NCBI GenBank assembly: GCA_944321445.1
Contig: CALULJ010000001.1
Span: 1-64,000, forward strand
Reading direction: 5' to 3'
Source of the DNA: an uncultured Collinsella sp.
GTDB taxonomy: Bacteria; Actinomycetota; Coriobacteriia; Coriobacteriales; Coriobacteriaceae
DNA: 64,000 bases
Part shown: positions 1 to 64,000 of the stretch, in pieces
Layout of the letters: every line of letters starts with the position of its first letter
Numbering within the stretch: the stretch's first letter is position 1
Notes under the pieces: model-generated
Told to the model about the DNA's origin: nothing
Databases searched by the model: none
What the model saw: the letters and a program-made list of their open reading frames with translations, nothing else
Position numbers and translations under genes: made by a program

Positions 1-961
1 CGGAGGTCACCACGAGCATGCGCGCGCGGGCGTTCACGGCAAGACCGATCTGGCAGGCGTTGGAGCCCGCGACCGACGAGGTCTTGGGCATCTGCCCGGC
101 ATTGAGCACGCGCACGAAGGGACGGCCCTGGTAGAAGGCGCGATAGCGCTCGACGGCTTCCTCCGTCGTGAGCGTTTGGGCGACGCCTTCCGCGAGCGGG
201 ATGTTCACGGTGGAAAGCAGGCCGCGCTTGAGCGGCGCGAGATGCGGGGTGAAGACCACGCGGTCCGGCAGGCCTAGAATCTGCTCGATCTCGGGCGTGT
301 GGCGGTGCTTGCACACACCGTATGCCTCGACGTTCTCGTCGGCGCTGCAGTAATGCGTGCGCGCGTTGGCAGACTTGCCGGCACCCGTCACACCCGAGAT
401 GGCATCGACGACCACGGCGGCACCGTCAGCCATCCAGCCGGCGTTGACAGCTGGGAAGGCGCCCAGCGAGGTCGCGGTGGGATAGCAGCCGGCGCACGCG
501 ACGAGCACCGATTCGCCCGCGGCATGGCGAACGGCGGCTGCGGAGAGGTCGTCCACGAAGAGCTCCGGCAGGCCGAAGGCACGCGTTGCGAGCAGCTCGG
601 GCGAGGTATGCGGGGTGTTGTACCATGCCTCGTAGACCGCGGGGTCAGACAGGCGGTAGTCGGCGGACAGGTCGAACACCGAAACGCCGGCAGCAAGCAG
701 GCCGGGGGCCGCCGCGAGCGCAGCGGTATGCGGCACGGCCAAGAACACGGCGTCGCACGTGGCAAGAACGGGATCGTCATGCGTGGTGAACGTAAGGTCG
801 CTCACGCCCGCAAACGCGGGGTAGACGCTGGCGAGCGACTGCCCGGCATCGGCGTTGGACGTGATGGCAACGAGGTTGAAGGCGGGGTGGTCCAGCAGCA
901 GACGCACGGCCTCGATTCCCGCATAGCCCGCCGCTCCGACGACCGCAACCTTGTACGCCAT
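1..961 (-). CDS. argC: N-acetyl-gamma-glutamyl-phosphate reductase, 3' end cut by window edge
   Basis: Cytosolic enzyme of arginine synthesis that reduces N-acetylglutamyl phosphate to the semialdehyde with NADPH. About 320 of the usual ~345 residues are inside the window and no stop is reached. Visible marks are the N-terminal Rossmann motif GAAGYAG, the family segment FDLSADYR, and the active-site cysteine in VACAGCYPTATS (about residue 150). The start ATG at 961 begins MAYKVAVVGA as in homologues. An ARG-box-like palindrome lies 39 bases upstream, so repression by ArgR/AhrC is likely. Other arg genes would be expected beyond the left edge. Identification is by motif and overall sequence; nothing looks broken in the visible part. 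Confidence 0.95.
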   Translation of the reverse strand, partial: MAYKVAVVGAAGYAGIEAVRLLLDHPAFNLVAITSNADAGQSLASVYPAFAGVSDLTFTTHDDPVLATCDAVFLAVPHTAALAAAPGLLAAGVSVFDLSADYRLSDPAVYEAWYNTPHTSPELLATRAFGLPELFVDDLSAAAVRHAAGESVLVACAGCYPTATSLGAFPAVNAGWMADGAAVVVDAISGVTGAGKSANARTHYCSADENVEAYGVCKHRHTPEIEQILGLPDRVVFTPHLAPLKRGLLSTVNIPLAEGVAQTLTTEEAVERYRAFYQGRPFVRVLNAGQMPKTSSVAGSNACQIGLAVNARARMLVVTS

Positions 962-999
962 GGTCCTTCATCTCCAAAACTGTATAAAATGAGCTCAAT

Positions 1000-1017
1000 C
1001 ATGCATATTTTCGCATG
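1000..1017. promoter_or_regulatory. ARG box (ArgR/AhrC operator) upstream of argC
   Basis: An 18-bp site with perfect CATGC/GCATG ends around an 8-bp AT-rich centre (CATGCATATTTTCGCATG). This matches the length and layout of ARG boxes bound by arginine repressors. It lies 39 bases before the argC start, where repressor could block transcription. The operator role is inferred from form and position. Confidence 0.7.
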
Positions 1018-1150
1018 ACGGCATTCTGGATATAGAACAGTACGGGAGCTTATCACTATGCGGAGGGCGCCGGGCGGCAGGAATGCAGGCGTTATCTACT
1101 TGCAACATTGCCGGACGCCCGGAAGCATCGGTGTGGGCAGCGAAATTCGA

Positions 1151-1238
1151 TGACCCCCTGCAGACTTTGCCCCTTCCCACATCTGGAACGCCTTCACGGC
1201 TTACAGATGTGGGAAGGGGCAAGGTCTGCAGGGGGTCA
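1151..1238. repeat. Long inverted repeat (hairpin), 34-bp arms
   Basis: Arms 1151-1184 and 1205-1238 pair over 34 bp with a single G-U type difference, around a 20-base loop. The left arm begins TGACCCCCTGCAGACTTTGC. It lies about 50 bases past the 3' end of the minus-strand split-barrel gene and before argC. There is no T-tract on either side, so it is not a classical intrinsic terminator. It is one of at least ten such hairpins at gene ends in this window, each of different sequence. Confidence 0.9.
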
Positions 1239-1288
1239 AAGTGACAGGAGTGCACCAATGGGCGAAAACGGCGAACCCAGCGCCTCCC

Positions 1289-1708
1289 CTAGAACTCGAA
1301 GCGACGCTCGCTGCCGTCGATGTCGCAGAAGCGGGCGACACCGCGGCGCACGCTGAAAAACGCGAGGCGCCCGTCGTGTGCGGACGCGTGCTCCTCGCCA
1401 ATTCCCACCATGTGCTTGAAGCCCGCCTGGCGCACGGCATCGCTTACCTGGGCATCATCCGCCAAATCCGCCTCGCCGCTCACCACGATCCAATACGAGC
1501 CCGGCTTCCAGCCGGACAGCTCGAACTTGGGATGCGCGGACAGCTCGCGCCACACGTCCTTGTCGCGCGAGGTGCAAAACCACAGCTTGCCGGCATCGGC
1601 ACATGCAAAGGAGAAGGGGCGCACGCGCGGCTGCTCGGGGTCGGCCTCGTCAATGGTGGCCAGGTACCATGCGGGAATTCCCGTCAGGTAGGATACGATT
1701 TCGTCCAT
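1289..1708 (-). CDS. Pyridoxamine 5'-phosphate oxidase-like flavin split-barrel protein (copy 1)
   Basis: A 139-residue protein of the PNPOx-like split-barrel superfamily, whose members bind FMN, F420 or haem as small dimers. Typical segments are IPAWYLATIDEADPEQPRVR, then RPFSFACADAGKLWFCTSRD and an ELSGWKPGSYWIVVSG strand. The start ATG follows a GGAG ribosome site. Its neighbour 15 bases upstream (1724-2167) is a clear paralogue with the same order of motifs, so the pair arose by tandem duplication and is probably co-transcribed. The substrate cannot be deduced. It is too short and divergent to be a true PdxH. Confidence 0.85.
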   Translation of the reverse strand: MDEIVSYLTGIPAWYLATIDEADPEQPRVRPFSFACADAGKLWFCTSRDKDVWRELSAHPKFELSGWKPGSYWIVVSGEADLADDAQVSDAVRQAGFKHMVGIGEEHASAHDGRLAFFSVRRGVARFCDIDGSERRFEF

Positions 1709-1723
1709 GGGGCGCTCCTTTGG

Positions 1724-2167
1724 TTACAGCTCGACCGGTTTCCATTCGTCGTGGTTGCAAATCCACGCTTGCGGGTCCTCGACGCTGAAAAACACCAGCG
1801 TGGGATCGTCGGGGCCGTCGTAGTGCTCGCCCAGGCCCTCGAGATGCTTCCAGCCCGCCTCGCGCAGCTCGGGGTTCGCGCGGTCGTCCAGCCCGGCGCG
1901 GCCGCGCAAGATGAGCCAGCCATGCCCCGGCCACCAGGCGGTCGCCTCGATGCGCTGGTTTTGCACCAGCTCTTCCCACACGTCTTTGGTGGTCGCCGTG
2001 CAAAACCACAGCTTGCCGTCTTGCACCGCCGCAAACGAGAACGGGCGCACATGCGGCTGGTCGTTCACGCTGGTGGCCAGATACCACGCCGGAATCGACG
2101 TGAGGTAGCGCAGGACCGTATTCAGCCCCTCACTCACGGCGACGCGTTCACTATCGTTCGATGTCAT
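1724..2167 (-). CDS. Pyridoxamine 5'-phosphate oxidase-like flavin split-barrel protein (copy 2)
   Basis: A 147-residue paralogue of the preceding gene, sharing LTSIPAWYLATSVNDQPHVR, RPFSFAAVQDGKLWFCTA and the C-terminal FFSVEDPQAWICNHDEW region. The ATG at 2167 is chosen because an AGGAGG site precedes it by six bases; a longer in-frame extension upstream has no such site and would run into ecfT. The most likely function is an FMN-dependent redox or detoxification enzyme, but no catalytic residue can be assigned. It starts about 50 bases after the stop of ecfT, so it may be read at the tail of the riboflavin-transporter operon, which would suit a flavoprotein. Confidence 0.85.
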   Translation of the reverse strand: MTSNDSERVAVSEGLNTVLRYLTSIPAWYLATSVNDQPHVRPFSFAAVQDGKLWFCTATTKDVWEELVQNQRIEATAWWPGHGWLILRGRAGLDDRANPELREAGWKHLEGLGEHYDGPDDPTLVFFSVEDPQAWICNHDEWKPVEL

Positions 2168-2216
2168 GGGAACCTCCTGGGTTATGTAGGCGGAAAGCCG
2201 CGCCGTGCAGCCCGGC

Positions 2217-3005
2217 TCACACGAGGACGACGCACAGGGCGAGCGCCGCCAGCGCCACGGCCGCCACGACGTCGCGGCGGGCATAGCGCAGCGGGCGCAT
2301 GCGCGTGCGACCCTCCTCGCCGTGATAGCAGCGCGCATCCATGGCGGCAGACAGCGTCTCGGCATGGCGGAAGATGCTCGCGAACAGCGGGATGGACACG
2401 CTCGAGAGCATGCGCACGCTGCCCAAGGGGCCGGACGCCACGCGCGCGCCGCGGCTCACCTGCGCGCGATAGGTGGTCTGCAGCTCCGTGGCAAACTGCG
2501 GCATGAAGCGCAGCGCGATGCCGAGCATCATGCCCAGCTCGTGGGCGGGCAGGCCCACGCGCGCAAACGGCGCGAGCAGGCGCTCCACCGCCTGCGTGAG
2601 GTCGAGCGTCATGGTGGTCATGGTCACGAGGCTCATGCCGCACATCATGAACAGCATGCGCACCGCCGTGAACGCGCACGAATACAGGCTGCCCTCGCTC
2701 ACACTGAAGATGCCGAGTTGGAAGAGCATGGGGCCACTATGGTCGGTGAACAGCCGCAGGACCGACACGACCACGACGATGGCGAGCAGCGGCGCGAGCG
2801 AGCGGGCCGCGCGACCGGCGGGAACGCCTGCGATGGCGTAGAGCGCGACCACGAACGCCCCGATGGCGGCGAGCGCCAAGAAATCGCGCGCAAGCAGCGA
2901 GATGATGAGGAACGCGACGCCCCCCAGCAGCTTGGTGCGCGGATCGAGCCGGTGCAGCAGGCTCTCGCCCGGGTAGTAGCTGCCGAAGGAGAAGACTTCG
3001 CTCAT
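2217..3005 (-). CDS. ecfT: ECF transporter transmembrane component EcfT
   Basis: 262-residue integral membrane protein that couples the EcfA ATPases to a substrate-binding S component in energy-coupling-factor vitamin transporters. Several hydrophobic helices are followed by a cytoplasmic coupling region. The first coupling motif is a normal A-R-G (SRGARVASG, about residue 185). The second, normally also ARG, reads ARC here (AMDARCYHG, about residue 226). The start ATG overlaps the ecfA stop by four bases, so translation is coupled. Operon order ribU-ecfA-ecfT assigns it to the riboflavin system, though EcfT modules usually serve several S components, here possibly also BioY at 33 kb. Confidence 0.93.
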   Translation of the reverse strand: MSEVFSFGSYYPGESLLHRLDPRTKLLGGVAFLIISLLARDFLALAAIGAFVVALYAIAGVPAGRAARSLAPLLAIVVVVSVLRLFTDHSGPMLFQLGIFSVSEGSLYSCAFTAVRMLFMMCGMSLVTMTTMTLDLTQAVERLLAPFARVGLPAHELGMMLGIALRFMPQFATELQTTYRAQVSRGARVASGPLGSVRMLSSVSIPLFASIFRHAETLSAAMDARCYHGEEGRTRMRPLRYARRDVVAAVALAALALCVVLV

Positions 3006-4801
3006 CGGGTCTCCTCCCCCGCCAGGCGCGCAAGCTCATCGGCAAGACTCTCGATGGTGTAGAGCCGGTCTGCGGCGAGGGGAAGTCCGTCCGCGCGCAG
3101 CGCACCGGCCATGCGCTGCGCGGCGGGAAGCCCCAGGCCCACGCGGCGCAGCTCGTCGGCACGGCAGAACACCTCGCACGGAGTGCCGTCCATAAGCACG
3201 CCGCCCTCGTTCATCACGACGACGCGGTCGCAAAGCTCCGCGAGGTCGTCCATGCTGTGCGAGACCATGACCACCGTGAGGCCCTGGCTGTGCAGGCGCG
3301 CGATGAGCCCCAAGAAGTCACGGCGCGCCGCCGGGTCGAGGCCCGCGGCGGGCTCGTCGAGCACGAGCACCTCCGGGCGCATGGCGAGCACGCCGGCAAA
3401 CGCGCAGCGGCGCTGCTGACCACCGGAAAGCGCGAAGGGGCTCTTCTGCGCGACCTCGTCGAAACGCAGGCCAACGAATGCGAGCGCCTCGTGCACGCGC
3501 TCGTCCACCTCGTCGGCGGAAAGCCCCAGGTTGCGCGGACCGAAGGCGACGTCCTCGTACACGGTGTTCGCGAACAGCTGGTGCTCGGGGTATTGGAACA
3601 CCAACCCCACGAGCGTTTTTGCCTGCGCGGACGCGTGCTTGTCCGCCAAATTGCTCCCCCGCACCGATACGCGGCCCATGGTGGGATGCACCAGGCCGTT
3701 CATATGCTGTATGAGCGTCGATTTGCCCGAGCCGGTGTGGCCGGCGATGCCCAGAAACTCGCCGCGATGCACGGTGAGGTCGACGTTGTGAAGCGCCCAC
3801 ACCGCCTCGGGGTCGCTGCCCCAGGCGGCACGTTTTTTCGCGTGCTTTTTCCGCCGACGACGCGAGCGCTCGCGCGCGGAGGTCTCATAGCTGAAGCTCA
3901 CGTGGTCAAACGAGATGAGAGGCTCACCCGACGCGGCAACTGCCGCTTGGGATGGTGCATCCGGACGTGCCGGCTGCGCCGCTTCCCCGCTCACGAGCCG
4001 CTCGATCGCATGCACCGCGTCACGCTCGTCCACATAGGCAGCAATAGGCACCCCGCGCCGCTGCAGCGCCAGACCCAGCCGGCACGACGGAGGGACCTCG
4101 AGATTCAGCCGCTCGAGCTCAGCGGCGCGCGCCAGCACGTCGGCGGGTGTGCCCTCGAGCGCGATCTTGCCTGCATCGAGCACCACGACGCGGTCGGCCA
4201 GCGCCGCCTCTTCCATATAGTGGGTAATCATGACGATGGTCATGCCCGCGTCGTGCAGCTCGCGGCATACGCGCATAAGGCCCGCACGGCCGCGCGGGTC
4301 GAGCATGGCGGATGCCTCGTCGAGCACGAGCACGCGAGGACGCATGGCCAGCACGCCGGCGATGGCGACGCGTTGCTTTTGGCCGCCGGACAGCGCATGG
4401 GTCTCGTGGCGCTCGAAGTCCGTGAGCCCCACCTCGCGCAGGGCATCGCGCACCGCCACGGCGATGTCATCGGGCGCGACGCCCAGGTTCTCCGGCCCGA
4501 ACGCGACGTCGTCTTCCACGAGCGTCGCCACCAGCTGGTCATCTGGATTCTGGAAGACATAGCCCACCGAAGAGCGGATGTCGTAGACGAACTCGGGGTC
4601 CGCTGTGTTGAGCCCGTCGACCATCACGCGGCCTTCATCGGGCACGAGCAGGGCGTTCAGGTGCTTGGCAAGCGTGGACTTGCCCGACCCGTTGCCACCC
4701 AAAAGGCATACGAACTCGCCGTCCGCAATGCGAAGGCTCACGTCGTCGAGCGCCCACGCGGCGCCGTCATAGGTGTAGCGAAGATGGTCTATCTCGATCA
4801 T
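3002..4801 (-). CDS. ecfA: Fused double ATPase of ECF transporter (EcfA1-EcfA2)
   Basis: 599 residues holding two complete ABC ATPase domains in one chain, where most bacteria use two genes. Domain 1 (about 1-260) has Walker A GGNGSGKST, signature LSGGQKQR and Walker B VLVLDEASAMLDP. After a basic linker (RRRRKKHAKKRAAWG, about 315-330), domain 2 (about 300-599) has Walker A GHTGSGKST, signature LSGGQQRR and Walker B VLVLDEPAAGLDP. ATP hydrolysis drives vitamin uptake through EcfT. It overlaps ribU upstream and ecfT downstream by four bases each, the mark of a tightly coupled operon. Both nucleotide sites look intact. Confidence 0.95.
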   Translation of the reverse strand: MIEIDHLRYTYDGAAWALDDVSLRIADGEFVCLLGGNGSGKSTLAKHLNALLVPDEGRVMVDGLNTADPEFVYDIRSSVGYVFQNPDDQLVATLVEDDVAFGPENLGVAPDDIAVAVRDALREVGLTDFERHETHALSGGQKQRVAIAGVLAMRPRVLVLDEASAMLDPRGRAGLMRVCRELHDAGMTIVMITHYMEEAALADRVVVLDAGKIALEGTPADVLARAAELERLNLEVPPSCRLGLALQRRGVPIAAYVDERDAVHAIERLVSGEAAQPARPDAPSQAAVAASGEPLISFDHVSFSYETSARERSRRRRKKHAKKRAAWGSDPEAVWALHNVDLTVHRGEFLGIAGHTGSGKSTLIQHMNGLVHPTMGRVSVRGSNLADKHASAQAKTLVGLVFQYPEHQLFANTVYEDVAFGPRNLGLSADEVDERVHEALAFVGLRFDEVAQKSPFALSGGQQRRCAFAGVLAMRPEVLVLDEPAAGLDPAARRDFLGLIARLHSQGLTVVMVSHSMDDLAELCDRVVVMNEGGVLMDGTPCEVFCRADELRRVGLGLPAAQRMAGALRADGLPLAADRLYTIESLADELARLAGEETR

Positions 4802-5388
4802 GCGCGGCCCTTGACCTGGTCTTTCTGTGGCGTGATGAGGTTCGAGATCGCCTTGTAGACCACGAGCGTAAGCACGGAGTTAAGCACGGTCTTTGCAAGG
4901 TTGAAGGGAATGACGGCCGGAATCATGAGCGGCATGATGACATCGGCCGAACCGTACCAGAACCACACGCCGATGGTGAGGTTCGAAACGATGGAAGCGA
5001 GGGTTGCCGCCACGACGCCCAATACCAGGCCGACAATGGCGCCCACGTAGGTGCGCTTGCGCTGGTAGACCAGGGCCACCGGCAGGATGAAGCACGCGCA
5101 CGCGACGATGTTCATGAGCGCGCCGACCCAGTCGCCCGTGGTGAGCGCGTGGATGATGACCGCGAGCACGCCGACGGCGATGCCCGAGCCGGGACCGTAG
5201 GCAAACCCGGACACCATCGCGGGAACGAGCGACGGGTCGTAGGTCAAAAACGGCGCCGCGGGAATAAGTGGAATCTGCACGAACATGAACAGCGCGCTCA
5301 CAGCGCACATGAGCGCCATGGTCACCAGCTGCTTGGTGCTCCACCTATTCGTATTCTGAAAATGGATATGACGAGACTGCTCAGACAT
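4798..5388 (-). CDS. ribU: Riboflavin ECF transporter substrate-binding component RibU
   Basis: 196-residue membrane protein with about six helices. It starts MSEQSRHIHF and then STKQLVTMALMCAVSALFMF, which is typical of S components. Riboflavin specificity is inferred from the FMN riboswitch directly upstream. The start at 5388 is preferred because AGGTGAG lies six bases before it and a longer in-frame extension would run through the riboswitch. The protein binds riboflavin in the membrane and hands it to EcfT/EcfA, encoded immediately downstream with four-base overlaps. It is the natural start of a three-gene riboflavin salvage operon. Confidence 0.92.
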   Translation of the reverse strand: MSEQSRHIHFQNTNRWSTKQLVTMALMCAVSALFMFVQIPLIPAAPFLTYDPSLVPAMVSGFAYGPGSGIAVGVLAVIIHALTTGDWVGALMNIVACACFILPVALVYQRKRTYVGAIVGLVLGVVAATLASIVSNLTIGVWFWYGSADVIMPLMIPAVIPFNLAKTVLNSVLTLVVYKAISNLITPQKDQVKGRA

Positions 5389-5402
5389 ATAGCTCACCTG
5401 CC

Positions 5403-5562
5403 TCTTCCATCCGGCCTGTAACCGTTGGCTCCGGATTCTCACCGGATCGGCCCGCAGGCAGCCCAATGCCTGACGGGCTCGCGGGCTCATCGGTATGCAC
5501 GCGGCCCTGTGCCGCGCCGTACGATTCACCGCCAGTGGGGACTTTCACCCCGCCCTGAAACA
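5403..5562 (-). promoter_or_regulatory. FMN riboswitch (RFN element)
   Basis: On the minus strand the leader shows the conserved RFN blocks in order: AGGGCGGGGTGAAAGTCCCC near 5555-5537, GCCCGCGAGC in the middle, then GATCCGGTGAGAATCCGGAG and GCCGGATGGAAGAGG near the 3' end. These form the FMN-binding multibranch loop. The element ends 14 bases before the ribU start, so it probably acts by hiding the ribosome site, since no intrinsic terminator lies between. FMN should switch the ribU-ecfA-ecfT operon off. Confidence 0.97.
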
Positions 5563-5585
5563 GCAGGTCTATCGTAGCACTGGAG

Positions 5586-5652
5586 ACAAGTTGGGGGCGT
5601 GCCAAATCTTGTCGACATGGTGTCGACAAGATTTGGCACGCCCCCAACTTGT
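5586..5652. repeat. Perfect 32-bp inverted repeat (hairpin)
   Basis: Arms 5586-5617 and 5621-5652 are perfect reverse complements (32 of 32) around a three-base loop; the left arm starts ACAAGTTGGGGGCGTGCCAA. It stands 44 bases beyond the cutC stop and just before the riboswitch. No T-tract follows on either strand. A second perfect palindrome follows with no gap. Confidence 0.95.
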
Positions 5653-5685
5653 CGACGCGCTTCTCCCCTGGGGAGAAGCGCGTCG
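5653..5685. repeat. Perfect 16-bp palindrome abutting the previous hairpin
   Basis: Arms CGACGCGCTTCTCCCC (5653-5668) and its exact complement (5670-5685) are separated by one base. It begins at the base after the 32-bp hairpin and ends ten bases before the cutC stop, so two unrelated perfect hairpins lie back to back at one gene end. Confidence 0.95.
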
Positions 5686-5695
5686 CCCCTGCTTG

Positions 5696-6394
5696 CTAGA
5701 GCTGCACGATCTTGGTGCCGTGGACCTCGTGGACGCCCAGAGCCTCCGCAACCTCCTCGGCGTTTTGATACGAGATGCCGCCGCCCGGCAGGATGATGAT
5801 GCGGCCGTCGGCGTGCGCGATGAGGCGCTTCAGATGGTCGACGTTGTCCATGATGGGCGTACCGGCAGCGCCGCCGTGCGTGAGGATGCGCTCAACGCCC
5901 AGCTCAGCCAGATAATCGATGGCCTCGAGCTGGCGCGGTTCGGACAGCTCGTCAAACGCCATGTGGAACGTGACCCACACCGGAGGAATGTCCTGCTCGG
6001 TGCCGTCGGCACCCAGGACCGGACCATGCGCGGCCTCGACGAGGCGCTTGGTCATGGCGCGGTCGATTACCGGCTCACCGGTAGCAGGGTCGGCAACCAG
6101 GCAGCCGAACACCACGCCCGAGACGCCCAGGCTGCGCGCCATGGCGACGTCATCGAGCATCATCTGCTCCTCCTCGGGCGTGTAGACGAAGTTGCCGCCG
6201 CGCGGGCGCGCCATCGCCATGACGTCCACGTCGTGCGCGCTTGCGAAATCGACAGCGGCGCGAATCACGCCGTAGCTGGGGCTCGTTCCTCCCACCGCGA
6301 GGTTGTCGCACAGCTCGATGCGCCCCGCGCCTGCCACGACGGCAGCCGGCACGTGCTCCACGTTCTCGGCACAAAATTCCTTGAGCAACGCCAT
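5696..6394 (-). CDS. cutC: CutC family copper homeostasis protein
   Basis: 232-residue TIM-barrel protein of the CutC family, whose biochemical role is still debated although it was named for copper tolerance. Family features visible are MALLKEFCAENVEHVPAAVV, RIELCDNLAVGGTSPSYGVI and the glycine-rich end IIILPGGGISYQNAEEV. The start at 6394 has an AAGGAGAG site; a longer upstream reading frame lacks one. It is a single gene followed by two perfect hairpins, and divergent from the sugar module to its right. The length is close to E. coli CutC (about 248), and no damage is seen. Confidence 0.92.
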   Translation of the reverse strand: MALLKEFCAENVEHVPAAVVAGAGRIELCDNLAVGGTSPSYGVIRAAVDFASAHDVDVMAMARPRGGNFVYTPEEEQMMLDDVAMARSLGVSGVVFGCLVADPATGEPVIDRAMTKRLVEAAHGPVLGADGTEQDIPPVWVTFHMAFDELSEPRQLEAIDYLAELGVERILTHGGAAGTPIMDNVDHLKRLIAHADGRIIILPGGGISYQNAEEVAEALGVHEVHGTKIVQL

Positions 6395-6655
6395 GGACTC
6401 TCCTTTCGTCTCCGCACGCGCAGATAATCGCAGGCACAGGCCTGCTGCGCTATGCGGCTTAGGCATTCACCAAGATGATACCCGGCAGCGCCCATGGCGC
6501 AGACCCGCTTCCGTTCACCTTCGCTGCCGCATCATCCGGCAGCGCCCCCGATTGAATCGCACCGGAACGCCCACTAGCATAAAAGATGCCCGGATTGTCA
6601 TCCACGCGCTCGCATGGCACGATCCGCCGGCAGCGCACAAGCGAAAGGACTGCGT

Positions 6656-7567
6656 ATGAAACGCCTCATCAGCTGCGAAACGTCCGATCTTGCCGGCAGG
6701 ACCAGGCAGGAACTGCTCGATGCGATCGAGGCGAGCGAGGGACGCGTCATCGTGCAGGAGCTTTCGCTGTTCCGCAACACCATGATGCTCGAGCCCATTA
6801 CCGACGCCGAGATCGCCTGCGCCTTCGGTGCGGACATCATCCTGCTCAACGCCTTCGACTGCGAGCACCCGCACGTGGCCGGCATCACCTGCGAGCCGGA
6901 AGAGACCATCCGCACGCTCAAGCGCTACACCGGCCGCCTCATCGGCCTCAACCTGGAGCCCGTGGGCAACTCCGCCACGCTAGGCGAGCTCGAGGCCATG
7001 CCCTCCGGCCGCGCCGGCACCGTCGAGAACGCCCTGCGCGCCCGCGACCTGGGCTTCGACTTCATCCTACTCACCGGCAACCCCGGCACGGGCGTCGACA
7101 ACACCGCCATTTTGAATGCCGTGCGCGACATGCGCGCCGCACTCGACGACGACATGATGATCTTTGCCGGCAAGATGCACGCCGCCGGCTCCAAGGACGA
7201 AGCGGGCGAGAACATCGTGAGCAAGGACATGATTCGCGCCTTCGCCGAGGCGGGAGCCGACGTCATCTTGCTCCCCGCCCCCGGTACCGTCCCCGGCGTG
7301 ACCTTCGAGTTCGTGCGCGAGATGGTCTCCTATATCCACAGCCTGGGCAAGCTTTCGCTCACGGCCATCGGCACTTCGCAGGAGGGTGCGAGCCCGCAGA
7401 CCATCGAGCAGATCGCCCTCATGTGCAAGATGTCCGGCACCGACCTGCACCACGTGGGCGACGCCGGCGTGGGCGGCCTCAATCCGGAGAACCTTATGGC
7501 ATACAGCATGGCCATCCGCGGTAAGCGCCACACCTACCTGCGTATGGCGCGCTCCATCAACCGCTAG
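6656..7567 (+). CDS. PEP-mutase-like TIM-barrel protein of sugar PTS clusters
   Basis: 303 residues beginning MKRLISCETSDLAGRTRQEL after an AAGGA site. Homologues are often labelled haloacid dehalogenase-like, but the sequence lacks the DxDx(T/V) motif of that family. It instead looks like a TIM barrel related to PEP mutase or isocitrate lyase, with segments FGADIILLNAFD, LIGLNLEPVGN, ILLTGNPGTGVDN and HHVGDAGVGGL. I believe this is the family now called DUF7916; that name is from memory. It is followed 51 bases later by a MupG-like gene and then PTS genes, so it probably acts on a phosphosugar or its breakdown product. The reaction is unknown. Confidence 0.75.
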   Translation: MKRLISCETSDLAGRTRQELLDAIEASEGRVIVQELSLFRNTMMLEPITDAEIACAFGADIILLNAFDCEHPHVAGITCEPEETIRTLKRYTGRLIGLNLEPVGNSATLGELEAMPSGRAGTVENALRARDLGFDFILLTGNPGTGVDNTAILNAVRDMRAALDDDMMIFAGKMHAAGSKDEAGENIVSKDMIRAFAEAGADVILLPAPGTVPGVTFEFVREMVSYIHSLGKLSLTAIGTSQEGASPQTIEQIALMCKMSGTDLHHVGDAGVGGLNPENLMAYSMAIRGKRHTYLRMARSINR

Positions 7568-7618
7568 GCCGTGCAGCAAAACCCCTGGGGTACACAGACA
7601 TTCGAGAAAGGAACCGGT

Positions 7619-8707
7619 ATGCATCGTTTGGGCATCTCGCTCTACCCGGAGCACTCCACGCAGGAGAAAGACTTCGCCTACATGGAGCTTGCGGCCATGA
7701 ACGGCTTCAGCCGCATCTTCACCTGCCTGCTTTCGGTGGAGAAGGACGCCGAGGGCACCATCGCCGAGTTCGGCGCCTTCATGGCCAAGGCCCACGAGCT
7801 GGGCTTCACCGTCGCCGTCGACACCAACGAGAAGGTTTTTGAGCGTCTGGGCGCCTCGCCTTCCAACCTCAAGCCCTTCAAGGACTTGGGCGTGGACATC
7901 ATCCGCCTGGACGGCCACTTCGGCGACATGGGCGACATCATGCTCACCCGCAACCGCGACGGCATCCAGATTGAGTTCAACGGCAGCGGCAACCTGCCCA
8001 TCGACCTTCTGGCCGAGCGCGGCGCCGACAAGCGCAACATGGTGACCTGCGCGAACTTCTACCCTGAGCCCTTCACCGGCATGTCCGAGGAGCGCTTCTG
8101 GGAGCTCTCCCACAAGTACAAGAGCCAGGGCTTCCAAACCGCTGCGTTCGTGTCGAGCCAGCAGGAGAACACTTTTGGCCCCTGGCCCGTGTTCGCCGGC
8201 CTGCCCACCTGCGAGGACGACCGTCATCGCCCCATCGACCTGCAGGTGCGCCATATGATCGCCACCGGGCTCATCGACGACATCATCATCGGCAACGCCT
8301 TTGCGAGCGCCGAGGAGCTCGCCGCCATGGCAGCCGTCGACATGACCCGCACCACCATGCGCCTCGTGCTCGACGAGGACGCCACCGAGGAAGAGCTGCG
8401 CGTCGTGTACAGCTACGACCACACCGAGCGCCCCGACTCCTCCGCCTACATGCTGCGCTCCAGCTGGCCGCGCATGGATTTCCGCGAGACGAATATCCCG
8501 GCGCGCACCGCGCCCGAGACCTTCCACCGCGGTGACGTCCTCGTGGTGAACGACAACCTCGCGCACTATCGCGGCGAGCTGCACGTGGCACTGCGCGACA
8601 TGCCCAACGACGGCACACGCAACCTCGTGGGCCGCATCCCGGCAGAAGAGCTCTTCCTGCTCGACTACATCAAGTCCGAGCATCCCTTCGCCTTCATCAA
8701 GGAGTAA
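7619..8707 (+). CDS. mupG: MupG-type (DUF871) TIM-barrel phospho-glycosidase
   Basis: 362 residues starting MHRLGISLYPEHSTQEKDFA after a GAAAGGA site. The DUF871 family includes MupG of Staphylococcus, which splits MurNAc-6-phosphate-GlcNAc inside the cell after PTS uptake. The N-terminal barrel (about 1-240) carries RLDGHFGDMGDIML and MVTCANFYPEPFTGMSEERF. The smaller C-terminal domain (about 250-362) ends ELFLLDYIKSEHPFAFIKE. It sits between the PEP-mutase-like gene and a BglG-type regulator plus separate PTS EIIA, EIIB and EIIC, consistent with an imported disaccharide phosphate. The exact sugar is inferred from the family name only. Confidence 0.8.
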   Translation: MHRLGISLYPEHSTQEKDFAYMELAAMNGFSRIFTCLLSVEKDAEGTIAEFGAFMAKAHELGFTVAVDTNEKVFERLGASPSNLKPFKDLGVDIIRLDGHFGDMGDIMLTRNRDGIQIEFNGSGNLPIDLLAERGADKRNMVTCANFYPEPFTGMSEERFWELSHKYKSQGFQTAAFVSSQQENTFGPWPVFAGLPTCEDDRHRPIDLQVRHMIATGLIDDIIIGNAFASAEELAAMAAVDMTRTTMRLVLDEDATEEELRVVYSYDHTERPDSSAYMLRSSWPRMDFRETNIPARTAPETFHRGDVLVVNDNLAHYRGELHVALRDMPNDGTRNLVGRIPAEELFLLDYIKSEHPFAFIKE

Positions 8708-8724
8708 CCGAGTTCATCCCAAAC

Positions 8725-8754
8725 GCGGCGGGCTGGTCCCCTATAGCCCGCCGC
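8725..8754 (+). terminator. Possible terminator hairpin after mupG
   Basis: GCGGCGGGCT pairs with AGCCCGCCGC across ten bases. A second stem (AAGCGCCG, 8769-8776, with CGGCGCTT, 8794-8801) follows. No T-tract is present, so termination would have to be factor-assisted or weak. Confidence 0.45.
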
Positions 8755-8849
8755 GGCCCCCTTTCCCCAAGCGCCGTCCCTCCATCCCCGGGGCGGCGCT
8801 TCGCTGTTGAGCGGCGGCGCGTGGCCGCGGCAGGCGCCGTGCCAAAGAA

Positions 8850-9018
8850 TGCAGGTTTTTGCGACTATTCGACTCCTCAAAACCGACCCTGTGGCAATCG
8901 CCACCGTCAGCCGCAATCGAGCGCCCGAATCCTGCGGAAATGAGCTCCAAAACCCCCTGAAACATGCCTCTTTCCGACGGCTCCGAATTCAGCAGTCGAA
9001 AAGTTGTAAAAACCTGCA
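8850..9018. repeat. 169-bp element with inverted TGCAGGTTTTT ends
   Basis: The left end TGCAGGTTTTTGCGACTATT (8850-8869, continuing CGACT) is mirrored by 8992-9018, whose complement reads TGCAGGTTTTTACAACTTTT and then CGACT. About 22 of 26 positions match over arms 117 bases apart. It has no convincing reading frame. A similar, shorter element with TGCACGTTTTT ends lies at 18775-18893. It could be a MITE-like insertion or a structured RNA. Confidence 0.75.
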
Positions 9019-9356
9019 AAACGCGACGACCTGCCTGCCGCTGGAACACTATGCCGCATCGAACGCGACCAGACGGGACGGTATGTGCGGCGAAACAGGC
9101 GACATGAAAGAAACTCCGGAAAACAGACGGACCGTTTGCCCGCTTATTCATACCGGTCGGGGCCCGGCGAACGACCGCTTGCCGTCTCGCGCAATATCCC
9201 CATAAACATTATATGTTGATTGGTTATTCATTAACTTCGCAGGTCAGAGTACGCGGCAGTGTCTCGTGCAGGTCTGCTGCCGCCAAAGTGGCACGACGTG
9301 AAGCCAAGACCCGGGAAATGTGCACATACAATGGAGACTGAAGGAGGGATACGGGC
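9019..9356. other. Promoter region of the BglG-type regulator
   Basis: This gene-free stretch becomes AT-rich around 9200-9240 (ATAAACATTATATGTTGATT). A TACAAT hexamer at about 9327 could serve as a -10 box for the regulator gene, whose ribosome site is GAAGGAGGG. No clear -35 box or ribonucleic antiterminator was recognised. Short minus-strand frames here have no family resemblance. Confidence 0.4.
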
Positions 9357-11270
9357 ATGCAAGATACCCAATTGGTACGTCATATCCTCAGGAACGGCAG
9401 CATCGCGTCTGCCGACCTGGCCGCGTACCTGGGCGTGAAGGAGCGCGCGATGCGCGATCGCATCCGTCACGCCAACGATGCCATGATCGGCTGCGCCGCC
9501 ATCGTGTACGACCGCGCACGCGCAGGCTACATCGTCGACGTCACCGACGAGAAGGCGTTTGCCCAGTGGCTCGAGGGCACCCGCTCCCGCGACCCGTTCG
9601 ACCGCCTGCCCTCCACCCCGGAGGAGCGCGTGGACTACCTGCTCCAAGATCTGCTGTCGCGACCTGACTGGATCACGCTGGAAGACCTCGCGAGCCTGCT
9701 GTTCGTGTCCCGCTCCACCATCTCGAGCGACCTGCGCCACATCGAGCAGGTGCTTTCCAAGTTCCACCTCACCATCGAGAAGCGCCCGCGCTACGGCATC
9801 CGTGTGGCCGGCGACGAGATGAACCGCCGCATCTGCTTGGCGAGCATCGCCGTCGACTCGCGCCTCGAGGATGATGAGCTCGCCGGCGCCATGTCGCCCG
9901 CCATGCTCGATGCCGTCGAGCACTGCGTGGCCGATGCGCTGGACCAGGAGCGCTACAAGATCAACCCCGTGTCCCACCAGAATCTGGTGGTCCACATCGC
10001 CATCGCCATCGCACGCATCAAGAAGAGCTGCTATGTGCCCATGGAAGCCGCGCACCTCGAGCATGTGCGCGGCACGAACGAGTACACGGTTGCCGGCACG
10101 GTCGCCGCGGCCATCGAGAAAACCTTCGGCATCGACCTGCCTGAAGAGGAGGTCGCCTACATCGCCATCCACCTGGCGAGCAAGCACCTCGTCGAAGGCG
10201 GCAGCCCTTCGCATGGCGGCAACGCAGAAAACCTCGAGATCACCGACGAGGCGTGGAACCTCGCCGCTGAGATGATCGAGATCATCTGGCGCGCGTTCCG
10301 CTTCGATTTCCGCAACGACGCGGAGCTGCGCATGAACCTGGCGCGTCACATGATGCCGCTCATCGTGCGCCTGCGCTACAACATGGCGCTCGAAAACCCG
10401 CTGCTCCCCGACATCAAGGCCCGCTATCCGCTGCCGTTTTCCATGGCAGCCGACGCGCTCTCCCTTTTGGGCGAGCGCACGGGCGGCGAGATCTCTGACG
10501 ACGAGATCGGCTACGTCGCGCTGTTCTTCGCCCTCGCGCTCGAGCGCGAGAAGAACGCGCGCGCCGGCAAGCACGTGCTCGTGGTGTGCGCCTCGGGCGC
10601 CGGCAGCGCGAAGCTTCTCGCCTACCGCTTGGGCAACGAGTTCGGCTCGGACTTCGAGACCGTCGAGACCTGCGACGCCTCCGAATTCGACGACCGCGAC
10701 CTCACCGGCATCGACTACATCTTCACCACGGTCCCGCTCACGCGCCACGTGAACCTGCCCGTGGTCCACATCAGCCTTTTTCTGGACGACACGAGCCGCC
10801 AAGACGTGAAGCGCGCCCTGAGCCAGGACAGCGCCGAGAACGCCAAGGCCTACTTCACGCCCGAGCTGTTCTTTGCGCACCTGCCCTTCACCACGCGTGA
10901 AGAGATCATCCACTTCATGTGCGAGCAGTGCGCCGCCTTCGACGACCTTCCCGACAACTTCGAGGAGCTCGTGTGGCAACGCGAGAATGCCGCGCCCACG
11001 TCGTTTGGCAACATGGTCGCCCTCCCCCATCCCTACGAAGCCGTGAGCTCCCGCACCTTTGCCGCGGTGGGCCTCCTCGACCACACCGTCGACTGGAACG
11101 GCACGCCCGTCCAAGCGGTGTTCATGATTTGCGTCAACCGGGACGCCGGTGCGGACCTGGAATCGTTCTACCGGGCCATCGGCACCCTTTTGACCCAGCA
11201 GCAGGCCATTCAGAAGCTCGTCAGCGACATGAGGTTCGACGTGCTCCTGAGCGAATTGGAAGGAGAATAA
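9357..11270 (+). CDS. BglG/LicR-type PTS-regulated transcriptional activator
   Basis: 637 residues with the usual multidomain layout. Two N-terminal helix-turn-helix domains (about 1-60 and 85-155; the second contains SRSTISSDLRHIEQVL) precede PRD1 (about 185-290, HIAIAIARIKKSC) and PRD2 (about 300-405, ending IGYVALFFALALER). An EIIB-like domain follows with VVCASGAGSAKLL (about 415-505), then an EIIA-like domain with MVALPHPYEAVS (about 520-637). PTS-dependent phosphorylation of PRD histidines couples transcription to sugar supply. It is an activator rather than an RNA antiterminator because it begins with DNA-binding domains. The EIIA gene starts at the next base, so it probably controls its own PTS operon. 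Confidence 0.92.
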   Translation: MQDTQLVRHILRNGSIASADLAAYLGVKERAMRDRIRHANDAMIGCAAIVYDRARAGYIVDVTDEKAFAQWLEGTRSRDPFDRLPSTPEERVDYLLQDLLSRPDWITLEDLASLLFVSRSTISSDLRHIEQVLSKFHLTIEKRPRYGIRVAGDEMNRRICLASIAVDSRLEDDELAGAMSPAMLDAVEHCVADALDQERYKINPVSHQNLVVHIAIAIARIKKSCYVPMEAAHLEHVRGTNEYTVAGTVAAAIEKTFGIDLPEEEVAYIAIHLASKHLVEGGSPSHGGNAENLEITDEAWNLAAEMIEIIWRAFRFDFRNDAELRMNLARHMMPLIVRLRYNMALENPLLPDIKARYPLPFSMAADALSLLGERTGGEISDDEIGYVALFFALALEREKNARAGKHVLVVCASGAGSAKLLAYRLGNEFGSDFETVETCDASEFDDRDLTGIDYIFTTVPLTRHVNLPVVHISLFLDDTSRQDVKRALSQDSAENAKAYFTPELFFAHLPFTTREEIIHFMCEQCAAFDDLPDNFEELVWQRENAAPTSFGNMVALPHPYEAVSSRTFAAVGLLDHTVDWNGTPVQAVFMICVNRDAGADLESFYRAIGTLLTQQQAIQKLVSDMRFDVLLSELEGE

Positions 11271-11582
11271 ATGGACGAGCTGGTACGCACGAGCTTCCAG
11301 ATCATCGCCGCTGTCGGCGGTGCGAGGAGCTGCTATGTCGAAGCCGTCGACGCCGCCAAGAAGGGCGACTTCGATAAGGCCGACGAACTGATGAAGAAGG
11401 GCGACGAGAGCTTCCTCACCGGCCACGACGCCCACACCGGCCTTATCCAGAAAGAGGCCGGCGGAGACCCCGTCAACATGACGCTCATGATCTCGCACGC
11501 CGAGGACCAGCTCATGGCTGCCGAGACGTTCAAGATCGTGGCGACCGAGCTCATCGACGTCTACCGCCACATGGCGCAGTAG
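11271..11582 (+). CDS. PTS lactose/cellobiose-family EIIA component
   Basis: 103-residue cytosolic phosphocarrier that accepts phosphate from HPr and passes it to EIIB. The all-helical Lac-family fold is visible: FQIIAAVGGARSCYVEAVDA, then the conserved histidine in MISHAEDQLMAAE (about residue 74). The start ATG immediately follows the regulator stop. It is followed by EIIB and EIIC of the same family, so the three form one permease. Confidence 0.93.
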   Translation: MDELVRTSFQIIAAVGGARSCYVEAVDAAKKGDFDKADELMKKGDESFLTGHDAHTGLIQKEAGGDPVNMTLMISHAEDQLMAAETFKIVATELIDVYRHMAQ

Positions 11583-11675
11583 CGCGATTGCACTCGCTGC
11601 TCCCCGTAGAGGCCAGGCGGCCCTACGGTTGTATGTCCGTGCGGCCGGAAGGCCGCGGATCGAAAGGAAGGGACT

Positions 11676-12011
11676 ATGGCAGACAAGAAGAAGATCTACC
11701 TGTTCTGCAGCGCCGGCATGTCCACCAGCATGCTCGCCCAGAACATGCAGCAGGTGGGCGACTCCCACAACCTGCCCGTGGAGGTGCGCGCGTTCCCCAT
11801 CGGCAAGGTGGACGAGATCGCCGGCTCCGAGCACCCCGCGTGCGTCCTGCTTGGCCCGCAGGTGCACCATCAGTATGAGGAGACCAAGAAGCGCATCGAG
11901 AGCACGTTCGACATTCCCGTCGGCATCCTCGATCAGCAGGCGTACGGCATGATGGACGGCGAGGCGTCCCTGAAGTATGCCGTCAAGCTCATCAAGACCT
12001 ACAAGAAGTAA
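11676..12011 (+). CDS. PTS cellobiose-family EIIB component
   Basis: 111-residue cytosolic EIIB that transfers phosphate to the incoming sugar. The phosphorylated cysteine lies in the loop FCSAGMSTSMLAQ (about residue 11). The rest follows the Lac/Cel EIIB pattern with CVLLGPQVHHQYEETKKR. An AAGGAAGG site precedes the start. The 93-base gap from EIIA contains small GC-rich stems (11606-11660) that may tune relative expression. It is encoded 40 bases before EIIC. Confidence 0.93.
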   Translation: MADKKKIYLFCSAGMSTSMLAQNMQQVGDSHNLPVEVRAFPIGKVDEIAGSEHPACVLLGPQVHHQYEETKKRIESTFDIPVGILDQQAYGMMDGEASLKYAVKLIKTYKK

Positions 12012-12051
12012 GACATCCACGCGTAGCTAAACACACGCAAGGAGGCACACT

Positions 12052-13422
12052 GTGTTTGAAAAACTCGAGAAGGTACTGATGCCTCTCGCCGAGGCTATCG
12101 GCAACAACAAGTACCTCGTCTCCATCCGCGACGGCTTCCTGATCTCGACGCCGCTGCTGATCGCCGGCTCGATCTTCCTGGTTATCGCCAACCTGCCGTT
12201 CCCGGGCTTCTCCGACTGGATCGCGAGCATCCCCATCGCCGACGGCACCCTGGCGACCTACCTGTCCAAGCCCTCTGACGCGACGTTCTCGCTGATGGCC
12301 ATCTTCGCAACGTTCGGCATCGCCTACAGCTATGCCCGCCAGATCAACAGCGACTCGCTGTTCTGCGCCGCCGCTGCCCTTATGGCTTGGTTCCTCATCA
12401 TGCCCTACACCGTGACGGGTTCCGTCGAGGTCGGCGGCGAGGCCGTTGACGTCGCGCTCTCCGGCATTCCTCTGGGCTGGGTCGGCGCTAAGGGCATCTT
12501 CGTCGGCATCTTCAGCGCCTTCGGTGCCACCGCGATCTACACCTGGGTCAAGAACCGCGGCTGGGTCATCAAGATGCCCGCCGGCGTCCCCCCCACGGTC
12601 ACCGAGTCCTTCTCCTCGCTGATCCCCATCACCGTGACCATGTTCATCTTCTTCATCATCAACGTGGTCTTCGGTCTCTTCGGCACCAACGTGTTCGACA
12701 TCGTCTTCACGTTCCTGCAGACCCCGCTGCTTGGCCTGGGCGACACGCTCGGCGCCATGATCGTGGCCTACCTGTTCCTGCACGCCTTCTGGTTCTTCGG
12801 CATCAACGGCGGTTCCGTCGTCGGCGCCGTGTTCAACCCGATCCTTCAGACGCTCGCTGCCGAGAACCTCGAGTTCTTCCGCACCGGTGTTGGTGAGGGC
12901 CACATCATCTGCCAGCAGTTCCAAGACCTCTTCGCCACCTTCGGCGGCTGCGGCTCCACCCTGTCCCTGCTGATCGCCATGATCCTGTTCTGCAAGTCTG
13001 CGCGCATCAAGCAGCTCTCCCGCCTCGCGTTCATCCCTGGCGTGTTCAACATCAACGAGCCGATCGTCTTCGGTCTGCCTATCGTTATGAACCCGGTTAT
13101 CATCATCCCGTTCGTGCTGGTGCCGACCCTGAACATCATCATCTCCTACTTCGCCATGGACTGGGGTATCGTGCCCATCTGCTCCGGCGTCCAGATCCCC
13201 TGGACCATGCCGCTGGGCATCTCCGGCCTGCTGGCCACCAACTGGGTGGGCGGCGTCCTGCAGATCCTGCTGCTGATCATGGGCGTCTTCGTCTACCTGC
13301 CGTTCATCAAGACTATCGACAACCAGTACCTGCATGACGAGCAGCTGGCTGCCGAGGCCGCCGCGAACGAGCCCGAAGAGGACGACATCGACCTCGACAA
13401 CCTGTCGTTCGACGACCTGTAA
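12052..13422 (+). CDS. PTS cellobiose-family EIIC membrane permease
   Basis: 456-residue membrane permease with about ten hydrophobic segments. The start is GTG, placed nine bases after AAGGAGG. Family features include FEKLEKVLMPLAEAIGNNKY, the substrate-region motif HAFWFFGINGGSVVGAVFNP and FIPGVFNINEPIVFGLPIVM. The acidic C-terminal tail (EPEEDDIDLDNLSFDDL) is unusual but short. With the EIIA and EIIB genes it imports and phosphorylates a sugar, most likely an oligosaccharide given the MupG-type enzyme upstream. Cellobiose or N-acetyl disaccharides are both possible. Confidence 0.93.
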   Translation: MFEKLEKVLMPLAEAIGNNKYLVSIRDGFLISTPLLIAGSIFLVIANLPFPGFSDWIASIPIADGTLATYLSKPSDATFSLMAIFATFGIAYSYARQINSDSLFCAAAALMAWFLIMPYTVTGSVEVGGEAVDVALSGIPLGWVGAKGIFVGIFSAFGATAIYTWVKNRGWVIKMPAGVPPTVTESFSSLIPITVTMFIFFIINVVFGLFGTNVFDIVFTFLQTPLLGLGDTLGAMIVAYLFLHAFWFFGINGGSVVGAVFNPILQTLAAENLEFFRTGVGEGHIICQQFQDLFATFGGCGSTLSLLIAMILFCKSARIKQLSRLAFIPGVFNINEPIVFGLPIVMNPVIIIPFVLVPTLNIIISYFAMDWGIVPICSGVQIPWTMPLGISGLLATNWVGGVLQILLLIMGVFVYLPFIKTIDNQYLHDEQLAAEAAANEPEEDDIDLDNLSFDDL

Positions 13423-13429
13423 GATGCAT

Positions 13430-13462
13430 TGATCGCCGGGGCCGCCCGGCTCCGGCGACCGC
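13430..13462 (+). terminator. GC-rich stem after EIIC
   Basis: TCGCCGG pairs with CCGGCGA around a GC-rich loop just past the EIIC stop, with no T-tract. It could end or attenuate transcription before the asparaginase-like gene. The support is only the stem and its position. Confidence 0.35.
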
Positions 13463-13628
13463 GAGCATCTGCACTTCGCAGCATTGTCGCCCGTGCCCAC
13501 TTCGGCAATGCCGATACGAGCGCGGGCGGCATTTTTGTACGCGATGCCGCGAGGGCGCGACAGCTTGCACGCACGCGCAAGATTATTCGTTCCCGCAACA
13601 CCATCCAATATCTACGCAAGGAGAAGAC

Positions 13629-14681
13629 ATGTGGGGCATCATCGCAACCTGGAGAATGGCACGCGAGGGCGTTGAGAAGGCGAGCGAGGCGCTCGCCGGT
13701 GGCGCCAACGCGGGCGATGCCATCGAGATGGCGGTCCGTGAGGTCGAGGACTTCCCGTACTACAAGTCCGTGGGCTACGGCGGCCTTCCCAACGAGGACA
13801 TGCAGGTTGAGCTCGACGCGTCGTTCATGAACGGCGATACGCTCGAATTCGGCGCCGTGGGCGCTGCCAAAAACATCGCTAACCCCGTGAGCGTGGCCCG
13901 CGCGCTGGCAACCGGCGACGCCAACAACCTGCTCGTGGGAGCCGGCGCCGAGAAGTTTGCCGACGAGATGGGCTTTGAGCGCAAAAACATGCTCACCGAC
14001 CGCGCCAAGATCCACTACGCCCGCCGCGTGGCCGAGGAGGGCGGCCGCCTTCCCAACGCCGCTCGCGTGCTGGGCGAGCCGGAGGCCGAGCAGGAGACGG
14101 CCCGCGGCGCCATGCCCGATAAGGAAGTCCGCCCCGGCATCGACCAGGAAGGCACGAGCCCCGAGGGCCACGACACCGTGGGCATGGTGTGCCTGGACGC
14201 ATCCGGCACCATCACGGCGGCGACGTCCACGAGCGGCCTGTTCATGAAGCACGCCGGCCGCGTGGGCGATTCCTCCATCCCCGGTGCCGGCTTCTATGCC
14301 GACTCCGACGCGGGCGGATCTGCCTCCACGGGCCTGGGCGAGGACGTCATGAAGGGTTGCGTGGGCTACGAGATCGTGCGCCTCATGGCAACCGACATGC
14401 ATCCGCAGCAGGCCTGCGAACAGGCGATTTCCACCTTCACCGAGGTGCTCAACCGCAAGCGCGGCCACGCGGGCGACATCAGCTTCGTGGCCATGGACGC
14501 TCAGGGCCGCTGGGGTGCTGCGAGCAACATCGAGGGCTTCTCGTTCGTGGTCCAAACCGAGAACGAGCCCGCCTGCGTGTACCTGGCGCATCCGCAGCCC
14601 GACGGAACCTGCACCCATGAGGTCGCGAGCGCCGAGTGGCAGGAAGAGTACATGCGCTCCCGCATGGCTCCGCTCACCTAA
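13629..14681 (+). CDS. N4-(beta-N-acetylglucosaminyl)-L-asparaginase-like Ntn hydrolase
   Basis: 350-residue member of the isoaspartyl peptidase/glycosylasparaginase family, which self-cleaves to expose a catalytic threonine. The cleavage site GHDTVGMVCLDASG (threonine about residue 180) is intact, followed by AATSTSGLFMKHAGRVGDSS and GAGFYADSDAGGSASTGLGE. Sequence length and the WGIIATWRMA start resemble the aspartylglucosaminidase branch, which cuts GlcNAc-Asn from glycopeptides. That fits the amino-sugar PTS module directly upstream. Plain L-asparaginase or isoaspartyl dipeptidase activity is the alternative. AAGGAGA precedes the start. No signal peptide is seen, so it acts in the cytosol. 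Confidence 0.85.
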   Translation: MWGIIATWRMAREGVEKASEALAGGANAGDAIEMAVREVEDFPYYKSVGYGGLPNEDMQVELDASFMNGDTLEFGAVGAAKNIANPVSVARALATGDANNLLVGAGAEKFADEMGFERKNMLTDRAKIHYARRVAEEGGRLPNAARVLGEPEAEQETARGAMPDKEVRPGIDQEGTSPEGHDTVGMVCLDASGTITAATSTSGLFMKHAGRVGDSSIPGAGFYADSDAGGSASTGLGEDVMKGCVGYEIVRLMATDMHPQQACEQAISTFTEVLNRKRGHAGDISFVAMDAQGRWGAASNIEGFSFVVQTENEPACVYLAHPQPDGTCTHEVASAEWQEEYMRSRMAPLT

Positions 14682-14690
14682 CCTAGCGGC

Positions 14691-14784
14691 TTCCCCAGGT
14701 GCCGCACCTTGCCCCTCAAACGTTCGGGCATGGCGCGAAGGCCTATGCCCTCCGCTTTCGGGGCAATCTGCGGCACCTGGGGAA
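14691..14784. repeat. Inverted repeat (25-bp arms) after the asparaginase gene
   Basis: Arms 14691-14715 (TTCCCCAGGTGCCGCACCTT and on) and 14760-14784 pair with two mismatches around 44 bases, inside which GGGCAT and ATGCCC can form a second stem. It begins nine bases past the upstream stop. The right arm is also the start of a tandem repeat. Confidence 0.8.
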
Positions 14785-14906
14785 CCCTTGGGTTGCCGTT
14801 GTTGAGGTTTGGGGGTTCAATCGTCGGTCACCGCGCTTAGGCGTGCTCCCTCCTCTTTCGGGCGAATCTCGGGCACCTGGGAAACCCTTGGGTTGCCGTT
14901 GTTGAG
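14741..14906. repeat. Two tandem copies of a ~66-bp unit, period 100 bp
   Basis: Positions 14741-14806 and 14841-14906 match closely. The last 26 bases (ACCCTTGGGTTGCCGTTGTT plus GAG) are identical and CGGCACCTGGGGA corresponds to GGGCACCTGGGAA. Copy two has lost its own left hairpin arm. The unit does not code for a protein. Confidence 0.85.
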
Positions 14907-14984
14907 TAATCCTCGATGCCCCCTCTCAGGACTATCCCCACAGGGGGGCATCCACCACCTGTTTCCATCCGTAAAGGAGTTGTC

Positions 14985-16196
14985 ATGAGCAGCATTGACT
15001 GCCTTGAGAACGAGGAACATATCGCTATCGAACCTGAGCTCGAAGAGCGCATCCTCGCAGAGGTCGACGCTATTTCCGATGAAATGATCGACGCGATTCG
15101 TACCATCGTGCGCCAGAAGAGCGTGCAGGGCGAGCCCGCCCCCGGTGCCCCCTTTGGCACCGACGTGCGCGCTGCGCTCGACCAGACCCTGGAGCTCTGC
15201 CGCGAGCTGGGCTTCGAGACCACCGATGTCGATGGCTACATGGGCTATGCCACCTGGAAGGGCGAGGCCGGCGCCGATGGCGACGTGCTTCCCGGCCATG
15301 TGTGCGCCCTGGGCCATCTGGACGTTGTGCCCGAGGGCACCACGGGCTGGAAGGTGCCGCCTTACAGCGCGCACCTGGAGGACGGCCGCATCACGAGCCG
15401 CGGCGTCCTGGATAACAAGGGCCCCATCTACGCGTGCCTGTACGCGCTGTGGGCGCTCAAGCGCCTGGGCCTCACCCCGCGCCGCGACGTGCGCATCATC
15501 TTCGGCTGCAACGAGGAGACCGGCTTCGGCGACCTGCGTTACTACCTGGATCATGAGCCCGCGCCCGTGATGGGCTTCACGCCCGACTGCAAGTACCCCG
15601 TGGTGTACGCCGAGCGCGGCCGCATGGCCGTCCGCCTCACCGCGAAGCCCGGGGAGGGCGAGGACGCGCAGGCACGCCTGACGCGCTTCTTCAGCTTCAT
15701 GAACGAGTACGTTCTGAACGCCAAGCCGAACGGCGAGCGCTTCGGCATCGACTGCGCCGACCCCGAGTTCGGCATCACCGAGGTCCGCAACTACAAGCTC
15801 GTGCTCGAAGGCGATGAGCCCGCCGTGGAGTTCGCCATCAGCTACCCTGCCGGCATCACCGCCGACGAGCTGCGCGAGCGCCTGGGCAAGGTTGCCGACG
15901 AGCAGGGCCTCACCTTCGAAGTCACCAACAACTTCAACCCGGTGCGCTTCGAGAAGGACTGCCGCCTGGTGCGCACGCTCGTGTACACCTACGAGCACGC
16001 CACCGGCGCCGACGGCACCCCGGTCACCACGACCGGCGGCACCTACGCCAAGCTCATGCCCAACATCGTGCCGTTCGGCCCGTCGTTCCCCGGCCAGAAG
16101 GGCATCGGCCACCAGCCCAACGAGTGGATGGACGTGGCGGACATCATCACCAATGCCAAGATCTACGCCCTGAGCCTGTATTTGCTCTCGCGCTAG
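14985..16196 (+). CDS. PepV-like M20 dipeptidase
   Basis: 403-residue zinc metallopeptidase of the M20 family, closest in layout to PepV/Sapep dipeptidases. Zinc-binding and catalytic segments are ALGHLDVVPEG (about residue 105), RGVLDNKGPIYACLYA (about 138) and the catalytic glutamates in FGCNEETGFGD (about 173). The family end motif TTTGGTYAKLMPN is present near 345. The start at 14985 is taken because AAAGGAG lies seven bases upstream; an in-frame extension would enter the repeat region. It releases amino acids from peptides in the cytosol. It is a single gene behind the tandem repeats. Confidence 0.9.
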   Translation: MSSIDCLENEEHIAIEPELEERILAEVDAISDEMIDAIRTIVRQKSVQGEPAPGAPFGTDVRAALDQTLELCRELGFETTDVDGYMGYATWKGEAGADGDVLPGHVCALGHLDVVPEGTTGWKVPPYSAHLEDGRITSRGVLDNKGPIYACLYALWALKRLGLTPRRDVRIIFGCNEETGFGDLRYYLDHEPAPVMGFTPDCKYPVVYAERGRMAVRLTAKPGEGEDAQARLTRFFSFMNEYVLNAKPNGERFGIDCADPEFGITEVRNYKLVLEGDEPAVEFAISYPAGITADELRERLGKVADEQGLTFEVTNNFNPVRFEKDCRLVRTLVYTYEHATGADGTPVTTTGGTYAKLMPNIVPFGPSFPGQKGIGHQPNEWMDVADIITNAKIYALSLYLLSR

Positions 16197-16280
16197 ACCG
16201 CCTCGGGGCGCGACCCCGCGCGGCGCGCCCCGACTATGCTATCTTGCCCTGAGCAAGAGCGACCCGATCCGAGGAGGAGC

Positions 16281-16952
16281 ATGAGTTCCAAGAAGCACAA
16301 GAAGAAGCGCACGCACACCGCGCCCGAAGACCAGGCGACGCAGCAGCAGCAGCCGCAGCAGCAGACCGCGTCGAAGGCCACCAAGACGGTCACCAAGTAC
16401 ACGGACCGCGCCGGTGCGCCCGCCCCGGTCACCCGCCGCTTCTTCGCGTACCTCATCGACTGGTACGTGGGTGCCCTGTGCACCGCCATCCCCATCTCGT
16501 TTGCCGCGTACCAGACGAGCGGGGACATCACCAACCAGTACCTCACCGACCTTCCTGCTCCCATCGGCATCATCACCGGCGCGGTCGCACTGCTGTTCGC
16601 GTTTGCGTACTACATCTTGATTCCGATGTTCGTCTGGCGCGGCCAAACGCCCGGCAAGCGCCTGTGCGGCGTCATGATCGTCGAGCGCGACGGAAGCCCC
16701 GTCACCCTGCGCGACCTCGCGCTGCGCCAGATCATCGGCGTCACCATCATCGAGGGTGTCATCGCCAATGCGAGCGCCATCTGGCACCAGATGCTCTCGA
16801 TTGCGACCGGTATCAACTTCGTCCACCCCCTGATGTACGTGGGCTTCGCGTTTACGCTCGTGAGCTGCATCATGATCCTCGTTCGCAAGGATCACCGCTG
16901 CATCCACGACTTCATCGCCGGCACCAAGGTGGCACTCGTCGAGAAGGCGTAG
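16281..16952 (+). CDS. RDD family membrane protein
   Basis: 223 residues. The first 60 are cytosolic, lysine- and glutamine-rich (MSSKKHKKKRTHT, then QQQQPQQQ). The RDD domain follows from about 65: RFFAYLIDWYVGALC holds the arginine and aspartate of the name, and GQTPGKRLCGVMIV is the central family motif near 130. Four hydrophobic segments are visible. RDD proteins are mostly uncharacterised; some move ions or small solutes. The start follows a GAGGAGG site. A TATGCT sequence at about 16235 could be its promoter -10 box. Confidence 0.85.
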   Translation: MSSKKHKKKRTHTAPEDQATQQQQPQQQTASKATKTVTKYTDRAGAPAPVTRRFFAYLIDWYVGALCTAIPISFAAYQTSGDITNQYLTDLPAPIGIITGAVALLFAFAYYILIPMFVWRGQTPGKRLCGVMIVERDGSPVTLRDLALRQIIGVTIIEGVIANASAIWHQMLSIATGINFVHPLMYVGFAFTLVSCIMILVRKDHRCIHDFIAGTKVALVEKA

Positions 16953-17048
16953 CCGTCATCGCTCCAGATATGGAGGAGTTCCATGTCGTACGCAATCGCC
17001 CACCCCGAAGTTCTGCAAGACATCGCATCGAAGCGAAAGGAAACCACT

Positions 17049-17570
17049 ATGAAGATCGTTATGATTTACGACCAGATCCAGTCCGGCCTCGGCGCCAAGG
17101 ACGACCGCAACCTGCCGCTCGGCATCCTGAAGGAGCCCGTCGGCCCTGCCATCATGATGGAGAACCTGCTCAAGCAGGTCGGCGGCAAGGTTGTTGCCAC
17201 CCTGTACTGCGGCTGGGGCACCTATGCCGACAACCCCGACGAGGTCGCGCGCAAGCTCGAGGCCATGTGCGTCAAGATCAACCCCGACGTCGTCATGTGC
17301 GGTCCCACCTTCAACTACGCCGAATATGCCGAGATGGCCTGCCGCATCGCCTCTGACCTCGAGGCCGGTGGCAAGGTGCACGCGCTTGCCGCGGTGAGCC
17401 AGGAGAACACCGAGGCTATCGAGCGCTACAAGGACAAGGTCCTCATCGTCAAGACCCCAAAGAAGGGCGGCACCGGTCTGAACGAGGCCCTCAAGAACAT
17501 GTGCCTCGTGGCCAAGGCCCTGACCGACGGCACCGACACCTCCGAGCTCAAGCAGAAGGCATGCTTCTAA
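17049..17570 (+). CDS. GrdB-related short protein (glycine reductase component B N-terminal type)
   Basis: 173 residues starting MKIVMIYDQIQSGLGAKDDR, a pattern found in the N-terminal half of GrdB, the selenoprotein subunit of glycine/sarcosine reductase, and in short GrdB-related proteins. Further family-like blocks are VVATLYCGWGTYADNPDEVA, DVVMCGPTFNYAEYAEMACR and VKTPKKGGTGLNEALKN. The second half of true GrdB, with its selenocysteine, is absent and no in-frame TGA is read through. An upstream ATG at 16983 has an even stronger GGAGGAG site and would add 22 residues. No other grd gene is nearby. The role is unknown. Its stop is one base before the YitT gene. Confidence 0.7.
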   Translation: MKIVMIYDQIQSGLGAKDDRNLPLGILKEPVGPAIMMENLLKQVGGKVVATLYCGWGTYADNPDEVARKLEAMCVKINPDVVMCGPTFNYAEYAEMACRIASDLEAGGKVHALAAVSQENTEAIERYKDKVLIVKTPKKGGTGLNEALKNMCLVAKALTDGTDTSELKQKACF

Positions 17571-17571
17571 G

Positions 17572-18663
17572 ATGACTGATTCCAAGACCTCTTCTTCCAA
17601 AGATAGGCGCCGTCGCGCCCACGAGGTCTCCGCCGAGCGGCGCCGCTCCAACCGCGCCCGTGCCGTCGAGCACGCGCGCGAGGAGCGCGCCGCCAAGCAG
17701 GCGGCCGTCATGGAACAGCTCGAGGAGGTTCCCGAGGCTCCGCTGTTCACGTTCCCCGAGGTCAAGGTCGACCTCAAGGCCGAGGTCGAGCGCCTGAAGA
17801 ACCTGCGGCGCTTCGTGTTCATCCGCCGCTGCATGACGCTCGCCTCGGTGGTGCTCTCCGCCTTCATCCAGGCCTACACCATCCAGGCGTTCGTGAACCC
17901 GGCGAACCTGCTTTCGAGCGGCTTCACGGGACTCGCCATCCTCATCGACCGCATCACGTCGCTGTTCGGCTTCTCCTTCCCCACCTTCGTGGGCATGGTG
18001 GCGCTCAACATCCCCGTTGCGCTCATCTGCTGGAGGTCCATCAGCCGGCGCTTCGTCGTGTTCTCGATGATTCAGGTGTTTTTGGCCTCGTTCTTCCTGC
18101 GCGTGTTCACCTTCGAGCCGATTCTTGACAACCTGATGCTCCAGGTTGTGTTCGGCGGCTTTTTGTACGGCTTTGCCATCGCGGTGGCGCTGCGCGGAGG
18201 CGCGAGCACGGCGGGCACGGACTTCATCTCGCTCATGGTGTCCAACAAGACCGGCCAGTCCATCTGGGGCCTCATCTTTGCGGGCAACTGCGTGGTGCTG
18301 CTGGTATTCGGTGCGATGTTCGGCTGGGAGGCGGCGGCGTACTCCATCATCTTCCAGTTCATCTCCACCAAGGCCATCGAGATGTTCTACACGCGCTACG
18401 ACCGCGTGACGCTGCAGATTACCACCACACGCCCGGAGCAGATTCTCGAGAGCTACAACGAGATTCACAAGCACGGGTCGTCGGTCATGGAGGTCATGGG
18501 AGGCCGCAGCCGCAAGCGCTACTATCTCATCACCACCGTGGTCTCGTCGTATGAGGTCGACGACATCATGCACCTCATTCGCGTCCACGACGGCGGCGCC
18601 GTGGTGAACGTCTTCCGCACGGAGAACTTCTACGGCAACTTCTACCGCGCGCCTATCGATTAA
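17572..18663 (+). CDS. YitT family membrane protein with DUF2179 tail
   Basis: 363 residues. A charged cytosolic head of about 85 residues (RRRRAHEVSAERRRSNRARA) is longer than in typical YitT proteins. It is followed by five or six membrane helices (about 90-270) with the motif FVNPANLLSSGFTGLAILID and GGASTAGTDFISLMV. The cytosolic DUF2179 domain occupies about 285-363 (GGRSRKRYYLITTVVSSYEV). YitT proteins are thought to transport amino acids or other small molecules, but no substrate is established here. It overlaps no gene but starts one base after the GrdB-like stop, so the two are almost certainly co-translated. Confidence 0.88.
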   Translation: MTDSKTSSSKDRRRRAHEVSAERRRSNRARAVEHAREERAAKQAAVMEQLEEVPEAPLFTFPEVKVDLKAEVERLKNLRRFVFIRRCMTLASVVLSAFIQAYTIQAFVNPANLLSSGFTGLAILIDRITSLFGFSFPTFVGMVALNIPVALICWRSISRRFVVFSMIQVFLASFFLRVFTFEPILDNLMLQVVFGGFLYGFAIAVALRGGASTAGTDFISLMVSNKTGQSIWGLIFAGNCVVLLVFGAMFGWEAAAYSIIFQFISTKAIEMFYTRYDRVTLQITTTRPEQILESYNEIHKHGSSVMEVMGGRSRKRYYLITTVVSSYEVDDIMHLIRVHDGGAVVNVFRTENFYGNFYRAPID

Positions 18664-18703
18664 CGCGCACTGAGCATCGCCTCTTCTTCCAAAGGCGCAC
18701 AGG

Positions 18704-18732
18704 GCCCGGGGCAAACGCCCCGGGCCCGGTGC
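18704..18732 (+). terminator. GC-rich hairpin after the YitT gene
   Basis: GGGCCCGGGGC pairs with GCCCCGGGCCC around AAAC about 40 bases past the stop. A very stable stem but without a T-run, so confidence as a terminator is moderate. Confidence 0.55.
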
Positions 18733-18774
18733 GTTTCAGCGGCGAAATGCCACGATTAACGTTTTACGAAGACT

Positions 18775-18893
18775 CCGTGTGCACGTTTTTAGCCATTGCC
18801 GAAGTAGTCCCGAAAAAGCCAAACTCTCTACCTGCAACTTCTTTGAGCAGAAAGTGCAGTCTACTCAGCGAGGCCACAAAAACATGCACACGG
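18775..18893. repeat. 119-bp element with inverted TGCACGTTTTT ends
   Basis: The left end CCGTGTGCACGTTTTTAGCC (18775-18794) is mirrored at 18872-18893, whose complement reads CCGTGTGCATGTTTTTGTGG then CC. Both ends therefore carry TGCA-x-GTTTTT, as in the 8850-9018 element, and the next bases are partly alignable (TCCCGAAAAAGCC against TCCTCAAAACCGACC). It is non-coding. The surrounding 18664-19059 region holds no gene. Confidence 0.7.
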
Positions 18894-19018
18894 GGCCTTC
18901 TTAAAAAGCTAATCGCCGCTATCCAGGCTCTTCGGCAACCCCGAAGCCTCCAATCCGGCCCGAATTCGAGACCTGAGACAAGACGAACCCCCAGGATTAA
19001 CTTCTCCTAGCGCCGCAC

Positions 19019-19051
19019 CGACCCAAACCCCCAGCCAAACGAGCCTCCTGG
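19019..19051. repeat. Left 33-bp direct repeat flanking an ATPase gene
   Basis: CGACCCAAACCCCCAGCCAA and the following 13 bases match 20371-20403 at 30 of 33 positions in the same orientation. The two copies are 1,352 bases apart and bracket the ATPase gene exactly, suggesting that the gene entered or can leave as a cassette. Confidence 0.85.
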
Positions 19052-19059
19052 TTATCACG

Positions 19060-20313
19060 CTAAAAGGAGAGGCTGTCGGGATCGAGCAAAAAGTCGTAGA
19101 TGTTCATCATGAGGAACCCCCGCTCGTTGTAATGCGGCTCAACTCCCTCCTTTACGATGATAATCTTCTTGAACGAATCATCAATTCTCGTGAGCGGCCT
19201 CTCCTCCTGCTCGCGTTTCTCGGCATTCGGAAGGGCATAAGCGGACTGCACGTAACAGCGTTGGCTTCCCTTATTGCAAACAAAATCAACCTCAGTCTGT
19301 ACGCGCTTCTGTCTCCCCTCTCCGTCTCGCACGGTAAAGGAGACAACACCGACATCAACCCCATATCCCCGAGACTGCAGCTCGTTGAAAATGACGTTCT
19401 CCATAAGATGGGTCTCTTCGAACTGTCTAAAGTTCAAGCGCGCGTTGCGCAATCCCAAATCGGAGAAGTAGTATTTCATGGGAGTGGAGATGTAACGGCG
19501 GCCCTTCACGTCATAGCGCCGAGCGCGAGAAATCAAAAACGCGTCTTCAAGATGGGAGATATAGCGTTCGATGGTTTCCGGCGCAACGGTTACGTGCTTT
19601 TCGGTTTTGAACGTATCGGATAGGCGTCGCGGATTGGTCAGCGATCCGATACCTGACGCAAGCACATTAAGCAAATCTTCTAGATTGCCCGAATTATGAA
19701 TATTGTTACGGTCGACGATGTCACGGATATAAAGCTCATCGAAGAGGCCCTTAAGGTACGAAACCTTTGCATCAGTGCTTTTTCGCTCAAACAACGCGGG
19801 CATACCGCCGTAGGTGATGTAGCTCAGGTAGCCGTCGCGCCTATCCCCCTCGTAAGCACTCATAAATTCTGAAAAGCTCAGGGGTGCCATGTGTATCTCG
19901 TCGGCACGGCCGCGAAACTCCGTCACCACGTCACGCGAGAGCAGATGGGCGTTGCTGCCCGTCACAAATACGTCAACGTTTTCCCTGCATGCAAGGTCGA
20001 TGAGAATCTCTGCAAAGTGATCGAGCAACTGCACTTCATCGAGCAGGACATAGTACGTTCCGCTCGGACCGATTCGCTCCATCGCATATTGATAGAAGAT
20101 TTCCGCATCGCGGTATCGCCGATTGCTAAAGCGGTCGAAGGCCATTTCGACAATATGGTCTTCCGTCACGCCCTGAGCAAGAAGGTGTTCCTTAAACAGG
20201 GTAAAGAGCAGAAACGATTTGCCGCATCGCCTGACCCCAGTGACGACCTTTACCTGATGAGACCCCATACCCTCAACGAGTCGAGTCAGATAACGCGGGC
20301 GTTCAATGAGCAT
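19060..20313 (-). CDS. AAA_14/DUF4143-type ATPase
   Basis: 417 residues of the common family of AAA ATPases with a C-terminal DUF4143 domain. Walker A is GVRRCGKSF (about residue 26-34), Walker B YYVLLDEVQLLDHF (about 91-104), sensor-like FVTGSNAHLLSRDV (about 125) and then the helical SYITYGGMPALF region. The C-terminal part (about 210-400) resembles a restriction-endonuclease-like fold (TEVDFVCNKGSQRCYVQS). These genes are widespread, often in variable regions, and their function is unknown. The start at 20313 has TAGGAGG. Codon usage is less GC-rich than in the neighbours, and 33-bp direct repeats flank it; both suggest horizontal acquisition. Confidence 0.88.
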   Translation of the reverse strand: MLIERPRYLTRLVEGMGSHQVKVVTGVRRCGKSFLLFTLFKEHLLAQGVTEDHIVEMAFDRFSNRRYRDAEIFYQYAMERIGPSGTYYVLLDEVQLLDHFAEILIDLACRENVDVFVTGSNAHLLSRDVVTEFRGRADEIHMAPLSFSEFMSAYEGDRRDGYLSYITYGGMPALFERKSTDAKVSYLKGLFDELYIRDIVDRNNIHNSGNLEDLLNVLASGIGSLTNPRRLSDTFKTEKHVTVAPETIERYISHLEDAFLISRARRYDVKGRRYISTPMKYYFSDLGLRNARLNFRQFEETHLMENVIFNELQSRGYGVDVGVVSFTVRDGEGRQKRVQTEVDFVCNKGSQRCYVQSAYALPNAEKREQEERPLTRIDDSFKKIIIVKEGVEPHYNERGFLMMNIYDFLLDPDSLSF

Positions 20314-20370
20314 GTGGCCTCCTATCTGAAATTTCTGTAACACATGACAACAATATCAGATAGAGCCGCC

Positions 20371-20403
20371 CGACCCAAAATCCCAGCCAAACGAGCTTCC
20401 TGG
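20371..20403. repeat. Right 33-bp direct repeat flanking the ATPase gene
   Basis: CGACCCAAAATCCCAGCCAA and on; the partner of 19019-19051, with three differences. It lies 58 bases upstream of the ATPase start and 36 bases before a long hairpin. Confidence 0.85.
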
Positions 20404-20438
20404 ACGTCGCCTTCAACCTGCTCGGCCACGTAAACGCA

Positions 20439-20524
20439 GGAACCCCGCCAAGGTATTCCCTAAGCGAACATTCCCGCAGCCCGAAGGGCGAGGACGTTCG
20501 CGTGGGAAACCTTGGCGGGGTTCC
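20439..20524. repeat. Long branched inverted repeat beside the alcohol dehydrogenase remnant
   Basis: Outer arms 20439-20460 (GGAACCCCGCCAAGGTATTC and CC) and 20504-20524 pair with one bulge. Inner GCGAAC (20464-20469) pairs with GTTCGC, and GCCCGAAGGGC forms a tip stem. It lies 15 bases from the 3' end of the gene remnant at 20540. Confidence 0.85.
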
Positions 20525-20539
20525 GGACGACTCAGTCAA

Positions 20540-20702
20540 CCAAGCAGATTAGAAGTCGACGTCCTGATCGTTGTAGACGCACTCGAGGAGCTTCTCCATC
20601 TCCCCCTGGGTCGGCTGGCGGGTGCTTGATACCCTTCTCGTAGTTGGTGATGACGGAGAACCGGTGACCTCGGTCGCGGTGCCGGAGGTGGAGATAATGG
20701 CG
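20540..20702 (-). pseudogene. Deleted remnant of an iron-containing alcohol dehydrogenase gene
   Basis: Bases 20540-20620 match 26540-26620 (the 3' end of the intact alcohol dehydrogenase gene, including the stop codon and about eight bases beyond) with only two differences. Bases 20621-20702 then match 27285-27367 of the same gene with several differences and a one-base deletion that shifts the frame. About 664 bases between the two blocks are missing. It cannot make an enzyme. It is the relic of a second copy, now stranded between the ATPase cassette and the beta-glucoside operon. Confidence 0.95.
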
Positions 20703-20788
20703 GGTAGGCGCGTCGCCATGCGAGAAGACCCACCTTCGATACCTCTACATAAACGCAGCCCAAACAGAGCAAAAGGGTCTCGAAATCG

Positions 20789-20838
20789 AAAAAGCCGAGC
20801 GGCGCCCCTCCTCCCCTGCTCGGAAAAGCACCGCTCGG
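20789..20838 (-). terminator. Intrinsic terminator of the beta-glucoside operon
   Basis: On the minus strand CCGAGCGGTGC pairs with GCGCCGCTCGG (one mismatch) and is followed by C and five T residues, about 70 bases past the EIIBC stop. A standard rho-independent signal. Confidence 0.75.
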
Positions 20839-20908
20839 TATGGGAAGACGCGCTTGGCCGAAGCTGCCTAACGTCAGATCCCCACGTACTCGATTGGATG
20901 GAGCTGTC

Positions 20909-22351
20909 TTACTTCTCCCCAGGCTTGTACGTGATGAATTCGACGACGAAGGCCAGCGCTGCCGCCACGAGCGAGGCGATAATCGCACAGAGCATCATCG
21001 AGATGCCGTATCCACCGGGCGTCTCGTCGATGAAGTTCAACCAGTTGAAGACACCCAGACCGCCCGAGATGAACATAAGCGCACCGGTAGCGCCCACGAT
21101 GGCACCGCCTACCGCTGAGCTCAGACACGCCACCACGAACGCCCGCTTGTTGGGCAGCGCCACACCGTAGATAGCCGGCTCCGTCACACCGAAGAAGAAT
21201 GCCGACACCATGGCGGGCAGGGCAATGCCGCGGAACTTCTCATCCTTATTCTTGAGATACATCGCAAAAACCACAGCGCCGAGAGCGAAACCGTGAGCGA
21301 TGGTGGCCGCCAGCACGTAGTCGTGCCCGATGGTGTTGAGGTTCATGATGGAGATCGGGATGAGACTCCAGTGGAAACCGAAGATGACGAGGCACATCCA
21401 CAGGCCGCCCACCAGCGCGCTACCGAACGCGGAGCCGACAATCGGCAACTCGAAGATGAAGGAGAACGCTGCGCTCAGCAGATTGGTGATAAGAGTCGCC
21501 ACAGGACCGATGACGAGGTAACCGAGCACAATCGCCAGCGTCATGGTGCAAAGCGGCACCAGGAACATCTTGATGGCTGCGGGCATCCAGCTCTTGAGCC
21601 AACGCTCGACCAGAGAGCCGAACCACACCATGAGCAGCACCGGGATGACCGAGCTCGCATAGCCCGAGGCCGGCATGATGATGGGAATGCCAAGCGCCGT
21701 GGCGTACCACGAAAACGTGCCGGCGACGCCCAGATCGATGCTTCCGAGGACCTCGCCCGAGGTCAGCGCCACCATGGTGGGGTACAGCAACGCCACGCCG
21801 ATGGCGACGCCGGTGAACTCATTCATGCGGAACTTGCGCGCCGCGCTGTAGGCGAGTGCCACGGGCAGGAAGTAGAAAAAGCCGTCCGCCACCGTGTACA
21901 GAAGGGTGTAGAGGCCGTCGTTTGCAAACTCGGGGATGAAGAAGGTGATAAGCGCGAGCAGGCCCTTCATGATGCCCGCAGCTGCAAGCGGCCCCAAGAT
22001 CGGCTGGAAGATGCCGGAGATGAGGTCGATGATCACCGATGCCGCTGTCTTCTTCTCGCTCGGCTGACCCTCGTCGGTCTCGACGGCACCGCCGTCGGCA
22101 AGACCGCTCACCTCGAGCACCGCGGCGTGGACGTCCTCCACGATGTTGCCCACGACCACCTGGTACTGACCGTTTGCCTGAATCACCTGGATGACACTCG
22201 GGAGCGCCTCGATGGCATCCTTGTTTGCCTTACTCTCGTCTTTCAGCTTGAAGCGCACGCGCGTGATGCAGTGCGCCACGCTCGTGATGTTGTCGCGACC
22301 GCCGACGTTGTCGACTATGGCGCGCGCCAGATCGTCGTACTTACCTGCCAT
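20909..22351 (-). CDS. PTS beta-glucoside-type EIIBC permease without EIIA domain
   Basis: 480-residue membrane permease. The EIIB domain (about 1-85) has its phosphocysteine in AHCITRVRFKLKD (about residue 28) and GQYQVVVGNIVEDVH. The EIIC domain (about 105-470) has around ten helices and the motifs GFFYFLPVALAYSAARKF, IFGFHWSLIPISIMNLN and FFGVTEPAIYGVALP. Beta-glucoside permeases usually end with a Glc-type EIIA domain; this one stops after EIIC, so phosphate must come from another protein, plausibly the EIIA-Glc at 56896-57393. It is encoded downstream of the phospho-beta-glucosidase, 60 bases apart. Confidence 0.92.
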   Translation of the reverse strand: MAGKYDDLARAIVDNVGGRDNITSVAHCITRVRFKLKDESKANKDAIEALPSVIQVIQANGQYQVVVGNIVEDVHAAVLEVSGLADGGAVETDEGQPSEKKTAASVIIDLISGIFQPILGPLAAAGIMKGLLALITFFIPEFANDGLYTLLYTVADGFFYFLPVALAYSAARKFRMNEFTGVAIGVALLYPTMVALTSGEVLGSIDLGVAGTFSWYATALGIPIIMPASGYASSVIPVLLMVWFGSLVERWLKSWMPAAIKMFLVPLCTMTLAIVLGYLVIGPVATLITNLLSAAFSFIFELPIVGSAFGSALVGGLWMCLVIFGFHWSLIPISIMNLNTIGHDYVLAATIAHGFALGAVVFAMYLKNKDEKFRGIALPAMVSAFFFGVTEPAIYGVALPNKRAFVVACLSSAVGGAIVGATGALMFISGGLGVFNWLNFIDETPGGYGISMMLCAIIASLVAAALAFVVEFITYKPGEK

Positions 22352-22411
22352 GGTTCCTCCTTAAGAAATCGATGCTGCGGGCCGCAGGATGCCTGCGACC
22401 CGCATGAGCCC

Positions 22412-23854
<1,443 letters not shown>

Positions 23855-23982
23855 CTATCGGTCGCACGCCCTCGTTGCGGGCGCACGCTGCCTTCATACG
23901 TAAACGAAGCAATCTCGAAGGCGCCCGCACAACAGCACACTTGGGCCGCCTCTCGCCTATCTGACCGAATATGCGATGTCCG

Positions 23983-24936
23983 CTACTGTTCGACCACGAC
24001 CATACGGCCCTGGAGCAAGCCGGGCACCTGCGCCAGGCACACACCGAACAGGATGACCGCCACGCCCAGCCACTCGATGACGCCCAAGGGCTCGCCGAGC
24101 ACGATCATGGCGATCAGAAGGCCCGCCGGAAGCTCGGCGGCCGCCATGACGGTGGAGAGGCCCGCGGGCAGATAAGGCGTCCCCAGGCCGAAGAGCAACA
24201 CCGGGCAGAGCAGGCCGAAAAAGCCCGCAATCACCGCAAAGGGCAGGATGCCTTGGGCGAGCACGCCGGAGATGATGTAGTCGGGGCAAACGGTAAGCGA
24301 CATCGCGATCGAGCCGGCACAGACGATCATGCCGCGCTGTTCGTTGGAGCACTCGACCTTCACGCGGCCGGACAGCGTAACGAACAGCGAGCAGCTCACC
24401 GCGGCGCCGAGCGCACAGAGCAGCGCGATCGGGTCATAGCCCGCAAGGCCGGTCTTGTAGACGCCGCTCGCGAACACCGTCCCGCACAAGATGACCAGAG
24501 CGGAAACAACTTCTAGGGCTTTGGGCGCACGGCGCGTCATGATGGTCTGCCAGATGAGGCCCATCCAGGTGAACTGGAACAGCAAGGTAAGGGCAACTGG
24601 CGCGGGCAGCACACTCATGGCGTAGCAGTACAAAATGGAGGTAAGACAGGTAAGCGCGCCGAGTCCCATCAGCTTCAGCCCCCGCTTGATGCCGATGCGC
24701 TCCCACTGGCCACCGCGCGCGCAATGGATTCCAAACGCGAGGGCAAAAAAGAGGCAGCCGAACCACGCCTGGCTTGCGACGACCTGGCTCGAGGTGAATC
24801 CGGACGCATAGGCGAGCTTGTAGGTGGTGGCCATTGCTCCGTAGCACGCGCCGCCGGCAAACACCTGTAGCGCCGCTACAAGCTGCCGATGGCTCCCCTT
24901 CGCCTGCACGCCCTGTTTGCACGCTATCTGTTCCAT
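23983..24936 (-). CDS. EamA/DMT family transporter
   Basis: 317-residue membrane protein with ten predicted helices in two EamA halves (about 20-150 and 165-305), typical of drug/metabolite exporters. Signatures include YGAMATTYKLAYASGFTSSQ, PVALTLLFQFTWMGLIWQ and VMAAAELPAGLLIAMIVLGE. The start at 24936 has AGGGGAG nine bases upstream. The reading frame is open further to 25101 but that part crosses a terminator hairpin and lacks a ribosome site. The exported compound is unknown. A terminator-like hairpin in its leader suggests control by attenuation. Confidence 0.88.
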   Translation of the reverse strand: MEQIACKQGVQAKGSHRQLVAALQVFAGGACYGAMATTYKLAYASGFTSSQVVASQAWFGCLFFALAFGIHCARGGQWERIGIKRGLKLMGLGALTCLTSILYCYAMSVLPAPVALTLLFQFTWMGLIWQTIMTRRAPKALEVVSALVILCGTVFASGVYKTGLAGYDPIALLCALGAAVSCSLFVTLSGRVKVECSNEQRGMIVCAGSIAMSLTVCPDYIISGVLAQGILPFAVIAGFFGLLCPVLLFGLGTPYLPAGLSTVMAAAELPAGLLIAMIVLGEPLGVIEWLGVAVILFGVCLAQVPGLLQGRMVVVEQ

Positions 24937-25032
24937 AACGCTCCCCTTTCTGCCCATCATCCGATGGGGCCGATCCCCGCTGACATCCAAGAGATCGGTC
25001 GGAAGCGCATGCCGGCGTGTTGCCACGACATG

Positions 25033-25068
25033 AAAAAGCCACGCAACCGATTCCCTCGGTTGCGTGGC
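25033..25068 (-). promoter_or_regulatory. Terminator-like hairpin in the leader of the EamA gene (attenuator)
   Basis: On the minus strand GCCACGCAACCGA pairs perfectly with TCGGTTGCGTGGC around five bases and is followed directly by TTTTTC. It ends 97 bases before the gene start. No other minus-strand gene lies upstream (the next gene is divergent), so a full intrinsic terminator here would stop the EamA transcript itself unless a signal prevents folding. I recognised no known riboswitch upstream of it. Confidence 0.7.
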
Positions 25069-25246
25069 AAAAAGGTGACAAGTTCGCCCAGAAAAGTCCA
25101 CGCGATTTTAGACTTGTGAAGTCTAGCAGGCAGCCCGGCGATGTGTCAACAACAATTGTTCGGCTTTCTCCGCAGTTGGTCTGATGCCCTACCCATGATG
25201 AGCGGAAAACTCAGAAGTGGCGTCTCATACCGACAGTGTTCAAAGT

Positions 25247-25291
25247 AAATCAACGCAAATCAAAAAAGTCAACAGAAATCAAAGAGATTAA
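25247..25291 (+). promoter_or_regulatory. AAATCAA repeats phased at about 10 bp, upstream of an AAA ATPase gene
   Basis: AAATCAA occurs at 25247, 25257 and 25276, AAGTCAA at 25266 and AGATTAA at 25285: five near-copies starting every 9-10 bases, one per helical turn. A TATACT -10 box lies at 25302-25307 and no normal -35 box is present at the right distance; the array covers that place. This is the layout of a multi-site activator or repressor target, or of a bent A-tract region. Confidence 0.6.
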
Positions 25292-25329
25292 CGACTCTGG
25301 GTATACTGGCACATAAGAGAGGAGTGGTT

Positions 25330-26439
25330 ATGACATTCGAAGAGACCGTGCGTGCCAATCCGTTCACCCCGGTATTCGGGAAAGTGCCTCCCTTTATGGC
25401 GGGGCGCGAACAAGTCATACACGACATTGCCACTGCGCTTGTCTCGAACGGCAACAGTCCTGATATCTGCTCTCTTTTCGTGGGCGCACGCGGAACGGGA
25501 AAAACCTCACTGCTCACCTATCTCGCGAATGAGGCTGAACAACAAGGCTGGATATCCGCACGAGTCACCGCAGCACCAGGCATGCTCGAAGATATCGTGC
25601 AACGGCTGCATGAGTCGGCAGCCCATCTTTTGGATAGCCAGGCAGCGCGGCATCTCAGCGGCATCGAGATTGCTCCGCTTGGCGGCGTGTACTGGGAAAC
25701 TGCACGGGAAGCGCCCGCAAACTGGAGAACGCGCATGAACGAGTTGTTCTCCACCCTAGAAAACACTGAAACGGGCATCATCATCTGTGTGGACGAAGTC
25801 GACCCAGAGTTTGAAGAGATGGTGCAGCTCATCACCACATACCAGCATTTTGTCGAAGAGGACAAGCGCGCGATGCTGCTCATGGCGGGACTGCCGCATC
25901 GCGTGTCCCGGCTGCTTTCCGGTCGCGCAACATCGTTTCTGCGCCGAGCCGCACGCCATAATCTTGGCCCGATTCCCCGTTATGAAGTAGAAGAGACATT
26001 TCGGCTCACCGTTGAGTCGGGCGGCAAGCATATCGATGATGGGGCGCTGCAAGAAGCGGTCAATGCCATCGATGGCTTCCCGTTCATGCTGCAACTTGTG
26101 GGATACCGCGCATGGAACGCAACGGGGACAGACGATGTTATCGGCATTGAATCGATGCGTCGTGGTATTCGCTTAGCTCAGGAGGAGCTTGAGCACCGCG
26201 TGTTCGACGCCACGATAGCAGAACTCTCAAAGGGCGACATCGCGTTTCTTCAAGCAATGGCAGCAGATGAGGTAATCACGGATAGATCCGTGCTTGCCGA
26301 GCGGCTTGGACGCAGCTCAAGCTATATATCTACCTACAAGAAGCGCCTGCTCGAAGCTGGCGTGATCGAGGAGACCCGTCCCGGCATATTCGCGTTTGCC
26401 CTTCCCGGGTTTAGGGATTATCTCCAAAACCGTCTGTGA
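25330..26439 (+). CDS. AAA ATPase with C-terminal winged helix
   Basis: 369 residues. Walker A is FVGARGTGKTS (about 50-58), Walker B GIIICVDEVDPEF (about 153), and an arginine-rich sensor region (RATSFLRRAARH) lies near 205. The C-terminal part (about 290-369) is a winged-helix-like module (LAERLGRSSSYISTYKKRLL). The layout resembles Orc1/Cdc6-like or MarR-coupled STAND ATPases used as stand-alone accessory proteins. The function is unknown. ATG at 25330 follows GAGGAG; a GTG six bases earlier is an alternative. Codon use is markedly less GC-rich than its neighbours, implying transfer. It is a single gene with its own phased-repeat promoter, convergent with the alcohol dehydrogenase. Confidence 0.85.
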   Translation: MTFEETVRANPFTPVFGKVPPFMAGREQVIHDIATALVSNGNSPDICSLFVGARGTGKTSLLTYLANEAEQQGWISARVTAAPGMLEDIVQRLHESAAHLLDSQAARHLSGIEIAPLGGVYWETAREAPANWRTRMNELFSTLENTETGIIICVDEVDPEFEEMVQLITTYQHFVEEDKRAMLLMAGLPHRVSRLLSGRATSFLRRAARHNLGPIPRYEVEETFRLTVESGGKHIDDGALQEAVNAIDGFPFMLQLVGYRAWNATGTDDVIGIESMRRGIRLAQEELEHRVFDATIAELSKGDIAFLQAMAADEVITDRSVLAERLGRSSSYISTYKKRLLEAGVIEETRPGIFAFALPGFRDYLQNRL

Positions 26440-26486
26440 TGGGATGTCACAGACAGGCGCTATGTGCCAGACAAACACAGAAACAA

Positions 26487-26518
26487 GAAGGCCCTCGAGG
26501 ACATCCCCGAGGGCCTTC
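26487..26518. terminator. Bidirectional terminator between ATPase and alcohol dehydrogenase
   Basis: GAAGGCCCTCG and CGAGGGCCTTC form a perfect 11-bp stem around ten bases between two convergent gene ends. The minus-strand exit is T-rich (TTGTTTCTG). It probably serves both transcripts. Confidence 0.7.
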
Positions 26519-26547
26519 CGGTAGAAGCACGTGCCCAGCCAAGCAGA

Positions 26548-27762
26548 TTAGAAGTCGACGTCCTGGTCGTTGTAGACGCACTCGAGGAGCTTCTCCATCT
26601 CCTCCTGGGTCGGCTGGCGCGGGTTGGAGCCGGTGCAGGCGTCGAGGATGGCGTTGGCCGCCACGTCGGCCTTCTTGGCCTCGAACTCGGCGTAGTCGAT
26701 GATGGACTCGTCGGCCTTCACGCCGCCCTTGCCGTAGTTCTTGATGCCCTGCGGGATGTCCAGCTTGTCGTTGAGGTCGCGGATGCACTGGACCAGAGAG
26801 GCGACGAGCTCGTCCTCGGTCTCGCCGGCGAGGTGCAGGACCTCCTTGGCGATGTAGGCATAGCGGCTCTTGGCGCGGGCGTCCTTGGCGTTGAACTGGA
26901 TGACCTTGCCGAGGTACATGGCGTTGGCGCAACCGTGGATGATGTGGTCGCCGGTGAAGGCGGCACCGGTCTTGTGGGCCATGGAGTGCACGATGCCCAG
27001 CAGGCCGGAGGAGAAGGCGATGCCGGCGATGCACTGAGCCTCGTGCATGTGCTGACGGGCCTCATGATCGCCCTGATAGGACTTGGGCAGCCACTCGACG
27101 ATCTCGCGGATGGCGTGCAGCGCGTTGGCGTCGGTGAACATGGAGCTGGCGGTGGAGACGTAGGCCTCGATGGCGTGGGTCAGGGCGTCCATACCGGTGT
27201 GGGCGCAGAGCTTCTGCGGCATGGTGTAGGTGAGCTCGGGGTCGACGATGGCGACGTCAGGTGTGATGTTGAAGTCGGCCAGCGGGTACTTGATGCCCTT
27301 CTCGTAGTCGGTGATGACGGAGAACGCGGTGACCTCGGTCGCGGTGCCGGAGGTCGAGGCGATGGCGCAGAACTTAGCCTTGGTGCGCAGGGTCGGGAAG
27401 CTGAACGGAACGATAGCCTCCTCGAAGGTCTCCTCCGGATACTCGTAGAACAGCCACATAGCCTTGGCAGCGTCGATGGGCGAGCCGCCACCGATGCCGA
27501 TGATCCAGTCGGGCTGGAACTTGAGCATGGCGTCAGCGCCGCGCTTCACGGTCTCGACGGAAGGATCGGACTCGACACCCTCGAAGATCTCGACCTCGAA
27601 ACCGGCCTCCTTGAGGTCAGCCTCGACGTCCTGCAGGAAGCCACCGCGACGCATGGAGCCACCGCCGGTGACGATCATGGCACGGGAGCCCTTGAGGTTC
27701 TTCACCTCATGACGAGCGCCCTCACCAAAATACAGATCGCGAGGATTGGTAAAACGTCCCAT
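26548..27762 (-). CDS. Iron-containing alcohol dehydrogenase (class III)
   Basis: 404-residue cytosolic NAD(P)-dependent dehydrogenase. The nucleotide site is IIGIGGGSPIDAAKAMW (about 94-110), and STSGTATEVTAFSVI and ITPDVAIVDPELT are family blocks. The metal ligands appear as aspartate and histidine in TGMDALTHAIEAY (about 198-210), and histidines in IVHSMAHKTGA and GDHIIHGCANAMY (about 265-285). AGGAGG lies nine bases before the ATG. It probably reduces acetaldehyde or a related aldehyde during fermentation. A frameshifted, deleted twin of this gene lies at 20540-20702. The leader contains a stable stem at 27803-27824. Confidence 0.94.
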   Translation of the reverse strand: MGRFTNPRDLYFGEGARHEVKNLKGSRAMIVTGGGSMRRGGFLQDVEADLKEAGFEVEIFEGVESDPSVETVKRGADAMLKFQPDWIIGIGGGSPIDAAKAMWLFYEYPEETFEEAIVPFSFPTLRTKAKFCAIASTSGTATEVTAFSVITDYEKGIKYPLADFNITPDVAIVDPELTYTMPQKLCAHTGMDALTHAIEAYVSTASSMFTDANALHAIREIVEWLPKSYQGDHEARQHMHEAQCIAGIAFSSGLLGIVHSMAHKTGAAFTGDHIIHGCANAMYLGKVIQFNAKDARAKSRYAYIAKEVLHLAGETEDELVASLVQCIRDLNDKLDIPQGIKNYGKGGVKADESIIDYAEFEAKKADVAANAILDACTGSNPRQPTQEEMEKLLECVYNDQDVDF

Positions 27763-28050
27763 TCTTTGCCTCCAAATCAGCGGGCACAGGGCCCGCACAT
27801 CAACGGGGAGTCCCTTCTCCCCGTAAGGACCATGAGTATTTTAACGCTACCGAAACATAACGCATATACCCCGAAATGGACAATCCGACAGGCGGCGGAT
27901 GGGCTCGCGCGCCCAAACGAGGCCCGCTTGCACCCTCGCCGCTCTGGGCAATTTGTACCCATGTGAGCTGCGAGTATGCACGCCATCCCACAATGGTAAG
28001 ATGTGCCGCGGAATACATTCGCATCGCCGCGACATCGCAAGGAGGTGCCC
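27763..28050. other. Divergent promoter region, alcohol dehydrogenase / NusG-II gene
   Basis: It holds a stem ACGGGGAG/CTCCCCGT (27803-27824) in the alcohol dehydrogenase leader and an AT-rich core near 27830-27870. No Rex-like operator or complete promoter could be recognised. Confidence 0.4.
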
Positions 28051-28458
28051 ATGGCAGACCGTCCGCGCCGACGCGCCGACCTCATACTCATCGCCGTGCT
28101 GCTGGGCGCCGCCCTGGTGTGGCTCGTGGCAACGCGTCTGGCTGTCCCTCAGACAGATGGCGCGGCCGTCGTGGTGTGTCAAACGCAAGACGGCTTCTAT
28201 CGCGCCGATGCGCTCGACTCCGCGGCGACCTACACGGTGCAAACGCCGGGCACAGGGCGCGGGGCGGACGCGCAAGCGGGCGAGAACACCGTGCGCATCG
28301 AACACGGCACCGTCGATGTGACGTGTGCGAACTGCAGCAACCAGGTGTGCGTCGAGCACGACCCCATATCGCAGGTAGGCGAAGAGATCGTGTGCCTCCC
28401 CCACGGCATGGTGATCGAAATCGTCGCGAGCGAGGACGACGCGACGAAGCTCGGCTAA
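28051..28458 (+). CDS. NusG domain II-containing membrane-anchored protein
   Basis: 135 residues. A basic start (MADRPRRRAD) leads into one membrane helix (about 11-28). The exported part matches the stand-alone NusG domain II family: TVRIEHGTVDVTCANCSNQV, then VCLPHGMVIEIVASEDD. The two cysteines of CANC and a third in VCVEHD are typical of this family in gut anaerobes. The function is unknown; it is unrelated to NusG's role in transcription except by fold. An AAGGAGG site precedes the ATG by six bases. Confidence 0.85.
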   Translation: MADRPRRRADLILIAVLLGAALVWLVATRLAVPQTDGAAVVVCQTQDGFYRADALDSAATYTVQTPGTGRGADAQAGENTVRIEHGTVDVTCANCSNQVCVEHDPISQVGEEIVCLPHGMVIEIVASEDDATKLG

Positions 28459-28586
28459 CGGGCCCGGGCGCGCCTGCGCGACGCGAGCGATAGCTTCCCC
28501 ATGCACCGCCACATTGCCCCTGTTGCAATGCACCGCTGCGCGCTACACTGTACTGTTATCAAAGACATCGCACGAGAGGAGGCGCC

Positions 28587-29669
28587 ATGGCGTTCGACCC
28601 CATTCAAGAGGACTGCCTGCGCCTCATCCTGCAGAGCATGCGCCGCGAGGGAATCTTCCCGCTCGACGACGCAAGCTTCATCGAACACGGCATGGAGCAG
28701 TTCCGCACCGATCCGTCCAAACTCATCACCTGCGACGCCGACCGCTCGTTTCACCTTATGGCGAAGGCGACCGAGATCCTCGATTACCGCCTTCCCTTCC
28801 TCACCGACGAGGTGCAGGTCGACCGCCAGGAGATGCAGGCAGAAAACTACCTGCGCGAGGCCGTCGACCTCGATGCGAGCAACTGGGACGCGCGCCGCAT
28901 GCTCGCTGCGCTGGACTCCCCCACCAACGATGCCTACGTGAGCTACCTGCTCGACAACCGCGAGGCCGTCGAGCGCGACCTGCTCGCCACGGTCGACGCA
29001 GCAAACGACGCCTATAGCCGCGAGTATGCAAGCGACCTCGCGCGCCGCCCGCTGCTGCGCTGGTTCGCTGCGACGGCTTCGCGCGCGGTCATCGCCGGCC
29101 AATATCGCCTTGCGCTGCAAACCGTCGAGGAAAGCTTGGCCTTCGCCCCCGCCGACCCGGCAGGCATCCGTCACACCGGCATGCTCGCTTTGGCAAAGCT
29201 CGAGGCAAGCCATCAGGACATCAAGCAATACCGCGCACGGCACGCCATCTCGTACGGCACGGCCGGCCCGCTGCGCCGCCGCCATCATATGACCGAGAAG
29301 TCGCTGGATGCCTGGACGCTGCTTGCCGAGCTGAGCGTCTTTTACCGTTCCTTCGACTACACGAGCGCCGACCGCACGCTGCACCAGCTCATGCGCGCCT
29401 ATCCAAACGCCGCGGAACCCTTGCTGTACCAGGCGGAATTCCCCGACGGCCTGTTTTGCCGCGTGAACGTGGTGCCCGGCAGCCAAGACGAGCTCATCCT
29501 CGCCATCAGCGAGGCGACCCCGCTTTTGCAGGAGGGGCTGGGCACCCCGGACAACGCGTGTTTCGCCGCCTGGATCGCCAACCACCGTTTCATCAAAAGC
29601 GCCCTGGAGGACCACGCGCCGCGCACGCCGGGGCGCGCCGGCCTTACGGGCAGCGGAGGGGACAACTGA
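28587..29669 (+). CDS. Hypothetical TPR-like helical protein (first of a pair)
   Basis: 360 residues, no recognised family. The sequence is rich in alanine, leucine and arginine and reads as pairs of helices in the manner of tetratricopeptide repeats, clearest at RMLAALDSPTNDAYVSYLLD and at YRLALQTVEESLAFAPADPA (about 170-190), which carries the TPR-type small and proline residues. No signal peptide or membrane helix is present. GAGAGGAGG precedes the start. Its TGA stop shares one base with the ATG of the next gene, which has a similar build, so the two proteins are made together and may bind each other or a common partner. Confidence 0.65.
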   Translation: MAFDPIQEDCLRLILQSMRREGIFPLDDASFIEHGMEQFRTDPSKLITCDADRSFHLMAKATEILDYRLPFLTDEVQVDRQEMQAENYLREAVDLDASNWDARRMLAALDSPTNDAYVSYLLDNREAVERDLLATVDAANDAYSREYASDLARRPLLRWFAATASRAVIAGQYRLALQTVEESLAFAPADPAGIRHTGMLALAKLEASHQDIKQYRARHAISYGTAGPLRRRHHMTEKSLDAWTLLAELSVFYRSFDYTSADRTLHQLMRAYPNAAEPLLYQAEFPDGLFCRVNVVPGSQDELILAISEATPLLQEGLGTPDNACFAAWIANHRFIKSALEDHAPRTPGRAGLTGSGGDN

Positions 29670-30691
29670 TGGAGCCGCGCGAATACCTCCCCGCTTACCT
29701 TGAACGTGAGTATCTGGCCTCACACGAGGGGCTGACGCCCGCTGCGCGCGAGCTGGTGCACGAGGAGATCTTGCGCAGCCCCGCGAAGTACGCCGCCACC
29801 GAGCACGCGCAAGCGCTGGTTGCCTACGCGCAGGCTCACGAGAACCTGATGCGCGAACTCGAGCGCATGGAGGACCTGCCCGACGAGGAGTTCGAGCGCC
29901 GTCGTGAGCAGCTGTTCAACCGTACCCGCGAGACGCTCCACAGCATTGGGAGAGAAGACCGGCTGTGCGTCGATGCGCGCCTGGTGGACATCATGCTGGC
30001 AGACGTGCCCATCGATGCCTGCCTGAACGACCTCATGCACCTGGAAAGCGAGGTGCATGACTACCTTAGGGCCGTTCCCGGCTTTGACGAGGAGGCACCT
30101 CATTTTTGGCGCGAGGACGCGCAGGGGGCCGACGCTGCCGAGCGCACGGGTAGCGACCCCATCATGATCGGCTGGCTGCATACGCTTGAGGCGATATCGC
30201 AGCTGAGCCTTGCGAGCGCGCGGTACCGGGCCGCCGCGGAGTACGCGCGCCGGGTCATGCGTGCCCGCGGATACACCAATCGCGCGGTGGGGACCGTTCT
30301 GCTCGCGCTGGCGCGCCTGGAGGACGAGGACGGCTTTTTCGCCTGCGCACGCGATGCGCGCCCCGAGGATGCCGTTGAGGACTCACCCTGGTTTTTACTG
30401 GGGCGCACCCTGCTGTTGTACAAGCTCGGGCGGCGCCGCAATGCGCGCCGTGCCTTGCGCGACTTCGCCGCGCGCTGCGAGGGTGGCGCGTTCTTCCTAC
30501 TGAACCCCACCTATCTCACGCCGTATTTGCCGGTGCGCCCGCCGGTACGCGAAGCGTGGGAGCTCACGCATCAAGCGGTATGGGAGGCTGACGGCATCAT
30601 CGTCGACACGCCGGACTTCGTAAGCTGGGTCTCCTCAATTGAGGGAATCGAGGACGAGTCTGAGCGTTTCGCCCAGCGCTACGGGTTTTAG
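29669..30691 (+). CDS. Hypothetical TPR-like helical protein (second of a pair)
   Basis: 340 residues, no recognised family. It opens MEPREYLPAYLEREYLASHE and is helical throughout. TPR-like helix pairs are suggested at YRAAAEYARRVMRARGYTNR (about 190-210) and WFLLGRTLLLYKLGRRRNAR (about 240-260). Its order and composition resemble the upstream gene, and the stop-start overlap (TGATG) implies translational coupling. No export signal is seen. A long 34-bp hairpin follows the stop after 46 bases. I cannot assign a function; a scaffold or chaperone-like role is only a guess from the repeats. Confidence 0.65.
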   Translation: MEPREYLPAYLEREYLASHEGLTPAARELVHEEILRSPAKYAATEHAQALVAYAQAHENLMRELERMEDLPDEEFERRREQLFNRTRETLHSIGREDRLCVDARLVDIMLADVPIDACLNDLMHLESEVHDYLRAVPGFDEEAPHFWREDAQGADAAERTGSDPIMIGWLHTLEAISQLSLASARYRAAAEYARRVMRARGYTNRAVGTVLLALARLEDEDGFFACARDARPEDAVEDSPWFLLGRTLLLYKLGRRRNARRALRDFAARCEGGAFFLLNPTYLTPYLPVRPPVREAWELTHQAVWEADGIIVDTPDFVSWVSSIEGIEDESERFAQRYGF

Positions 30692-30737
30692 AACGTCTGA
30701 CGACTTCGGGTTGGATTCCGCTGTTTGCTGGCGTCCG

Positions 30738-30834
30738 AGGGGGTCGGTCATTTCTACTTGCCGTTTCGTTCACTAAGAAGGTGTTTTGACGCCTCTTAGA
30801 GAACGAAACGGCAAGTAGAAATGACCGACCCCCT
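30738..30834. repeat. Perfect 34-bp inverted repeat (hairpin)
   Basis: Arms 30738-30771 (AGGGGGTCGGTCATTTCTAC and on) and 30801-30834 are exact complements around 29 bases, in which CTAAGAAG and CTCTTAG extend the stem. It follows the second TPR-like gene and precedes the FKBP gene by 142 bases. There is no T-tract after the right arm. Confidence 0.95.
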
Positions 30835-30976
30835 TCGCCTCTCTTTATTCACGCCCCGAGCGCAAGCGGATATGTCGTTCGTAACGCGGGGTTTCCCAAG
30901 CAAACGACAACAAGAGCTGTGCACGTGCTAGAGTTGGTATGTTTGTACATTACCGGTGAAATCAAGGCGGAATATC

Positions 30977-31453
30977 GTGGCAGATTTCTCTCTTAAACAC
31001 GTGGTGACCGTCCACTATACGGGCAGCTTCGACGACGGTGAGGTGTTCGACACCACGCGCGGCCGCACGCCCCTCACCTACGTTGAGGGCAACCACGAGG
31101 TCGTACCCGGATTCGAGGCGGCGGTGCTCTCTATGGAGCCCGGCGACACCAAGAAGGTGCACCTTGAGCCCAAAGAGGCCTATGGCGAGCGCACCGCGGC
31201 ACTGCTGTACTACATGCCCACCATCCAGATTCCCAACTATGAGGACCTGGTGCCCGGCGAGATGATCTACCTCATGAACGCCGAGGGCTACCAGCAGCTC
31301 GCACGCGTGGTGAAGGTCGAGGACGACGGCGATACCATCTTCGACTTCAATCATCCCATGGCGGGCTGCGCGCTCAACTTCGAGTTGGAACTGATCAGCC
31401 GCGAGCCCTATGTTCCGGAGGCATCGCAGGAAGGGGATGAGCAGCATGCGTAA
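30977..31453 (+). CDS. FKBP-type peptidyl-prolyl isomerase (SlyD-like)
   Basis: 158-residue cytosolic prolyl isomerase/chaperone. The FKBP core is split by an insert-in-flap domain as in SlyD: VTVHYTGSFDDGEVFDTTRG (about 10-30) and VVPGFEAAVLSMEPGDTKKV (about 45-65), then the inserted region, and returning with FDFNHPMAGCALNFELELIS. The histidine-rich metal tail of E. coli SlyD is missing. GTG at 30977 is chosen because AAGGCGG lies eight bases upstream; an earlier GTG at 30956 has no ribosome site. The stop overlaps the next gene by eight bases, so both are co-translated. Confidence 0.92.
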   Translation: MADFSLKHVVTVHYTGSFDDGEVFDTTRGRTPLTYVEGNHEVVPGFEAAVLSMEPGDTKKVHLEPKEAYGERTAALLYYMPTIQIPNYEDLVPGEMIYLMNAEGYQQLARVVKVEDDGDTIFDFNHPMAGCALNFELELISREPYVPEASQEGDEQHA

Positions 31454-32228
31454 TCCGCAGCGTGGCATGCTGTGCGCCGGGTGCCCGCATCGCGCGGCGT
31501 ACATTGCCATCAAGGATGCGACGCGTCGCGTGCGCGGGCGCGTGGTGTGCGGAAACATCGGCTGCGTTGCCGTGGGCGCCGTGCAACCCGCTGCCGCAAC
31601 GTGCCCGGGTGGCGAGGAGACGCTGCTCCCCCGTTATCGCCAGGAGGTGCCGTGCGACGGCACGCCCGATGCCCCTGCAGCGCCCTTGTGCGTGCACGTG
31701 GCACCCGACACCGAGATTGCTGCGGATGATGCTGCGGAGCGCTTCGCCGGGCTTGCGACCGAGGGCGCGACCACGATCTTGGCCGTCATGGCCTCGAGCA
31801 AGGCATATCTGTCGCGTGAGGCCATCGAGGGCCTGGGACAGCGGATGCTCGAGCTGGGCGTGAATTCCGTCGCCGTGCTCGACCCGTTTGACCTGGAGCG
31901 CTGCGGCGAGGTGCTCTCCGCGTTGATTGCGGAGCCCGGAATCCACGGCGTACTGTTCGCCTCGCCGTGCGCCCAGCTGCTGCGCGCTGCCGAACCGGAG
32001 CAGGTTGAGGTCGACCGGTTCATGTGCGTTGGGTGCCAGCGCTGCGTGCAGGTCACGGGCTGTCCCGCCCTGTCGTTCGTGCCGCCTGTGTGCACGGTCG
32101 ATGCTGACGCCTGCGCCGGGTGCGACCTGTGCTGCGGGGTGTGCCGTTCGCAGATTATCTACAGCCCGCGCGCCCGCATGAGCGTGGCCGAACGCGCCAA
32201 CGCACGCTACGCCGCCGCACGCGGCTAG
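31446..32228 (+). CDS. Miniature IorA-like iron-sulfur protein
   Basis: 260 residues. The start (MLCAGCPHRAAYIAIKDA, then GNIGCVAVGAV) looks like the CxGCPHR...GDIGCYTLG segment of indolepyruvate ferredoxin oxidoreductase alpha subunit. The end carries a two-cluster ferredoxin-type domain (CVGCQRCVQVTGCPALSF about 200, CAGCDLCCGVCRSQI about 235) as at the IorA C-terminus. The thiamine-binding core between them is missing: IorA has about 600 residues. The middle (about 85-190) is a Rossmann-like stretch (TTILAVMASSKAYLSREAIE). ATG at 31446 suits the ribosome site GGAAGG best; 31437 is possible. Probably an electron-transfer or cofactor-free relative; the function is unknown. Confidence 0.7.
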   Translation: MRNPQRGMLCAGCPHRAAYIAIKDATRRVRGRVVCGNIGCVAVGAVQPAAATCPGGEETLLPRYRQEVPCDGTPDAPAAPLCVHVAPDTEIAADDAAERFAGLATEGATTILAVMASSKAYLSREAIEGLGQRMLELGVNSVAVLDPFDLERCGEVLSALIAEPGIHGVLFASPCAQLLRAAEPEQVEVDRFMCVGCQRCVQVTGCPALSFVPPVCTVDADACAGCDLCCGVCRSQIIYSPRARMSVAERANARYAAARG

Positions 32229-32276
32229 CATACATCGAATGAGCGGCGTCGGGTGGAGTCGAAATATCTGGCAGGT

Positions 32277-32316
32277 CGAGCCCCCGAGAGAGCATGGACG
32301 CGCTCTCGGGGGCTCG
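32277..32316 (+). terminator. Hairpin after the IorA-like gene
   Basis: CGAGCCCCCGAGAG pairs perfectly with CTCTCGGGGGCTCG around 12 bases, 48 bases past the stop, and is followed by GCGTTTCC. A strong stem with a weak T-tract. Confidence 0.65.
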
Positions 32317-32354
32317 GCGTTTCCGCATAATCTGTACAGAAGCCACCCCGGAAT

Positions 32355-32477
32355 ATGAGCACTCTTGAACACCTGGACGCTGCGAAGGACCGCGCGCTCA
32401 ATCGTGAAGCTCGAGCGGAGGCCATCTCACGGTCTCGCGATGAGCATATGGGTATGTCATACCTCGAAACTGAATAA
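32355..32477 (+). CDS. Possible 40-residue charged peptide
   Basis: An open frame runs MSTLEHLDAAKDRALNREAR, then AEAISRSRDEHMGMSYLETE to a TAA. The composition is strongly charged and helical, unlike random frames, but the ribosome site is poor and no homologue is known to me. It could be the tail of a decayed gene. It lies between a terminator and a 180-bp repeat element. Confidence 0.25.
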   Translation: MSTLEHLDAAKDRALNREARAEAISRSRDEHMGMSYLETE

Positions 32478-32534
32478 AAATGGGGGCAAACTGCATACAA
32501 CTGTTGGCACTCTGTTCCTTCGGGAGAACCCCTT

Positions 32535-32714
32535 AGCCAAAAAATTGAGTTTTGCGAATTGGCATATGTTTCGTAACAGTTTTTTAGTCCGTTTTCGGAC
32601 TTTTTGATTCATATATCATTGCATTTGCGCAGGATAGGAGAATGTTTTATGCATGGCAGGATTTCCGTCCGCCCGACACATCTATTCACGTGACCAAAAC
32701 TCGATTTTTTGGCT
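32535..32714 (+). repeat. 180-bp inverted-repeat element, copy A
   Basis: The ends AGCCAAAAAATTGAGTTTTG (32535-) and the complement of 32694-32714 (AGCCAAAAAATCGAGTTTTG G) match at 19 of 21. Inside, AGTCCG-TTTT-CGGACT followed by TTTT (32586-32605) looks like an intrinsic terminator. A second copy of nearly equal length, with the same ends and the same internal hairpin, is at 60334-60514. No protein frame fits. It is either a MITE-like insertion or a conserved structured RNA. Confidence 0.8.
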
Positions 32715-32808
32715 AACCCGCCTCCAGATCGTCCAAAACACCGGACGCCCCGCGCCGTTCTAGGGACACCAGGGCGGCGCGGGAAGCGAATCGATTGATC
32801 GACGGCTT

Positions 32809-33351
32809 TTAGACACGCTGGGCGATGTGACCCATCGCGCGAGCGACCGAGCAGCCGATGCTCGTTCCCACGACCAGCTTCACCGCGTCGGGGATGATGA
32901 AGGGGATGACCGCGATGAGCAGCGCTGCTACCGCGTCCATGGAGCCGATGATCATGAGCTGCACTGTCCCGCATGCGTAGGAGATCAGCAGCAGCACGAT
33001 GCTTGCGGCAAGCGAACGGGCGAACAGCGGCAGGCGTTCGGGAAGGAACGACTCGAGCGTAGTGCCGGCGAGCATGCCCAGGATGAAACCCCACAGAAAA
33101 CCGCCGGTCGGTCCGGCAATCTGGCCGACGCCTCCGCCGAAACCGGAGAACACCGGCAGGCCGATGGCGCCAAGCAGCAGATAGGCCGCGACCGCAGCGC
33201 AGGCGGTCTTGCGATCAAGCGCCGCAGGGAGAATGGCGAGTGCGAGCGTTTGCAACGTGAAGGGAACCGGACCGATGGGCAGCGTCACCCACGCGGACAC
33301 AGCGAGCAGAGCGACCGAAACCCCGGCGCGAGCGAGCTGTTGGATGTTCAT
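32809..33351 (-). CDS. bioY: Biotin transporter substrate-binding component BioY
   Basis: 180-residue membrane protein with six helices. Family motifs are SAWVTLPIGPVPFTLQTLA (about 24-42), LLLGAIGLPVFSGFGGGVG (about 68-86) and GPTGGFLWGFILGM (about 90-104). It captures biotin with high affinity. No EcfA or EcfT gene is adjacent, so it probably joins the EcfA/EcfT module at 2217-4801, as is usual for group II ECF systems. The start at 33351 follows AGGAGG; a ten-residue upstream extension has no site. It is transcribed as a single gene toward the repeat element. Confidence 0.93.
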   Translation of the reverse strand: MNIQQLARAGVSVALLAVSAWVTLPIGPVPFTLQTLALAILPAALDRKTACAAVAAYLLLGAIGLPVFSGFGGGVGQIAGPTGGFLWGFILGMLAGTTLESFLPERLPLFARSLAASIVLLLISYACGTVQLMIIGSMDAVAALLIAVIPFIIPDAVKLVVGTSIGCSVARAMGHIAQRV

Positions 33352-33496
33352 GTACTCCTCCTTGGGCTGTGGGCTGAACACCGCGCATCAGTGTAGCGCA
33401 CCGTTCGTGGACGTTTTGCATAGGGCGCGCGACGAAACAACAGAAATGCACCCACTGGTCACACGCGGCATCGAATCTGCTATACTCATCTCCGCT

Positions 33497-33571
33497 GTCC
33501 CCATCGTCTAGCGGTTAGGACATCGCCCTTTCAAGGCGGCGACACGGGTTCGAGTCCCGTTGGGGGCACCA
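33497..33571 (+). tRNA. tRNA-Glu (anticodon TTC), CCA encoded
   Basis: A full cloverleaf: acceptor GTCCCCA with TGGGGGC, D arm with GCGGTTAGGA, anticodon loop CTTTCAA giving TTC, T arm CGGGTTCGAGTCCCG, discriminator A and encoded CCA. Its 3' part is duplicated 186 bases downstream. Confidence 0.97.
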
Positions 33572-33805
33572 TAGAGTGCGAAGCCCGGTTACCCACGCGG
33601 TAGCCGGGCTTTTTGCTATCGCATGCCGGGACTCGAACACATTAGGGTCGCGAGACTGAGGAAATGCGCGAGCATTTCCCAGCGAGCGTGCGAGGGCTGC
33701 GGAGCAGCCCGAAGCCGCGGGCGGCGCAGCCGCACGCGAGTCCCGTTGGGGGGCACCATTTGAGTGCGAAGCCCGGTTACCCACGCGGTAGCCGGGCTTT
33801 TTGCT
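33551..33805. repeat. Duplicated tRNA-Glu 3' end plus terminator
   Basis: Bases 33551-33617 (T-arm half, acceptor 3' strand, CCA and terminator) recur at 33737-33805 with a few changes. The 119-base spacer begins with CGGGACTCGAAC (33627-33638), an inverted piece of the T arm, then three compact stems such as GGAAATGC-GCGA-GCATTTCC. The pattern resembles attachment-site duplication by an integrated element now lost. Confidence 0.85.
33582..33614 (+). terminator. Terminator of tRNA-Glu
   Basis: AGCCCGGTTACC pairs with GGTAGCCGGGCT (one G-U) and runs into TTTT, ten bases past the tRNA. Confidence 0.9.
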
Positions 33806-33817
33806 GGTAAAGGCTAG

Positions 33818-33881
33818 TGGGAAAAAAGTGCCTGTCCCTATTTTCCCAGATGGGAAAATAGGGACAGGCACTTTTTTCCCA
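33818..33881. repeat. Perfect 31-bp inverted repeat, probable bidirectional terminator
   Basis: Arms TGGGAAAAAAGTGCCTGTCC... (33818-33848) and 33851-33881 are exact complements around two bases. Both arms carry a run of six T or A near the outer end, so it can terminate transcription from either side. It stands between the tRNA-Glu duplication and the AIM24 gene, whose stop is five bases away. Confidence 0.9.
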
Positions 33882-33886
33882 GGTGG

Positions 33887-34585
33887 TTAGTTCGAGGCGG
33901 TGGGCAGGTAAGGGTGCATCGCTTGGGCGAGATTCGCCAGGTTGCGCGTTTGGATGTATACGTGCCCGCTGCCGGTAAACGAGTTCACGAGGCCTTCGCC
34001 GGTCGTGAAGCCGAACATGCCGCTCGCGACCTCGATGTGGTAGTCAAGCTCGGCATCCCATGCGACCACGTGCTCGTTGTCGACGGTCAGGGGCGCATCG
34101 GGCGTCACGGTAAGCGCGAGAATATCGCCGAATGCCGACACGAGCGCAGAACCGGTGCCGTTCATCTCCATGACGAACAAGCCGCCCGTGTTGCCGAACA
34201 GCGCTTTGGTGATGCCCTGGTTCACCATCGTGTAGTCGACGCTCTCGTCGCAGGCAAGAAAGGCGCCGGTATTCAGACGGTACTGATGGGCACCGTCGAT
34301 CTTGAGCTCCATGATCTTGCCAGGAATGGGCGGCGCAACGGCAATCTCGCCGTTATCGCCCGTGCCGGTCGCTGTGGTAATGAACATGGACTCGCCGCTC
34401 GTGATGCTGCGCCCAATGGCGCTGAAGACGCCGCCGAGCCCCTTCTTCTTGGTGTTGAGCCCGCCGGAAATCTCGACGTTGCGCGAATAGACCATGCTAC
34501 CCGACTCGGTTCGCACGGACTCGCCGTATCCGAGCGCGATGCGCGCGATGGGGCAATCGGAATCGCCGGTCAAAACGAACTTCAT
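33887..34585 (-). CDS. AIM24/TIGR00266 family protein
   Basis: 232-residue all-beta cytosolic protein of the widespread TIGR00266/AIM24 family, similar in fold to tryptophan RNA-binding attenuators but of unknown function. Visible family pieces are RTESGSMVYSRNVEISGGLN, the SITSGESMFITTATG segment and NTGAFLACDESVDYTMVNQG. The ATG at 34585 follows CAGGAGG. A long open frame continues upstream but overlaps the glutamine synthetase and is an artefact. The protein is encoded downstream of glnN on the same strand, separated by an intrinsic terminator. Confidence 0.9.
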   Translation of the reverse strand: MKFVLTGDSDCPIARIALGYGESVRTESGSMVYSRNVEISGGLNTKKKGLGGVFSAIGRSITSGESMFITTATGTGDNGEIAVAPPIPGKIMELKIDGAHQYRLNTGAFLACDESVDYTMVNQGITKALFGNTGGLFVMEMNGTGSALVSAFGDILALTVTPDAPLTVDNEHVVAWDAELDYHIEVASGMFGFTTGEGLVNSFTGSGHVYIQTRNLANLAQAMHPYLPTASN

Positions 34586-34661
34586 GATGCACCTCCTGAG
34601 TGGGACAGAACAGATAGACTGCCCAATCCCATGGCTGCCTTGCCCCCAGTGTACCCCATGC

Positions 34662-34696
34662 AAAAAGCCGCCCGGGCGGGTGTGCCCGAGCGGCTT
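34662..34696 (-). terminator. Terminator of glnN
   Basis: On the minus strand AAGCCGCTCGGGC pairs with GCCCGGGCGGCTT (one G-U) and is followed by TTT, within a run of five T, 32 bases past the glnN stop. Confidence 0.88.
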
Positions 34697-34728
34697 CACG
34701 TTGCGTGCAGGTAGCCCAGTATCCAGCG

Positions 34729-36825
34729 CTACACGTAGAACAGGATGTCGTCGTAGGTGGGCACGGGCCAGTAGTCGGCGGCGACGATCTCCTCCATGGC
34801 GTCGACGGCGCTGCGCAGGCGGCTCATGACGGGCGCGACCTCGTGCGCATAGCAGTTGGCCTGCTCCTGCGCATCGATGAGCCCCTCGGCCTTCTTGTGG
34901 ACGGCATCGAGCTCCTTGATGGCGTCGTTGATCTCGGTGATGCCGTAGCACAGCTTGTTGAGCGTGTTCTGCTCGCATTCCATGGCGGCCTCGGCACCGG
35001 CGGCGCGGATGGTCTCCAGACCCTTGGCAACCTTGGTGGCATACGCGGTGATAACCGGGCGGTAGGTACGGCGCGCCTCGCGAATCATCGTCGTGGCCTC
35101 GATGTTCATGAGCTTGTTGTACTTCTCGAGCTTCACCTCGTAGCGGCTGAAGGCTTCGGTCTCGGACAGCACGCCCATGCTGGTCCACAGCGCGAGATTC
35201 TTCTCGGACACCATCATCGGCAGCGCGTCGGCCGTGGTGCGCAGGTTGGCCAGACCGCGGCGCTCCGCCTCCTTCTGCCACTCGTCGGAGTAGCCGTCGC
35301 CGGAGAACAGGATGCGGCGGTGCTCGTTGAGCGTCTTCTTGCAGTACTCGAGCGCAGCGGCGGCGAACTCATCGGCAGGCGTGCCCTCGAGCGCGTCGGC
35401 GAACTCCTTCAGCGACTCGGCGACCGCGGTGTCGAGCACTAGGTTGGCATCGCTCGGATTGGCCTCGGAGCCCACGGCGCGGAACTCGAACTTGTTGCCC
35501 GTGAAGGCAAAGGGAGAAGTGCGGTTACGGTCGGTGTTGTCCTGCTCGAGGTTGGGCAGCACGTCGGCGCCCAGATCGAGCACGCCGTGCGTGGCGTGGA
35601 CGGAAGCCTCGCCGTCCATGATCTTCTGCACGACCTCGGTGAGCTGATCACCCAGGAAGATGGACACAATCGCCGGAGGCGCCTCGTTGGCGCCCAGGCG
35701 GTGGTCGTTACCGCAGCTCGCCACGGACATGCGCAGCAGATCCTGGTACTTGTCGACCGCCTCGATCACCGCGGTGAGGAAGACCACGAACTGCAGGTTC
35801 TCGAGCGGGGTGTCACCGGGATCCATGAGGTTCTCGTCCTCGGTGGCAATCGACCAGTTGTTGTGCTTGCCCGAACCGTTGATGCCCTCAAACGGCTTCT
35901 CGTGCAGAAGGCAGGTGAGGTCGAAGCTCGACGCCACGAGCTTCATCTTCTCCATGACGAGCATGTTGTTGTCGATGCCCTCGTTGAGCTCGGTGTACAC
36001 GGGCGCGAGCTCGTGCTGGCAGGGAGCGACCTCGTTGTGCTTGGTCTTGGCGGGAATGCCGAGCGCCCACAGCTCGTCGTCGAGCGCCTTCATGTACTTG
36101 GACACGGAGGGACGGATGGCGCCGAAGTAGTGCTCCTCGAGCTCCTGGCCCTTGCAGGGCGGGGCGCCGAAGAGGGTGCGGCCGGTGATGACCAGGTCGC
36201 GGCGGCGGCGATAGGCGTCTTTCTTGATCAGGAAGTACTCCTGCTCAAGGCCGACATTGGGCACGACGCGCTTGGGGTGCTTGCCGAAGAGCGCGAGCAC
36301 GCGCTTGGCCTGCGTGTCGAGCACCTTCATGGAGCGCAGAAGCGGGGTCTTCTTGTCGAGGGCCTCGCCGTTGTAACCGCAAAACGCCGTGGGGATGCAC
36401 AGCACCTCGTCCTTGATGAACGCGGGGCTCGTGGGGTCCCACGCGGTGTAGCCGCGGGCCTCGAAGGTGGCACGCAGGCCGCCGTTGGGGAAGCTCGAGG
36501 CGTCGGGCTCACCCTGGATAAGGTTCTTGCCGGTAAACTTGGTGATGGCGGTGCCGTCGTGGTTGGGCTCGAGGAAGCTGTCGTGCTTCTCGGACGTGAT
36601 TCCCGAAAGAGGTTGGAACCAATGCGCGAAATGGGTAGCGCCGTTTTCGATCGCCCACTCCTTCATGGCGTGCGCGACGGCGTTCGCCACGTCCAGATCG
36701 AGCGGTGCGCCCTGATCCATCGTGGCGGCGAGACGTTTGTAGATGTCCTTCGGAAGGCGCTTGCGCATCACGTCCTCCGAAAAGACCATGGTACCGAATC
36801 GACTGGTAAGCTCGGTATCGGCCAT
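34729..36825 (-). CDS. glnN: Type III glutamine synthetase
   Basis: 698-residue GlnN-type enzyme that makes glutamine from glutamate, ammonia and ATP; its length is typical for type III (about 700) and far above type I. Landmarks are [20 protein letters not shown] near the start, [20 protein letters not shown] (about 197), [19 protein letters not shown] (about 262), [14 protein letters not shown] (about 317) and the nucleotide segment [20 protein letters not shown] (about 440). No adenylylation loop is expected in this type. It is divergent from gltB, its partner in ammonia assimilation, across a 426-base spacer that must hold both promoters. Confidence 0.96.
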
Positions 36826-37251
36826 AGGGGGCTCCCTTCGTATCACGCCGGGTTCGTGCTGCCGGCGTTTTGTCCCAACGAACGAATTGTAGATTACAAG
36901 CCGCAGGTTTCGGGCTAATTTCTCGCGCATTGCCGGTATGCAACGGTACTGTGGCCATCTGAAAACGGAGTCGACGGAGCGCTGGGAGCGGGGCGAAGGC
37001 AGCGAGAACTCACGGCAATGCAACGTTTTACCTGGTCAAGGGCATTGTTCGAGGAAGTGGCGCGAGCGCCTCCCGCACCTTGACCCCAATTTGCCCCCAA
37101 ATTGAAACCGCATGGAAATGCGCGGGAAAACCTATCGCAACTCCACCTCTTTACCATGGGTCGCCGCGCCTGCGCGCAACAGACACGAAGGGGGCAGGCC
37201 ATCACGTGCCGAACGCGCCCCCTTCCGCCCCGATTCCACATGGGAGGACCT
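36826..37251. other. Shared regulatory region between glnN and gltB
   Basis: A 426-base gene-free spacer. It contains GCCGGTATGCAACG and a similar CGGCAATGCAACG (about 36932 and 37012), and a small stem CAATTTG/CAAATTG (37087-37104). Near 37189-37225, GGGGGC and GCCCCC can pair. No known glutamine riboswitch or nitrogen-regulator box was recognised. Confidence 0.5.
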
Positions 37252-40200
37252 ATGAGTAACGAGTCGAACAAGAAGGAGTCGCACCAGACCCTGTACCGGC
37301 CCGAATTCGAACACGACGCCTGCGGCATCGGCGCCCTGGCGGCAATCGACGGCACGCGCAGCCACCAGATACTCGACGACGCCCTTTCGGTGCTCGTCAA
37401 CCTCGAGCACCGCGGCGGCACGGGCCTCGAGCGCAACACGGGCGACGGCGCGGGCATTTTGTTCCAGATCCCCCACCGGTTCTTCCGCAAAGAGGCGCAG
37501 AAATGCGGCCAGCTGCTGCCCGCCGAGGGTGACTATGGCGTCGCCATGCTGTTTTTGCCGCAGGACGCACGTGGCGTGGAGGCGGCCAAACGATTGTTTG
37601 AGGAAGGATGCGCACAGGAGGGAATCCCCGTGCTCTTCTGGCGCGACGTGCCGGTTGACGCGCACGATCTGGGAGAGACGGCGCGCGCCTGCATGCCCAC
37701 CATCAAGCAGGCCTTCCTGGGCCGCCCGACCGACGTCGAGCGCGGCGATGCGTTCGAACGGCGCCTGTACGTGTGCCGCCGCAGCATCGAGAAGCGCGGC
37801 GACGAAGAGCACGCGCTTGCGGGCAAGATCTTCTATATATGCTCCATGAGTGCACGGACCATCGTGTACAAGGGCATGCTCGTAGCCACGCAGATGCGCC
37901 GCTTCTTCATCGACCTGAACGATGCGGCCGTCAAGACCGCGGTGGCGCTCGTCCACTCGCGCTATTCCACCAACACCACACCCAGCTGGGAGCGCGCGCA
38001 CCCCAACCGCCTCATCATCCACAACGGCGAGATCAACACGCTGAAGGGCAACGTCAACTGGATTCGCGCCCGCGAGCCCAACCTGTACTCGCCCCTCTTC
38101 CAGCACGATCTTGAGCGTGTGCTGCCCATCATCAACCGCGAAGGGTCCGACTCCGCCATTCTGGATAACGTGTTGGAGTTTTTGGTGATGAACGGCCGGC
38201 CGCTCACGCGCGCGGTATCGCTGCTTATACCCGAGCCCTGGGACCGCAACGAGGAGCTTCCGCCGGCGCGACGCGCCTACGACGCCTACCAATCGATGCT
38301 TATGGAGCCGTGGGACGGTCCGGCAGCCATCGCCTTCACCGACGGACGGACCCTGGGTGCCGCGCTCGACCGCAACGGCCTGCGCCCGGCGCGCTACGTG
38401 GTGACGCGCGATGACCGCTTTTTGCTGTGCTCCGAGGTCGGCGCCATCGAGATCGACCCCGCCAACGTGCTGACGAGCGGCTGCTTGGGCCCCGGCGAGA
38501 TGCTCGAAGTCGACATGGGCAGCGGACGGATTCGCTACAACGACGAGATTCGCAACGAATACGCCAAACTCAAGCCCTTTGCGGACTGGATCGCGGACGA
38601 GACGCTCACGCTCGCGGACCTAAGTGCCTCCGCGAATGCAGACGCGGTGGCCGAAACGGCACCGAGTGCAGCCGAGGCCCTGCGCTACGGGTACCACTGG
38701 GATGATATCCAGGAGGTGCTTCGCCCCATGGCGGCCACCGGGTCGGTGCCGTTGGCGTCGATGGGCATCGATGCGCCGCTCGCCTGCCTGTCGCTCAAGA
38801 CCCGCTCGTTCTACGATTACTTCTTCCAGCTGTTCGCCCAGGTGACGAACCCGCCCATCGATGCGCTGCGCGAGCGTCTGGTGACCTCGACCGTGCTGTA
38901 CCTGGGCAATCACGGCAACCTGTTGGAGGACTGCCGCGCCACGTGCCGACTCATCCGACTTGAGACGCCCCTGCTCACGCGCGATGAGTTCGACCGTATT
39001 TGCTCCGTTGACCGAGCGGGCTTCGAGGCGCGGACGTTCCGTGCTGCCTACCGGCGCGACGATGCCGCGGGCGCGCTCGAGCGTGCGCTGGAGAGCCTGA
39101 GCACACAGGTGATCGAGGCGGTGCGCGACGGCGTGAACATCGTGGTGCTGTCCGACCGTGCAGAAGACGGCGAGGTGCCCGTGCCCGCGCTGCTTGCGGT
39201 TGGCGCCGTCCACAACGCGCTCATGCGCGCCGGGCTGCGCACGTTCGCCGACATCGTGGTGGAATGCGGCGACGCGGTATCGGCCCACGACTTCGCGGCA
39301 CTCGTCGCCTACTCGGCAAGCGGCATCTACCCCTATCGCGCCCACGCGCTCGTGGCGCGCATGGCCGACGAGGGCGACCTTGTGGCCAAGGACGGGCACG
39401 TGATCGACGCCGCGGAGGCTGTCGACAACTATAACCGCGCCGCCGTGGCGGGCATCGTGTCCATCATGTCCAAGATGGGCATCTCGACGGTGCAGAGCTA
39501 CCACTCCGCGCAGATCTTCGAGGCAGTCGGCCTGGCGCCGAGCCTGGTGGACCGCTACTTCGCCGGCACCGTCACGCGCGTGGGTGGCTTGGATGTGCGC
39601 GCTGTGGAGCGCGAGCTGAACGAGCGCTGCGACGCCGCGGCCGCACTTGCCCGCACGCCTTCCCCGAACGCGTTGCCGAGCCTTGGCCTCACGAAATGGC
39701 GCCCGGTTGGCGGCGAGGATCATCTGATAGATCCCGATACCGTCTACCTGCTGCAACAAGCGGTGCGTACCGATTCCTACGACACGTTTTTGTCCTACAG
39801 CGAGCACCTGCGCCGCCCGGGGCGCGCGGTGCGCCTGCGTGACCTGTTGGACTTCGACGACCGTGGGCGCACGCCGGTACCGCTTGACGAGGTGGAAAGC
39901 GCACGGAGCATCGCCACGCGCTTCAACACCGGAGCCATGAGCTACGGCTCCATCAGCCAGGAAGCGCACGAATGTATGGCCATCGCCATGAATAGGCTGC
40001 ACGGCAGGTCGAACTCCGGCGAAGGCGGCGAGGACCCGCGGCGCGAGACCCCGCTGCCAAACGGAGACTCGGCGAACTCCGCCATCAAACAGGTGGCAAG
40101 CGGGCGCTTCGGCGTGACGAGCCGCTACCTGTCCTCCGCCATCGAGCTGCAGATCAAGATGGCCCAGGGCGCTAAGCCCGGCGAGGGTGGCCATCTGCCC

Positions 40201-41887
40201 GGTAAGAAGGTGTACCCGTGGATCGCGCGGGTGCGTCAGTCCACGCCGGGCATCGGGCTCATCTCTCCCCCGCCGCACCACGATATCTACTCCATCGAGG
40301 ACCTGGCGGAACTCATCTTCGACCTCAAGTGCGCAAACCCCGAGGCGCGTGTGAGCGTGAAGCTCGTGTCCGAGGCGGGCGTGGGCACCATCGCCACCGG
40401 CGTGGCCAAAGGCGCGGCCGACAAGATCTTGATTTCCGGCCATAACGGCGGCTCGGGCGCGGCGCCGCGCGACTCCATTTGGCATGCGGGCCTTCCCCTT
40501 GAGCTGGGACTTGCCGAGACGCAGCAGACGCTCGTGCAAAACGGCCTGCGTTCGCGCGTGGTGCTGGAGGCCGACGGCAAGCTCATGGACGGCACCGACG
40601 TGGCGGTGGCGTGCCTGCTGGGCGCCGAGGAGTTCGGCTTCGCGACCATGCCGCTCATCGCCATGGGTTGCCTCATGCAGCGCGATTGCCAGCAGGACAC
40701 CTGCCCGGCGGGCATCGCCACGCAAAACTGCCGCCTGCGCCATCGTTTTGCCGGCAGGCCGGAGCACGTGGAGCGCTTCATGCTCTTCGTGGCCGAACAG
40801 TTGCGGCACGTCATGGCGCGCTTGGGCTTCCGCACGATTGACGAGATGGTGGGCCACCCCGAGTGCCTGCGTCAGGTGGCAGCCGACGGCAACTGGAAGA
40901 GCGACTGCATCGACCTGTCCTGCGTGCTCGCGCCCGCCGTGTGCGAGTTCGGCGCGCAGGTGCCGGGCGCAGACGGCGTGCACTTCCTGCCCGAGATGGC
41001 AGCCGACGCACAGCTTGACCGCACGCTCGACGCGACGCTCTTCATCCCCTACACCGCCAATGCGCGCCGGCACCTCACGCCCGTGCACTTCCATGCGGAC
41101 ATCGCCAACGTCAACCGCTGCGTGGGCACCATGCTTGGCCACGCTGTCACCGCGGCGCACCCCGACGGCCTGCCCGACGGGCTCATCACCGTCGACTGCA
41201 CGGGATCGGCCGGCCAGAGCTTCGCGGCGTTTCTGCCGCGCGGGGTGGCGCTCAACGTCGAGGGCGACGCGAACGATTACTTCGGCAAGGGGCTTTCGGG
41301 CGGCACTGTGTCGGTCCGCCCGCCCGAGGCCGCGAGTTACAAGTTCGATGAGAACATCATCGTGGGAAACGTCGCCTTTATGGGAGCAACCAGCGGTCGC
41401 GGCTTTGTGAACGGCCGCGCCGGTCAGCGCTTCTGCGTGCGCAATTCCGGCGCCACCGTGGTGGTCGAAGGCGTCGGCGCGCACGGCTGCGAATACATGA
41501 CGGGCGGCTGCGTGCTCATCTTGGGCGAGGTGGGGCCAAACTTCGCCGCCGGCATGACGGGCGGCGTGGCCTATGTGTACGACGAGTACCGCACGCTTGA
41601 GCGGCGCTGCAACCTGGACACCGTGGCGCTACGAGAGCCGAGCAAACGCGAGCTCGAGCAGATTCGCAAGCTCATCGTCGAGCACGTGCGCGCCACGCAA
41701 AGCCCGCTCGGCATCAAGATGCTCTACCGCTTCGACGCCATCGCGACGCACTTCGTGAAGGTCGTGCCCGTGGAATACGAGCGCGTGATGGCCATTGTGG
41801 AGGACGCGGAGCGCAACGGCGCGACGCGCGAGGAGGCGCTCGAGACGGCCTTCGAGGTCGAGACGGGTGCGAAGGAGGTGAAGCGCC

Positions 41888-41895
<8 letters not shown>
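37252..41895 (+). CDS. gltB: Glutamate synthase large subunit
   Basis: 1,547-residue flavoprotein that converts glutamine plus 2-oxoglutarate to two glutamates. The class II amidotransferase domain (about 15-420) has the catalytic cysteine in EHDACGIGALAAIDG. The FMN-binding synthase domain (about 870-1240) includes NTGAMSYGSISQEAHE and GHNGGSGAAPRDSIWHAG. The 3Fe-4S cysteines lie in CLMQRDCQQDTCPAG (about 1139). The C-terminal glycine-rich GXGXG beta helix fills about 1290-1510. The initiating cysteine is not at residue 2, so a short propeptide must be removed. GGGAGG precedes the ATG. It overlaps gltD by eight bases. Confidence 0.97.
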
Positions 41896-43351
<1,456 letters not shown>

Positions 43352-43365
43352 CCTGACCCCTTTTG

Positions 43366-43422
43366 GCTGGCCTCCCTGGGGACGAGTTGGCGTCTCCCGC
43401 CCCCGTCCCCAGGGAGGCCAGC
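43366..43422. repeat. Inverted repeat (perfect 18-bp arms) after gltD
   Basis: GCTGGCCTCCCTGGGGAC (43366-43383) is exactly complementary to 43405-43422 around 21 bases. It lies 14 bases past the gltD stop. No T-tract follows. Confidence 0.9.
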
Positions 43423-43531
43423 TCCATTCAGCCCGTGAACAACGCGTTTCGCGCCGATGCGGCGTGCACGATACCGCTGCTCGCGGTGTATGATGCCCCC
43501 TACTATGCTTCTCGCGAACCAAGGGGGCGCC

Positions 43532-44407
43532 ATGAGAGTCGACCAGATCTTCGCCGAGGCCCGCGCCAACGGCACCCAACCCGTCTCGTTCGAGATGTTC
43601 CCGCCCAAAGGCGAGCTCACCTTGGAGCGCGCCCGCGAGGTCGCGAGCGGCTTCGCATCCCTGGCACCCGATTTCATCAGCGTCACCTACTCTGCGGGCG
43701 GGTCGGGTAACTCCGCCGCAACGGCGCAGATCGCCTCGATGATCTCGTCGGAATTCAACATCTCCTCTGTCGCGCACCTCACCTGCATCTCGCTTACGCG
43801 CGAGACGCTTGCCGAGAAGATCCTTGAGTTTATGGACGCCGGCATCGAGAACGTACTGGCGCTGCGCGGCGACCTGCCCGCCGGCATGAGCGAGGCCGAG
43901 GCGGGCGACATCGCCTTCCCCTATGCCAAGGACCTGGTGCCGGCCCTGGTGGACGCCGGGTTCTGCGTGGGCGGCGCGGCATACCCCGAAGGCCACCTCA
44001 CCTGCGACGACCTGCCGACCTCCGTGAAGCACCTGCGCCAAAAGCAGGATGCGGGCGCAAGTTTTTTGGTCACGCAGCTCTTCTTCGACAACGAGTACTT
44101 CTACCGCTTCCGCGAGCTCGCCGACGCCGCGGGCATCACCATCCCCATCACGGTGGGCATCATGCCCTTCACGAGCAAGCAGCAGGTCACGCGCATGGTG
44201 TTCACCTGCGCGGCATCGCTGCCCGCCCCCGTGATCAAGATTCTTGCCCGCTTTGAGGACGACCCGGAGAGCCTGCGTGCGGCGGGCATCGAGTACGCGT
44301 GCCGCCAGCTGGAAGACCTGGCCGCCCATGGCGTCGACGGTCTGCATGTGTACACCATGAACCGCGCAGACGTGGCTGCAGCCGCCATGAGCGCCCTGCG
44401 CGGGTAG
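43532..44407 (+). CDS. metF: Methylenetetrahydrofolate reductase
   Basis: 291-residue flavoprotein that makes 5-methyltetrahydrofolate, the methyl donor for MetH. The TIM barrel shows VSFEMFPPKGELTLERA (about 18), FISVTYSAGGSGN (about 48), NVLALRGDLP (about 107) and FLVTQLFFDNEYF (about 175). No regulatory C-terminal domain is present, as in other bacterial MetF. A GGGGGCG sequence is the only ribosome site. It opens a three-gene set with the MetH reactivation protein and MetH. Confidence 0.95.
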   Translation: MRVDQIFAEARANGTQPVSFEMFPPKGELTLERAREVASGFASLAPDFISVTYSAGGSGNSAATAQIASMISSEFNISSVAHLTCISLTRETLAEKILEFMDAGIENVLALRGDLPAGMSEAEAGDIAFPYAKDLVPALVDAGFCVGGAAYPEGHLTCDDLPTSVKHLRQKQDAGASFLVTQLFFDNEYFYRFRELADAAGITIPITVGIMPFTSKQQVTRMVFTCAASLPAPVIKILARFEDDPESLRAAGIEYACRQLEDLAAHGVDGLHVYTMNRADVAAAAMSALRG

Positions 44408-44419
44408 GGCCGATAAGCC

Positions 44420-45205
44420 GTGGAATCCTCCCCAAACATCGACGGCGCTACCGTTCCCGCACCGCTCGCCGCGCCCGTGCTCTATCGCCCCGAGCCCGCG
44501 GAGCGCCCGCGCATAAACCGTGCCGAGATGCTGCGCTACCTGGGCTATACCGGACAGGATGTGAACGAAGAGCTCTCGGCGCGCATCGAGCGCATCGCGG
44601 CGGAATTGGAGCGCAGCGTATCCCCACGCGGTGTGCGGCGGGTCTTCCCCGTGGATGCACGCGCGCGCGACGCTGCGGGCGAACCGTGCATCCGCCTTGC
44701 GGGAACCACGGTGGAGCTTGTGGGCCGCGACGCGTTCCGCCACCTGAAAGATGCCTCGTATTGCGCCATGCTGGCCTGCACGCTGGGTATGGAGAGCGAG
44801 CGGCGCCTGCGCACGCTGGGCGGGCAGAACCCGCTGGATGCCACGATTCTCGATGCGGCGTGCTCCGCATACGTCGAGGCGGCCGTCGGCGCGATGGACA
44901 GCGCCGTGAAGCGCGCCGCCTCAGACCTGGGCCTTGCCTCGAACTGGCGCTTTTCCTGCGGATACGGCGATTGCCCGCTCGATGCGCAAGACGCCATCGT
45001 CGCGGCGCTCGACGCAACGCGGCTCATCGGTCTCACCGTCACGCCTTCGCACCTGCTGCTGCCGTCCAAGAGCGTGACGGCGCTCATAGGACTCTTCGAG
45101 GGCGACGCGCACGCTGCGGACATGCGCCCCACCTGCGCGACCTGCCGGATGCGTAGCACATGCGCCTTCCGAGCGCGCGGGACCACCTGTTATGCGCAAG
45201 GCTGA
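44420..45205 (+). CDS. MetH reactivation (S-adenosylmethionine-binding) domain protein
   Basis: 261-residue stand-alone version of the C-terminal activation domain of cobalamin-dependent methionine synthase. It restores oxidised cobalamin with S-adenosylmethionine and an electron donor. Family pieces are INRAEMLRYLGYTGQDVNE (about 32), the helical AACSAYVEAAVGAMDSA and, near 175, FSCGYGDCPLDAQ, similar to the SxGYxACPD motif that binds AdoMet. The tail has CATCRMRSTCAFRARG, a cysteine group that may hold metal. Translation starts at GTG, 12 bases past metF, with a poor ribosome site. Its partner MetH, 88 bases downstream, lacks this domain, so the two genes together make one functional enzyme. 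Confidence 0.88.
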   Translation: MESSPNIDGATVPAPLAAPVLYRPEPAERPRINRAEMLRYLGYTGQDVNEELSARIERIAAELERSVSPRGVRRVFPVDARARDAAGEPCIRLAGTTVELVGRDAFRHLKDASYCAMLACTLGMESERRLRTLGGQNPLDATILDAACSAYVEAAVGAMDSAVKRAASDLGLASNWRFSCGYGDCPLDAQDAIVAALDATRLIGLTVTPSHLLLPSKSVTALIGLFEGDAHAADMRPTCATCRMRSTCAFRARGTTCYAQG

Positions 45206-45293
45206 GGACACCGAGGTTTCGATTTCCGGCCGCCACCCCTCGTGGGACAATAGTATCCGTCCGCCCTTCCACCCGTCGCACAAAGGACCACCT

Positions 45294-47771
45294 ATGACCG
45301 CTTTCACGCCGCGTACGCCCGATACCCTCCGCATTGCCGACGACGACTTGCGCGCTGCACTCGAGGGGCGCCGCCATCTGCTGTTCGACGGCGGTATGGG
45401 CACCATGCTGCAGGCGGCGGGCCTGGAGGCGGGTGCGCTGCCGGAGTTGTTGAACCTCTCGGAGCCAGACGCCATCACCGCCGTGCATGCGGCCTATGTC
45501 GCTGTGGGCAGCGAGGTCGTGACCACCAACACCTTCGGCGCCAACGCCCACAAGCTGGGCGACGCGGCCACCGTGGAGGAGGTCTTCGACGCGGCCGTGC
45601 GGTGCGCCCGGGCATCCGGCGCGCGCTACGTGGCGGGTGACATCGGCCCTCTGGGCGCCCTCATGCGCCCCATGGGAACCCTCTCGTTCGACGAGGCTTA
45701 CGACCTGTTTGCGCAGCAGGTGCGCGCCGCCGCTACCGCGGGCGTGGACCTGTTCGTCATCGAGACCATGACCGATCTGGCGGAGATTCGCGCCGCGGTG
45801 CTCGCCGCCAAGGAGAACTCCGACCTGCCCATCTTCGCCACCATGACCTTTGAGGAGGACGGCCGCACGTTTTTGGGCACCTCGCCCGAGGTCGCGGCGA
45901 TCACGCTCGACGCCCTGGGCGCCGACGTCGTGGGCATCAACTGCTCGCTTGGCCCCGCCGAGCTGCGGCCTCTTGCCGCGCGCATGCTCGCCGTCACCGA
46001 AAAGCCCGTGATGGTGCAGGCAAACGCCGGCCTGCCGCATGTGGAGGATGGACGCACGGTCTACGATATCGACCCCACCGCCTATGCCGCAGCCGTGCGC
46101 GGCATGGTCGACGACGGCGTCGGCATCATCGGCGGCTGCTGCGGCACCAACCCGGACTACATCCGCCTACTTGCGGACATCGTGCGCAACCGCACGCCAC
46201 AGCAGCGCAGCGTGGAGCCCGCCTTCACCGTCACGAGCGCCCAGCGCGCCGTGGTGCTCCCCTGCTCGGAGCAGCGCATCGCCGTCATCGGCGAGCGCAT
46301 CAACCCCACGGGCAAAAAGCGCCTGCAGGCGGCCCTGCGCGCCGGCGACCTGGACTACGTGGTGGGCCAGGGCATTAGCCAGCAGGAACAGGGCGCCGAC
46401 ATCCTTGACGTGAACGTGGGCATGCCCGAGCTCGACGAGGTTGCCCTGCTGCCGCGCATGTGCGAGCAGCTCCAGGCGTCCACGGTGCTTCCGCTGCAGA
46501 TCGATTCCACCGACCCGGCTGCCATCGAGGCTGCCGTGCGCCGCTACGCCGGCCGCGCCATCATCAACTCGGTGAACGGCAAGCGCGAAAGCCTCGACGC
46601 CATCCTGCCCATCGCGGCACATTACGGCGCGAACGTCATCGGCCTCACGCTGGACGAGGACGGCATTCCCGAGACCGCCGAGGCGCGCGTGGCCATCGCG
46701 CGGCGCATCGTGAACGAGGCCGCCCGCTATGGCATAGGCCCCGAGCGCATCCTCATCGACTGCCTGGTCATGACCGCATCGACCAACCAGCAGCAGGCGC
46801 TGGGCATTCTGCGCGCCGTGAGCGCATGCCGTGAGCATCTGGGCGTGAAGTGCGCGCTCGGCGTGTCGAACATCAGCTTCGGCCTGCCCGCGCGCGAGCT
46901 TATGAATGCGACGTTTTTGGCCGCCGCGTTCGGCGCAGGGCTGGATGCACCCATCATGAACCCCGGATCCGCACGCTACATGGACGTCGTGCACAGCTTC
47001 CGCGTACTCAACGCCGAGGACGAGGGGTCGGCGGCCTACATCGAGCGCTATGCCGGCTGGGGCGATCCGTACAAGGTGCCGATTGCGGGAGGCGATGCAG
47101 CGGCGACGGCTGCCGCGGGCACGGGCGGTGGCGCGCCTGCGCTCGATGAGGGTGGCGACCCTATCCGCCGCCTCATCCTTTCCGGCCGCAAAGGCGAGAT
47201 GAAAGCCGCAACCGAACAGCTGCTGGCGACCACCGACCCGCTGGAGCTCATCAACAGCCGGTTTATCCCCGCGCTCGATGAGGTGGGCGTGCTCTTCGAC
47301 CAGGGAACGTACTTCCTGCCGCAGCTCATGGCATCGGCCGAGGCGGCACGCGTGGGCTTCGACACCATCCGCGCGCATATGCCCGCCGGCAGCATCGCAG
47401 GCAAAGGCCCCATCTGCCTCGCCACCGTGAAGGGCGACATCCACGACATCGGCAAAAACATCGTGAAAATGCTGCTCGACAACTACGGTTACACGGTCTT
47501 TGACCTGGGGCGCGACGTGGATCCGCAGGAGATCCTCGACACGGTGCGCGCTCGCGGCGTTCGCCTGGTGGGACTCTCGGCGCTCATGACCACCACGGTA
47601 AAGAGCATGGAGGAAACCATCGCGCTGCTGCACGCCGAGGCGCCGGACGTGAAGGTGCTGGTGGGAGGCGCCGTGCTCACGCCGGAATACGCTGCGCGGA
47701 TCGGGGCGGACTTCTACGCGAAGGATGCCGCCGAGGCAGCGCGCATCGCCGAGGAGGTCTTTGAGGCGTAG
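45294..47771 (+). CDS. metH: Cobalamin-dependent methionine synthase lacking its activation domain
   Basis: 825 residues against about 1,200 for E. coli MetH. Domains in order: homocysteine-binding (about 10-300) with the zinc cysteines in VGINCSLGP and IIGGCCGTNPD; pterin/methyl-folate-binding (about 325-590) starting AVIGERINPTGKKRLQ; cobalamin cap (about 620-700); and cobalamin-binding domain with VKGDIHDIGKNIVKML (histidine about residue 716). The missing reactivation domain is encoded two genes upstream. AAGGACC precedes the ATG. A second copy of the last ~45 codons lies 200 bases downstream, beyond a long hairpin. Confidence 0.96.
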   Translation: MTAFTPRTPDTLRIADDDLRAALEGRRHLLFDGGMGTMLQAAGLEAGALPELLNLSEPDAITAVHAAYVAVGSEVVTTNTFGANAHKLGDAATVEEVFDAAVRCARASGARYVAGDIGPLGALMRPMGTLSFDEAYDLFAQQVRAAATAGVDLFVIETMTDLAEIRAAVLAAKENSDLPIFATMTFEEDGRTFLGTSPEVAAITLDALGADVVGINCSLGPAELRPLAARMLAVTEKPVMVQANAGLPHVEDGRTVYDIDPTAYAAAVRGMVDDGVGIIGGCCGTNPDYIRLLADIVRNRTPQQRSVEPAFTVTSAQRAVVLPCSEQRIAVIGERINPTGKKRLQAALRAGDLDYVVGQGISQQEQGADILDVNVGMPELDEVALLPRMCEQLQASTVLPLQIDSTDPAAIEAAVRRYAGRAIINSVNGKRESLDAILPIAAHYGANVIGLTLDEDGIPETAEARVAIARRIVNEAARYGIGPERILIDCLVMTASTNQQQALGILRAVSACREHLGVKCALGVSNISFGLPARELMNATFLAAAFGAGLDAPIMNPGSARYMDVVHSFRVLNAEDEGSAAYIERYAGWGDPYKVPIAGGDAAATAAAGTGGGAPALDEGGDPIRRLILSGRKGEMKAATEQLLATTDPLELINSRFIPALDEVGVLFDQGTYFLPQLMASAEAARVGFDTIRAHMPAGSIAGKGPICLATVKGDIHDIGKNIVKMLLDNYGYTVFDLGRDVDPQEILDTVRARGVRLVGLSALMTTTVKSMEETIALLHAEAPDVKVLVGGAVLTPEYAARIGADFYAKDAAEAARIAEEVFEA

Positions 47772-47883
47772 CACGTCTGGCGTCTCCTGGGACGGGGTGT
47801 GCTTCGCGCCACATTGGCCTCTTTTGGAACGAGCCTGCGGCGGCGGGGCGGCACGTGACATCGTCCCAAGGACCCGCCTCGCG

Positions 47884-47955
47884 AAACGATTCGAGCATTT
47901 GTAAGATTTGCTGCCGAATCAGGGGTAGCAAATCTTACAAATGCTCGAATCGTTT
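47884..47955. repeat. Perfect 29-bp inverted repeat between metH and its ghost end
   Basis: Arms AAACGATTCGAGCATTTGTA... (47884-47912) and 47927-47955 are exact complements around 14 bases. The AT-rich arms differ from the GC-rich surroundings. It sits between the intact metH end and the duplicated metH 3' fragment. Confidence 0.95.
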
Positions 47956-47974
47956 TCGGAACGCGCGGCCTTTA

Positions 47975-48119
47975 CCTGTCCGCCGAAGTGCCGGGCGTAA
48001 GGGTGCTGGTGCGCGGTGACGTGCTCACGCCGGAATATGCCGCGCAGATCGGGGCGGACTTCTATGCGAAGGACGCCGCCGAAGCCGCGCGCATCGCCGA
48101 GGAGGTCTTCGGCGGCTAG
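47975..48119 (+). pseudogene. Ghost copy of the metH 3' end
   Basis: The region reads in frame as LSAEVPGVRVLVRGDVLTPE, then YAAQIGADFYAKDAAEAARI and AEEVFGG to TAG, closely matching the last 44 residues of MetH, though with no start codon. Most nucleotide differences from the intact end are in third positions (TAC/TAT, GAT/GAC, GAG/GAA, GCA/GCC, TTT/TTC). This means the fragment was once under protein-level selection. It is probably the end of a former or allelic metH left when the present copy was installed. Confidence 0.9.
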
Positions 48120-48258
48120 CATGCGCCGCCGCAACACGTGCGAGCGACATGCCGCCTGTGACGGCATGGTTTATCCACGGTGCGACCGCACGCTTGCGCG
48201 GGCGGTTCGTTAGAATGAATCAAGCATTACATGCACTTCAACGAACGAAGGAGTCCCC

Positions 48259-49623
48259 ATGGCCATCACGCCGGCAGAGATCGCCGAAACACGCGACATG
48301 GTTTCCGAGCAGCACCTGGACATCCGCACCATCACCATGGGCATCTCGCTCATGGGCTGCGCCGACGAGAACCTCGACCGCATGTGCACCAAGGTCTACG
48401 ACCGCATCACGAAGACGGCCGAGCAGCTGGTGCCCACCGCAACGGCCCTCGAGCGCGAGTACGGTATCCCCATTGTGAACAAGCGCGTCTCCGTGACGCC
48501 GATTGCACAGATCGCCGCTGCCTGCCCCGACGAGGACCTCACCCCGCTTGCGCACGCGCTCGACCGTGCCGCAGAGACGCTCGGCATCGACTACCTGGGC
48601 GGTTTCTCCGCGCTGGTACACAAGGGCATCGGCGACGGCGACCGTCGCCTCATCCAGAGCATCCCCGAGGCGCTCGCCCAGACAAGCCGCGTGTGCTCGA
48701 GCGTGAACGTCGCGAGCCTGCGCGCCGGCATCAACATGGACGCCGTCCTCATGGTCGCACAGACCGTGCTGGATTCCGCGCGCCTGACCGCCGACCGCGA
48801 GTCCGTCGGCGCCTCGAAGTTCGTCGTCTTCGCCAACATGGTTGAAGACTCCCCCTTCATGGCCGGCGCCACGCACGGCTCCGGCGAGGCCGACGCCGTC
48901 ATCAACGTGGGCGTCTCGGGCCCCGGCGTCATGGCTGCCGCGCTCGAGCAGCTGCCCGATTCCGCGAGCATGATGGACGTGGCCGAGAAGATCAAGCAGA
49001 CCGCCTTCAAGATCACCCGTGCCGGCGAGCTCATGAGCCGCGAGGCAGCCCGCCGTCTGGGCGTGGAGAAGGGCATCGTCGACCTGTCGCTCGCCCCGAC
49101 GCCTGCCATCGGCGACTCCGTGGCGCGCATCCTCGAGATCATCGGCGTGGGCACCTGCGGTGGCCCCGGCACCACCTGCGCGCTCGCCATGCTGAACGAC
49201 GCCGTGAAGAAGGGCGGCGTCATGGCTAGCTCCAGCGTGGGCGGCCTGTCCGGCGCGTTCATCCCCGTGTCCGAGGACGCCGGCATGATCGAGGCCGTCG
49301 AGGCCGGCGCGCTTTCGCTCGAGAAGCTCGAGGCCATGACCTGCGTGTGCTCCGTGGGCCTGGACATGATCGCCATCCCCGGTGACACGAGCGTCGAGAC
49401 CATCGCGGGCATCATCGCCGACGAGATGGCCATCGGTGTCATCAACAACAAGACCACGGCCGTGCGCATCATTCCGGCCATCGGCAAGGGCCTGGGCGAA
49501 TCCGTCGACTACGGCGGACTGTTCGGGCGCGCACCCATCATGCCGGTGAACCCCCACGCCGGCACCGTGTTCGCCCACCGCGGCGGACGCTTCCCGGCGC
49601 CGCTCAACTCGCTGAAGAACTAA
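48259..49623 (+). CDS. UPF0210/DUF711 (PFL-like) family protein
   Basis: 454-residue cytosolic protein of the UPF0210 family, distantly like pyruvate formate-lyase in fold but of unknown activity. Family segments include [20 protein letters not shown] near the start, [18 protein letters not shown] (about 117), [18 protein letters not shown] (about 190) and [18 protein letters not shown] (about 300). In many bacteria it is paired with an ACT-domain protein (UPF0237), which is absent here. AAGGAG precedes the ATG. A branched hairpin follows the stop. Confidence 0.92.
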
Positions 49624-49639
49624 CCGTTACGTTTCTCGG

Positions 49640-49745
49640 GGGCCGCGGCATATCATCCCGTGCTCAAACAGTCCTGCTCGCACGGAGGCGCCACTGGCGC
49701 CTCCGGCTCGTGCGGAACTGCGCGCGGGACGATATGCCGCGGCCC
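49640..49745. repeat. Branched inverted repeat (21-bp outer arms) after the UPF0210 gene
   Basis: GGGCCGCGGCATATCATCCC G (49640-49660) pairs with 49725-49745 with one mismatch. Inside, CGGAGGCGCC-ACT-GGCGCCTCCG (49683-49705) forms a perfect 10-bp stem. It begins 17 bases past the stop. Confidence 0.9.
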
Positions 49746-49886
49746 TGCTGCAATAATTGCTGATCCCGCAGGTCGGCGGCGCCGGGAAGCGGCCGTCGCG
49801 ACGGGGCGGCGGTAGCGGCGTGGGTACGGTTCTTGCGGGAATTGGCGTGCGCCGCGTTGCGGCGCATATCAGAGAAAGGCGTGTGG

Positions 49887-50828
49887 ATGCGGTCTCGGCT
49901 GTTGGAGACGGATTGGAATGATGAGTGGATGCTGCTGCAGCGGCATCGGCGACCTGCTGACGATCCTTCGTATTGGGATGCCAAGGCCAAGCACTTCCGT
50001 CCGCGCGAGACGCATCCGTATGCGCAGGCGTTTTTGGAGCTTGCGCAGATTCTGCCCGGGGAATCCGTGCTCGATATGGGGTGCGGAGCCGGATCGTTGG
50101 CCATTCCGCTTGCGCGCGGCGGGCATCGTGTGGTCGCGGCTGATTTTTCGCCTCGCATGCTCGAGACGCTGCAGGAGGGCAGTGCGTATTACGGCGTCGA
50201 GAGGCTTGTGCGACCGGTTTGCGTAGCGTGGGATGACGACTGGGAAGCCGCGGGGCTTGCACCGGGGTCTGTTGATGTGGCGCTTGCCAGCCGCTCCATT
50301 ACCACATCCAATTTGAAAGCGGCGTTGGGAAAGCTTACGGCTGTTGCGCGGCGTCGACGGTGCGTCACGCTTGTCGCTGGGGCGGGGCCGCATTGTGACG
50401 AGCACATCATGGAGGCTATTGGGGCTTCGGTTACGCATAGCCGCGACTACGTGTATGCCTTCAACATCCTGGTGCAGATGGGTGAGAAGCCTGAGGTTCG
50501 CTACATCGACTCGCCGCGCCACGACACGTTCGATTCGCTCGAAGAGGGCCTCGCCGACTTCGCACGCATGCTCGAGGACGGCAATGAGAACAAACTCGAC
50601 GAGCTGCGGTCGTACCTGAAGCGGCACATGGTGGAGAACCCCCATGTGGGCGAGCCCGGCGAGAAGGGCGCTCCTCAGGGCTGCTACATGCTCGACCACG
50701 AACGCGTCGTGCGCTGGGCATTCCTCGCTTGGCAGCAACCGAAAGTCCCCGGAGAGGCCAGCGGGCCGGTTGGCGTTATTCTGCTACACCGAGTTCGATG
50801 GTGTTGGTGGAGCCGTCTTCGTAGGTGA
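49887..50828 (+). CDS. SAM-dependent methyltransferase (class I)
   Basis: 313 residues. The Rossmann fold begins with motif I VLDMGCGAGSLAIPLARGGH (about 60-80), then VVAADFSPRMLETLQEG (motif II). The N-terminal part (WDAKAKHFRPRETHPYAQAF) and the long C-terminal half resemble the methyltransferases often found near metal- or cofactor-uptake genes in gut anaerobes. The acceptor molecule is unknown. ATG at 49887 has AAAGG eight bases upstream. The last ~17 residues are read from the antisense of the neighbouring gene end (53-base convergent overlap), so the tail is probably a recent read-through extension. Confidence 0.82.
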   Translation: MRSRLLETDWNDEWMLLQRHRRPADDPSYWDAKAKHFRPRETHPYAQAFLELAQILPGESVLDMGCGAGSLAIPLARGGHRVVAADFSPRMLETLQEGSAYYGVERLVRPVCVAWDDDWEAAGLAPGSVDVALASRSITTSNLKAALGKLTAVARRRRCVTLVAGAGPHCDEHIMEAIGASVTHSRDYVYAFNILVQMGEKPEVRYIDSPRHDTFDSLEEGLADFARMLEDGNENKLDELRSYLKRHMVENPHVGEPGEKGAPQGCYMLDHERVVRWAFLAWQQPKVPGEASGPVGVILLHRVRWCWWSRLRR

Positions 50829-51582
50829 TGGTTAGCTTGGTGCCATCGAGGGTGACGGATGCGGGCGCGCCCTCGGTTTCGCGGTAGATGACGGGGACCG
50901 ACCCATCGCCGTCGACGTAGGCCGCCACCTCGCAGCTGCCGTCGACGTTGCACACCGTGTAGAGCACACCCTGGCAATAGGCCATACCCACCAGATCGCC
51001 ATTGCAGGCGAACAGGTCGAGCGACTCGTCGGGCGCATCGACAGAAGAGCGCGTCACGTAAGTAAACCCGTCATCGTCCACGCGCGCTGAGTACACCGTG
51101 GTGCCGTAGGTCACAGCGGGAAGCTCGTCTCCCTCGCCTGCGGACGAAGCGTTATCGACCGGTTGCTCCTTTTCGCTCACCGCGGTAACCGTCTCCTGCT
51201 CCCCATCACTCATGAACGCACCCAAAAGCGCGCGACCTACGAAGAAGAAAACAAGGGCTGCCAGCACGGCGCCGACGACGATGGCGATGTACATCATCTT
51301 GCCGCCTCCGCCCATGGCCGCACTACCACGTGCCGAGGCATCGCGGCGGGCGCTGCGCGCCGTTCCAGCGGCCGCCACGCGCAGCTTGCCTTCCTCGCCC
51401 GGACGCGCATGGGCTGCGCGCTTGGCGGCAGACGCGGCGTTGATGGGTGCACGAACGCCCGATGCCTTCTGCGCGCCCGCGACGGAGCGGGCGGTGTGCG
51501 CCGGAGCTTTCGCAGCGGTACGGCGCGGTGTCGGCGCGCTCGCGGCAGACCGTGCACGATGGTTTCCGTTCGCTGTGGGCAT
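50776..51582 (-). CDS. Alanine-rich single-pass membrane protein, unknown function
   Basis: 268 residues. A long basic, alanine-rich cytosolic head (about 1-92; ARSAASAPTPRRTAAKAPAH) leads to one membrane helix (about 96-118, MYIAIVVGAVLAALVFFFVG). An acidic, probably external domain of beta strands follows (about 135-268), with repeats of the form YGTTVYSARVDDDGFTYVTR and DGTKLTITYEDGSTNTIELG. Cysteines at FACNG, YCQG, VCNVDGSCE may form disulphides. I do not recognise a family. The start at 51582 has AAGGAG nine bases upstream. Its 3' end overlaps the methyltransferase gene by 53 bases in the opposite direction. Confidence 0.75.
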   Translation of the reverse strand: MPTANGNHRARSAASAPTPRRTAAKAPAHTARSVAGAQKASGVRAPINAASAAKRAAHARPGEEGKLRVAAAGTARSARRDASARGSAAMGGGGKMMYIAIVVGAVLAALVFFFVGRALLGAFMSDGEQETVTAVSEKEQPVDNASSAGEGDELPAVTYGTTVYSARVDDDGFTYVTRSSVDAPDESLDLFACNGDLVGMAYCQGVLYTVCNVDGSCEVAAYVDGDGSVPVIYRETEGAPASVTLDGTKLTITYEDGSTNTIELGVAE

Positions 51583-51803
51583 ACAGGTCTCCTTATAGTT
51601 CACCATCGCCCAGTAAGGCCGGGCGTCAATCGTTCCCCAGTTGTGTACCCATTGCCGGCGCCTGCGAATCTCGCGGGACGGAGCACACGCGTATTCCCCA
51701 TGGAAAAACACCCCGTTTGGCGCCTCGCCTCTGGCTTTTGCCCGCGCGGTGCTATATCGTGTACCAGCCGAACAACTCCGTACACGAAAGAGAGCGCACA
51801 TCC

Positions 51804-52103
51804 ATGGCACTTACCGGCAAGCAGGTCCGTCAGCTCCGCAGCCTCGCCCACCATCTTAATCCGGTCGTCCACATCGGACGCGGCGACGTCAACGACGGCG
51901 TGATCGAGCAGACCGAGGAGTGCCTCGAGGCGCACGAGCTCGTGAAGTGCGCGGTCCAGGACGGCAGCGGCCTTTCGGCGCGCGAGGCGGCCGCGATTCT
52001 CGCCGAGAGTACGGGTGCCGACGTGGTCCAGGTGATCGGCCACCGCTTCTCGCTGTATCGCGCGAGTTCGCGCAAAGACATCGAGCACATCAAGCTGAAC
52101 TAA
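51804..52103 (+). CDS. YhbY/CRM-domain RNA-binding protein
   Basis: 99-residue protein made of a single CRM domain. It begins MALTGKQVRQLRSLAHHLNP and continues VVHIGRGDVNDGVIEQTEEC, with the GxxG-type loop typical of this RNA-binding fold, and ends IGHRFSLYRASSRKD. YhbY associates with the large ribosomal subunit precursor in other bacteria, so a role in ribosome assembly is likely. It stands alone here, between a membrane protein and the large regulator, both on the other strand. Confidence 0.93.
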   Translation: MALTGKQVRQLRSLAHHLNPVVHIGRGDVNDGVIEQTEECLEAHELVKCAVQDGSGLSAREAAAILAESTGADVVQVIGHRFSLYRASSRKDIEHIKLN

Positions 52104-52216
52104 GGCCAGCAGCTCTACCCCGTCCCATGTGACGGGCACACGGTAACCGCACGGGGCCCGAGGCATTCGCGCTTCGGGCCCTTTCGCATGCGCCGCCCAC
52201 CGCAACGCTTCCCGCA

Positions 52217-55200
52217 TCACAGCATGGGAACATGGCCCACGATGCGGTCGTACATCTCGCGCGTGGCGAGTTCGGGTTCGGTGTTGAGCTCGCGCCGCAG
52301 ATACAGCAGGTGGCTGTTGTAGAGTTCCACGATCTCGCGGCGACGCCCGCACAAGTCGTAGACCCGCATAGCGCGCCGGATCACGTCCTCGCGCGTCGGA
52401 GCCTCGCGCAGCGCCGCATCGACCAGCCATGCCGCACTCGACACGTTTTCCACCTCGAGCGCACGGTCGACGCCGCACACCATGCAGTCGACGAACTTCG
52501 CGCCGATCTGTCGGCGCATGTGGACGAAAAACGACGGATCGCCGCTATCGGGCACGTACAAGGGACCACGGTAGAGCTGCTCCATTTTCAAGCACACCTC
52601 CACCGTCTGCTGCGCCGTCACGCTCTCGCCGCTCAACAAAATCTCGCGCGCGAGCCCCTCGAAGCGCTTCACGTCGGAATACACGTACTCATCGTTGAGC
52701 GCCACGCCATCGCCCTGCGTGATGACGTACTGTGGTCCACCCTCGTGTTGACCAAGCGCCCGGCGCAGCGCCGAAAGCGTCACGTACAGGTTCTCGCGAC
52801 CGCGCGCATATTCGCAGTCGGGCCACAGCTCGTCGACAATGGTGCGACGGCTCACAAACGATCCGAGTCCCAGCATCAGGCGCGCCGCCAGCACACCCGC
52901 CTTCTTGCGCCGCCACATATGCCCGGTGAGGACGTGCGCGTTGCGCTCCACATGAAAACCGCCCAGCAGGTTGATGACGACTTGACCCGGTTCGACCGTG
53001 CGACGCCCGGTCGCAACCTCGAACATCGAATCGCTGGGAAGAAGCGCGGTACCGGTGTACGTGTAGGACGCGACCTCGTTGCGCGGCAGCTGCTGGCGCA
53101 TAGAATCGCCCCGGCTTCCCAGCAGCGACAGCGCGTGGCGTGCGAGCGGCCGAAAACGCGGATTGAGCAGGGCGACCTTGTGCAGCGAGCACCAGGCGGC
53201 AAGCTCGGAATCGTAGCGCGCGGCGGACAGATGCAGCGCGATGGACCACGCCTCGGCGGGTAAGCAGCGCTTCTGCGACAGGTCGAGCGCCTCCGCCTCG
53301 TCGCGAATCTTCATACGCGAGGCGGCGCGCAAAAACGCCGTGCGCTCGAGCAGCACCGCCCAAGAGCGAATAAACACCTGCCCGGATTCCGCCAGCTTGA
53401 TAGCCTGCTGCGCACGGAACTCCGCGTTGACGGCCTGTCCGCGACCCAGGTCCTGCCAACCTTCCGCAACAAGGCAAAAGAGCTGAGAGGGTAGGTCGGA
53501 CTCGCGCACAGCAGCGGTTCCGCCATCCGCAAACGCGCGATCGTCGAGCAGTGGCCCGCCCTCGAGCAACCGGCAAACGCTCGCCGCCACGCGCGCTCGC
53601 ACGCACAGCGGACCCAACCGCCGCTCGCGCGCCACGTCCGCCGCATCGTCCAGGCGCGCAAGCTCTTCGCGGCTTACGCCCTCACCGTGCAGCGCCCGGT
53701 CTAGCGCTTGGTCGATACTCAGCAGCAGCGACGGCACGTCCAGTTCGCGCGCATCGCCGTCTGCGTCCGCAAGCTTTTCCGCGCCGTTCCACGCAGGGGC
53801 ACCGACGCCGCCGATGAGTTCACGGTATATGCGCGCATGGGCACGCAAGCACGCGGCGGCAGGCGTTGCGTTGCGCTGACCCTCGACATCAAGCTCGGGC
53901 AGCGCGATACCGCTCACGCTCCCCCACACCTCGGACAGCGCGCAGGCACAATCCCAATCGTTCCAGCGAATCTGCTGGTCGATATCGTCCACGCGCTTGC
54001 TTAACTCCATCGCGGCGCGACGAGCCAACCGGATATCGCCCTGAATGAGCGCGGCAGCATACACCGCAAGCATCACGCCCGTCTCGATGGAGCTCGCCGG
54101 AATGCTTCCCCGATCGGCCAGCGCTTCGGTAACGAAGCCGGCGTGGCCGGCGAGCGAAAACTGCAGGGGAAACTGGGCGATGAGCGCCGAACGGTCCTCG
54201 ATGTCGAGCACAAGCCGCGCCAAGTGTACCGCGTTGTCGATAAGCCCAGCGCGCACCAGCACGCGCACCGCCTGGACGGCAAAGGCCGGACGACGATCCG
54301 CGATGTCACGACGCAGCGCATCGAGCGTGTTGCTCGTGCAGCCCAAGCACGAAAACGGGGCATCGGCCCGCTCCATACCGAAAACGGGATAGTCGCGCAC
54401 GAGACGCATGACCGTACCGGGCTGCAAACGCATGCCGCAGCGGTTGAAGTCCTTCATGACACCCTTGCCCACCAGCATAATCATGCACACCATGCGGTAG
54501 AGCGGATCGCGTGCGCGGCGCAGCTCGGCAAGAATGCCGCGGTAGAGCGTCACGATGCCCGCATCGAGCGGGTTGCCGCCAAACTGTCGCTCGGTCGCGA
54601 CCTGCAGCAGCGCCACGAGCGCGGGTACACCCTGCGTAAGGCCATAGACATCGAGCGATCGGGCGATTGAGAACTCGTGCGCCCAATCGGAGTATTCGCG
54701 CGGCTGGATGATGAGCGAGCGCGCCGTGATGATCGACACGCGCTTGAGCGCCGCAAGCAGTGCTCGGTTGGTGGGAAGCGTGGACACCAGCACATCGAAG
54801 CCGCTTGCGTTCAGGCGCTGCAGGGAAAGGGCGGTTCGTTCCGCCTCCTCGCCCGCAAGACGAGGTATGTCGTCGATGGCGATAAGCGGACGAGCTGAGG
54901 CGAAGGCGGACGCGGGGCCGCTGCGTGCAAGGGAATCGATGCGCCCACGCACCGCATCGCCAGAGAGGTCGCGCACGTTCGTGAAATACGACTCGCCGCG
55001 TTCTGCATCTTTGGCCACTGCGTCCACAATCTGCTTAAGCAAGGTGGTTTTGCCAAAGCCACCCGGTGCGCTCACGATTGCGATGCCCGTTTCGGTGAGC
55101 TTGGAAAGCACGTCGCGAACAAGTTCGCCGCGAAGCACCGTGCGCTGGCCGCTGGCAGTCGGGTCGTCCGCCGCCGTGTGCCGACGCTGGCGCGCAGGTA

Positions 55201-55735
55201 CCGGCGCGGGCAGGTCGCTTTGCCCGGCATCCGTATCTGCGGGGCTCGGTAGCAGCGGGAGCTCTTCTTCCGCCGCGCTACATGCTGGCAAAACGGCAGC
55301 GGGAGCATCCAGCACCTCAGGCGCCCCGGTCACAGACGGCAGATCGCCGCCATCGTCCCAGGTACGCGCATCCCAGCCATCCGCAAAAGGCAGCAGGCTG
55401 TCGTCCAGCACCGCAAGGTCATTGCAGTCCTGTATCGGCATGATTTCCTGCGACGCAGCCACCTTCTTGTGCGCGGCTGAAGGAGCACCGGAAAGCTCGT
55501 CCTCATGCCGAACGATTGCGGGGACAAACAACGGTTGCGCAACCGGCTCATTCGAGGTCGTTGCTGCCGAGCCGGGATCCTCCCCATAGCGGCTATCGTC
55601 TTGCGCGTCGATTGTGCCGAACGCCCCCGCTTCATACGCATCGCCATGCGCACACTCGGGCTCCTGCCAACCCATCGTCAACGCGCCTGCACGCTCTTCC
55701 TCAACCGCCGCATCGATTCCATCCCACATGCTCAT
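52217..55735 (-). CDS. Large STAND-type ATPase regulator with winged helix and BTAD domain
   Basis: 1,172 residues. An acidic, low-complexity head (about 1-195) is followed by a P-loop NTPase domain with IVSAPGGFGKTTLLKQIV (about 220) and PLIAIDDIPRLAGEEAE as Walker B (about 285), resembling MalT/STAND regulators. The middle (about 440-900) is helical and repeat-like. The C-terminus has an OmpR-like winged helix (about 925-1015, FVSRRTIVDELWPDCEYARG) and a bacterial transcriptional activator domain (about 1030-1172, MEQLYRGPLYVPDSGDPSFF). The head is unusually long. ATG at 55735 is preferred over GTG 55771 because GGGGT lies six bases before it. The target genes and inducer are unknown; a nearby regulon is not obvious. 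Confidence 0.85.
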   Translation of the reverse strand: MSMWDGIDAAVEEERAGALTMGWQEPECAHGDAYEAGAFGTIDAQDDSRYGEDPGSAATTSNEPVAQPLFVPAIVRHEDELSGAPSAAHKKVAASQEIMPIQDCNDLAVLDDSLLPFADGWDARTWDDGGDLPSVTGAPEVLDAPAAVLPACSAAEEELPLLPSPADTDAGQSDLPAPVPARQRRHTAADDPTASGQRTVLRGELVRDVLSKLTETGIAIVSAPGGFGKTTLLKQIVDAVAKDAERGESYFTNVRDLSGDAVRGRIDSLARSGPASAFASARPLIAIDDIPRLAGEEAERTALSLQRLNASGFDVLVSTLPTNRALLAALKRVSIITARSLIIQPREYSDWAHEFSIARSLDVYGLTQGVPALVALLQVATERQFGGNPLDAGIVTLYRGILAELRRARDPLYRMVCMIMLVGKGVMKDFNRCGMRLQPGTVMRLVRDYPVFGMERADAPFSCLGCTSNTLDALRRDIADRRPAFAVQAVRVLVRAGLIDNAVHLARLVLDIEDRSALIAQFPLQFSLAGHAGFVTEALADRGSIPASSIETGVMLAVYAAALIQGDIRLARRAAMELSKRVDDIDQQIRWNDWDCACALSEVWGSVSGIALPELDVEGQRNATPAAACLRAHARIYRELIGGVGAPAWNGAEKLADADGDARELDVPSLLLSIDQALDRALHGEGVSREELARLDDAADVARERRLGPLCVRARVAASVCRLLEGGPLLDDRAFADGGTAAVRESDLPSQLFCLVAEGWQDLGRGQAVNAEFRAQQAIKLAESGQVFIRSWAVLLERTAFLRAASRMKIRDEAEALDLSQKRCLPAEAWSIALHLSAARYDSELAAWCSLHKVALLNPRFRPLARHALSLLGSRGDSMRQQLPRNEVASYTYTGTALLPSDSMFEVATGRRTVEPGQVVINLLGGFHVERNAHVLTGHMWRRKKAGVLAARLMLGLGSFVSRRTIVDELWPDCEYARGRENLYVTLSALRRALGQHEGGPQYVITQGDGVALNDEYVYSDVKRFEGLAREILLSGESVTAQQTVEVCLKMEQLYRGPLYVPDSGDPSFFVHMRRQIGAKFVDCMVCGVDRALEVENVSSAAWLVDAALREAPTREDVIRRAMRVYDLCGRRREIVELYNSHLLYLRRELNTEPELATREMYDRIVGHVPML

Positions 55736-56076
55736 TGTGACCCCATGCCCTTCTTGTTCTTCCTCGCACACCTCGCGCGCAAGGCCCGACTGTTCCGTTC
55801 CCGAACGGATGTGTTCCCTGCATGGTATAACACAATCTAAATGTTTTTTGCTGTTCTTCTTTCAGTTTTCGTACCAGGCACAGTATTTCGTAGTTTCTTG
55901 ATATGTAATATTGCGCAATGCTATATGTTGTTTGTTTACTGTTGGGGATATGTCGGACAGGCACGCCGCATCTGTATGTCCGACCGATTTCCGACGCCAT
56001 TTCCCCGCGACGCATAAAAAAGGCGCCCCGGAAATCCGGAGCGCCCAAAAGCGTCGATATGGGAATGCGGCGCGCT
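55736..56076. other. Promoter region of the STAND regulator and end of nagB
   Basis: An AT-rich stretch (55820-55940) with a TATACC hexamer on the minus strand near 55828 that may be the regulator's -10 box. An inverted repeat GTCGGACA/TGTCCGAC (55952-55984) could be an operator. The nagB terminator is at the right end. Confidence 0.45.
56016..56045 (-). terminator. Terminator of nagB
   Basis: On the minus strand GGCGCTCCGG pairs with CCGGGGCGCC (one G-U) around four bases and is followed by six T residues, about 30 bases past the nagB stop. Confidence 0.92.
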
Positions 56077-56820
56077 TTACGCGAGCTCGTCGGCGCACAG
56101 GGACAGCGCGGCCTCGTCGGCCACGAGCACCGTGTTGGGGTGCAGCTGCAGGATGGAAGCCGGGCAGCTGGGGCTCACCGGGCCGAAGCACATGTCGTGC
56201 ACGGCCTGGGCCTTCTTCTCGCCGTTAGCTGCCACGAGGATCATCTTGGCGAACATGATGGTCTGAACACCCATGCTGAAGGCCTGACGCGGCACGTCGT
56301 CGATGCTGTCGAACAGGCGGCTGTTGGCCTCGATGGTGGACTCGGTGAGGTCGACCAAGTGGGTACCCTTGGAGAAGTGGTCATCAGGCTCGTTGAAGCC
56401 AATGTGGCCGTTGTTGCCGATACCCAACAGCTGCAGGTCGGGGTAACCGGCCGCAGCGACGGCCTCGTCGTAGGCGGCGCAAGCGGACTCGTAGTCCTCG
56501 GCCAGACCATCGGGCACATGGGTGCGGGACTTGTCGATGTTCACATGGTCGAACAGGTTGGTGTTCATGAAGTAGCGGTAGCTCTGCGGATGATCGCCGG
56601 CAAGTCCGCGATACTCGTCAAGGTTGTAGGAGGAGACGCGCGAGAAATCGAGGTCGCCCTTCTTGTACCACTCGACGAGCTGCTTGTAGGCGCCGATGGG
56701 CGTGGAGCCCGTGGCCAGACCAAGCACGCAGTTGGGCTTGAGGATCACCTGGGCGGAGATGATATTCGCCACCTTGCGGCTCATATCATCGTAATCGCGG
56801 GCGCGGACGATAGAAATCAT
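56077..56820 (-). CDS. nagB: Glucosamine-6-phosphate deaminase
   Basis: 247-residue cytosolic enzyme turning glucosamine-6-phosphate into fructose-6-phosphate and ammonia. Active-site segments are LGLATGSTPIGAYKQLVEWY (about 33), YNLDEYRGLAGDHPQSYRYF (about 67, with the catalytic aspartate) and LLGIGNNGHIGFNEP (about 130). The ATG follows AAAGGG. It links amino-sugar uptake to glycolysis and would serve sugars released by the MupG and glycosylasparaginase-like enzymes of the left-hand module. NagA is not in the window. It is encoded downstream of an EIIA-Glc gene. Confidence 0.96.
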   Translation of the reverse strand: MISIVRARDYDDMSRKVANIISAQVILKPNCVLGLATGSTPIGAYKQLVEWYKKGDLDFSRVSSYNLDEYRGLAGDHPQSYRYFMNTNLFDHVNIDKSRTHVPDGLAEDYESACAAYDEAVAAAGYPDLQLLGIGNNGHIGFNEPDDHFSKGTHLVDLTESTIEANSRLFDSIDDVPRQAFSMGVQTIMFAKMILVAANGEKKAQAVHDMCFGPVSPSCPASILQLHPNTVLVADEAALSLCADELA

Positions 56821-56895
56821 AGTGGAACCCTTTCTGTGCGAGCACCTACCACACGGTTCCGTCGCCTTCGCACCACGGAACCGCAAGAACCGAAC

Positions 56896-57393
56896 CTAGC
56901 GCTCCCGAGCTGTGATGAGCGTGTCGAGCTCGCCGACGGTATCGCCTACGCTGCCCTTGATGCTCGAAAACTCGACGGAGTTGCAGATAAGAATGGGTGC
57001 CGTGACATCGTAGCCTTCGCGCTCGATAGCCTCGCGGTCAAACTCGATGAGCACGTCGCCCTTCTTGACGGTCTGGCCGACGGAAGCCTTGACGTTGAAG
57101 TACTTACCCTCGAGCTTGTCGGTGTCGAGTCCCACGTGGATGAGGACATCGAGGCCCTCGTTGGTGTGGAGCGCGACCGCGTGGCCCGTGGGAAAGACGG
57201 CCTCCACCCGAGAATCGGATGGAGCAACGACCTTGTTTCCCGTCGGTTCGATCGCAACGCCCTGCCCAAGCAGACCGGCAGCAAACGTCTGGTCGTTCAC
57301 GTCGGACAAGGGAATAACCTTGCCCGCAAGCGGAGAAGGCAGCTCTTTGCTGCGCTTTCGCAAGCCAACCGACCTGAGTAATTCGCTGAACAT
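56896..57393 (-). CDS. crr: PTS glucose-type EIIA component
   Basis: 165-residue soluble EIIA-Glc. Family pieces are LPSPLAGKVIPLSDVNDQTF (about 20), VVAPSDSRVEAVFPTGHAVA (about 60) and the phosphorylated histidine in LDVLIHVGLDT (about 90). It passes phosphate from HPr to EIIB domains. No EIIB or EIIC is adjacent; the beta-glucoside EIIBC at 20909 lacks an EIIA domain and is a plausible client, as are permeases outside the window. ATG at 57393 follows AGGGGG; a start six codons earlier is less likely. It may share a transcript with nagB, 75 bases downstream. Confidence 0.92.
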   Translation of the reverse strand: MFSELLRSVGLRKRSKELPSPLAGKVIPLSDVNDQTFAAGLLGQGVAIEPTGNKVVAPSDSRVEAVFPTGHAVALHTNEGLDVLIHVGLDTDKLEGKYFNVKASVGQTVKKGDVLIEFDREAIEREGYDVTAPILICNSVEFSSIKGSVGDTVGELDTLITARER

Positions 57394-57621
57394 GATCCCC
57401 CTAGTTCCCATGCATAAGGAGTGCAGAGAATTGCTATATGAATCTTACCGCAAAGGGTAATTGCGCCGCACGTCCATTTTGTCCCGATATGCTGCCGCGC
57501 TCTCGGCAGCATACGCATGCACGGATATACCCGCATGATAGGTCGAATGCCACGGCCCGGGCCTTTGGACCTCCACCGGAGGTAGAAAGCCCGACTCCCC
57601 TTCCGCAGCAACCGCGCACAG

Positions 57622-57658
57622 AAAAGCGGGGCCCGCCGATATGTTCGGCAGACCCCGC
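57622..57658 (-). terminator. Terminator of the rplM-rpsI operon
   Basis: On the minus strand GCGGGGTCTGCCGA pairs with TCGGCGGGCCCCGC and ends in TTTT, 30 bases past the rpsI stop. Confidence 0.9.
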
Positions 57659-57687
57659 CAAAAGCACATTCCAAGTAAGCGAAAGGC

Positions 57688-58083
<396 letters not shown>

Positions 58084-58085
58084 CT

Positions 58086-58529
58086 TTAAGCCTCCAGCTC
58101 GATCTTAGTGGGGTTCTGAGCAGTGTGCGGATGCTCGGGGCCAGCGTAGACCTTGAGCTTCTTGAGCTGAGCGCGACCGAGGGTGGTCTTGGGGAGCATG
58201 CCGCGGACGGCGCGCTCGATGACCTGCTCGGGGTGCTTCGCCATGGCCTGACGGAAGCTCTCAGCCTTGAGGCCGCCATTGTAGCCGCTGTGACGGTAGT
58301 AAACCTTCTGGTCGGCCTTGTTGCCGGTAAGCTGGACCTTATCGGCGTTGATGACCACCACAAAGTCACCGCAGTCAGAGTTGGGGGTGAACTGGGGCTT
58401 GTTCTTACCGCGCAGGATCATGGCGACCTGCGTGGCCAGACGGCCCAGGACAGCACCCTCGGCATCGACGAGGACCCAATTGCGGGCAACCTCACCCTGC
58501 TTGGCGTAGTGAGTCGACTTCTGAATCAC
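58086..58529 (-). CDS. rplM: Ribosomal protein L13
   Basis: 147-residue protein of the large subunit. Segments [20 protein letters not shown] (about 16), [17 protein letters not shown] (about 50) and [20 protein letters not shown] (about 108) are conserved. It is the first gene of the L13-S9 operon. A GGAGG-type site lies upstream of the ATG. The 164 bases between it and the patatin gene hold only a small stem (58666-58685). Confidence 0.98.
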
Positions 58530-58693
58530 TTGACTCCTCCATGTACAGTACGTGTCTTAACAGAGATTCACGGGGCTCTGCAAATGACTGAAGAATTATA
58601 GCGCGGGCAGACACGGGGTCAATGCGGGTTTTTCGCGCTCGCAGAGTTTCTGCACATGTTGCGAAATGTGTCCTCTCTGGGGACAGTTGCGGA

Positions 58694-59560
58694 TTAGAGG
58701 AAGGATTTTATGTTGGAGAGCAGGCGCTCGGCTTCTTGGCGACCTTGGATGTAGAGGTCGAGCAGCTTGGCGGTGTCGTGCTCCACGTGTCCGACCTCCA
58801 CCGGACGGTGCGGAGCCAGCACGAGCGCGCGGCCCTCGTCCTCGTAGGCCCAGATGTGCTCGCGCTGCTCGTTGTAGCGCTCGTGGCGGTTCTCGATGGC
58901 ATCCAGCAGGTAGGGATACTCCGCATAGCGCGTGCGCGCGGCGGCCATGAGTTCGTAGGGGCTCTTCTTGTACGCGCGGTGCTGCGTGAGCACTACGATG
59001 GCACGGTCGTAGCCAGCGTCCTCGAGCACGTGCTCAATGGGCACCGAGTCGGCCACGCCGCCGTCCAGGTACAGGTGCCCGTCGATCTCGACCGGGGGCG
59101 CCATGAGCGGCAGCGACGTCGAGGCGCGCACGGCGTCGATATCGAGCACCGCGTTTTTGACCTCGAGGTAGGCCGCCGTGCCAAAGACGATGTCGGTCGC
59201 CACGGCCACAAGCGGCATGGGGTTCGCCAGATACGCATCGTTATCGAAGGGGTCCAGGCGATCCTGGACGTCGTTCAGCATGAAGTCGTAGCCGATGAAG
59301 CTGCCACTGCGGGCAAACGACTTCGCGCCCATGTAGCGCTCGTCGTTGCAATACGCCAGGTTGATGCGGTTGGGACGGCCGATCTGACGCGACTTATAGG
59401 AAAGGCCGTTCAGCACACCGGCGCTCACGCCGTAGCAGGCATCAGGCTGGATCTTGTGCTCCATCAGCACGTCGAGCACGCCAGCTGTGAACTGCCCGCG
59501 AAAGCTGCCGCCCTCGAGGATGATCGCCGTCTTGCCCACATGTTCTGCCCGCTGCTCCAT
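58694..59560 (-). CDS. Patatin-like phospholipase
   Basis: 288-residue hydrolase of the bacterial patatin family (YjjU-like). The oxyanion motif is LEGGSFRGQFTAGVLD (about 15), the nucleophile serine is in YGVSAGVLNGLSY (about 44, GxSxG) and the catalytic aspartate in YLDGGVADSVPIEHV (about 163, DGG). It probably cleaves fatty acyl chains from lipids at the inner face of the membrane. The C-terminal third is helical and charged. The start ATG begins MEQRAEHVGKTAIILEGGSF. It is a single gene, divergent from the tmRNA. Confidence 0.93.
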   Translation of the reverse strand: MEQRAEHVGKTAIILEGGSFRGQFTAGVLDVLMEHKIQPDACYGVSAGVLNGLSYKSRQIGRPNRINLAYCNDERYMGAKSFARSGSFIGYDFMLNDVQDRLDPFDNDAYLANPMPLVAVATDIVFGTAAYLEVKNAVLDIDAVRASTSLPLMAPPVEIDGHLYLDGGVADSVPIEHVLEDAGYDRAIVVLTQHRAYKKSPYELMAAARTRYAEYPYLLDAIENRHERYNEQREHIWAYEDEGRALVLAPHRPVEVGHVEHDTAKLLDLYIQGRQEAERLLSNIKSFL

Positions 59561-59780
59561 GGTGCGCCCTTCGTTTCTCGTTGCGTGGTTTTTCCTCTTC
59601 TACCACAAAACGGGCGGCGTAAACGGAAGCGCTCACTGATTCTCCGATGAAGCCCGAAACGCCAAGCTGTCAACTGGGGTGAATACTTTCAGCTCGTGCG
59701 TGGTAGAATACGTAATCCACGGCCTGCGCGGCCGTGCGCACATTGACAGGTCGAGCGGCTTGGCCGCCCGGTCAACCCAA

Positions 59781-60151
59781 GGGGGCGACTGGTTTCGACA
59801 CGATAGCTCTGAGAGAGGAAGCAGGCCGTGGTCTCCTCGCCACGTTAAACAGGGGTACCGTCAAAATGAATTGACAAGAATTCTTCTTATGAGCCCCAGC
59901 TGGCTCTCGCTGCTTAGTATTTAATTGCAGCGCGTCGCACTCGGGAGGTTCCCCGACCCGAGCCCGATGTCATTTGAGGGGAATGCTCCCACGCACGTAA
60001 TCGGTATGGCGCGGGCTAAGACTGAACCGGTTGGGACGCCGCGAGCGTGTCGCTGCGCGCAACGCGTCCGAGACTAAATCAGCGACTGAGCCTGGAGATG
60101 CCGATCAGGGGGCTTTCGTGGACCGGAGTTCGATTCTCCGCGCCTCCACCA
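59781..60151 (+). ncRNA. ssrA: Transfer-messenger RNA
   Basis: The 5' end GGGGGCGACTGGTTTCGACA and 3' end GATTCTCCGCGCCTCCACCA form the tRNA-like half (acceptor GGGGGCG with CGCCTCC, encoded CCA). The tag frame ends with GAG CCC CAG CTG GCT CTC GCT GCT TAG. Reading back, the tag is probably DKNSSYEPQLALAA, with resume codon GAC (inferred because a TGA lies two codons earlier). Pseudoknots were not checked. It rescues stalled ribosomes and marks the product for proteolysis. Confidence 0.97.
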
Positions 60152-60160
60152 CAAGGAACG

Positions 60161-60193
60161 AGCAGGTAGACCCACGTGTCTGCCTGCTTTTTT
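60161..60193 (+). terminator. Terminator of tmRNA
   Basis: AGCAGGTAGAC pairs with GTCTGCCTGCT (one mismatch or G-U) and continues into six T residues, ten bases past the tmRNA end. Confidence 0.93.
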
Positions 60194-60209
60194 ATTGCAG
60201 CTGTAAACC

Positions 60210-60227
60210 CGCGGAGAATCGAACTCC
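60210..60227 (-). repeat. Inverted 18-bp copy of the tmRNA T arm
   Basis: CGCGGAGAATCGAACTCC is the exact complement of 18 bases of the tmRNA T arm and lies 17 bases behind its terminator. The same arrangement (terminator, then inverted T-arm piece) follows tRNA-Glu at 33627-33638. Confidence 0.85.
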
Positions 60228-60333
60228 AAACGGAGCGCGGAGCTGTATGGTGCCAACGGGTGTCCGAATTGCATACTCTGGCGACCATAGTGCATAGAGA
60301 ACCCGGCGTTCAGGCCATCCGAGCCGAGCCGGT

Positions 60334-60514
60334 AGCCAAATAATCGAGTTTTGGTAATTACCATCGGTTTTATAACATATTATTAGTCTGAATTCGGACT
60401 TTTTTATACATAACTCTCACTGTTTCCGCAGGTATTTTGATTCGTTTATACATTCGCATCTTTCCCGACACGGCGCGCGCTGTATGCGCAAGACCAAAAC
60501 TCGAGTTTTTGGTT
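60334..60514 (+). repeat. 181-bp inverted-repeat element, copy B
   Basis: The ends AGCCAAATAATCGAGTTTTG G and the complement of 60494-60514 match at 18 of 21. The internal hairpin AGTCTG-AATT-CGGACT with T-run (60385-60405) corresponds to AGTCCG-TTTT-CGGACT in copy A: C to T on the left arm keeps a G-U pair, and the loop has changed freely. The middle (TTTCCGCAGGTA against TTTGCGCAGGATA) is also alignable. Non-coding. Confidence 0.8.
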
Positions 60515-60865
60515 TTCGCCCCCATCGCTGGCAGAAAACCCCATGCGCAGCGGAGCGAGCCACACGGTCACAGATTGCATGAAGGGTGCTCATAAGCATA
60601 AATGCGAGGTATTGCAAGCGTTAAAGCTGAACATTTTCGGTGGAGCGTTATGTTTATTCGGCGAACGGTAGACGGTCTTTTTTGCTACCAACACCCTCCT
60701 TTTCTAGTGTTTACCTGCGCTTTTAACGAATTGATAGCGCGCGAGTAGTCTTCTTAGGGCATCTTCACATACGTGAAGAATGCGTCACAAATCTTGAATG
60801 GGGCTCGACACAACCGGTATCGTTCCCATCGCACTTGTTTGCCCTCGTTTTTGGAGGTACCACAC

Positions 60866-61321
60866 ATGAACGCACAGAACGCACAACTCGCCGGCGCCCT
60901 CATTGGCCTTGGCGCTACCATCACCCAGGCCATGGACGAGATCGAGGACTTCGTCCCCTGCGGTCATCCGGCATCCATCGTCATCGACGGCCTGTCCTCC
61001 CTCGACGCCTCGCTCTCCGATGAGCAGCGCAGCGAGCAACTGGACACCGTCACCAACCTCATCAACCATGTGAGCGAGAAGCGCGGCGTGCCCGCCCACT
61101 CCATCGTTGACATCGACGCCATCGGCGGCATCAAGACCAAGCTCCTGGGCGAACTGCAGGACGTCGCTACCGCCGTCAAGGAGACCACCAACCTGGATCA
61201 CCAGGGCGTGAACGCTTGGATCTATCGTTCGCTCGCCGCCATCGAGACCAACGGCACCCTCGAGGCCGCCGAGCGCATGGCTGAGGTCCAGGTCATCAAG
61301 GCCGCCGTCAAGACCATCTAA
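60866..61321 (+). CDS. Hypothetical helical protein, 151 residues
   Basis: The family is not recognised. The sequence is soluble and mostly helical: MNAQNAQLAGALIGLGATIT, then FVPCGHPASIVIDGLSSLDA, a charged middle (SDEQRSEQLDTVTNLINHVS) and a C-terminal VQVIKAAVKTI. A single cysteine lies in VPCGHP. GGAGG precedes the ATG by nine bases and the upstream region is AT-rich, so it is expressed from its own promoter. It lies downstream of the 181-bp repeat element. No function can be proposed. Confidence 0.75.
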   Translation: MNAQNAQLAGALIGLGATITQAMDEIEDFVPCGHPASIVIDGLSSLDASLSDEQRSEQLDTVTNLINHVSEKRGVPAHSIVDIDAIGGIKTKLLGELQDVATAVKETTNLDHQGVNAWIYRSLAAIETNGTLEAAERMAEVQVIKAAVKTI

Positions 61322-61442
61322 GGTCGCATACGCCAAAACGGCTTGCGTGCGCGCAGGCCAACATATCACGACAGCTTGCTCGAGCGGCGGCGCCCTGGCG
61401 TCGTCGCTCTTTTTTGGCTTGCACGGCAGCGGTTGCAAACGA

Positions 61443-61505
61443 AAGCGGCCCACGAAGCGGGCTTGGAGACGTTGCATCTTTGAACCCTGGCTTCGTGGGC
61501 CGCTT
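61443..61505. repeat. Inverted repeat (perfect 16-bp arms) between convergent gene ends
   Basis: AAGCGGCCCACGAAGC (61443-61458) and its exact complement (61490-61505) enclose 31 bases. It lies 120 bases past the helical-protein gene and about 40 bases before the membrane-protein stop. Confidence 0.9.
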
Positions 61506-61546
61506 GAGAGCAGAGGGGCAGGCTACTCCCCTCTTCATGCGCTTGT

Positions 61547-62152
61547 CTACTGGCGCTGCTGCACTATGGACCCCGCAATGGTGAGGATCAGCGTACCCAG
61601 GAAGATGGGCGTGCCGTACAGCGAGGCAAAGTCGTTGGCGATGTAGTCGGACAGCGCGTTAAACGTGGCGAGTGAGTCGGCAGGAACCGCGAGAGCCGTG
61701 AGCTCACCAAAGGCGAGCACGGCGGCGAGGACATTGGGCACCACGAACGTAGCTCCCGTGTATGCCGTGCCCACGCGAACGAAGAAGTCGCACCACTTGA
61801 GGGCAGCAAGGCCCAGCAGAATGGCGGCCAGCGCAAGAACGACCATGCTATAACCCGCGTACTCCTGCGGCAGGAACAGAGACACGACGAAGCCCAGCGC
61901 GGCTCCGGCAGCACATCCAATAAGGAAAACGCCGGCCTTGTAGGCATACTTGGACAGCAGCGCCGCCACGACGCCCAGCACGAGGGCGACAATGAGCGAC
62001 ACGGGCGAGCCGTCGAACGTGGACATACCGATGTTGAACACGCCCAAGAAGACGAGCGCACCGAGCATCACGTAGAAGAGCTTTTTGCCCATAAAGCACG
62101 CGATGGCGCCCACGGCGATATTCACCAGCAGATAGAGGATTACGAACTCCAT
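61547..62152 (-). CDS. DUF4203/TMEM198-like membrane protein
   Basis: 201 residues with about seven membrane helices. The repeated glycine-rich segments (LLVNIAVGAIACFMGKKLF, GVFLIGCAAGAALGFVVS, TGATFVVPNVLAAVLAFGE) resemble the DUF4203/TMEM198 superfamily. No substrate or activity is known. AAAGGT lies a few bases before the ATG. It is transcribed alone toward a hairpin that faces the helical-protein gene. Confidence 0.75.
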   Translation of the reverse strand: MEFVILYLLVNIAVGAIACFMGKKLFYVMLGALVFLGVFNIGMSTFDGSPVSLIVALVLGVVAALLSKYAYKAGVFLIGCAAGAALGFVVSLFLPQEYAGYSMVVLALAAILLGLAALKWCDFFVRVGTAYTGATFVVPNVLAAVLAFGELTALAVPADSLATFNALSDYIANDFASLYGTPIFLGTLILTIAGSIVQQRQ

Positions 62153-62477
62153 AGTCAACCTTTCTTGCGTCCCACAGGACAGGTTTGGGGGTCGGTTTTC
62201 GACCCGACCATTTTCCCAGAAAACAGGGCCTGTAGCGGGCATTCAACGAATATCTTCAGAGGCTTGGAGTATACAGGTCTGCGGAAGGTCCGACAATTAT
62301 CTTACAAATATATAACAGGGCTATTTTAGTTGTTGCAACATATAGTTAATAAAGGTTTGTATGAATATTTCTGCTCAGCGAGGGAATAATCGAACCCACG
62401 GTAGAGTCCGTTCGCGGGCGACGCTTCCGGATGATTGCCGCAGCACAAAGCTGCGGCTACCTAAGGAGGTTTTGCCT
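62153..62477. other. AT-rich leader and promoter region of a small membrane protein
   Basis: The part 62290-62360 is strongly AT-rich (TTATCTTACAAATATATAAC), contrasting with the GC-rich window. Nearer the small gene are a stem CCGCAGCACAAAGCTGCGG (62439-62457) and a partly paired CGAAC...GTTCG block (62391-62414). Together they form a long structured leader of over 100 bases for a 43-codon gene. Confidence 0.5.
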
Positions 62478-62609
62478 ATGGATATGTTCTCTTTTGAAAG
62501 TATCCTTGAAGTCCTGCAGGCAGTGCAGCTTGTGCTTCTGATCATCAAGAACGTTCTTGAAATCAGAAAGGAGTATAAGCGGAGACGGATGGAGCGAAGT
62601 AACGAGTAG
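62478..62609 (+). CDS. 43-residue single-helix membrane peptide
   Basis: The peptide starts MDMFSFESILEVLQAVQLVL, has one hydrophobic helix (about 8-28) and a strongly basic tail (RKEYKRRRMER). The ribosome site AAGGAGG is ideal and a structured leader stands before it. These are the size, charge layout and context of small toxins or membrane-associated peptides, but no known family was matched. A stem overlapping its stop codon (AGGGGCCAG with CTGGCCCC) may end the transcript. No antisense RNA gene is visible by eye. Confidence 0.6.
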   Translation: MDMFSFESILEVLQAVQLVLLIIKNVLEIRKEYKRRRMERSNE

Positions 62610-62632
62610 GGGCCAGTTGCAGCTGGCCCCCT
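62608..62632 (+). terminator. Stem at the stop of the small membrane peptide gene
   Basis: AGGGGCCAG pairs with CTGGCCCC(C)T around six bases, overlapping the TAG stop. No T-tract. Confidence 0.5.
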
Positions 62633-62793
62633 ACCGAACTTAGCGCCGCCCGTAGTGTAGGTACGGGCTCTGCCGCTTGCTTTGATTGTACCCCCATCTT
62701 GCGGGGCTGAATACTTGAATTGACCGCGTTATTCAGATTCTTCGTTTGTTCAAGAAGCGACGCACGGACGCTCGCGCGCGGCAACCAATCATG

Positions 62794-62827
62794 AAGGCCC
62801 GCCCTGTTCGGTTACAGGGCGGGCCTT
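62794..62827 (-). terminator. Hairpin after the repeat-rich surface protein
   Basis: AAGGCCCGCCCTGT and ACAGGGCGGGCCTT form a perfect 14-bp stem around TCGGTT, 14 bases past the stop on the minus strand. It is followed by CATGATT, so it lacks a strong T-tract. Confidence 0.65.
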
Positions 62828-62840
62828 GTTGGTGGCGGGG

Positions 62841-63926
62841 TCAGGACTGGTTGTTTCCGTCGTCGGGTGAAGCGACTTCGACGGGTTCTGGCTCGTCTGC
62901 GGCATCGGGTTCGGGCTCTTCGGGTGAGGAGGAGTCCGTGGTGGAATCGTTGTCCTCGACGTCGGCTGCGCCAGCGGAAGGCGTGTCGGGGTCCGGATCG
63001 TCATCGGAACCTGCTGCTTCCGTGGCGACGGCGACGGGCTTGGGGCGCATGATGCGTCCGGCGATGAGGGCGAGGCCGCCAAGCACGAGTAGCGCGCCGA
63101 TAGCGATGCGCGACGAGTCGCCCGTTTGGGTGAGGAACTTGCCGGGGTCCCACGGTTCTCCAGGTTCGCCGGGTTCTCCAGGTTCGCCGGGTTCTCCGGG
63201 TTCGCCAGGTTCTCCGGGCTCCCCCGGCTCACCAGGTTCGCCTGGGTCGCCGGGATCCTCGGGCTCGCCCGGGTCATCGGGATCGCCGGGATCATCGGGG
63301 TCATCGGGGTCATCAGGGTCGTCGGGATCATCCGGATCCTCCGGCTTCCCGGGCTCGTCCGGGCCCTCGAACTTCGGCGTGGCCGTCACGTTGTAGATGA
63401 GCTCCCCGTCTTCGGCGAGCGGCACACTCACCACGAAGGGGTCGCAGGTGTAGCCCTCGTTGCCGGACGCGGCCGCAATGCGGTTCACCAGGTACAGGCC
63501 CGGCTCCAGGTTCCAAAAGCCTACCTCGCCGTTCGCGTCGGTCGTGCGCTTGGCGGTATACAGGTCGTTCGCGTCGGCATAGCGCGCGAGCTCCTTGGCC
63601 GCCTCGTCCACCTCGGAGGCAGGCATGTTGCCCCAGTCGTAGTCAAAGCCCTCGAACGGCGCGACCGGCGTGTAGCCCGTCACGATCCCGACCTCGGCAT
63701 CGACCTCCACGGATGCCACGCGCGCAATGCCCCATGTGTCGCCGGCAAGCACCACGGTGGTGCTGCCCACGGTCACCCGGCAGTCGAGCACGATCGACCC
63801 GCGCGCAGCCGCCAACGCGCGCGCAGGCGCCACAAACGCCAGCACGCAGGCGAGCACCGCCACCAGGGCAAATGCTACCCGGCGCGAAACCGATGCGGTC
63901 GATATGTTAGCGCGCATGCTTGCCAC
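62841..63926 (-). CDS. Cell-surface protein with proline-glycine repeats and LTQTG anchor-like signal
   Basis: 361 residues. A signal peptide (about 1-38, ending PARALAA) is followed by a domain like a pilin or SpaA beta sandwich (about 40-185; NGEVGFWNLEPGLYLVNRIA). Then come about ten DPD/DDP units and about ten EPG units (about 190-260), a spacer likely to cross the cell wall. KFLTQTGDSSRIAIGALLVL and RIMRPKPV look like a sortase signal whose LPxTG proline is threonine (LTQTG), but the chain continues 60 residues past the membrane helix in an acidic tail. GTG at 63926 has AAGGAGG nine bases before it. It overlaps the upstream gene by 20 bases. Confidence 0.8.
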   Translation of the reverse strand: MASMRANISTASVSRRVAFALVAVLACVLAFVAPARALAAARGSIVLDCRVTVGSTTVVLAGDTWGIARVASVEVDAEVGIVTGYTPVAPFEGFDYDWGNMPASEVDEAAKELARYADANDLYTAKRTTDANGEVGFWNLEPGLYLVNRIAAASGNEGYTCDPFVVSVPLAEDGELIYNVTATPKFEGPDEPGKPEDPDDPDDPDDPDDPDDPGDPDDPGEPEDPGDPGEPGEPGEPGEPGEPGEPGEPGEPGEPGEPWDPGKFLTQTGDSSRIAIGALLVLGGLALIAGRIMRPKPVAVATEAAGSDDDPDPDTPSAGAADVEDNDSTTDSSSPEEPEPDAADEPEPVEVASPDDGNNQS

Positions 63927-64000
63927 GCGAATACGCCTCCTTGTCCTTGCGGTTGGTGCGAACCTTGAGCACGATGAAGAACGCCGCCAGCACCGCCAGC
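63907..64000 (-). CDS. C-terminal end of a membrane protein, cut by window edge
   Basis: The visible tail reads LAVLAAFFIVLKVRTNRKDK, then EAYSRGKHAR and TAA. It is a membrane helix followed by a basic tail, the end expected of a sortase or of an anchored surface or pilin protein. Its 3' end overlaps the start of the next gene by 20 bases, so the two probably form one surface-structure operon running in from the right. Confidence 0.7.
   Translation of the reverse strand, partial: LAVLAAFFIVLKVRTNRKDKEAYSRGKHAR

Follow-up and report, generated by a model that had tools for sequence, protein, structure and literature searches.

An 18-copy family of intergenic inverted-repeat elements with kept arms and diverged interiors in an uncultured Collinsella genome

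The DNA analysed here (the window; 64,000 nucleotides from an uncultured Collinsella sp.) contains two intergenic elements of about 180 bp that share their ends and differ through much of the sequence between them, which raises the question of what such elements are and at which level, RNA or DNA, their common features have been kept. A sequence-only reading of the window had described them as a pair with a conserved terminator hairpin, shaped by selection on folding rather than by recent transposition. Its account of the two copies is correct with respect to the coordinates, the lengths of 180 and 181 bp, the shared ends and the two stem-loops (Table 1), and copy B is 70% identical to copy A across 178 bp (E 9e-12). 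The count of two is nonetheless an understatement. When G000, the genome to which the window belongs (2,363,450 bases in 84 contigs, with the assembly 97% complete), was queried with copy A, more matches came up, both full and partial, and this genome was found to hold 18 full-length copies, A and B among them, of a family that we refer to as F1.

The arms of these elements provided the means to delimit the family. Specifically, a single-arm search of G000 with CCAAAACTCGAGTTTTTGG at up to three mismatches gave 30 matches compared with 1 for the reversed control, and the paired-arm pattern GAGTTTTGG-N118-148-CCAAAACTC recovered 16 elements compared with 0 when the reversed control was used. 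Two further copies with one changed arm base each (copy A and C55) bring the family to 18, all of them intergenic according to crude gene calls. Every arm with three or fewer mismatches in this genome sits in a two-armed element, so that no half-decayed F1 copies are seen; copies with more than three mismatches in both arms escape this search, and fully decayed ones may be missed. The absence of further copies from related genomes had been named beforehand as an outcome that would speak against the sequence-only reading, and for F1 in the narrow sense that is what was observed: the arm pair is present in 0 of the 66 other genomes searched in this taxonomic family, a set that includes 44 congeners, which confines F1 to one species among 67 family genomes, while the relatives carry parallel elements with other arms. 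Matches in Chlamydiae that were considered as F1 proved to be a different repeat with AACCTGAGTTTTGGGTT ends, which is found on many Chlamydiae contigs and on some labelled Verrucomicrobia (L059, L073, L074, L082, L110, L117, L126 and others), and appears to be a separate MITE family with no relation to F1. We found no paper on elements of the F1 type in this bacterial group.

In terms of anatomy, F1 is directional, and its orientation is set by the unlike ends GGTTATTCC (end 1) and CTATGCACATGACC (end 2). From left to right, the plan consists of arm 1, box 1 (TATNCAY), often a mid-element TTTCCGCAGG, box 2, box 3 and arm 2, where the two inverted arms are bipartite and 21 bp long (AGMCAA-N6-GAGTTTTGG) and some copies are without one or more of the TATNCAY boxes. 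The elements measure 163 bp (one copy), 169-172 bp (nine copies) or 180-182 bp (eight copies), with an arm spacing of 146-150 or 157-160 bp in most of them. Boxes 1, 2 and 3 lie at positions 59-61, 103-104 and 137-140 in the 169-172-bp class and at 71-72, 113-115 and 148-150 in the 180-182-bp class. As the boxes hold these positions throughout their class, the 10-11-bp difference, close to one helical turn (~10.5 bp), can be placed between arm 1 and box 1, and all length classes have the same distance between box 3 and the right end. The two main classes could also be two subfamilies derived from one indel rather than the product of a helical-phase rule.

Table 1. Positions of the F1 copies in the window, their parts, and the F4 copies
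Feature	Position	Strand	Remarks
F1 element copy A, 180 bp	32535..32714	+	between ferredoxin-like gene and bioY
Arm 1 copy A, AGCCAAAAAATTGAGTTTTGC	32535..32555	+	
Terminator-like hairpin copy A, AGTCCG-TTTT-CGGACT then T-run	32586..32601	+	not conserved in F1
Box 1 copy A, GATTCAT	32606..32612	+	
Mid-element core copy A, TTTGCGCAGGAT	32624..32635	-	minus-strand reading ATCCTGCGCAAA
Box 2 copy A, TATGCAT	32648..32654	+	
Box 3 copy A, TATTCAC	32683..32689	+	adjoins arm 2
Arm 2 copy A, plus-strand sequence CCAAAACTCGATTTTTTGGCT	32694..32714	-	
F1 element copy B, 181 bp	60334..60514	+	downstream of tmRNA gene
Arm 1 copy B, AGCCAAATAATCGAGTTTTGG	60334..60354	+	
Terminator-like hairpin copy B, AGTCTG-AATT-CGGACT then T-run	60385..60400	+	one G-U
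Box 1 copy B, TATACAT	60405..60411	+	
Mid-element core copy B, TTTCCGCAGGTA	60423..60434	-	minus-strand reading TACCTGCGGAAA
Box 2 copy B, TATACAT	60447..60453	+	
Box 3 copy B, degenerate TATGCGC	60483..60489	+	by eye, at box-3 place of other copies
Arm 2 copy B, plus-strand sequence CCAAAACTCGAGTTTTTGGTT	60494..60514	-	
F4 copies	window 8850-9018; contig C1 91809-91980, 93248-93417		contig C1 copies outside window

Conservation within F1 is concentrated in the arms, which average ~84% identity between copies, compared with ~41% for the interiors (global alignment). This extends to the whole family what had been proposed from copies A and B, namely that length and ends are kept over a diverged interior, and it excludes a recent transposition of near-identical copies. 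The elements are also poorer in G+C than their flanks (41% versus 60%). A core within two mismatches of TTTCCGCAGGAT, a consensus derived from those same F1 copies, is found at the same aligned place in 7 of the 18, and the centres are degenerate in many copies.

With respect to RNA, one explanation is that F1 copies encode small RNAs or attenuators that end at the internal T-run. The terminator-like hairpin is real in copies A and B, where B retains it by way of a G-U pair, and it is not a property of the family: strictly defined, three copies of the 18 (A, B and C6) have a hairpin followed by a T-run, the stem is still visible in five, it persists in C14 and C31, which lack a full T-run, and another hairpin is present on the opposite strand in C9 and C21. 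More in line with an RNA, the arms give each F1 element a stable long-range stem, and some elements of relatives form long, near-perfect hairpins capped by a AAAACCGCAGG..CCTGCGGTTTT stem at the apex. Nonetheless, the interiors of most copies fold much as shuffled sequence does (z near 0), the two arms are fully complementary in none of the 18 copies, and arm mismatches within copies (48, compared with 58.7 expected from between-copy matching; p 0.02) are only slightly fewer than chance pairing of copies would give. Selection for pairing on one RNA strand should favor GT mismatches over AC; across 124 core-centred elements of many families the arms show 55 GT and 61 AC, with no G-U bias, and as these counts come mostly from non-F1 elements whose copies are related rather than independent, we take them as a leaning against RNA that carries no valid p-value. 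These comparisons gave no sign of folding or covariation in excess of chance on a single strand, and Rfam returned nothing for the elements at the gathering threshold and nothing credible at a relaxed one. The RNA reading of F1 is therefore not supported, the proposed selection on RNA folding finds no support over the 18 copies, and we consider a structured RNA improbable. Elsewhere in the window, Rfam places an FMN riboswitch at 5395-5566 on the minus strand (RF00050, 92 bits).

Elements of parallel design were found in relatives and elsewhere in G000. F2 (arms GGCGCGATTTTTCGGTGC, 122-123 bp, centre TTCCTGCGGC) lies downstream of tmRNA in G015, G058 and G054, which is the locus of copy B, and F3 (arms CTAAGTGAGTAGACTTTT, 122-123 bp, centre GACCTGCGGTTTT) lies at the locus of copy C50 in the main clade of the genus; about 25 genomes carry its arms, each with up to nine per strand. 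The arm spacing of both is 104-105 bp. A general homology of F1 and F2 loci was rejected, as the tmRNA locus alone is clearly shared; F3 lies at the flippase locus, as copy C50 does, and stands there in a single orientation in the eight genomes compared, unlike an inverton. In G015, another core-centred element adjoins bioY, the neighbor of copy A. Given the many relatives compared, all three cases of locus sharing (F1/F2, F1/F3 and bioY/G015) may be due to chance. F4, in the window's own genome, is 169-172 bp long with arms TGCAGGTTTTTNCGACT...GACTC; one copy has the centre AATCCTGCGGAAA, another TTTTCGCAGG. The tmRNA locus has features of its own: for window 59781-60330, relatives such as G044, G015 and G054 have the tmRNA 3' end followed by at least one repeat of that end, as integrated elements leave, and an inverted partial copy of the tmRNA end lies in the window at 60125-60227.

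A near-constant centre, ACCTGCGG, underlies quite different lineage-specific arms in these elements and recurs in no fewer than two further families of the order. Within the genus, a genome can hold as many as 29 occurrences of the 12-mer ACCTGCGGTTTT, compared with 0-2 (either strand) for the reversed control, and most of the occurrences examined there lie within core-centred inverted-arm elements. Searching 695 kb of relatives for CCTGCG within inverted arms gave 16 matches, of which 2 or 3 are other palindromes, compared with 0 for the reversed core, and revealed further arm families. G021 belongs to another family of the order; there, ACCTGCGGTTTT occurs 20 times, and 13 of 13 occurrences examined lie inside inverted arms TTGTGCACGATTTTTCG or variants. 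G131 and G161, from a third family, carry other such elements. At the looser arm threshold used for these genomes, a random-centre control in the same loci found arms at 23 of 260 placements, part of them overlapping the elements. The F1 centre, read on the other strand as AATCCTGCGGAAACG, resembles those of F2 (AATCCTGCGG in some copies), F4 and L311 of G017, the last of which has the core ACCTGCGGAAACGG and arms with GAAAAATCGAG..CTCGATTATTC and forms a link between F1 and the core-centred set. Judging from these sequence resemblances, F1 is likely one branch of a core-centred superfamily. Helix 45 of 16S rRNA contains ACCUGCGG, which we take to be a coincidence. Viral contigs contained no F1 or F3 pair, and 0 of their 80 core matches had arms. 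In G034, two almost identical 164-bp core-centred elements lie among tRNA genes (L350, near 3000 and 3825).

It is quite possible that F1 copies are plain selfish MITEs, with arms that are the TIRs of a transposon now lost or not sampled, and with a distribution explained by past mobility alone. F1 has the inverted terminal arms, short length (163-182 bp), non-coding character and dispersed copies (18) by which MITEs are recognized. Its confinement to one species is consistent with this origin, as are lineage-specific arms, which transposase coevolution would be expected to produce. The flanking genes (secA, ilvE, cysE, bioY and others, named by eye) have no common theme, an outcome that also led us to reject a regulon (gene calls by codon composition and by eye). 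Moreover, the gene junction that holds copy A (bioY) has no element in the near relatives G044, G057 and G017, where the intergenic DNA is not alignable base by base; this is in line with mobility, and indicates that any function is dispensable or replaceable. No clean empty site was found in the sampled orthologues. Other observations are harder to reconcile with plain MITEs. The target-site duplications that the sequence-only reading suggested looking for did not emerge, as none stands out among the 18 flank pairs (best z 3.0 over 72 length/shift tests). No autonomous transposon with F1 ends was seen in G000, where all arms with up to three mismatches belong to short elements, and among the matches listed no F1, F2 or F3 arm lies outside a short element. 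Both arms have stayed intact although the interiors have diverged so far, and a near-constant centre beneath different arms would be unexpected for unrelated MITEs. A small serine recombinase gene (L038, G000 contig C40, 684-1484) adjoins F1 copy C40_20179; as it stands beside only 1 of 18 copies, we claim no link.

A purely mutational origin, in which template switching between quasi-palindrome arms, rather than selection, keeps them alike and the shared centre is coincidental, appears highly improbable to us. Such a process would account for the perfect arms of many sequences and for the equal GT and AC mismatches, and it gains from the high density at which inverted repeats of intergenic type occur (25 in 121.6 kb versus 0 in a shuffle), yet the F1 arms are one sequence over 18 loci and imperfect within copies, and the fixed box spacing and constant core are left unexplained. 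The 25 inverted repeats include a near-perfect 97-bp hairpin with arm AGGGGGTCGGTNNTTTCTACTTG that is present twice on its contig (window 30738-30834 and contig C1 104617-104713). Further inverted repeats of 72-100 bp, which lack the near-constant centre described above, lie in the window at 1151-1238, 14688-14787 and 47884-47955.

The explanation that we prefer, with a probability of about 0.45, is that F1 copies are DNA-level docking sites for a lineage-specific protein or enzyme. This factor would recognize the two inverted bipartite arms, which would face the same side of the DNA at a distance of about 14 or 15 helical turns, with partner proteins bound at the TATNCAY boxes and at the CCTGCGG core in mid-element and about 180 bp wrapped or looped into a single complex. 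The copies probably spread to intergenic sites in a transposition-like manner, and the arms and geometry would have been kept at each locus since then as the DNA between them drifted. We propose maintenance by the host because all copies found combine intact arms with saturated interiors. A protein-binding site that loops DNA, one of the roles put forward by the sequence-only reading, is accordingly plausible, and we infer both the binding and the looping. No binding protein for the F1 arms was identified in this analysis. DnaA titration was considered in view of the similarity of TATNCAY to DnaA boxes and rejected, as the boxes in this genome's own dnaA-dnaN intergenic region differ (CTAATCCACA, TTTTCAACA). 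A wider form of the docking-site explanation, which we regard as doubtful, would extend it to the whole order, with host-maintained intergenic sites that combine the constant centre, fixed helical spacing and arms rewritten in concert as a fast-evolving DNA-binding protein shifts its specificity; F1 would then be the arm set of this species.

Several known repeats invite comparison. ERIC elements are conserved along their whole length, BOX elements are modular through repeated boxB units, and REPs, which are associated with RAYT transposases, form single-strand hairpins of 20-35 nt. In architecture, ERIC and RU-1 (127 bp, enterobacteria) are like F1 in being short, dispersed, MITE-like intergenic inverted-repeat elements of fixed length and many copies (PMC2759123, PMC2229807); here, in contrast to ERIC, one genome contains several arm families, the arms vary between species around a kept core, and F1 interiors are saturated. 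Bacterial MITEs such as RUP and TIMEs resemble F1 as short, non-coding elements with inverted terminal arms and several copies per genome (PMC10969869, PMC3049150, PMC13367494), whereas F1 shows no target-site duplication, has no transposon with matching ends in view, and shares its anatomy but not its interior between copies. The BOX elements of Streptococcus pneumoniae are likewise dispersed small interspersed repeats (PMC3049150); their sequences are unrelated to F1, which varies by one helical turn. REP and REPIN sequences match F1 as species-specific extragenic palindromes in inverted pairs (PMC3116915), and F1 differs from REPs in that its arms form a bipartite motif about 150 bp apart.

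As a rule, the copies of a dispersed intergenic repeat derive from a single sequence, whereas here a framework of paired inverted arms, fixed length and a central core is order-wide and the arms are lineage-specific. If these elements are selfish, they would constitute a MITE superfamily with unusual rules. If the arms are instead bound by an identifiable protein, they would provide a natural series in which to follow a DNA-binding specificity and dozens of genomic sites as they change together, and would raise a tractable question, namely what organizes intergenic DNA in these bacteria.
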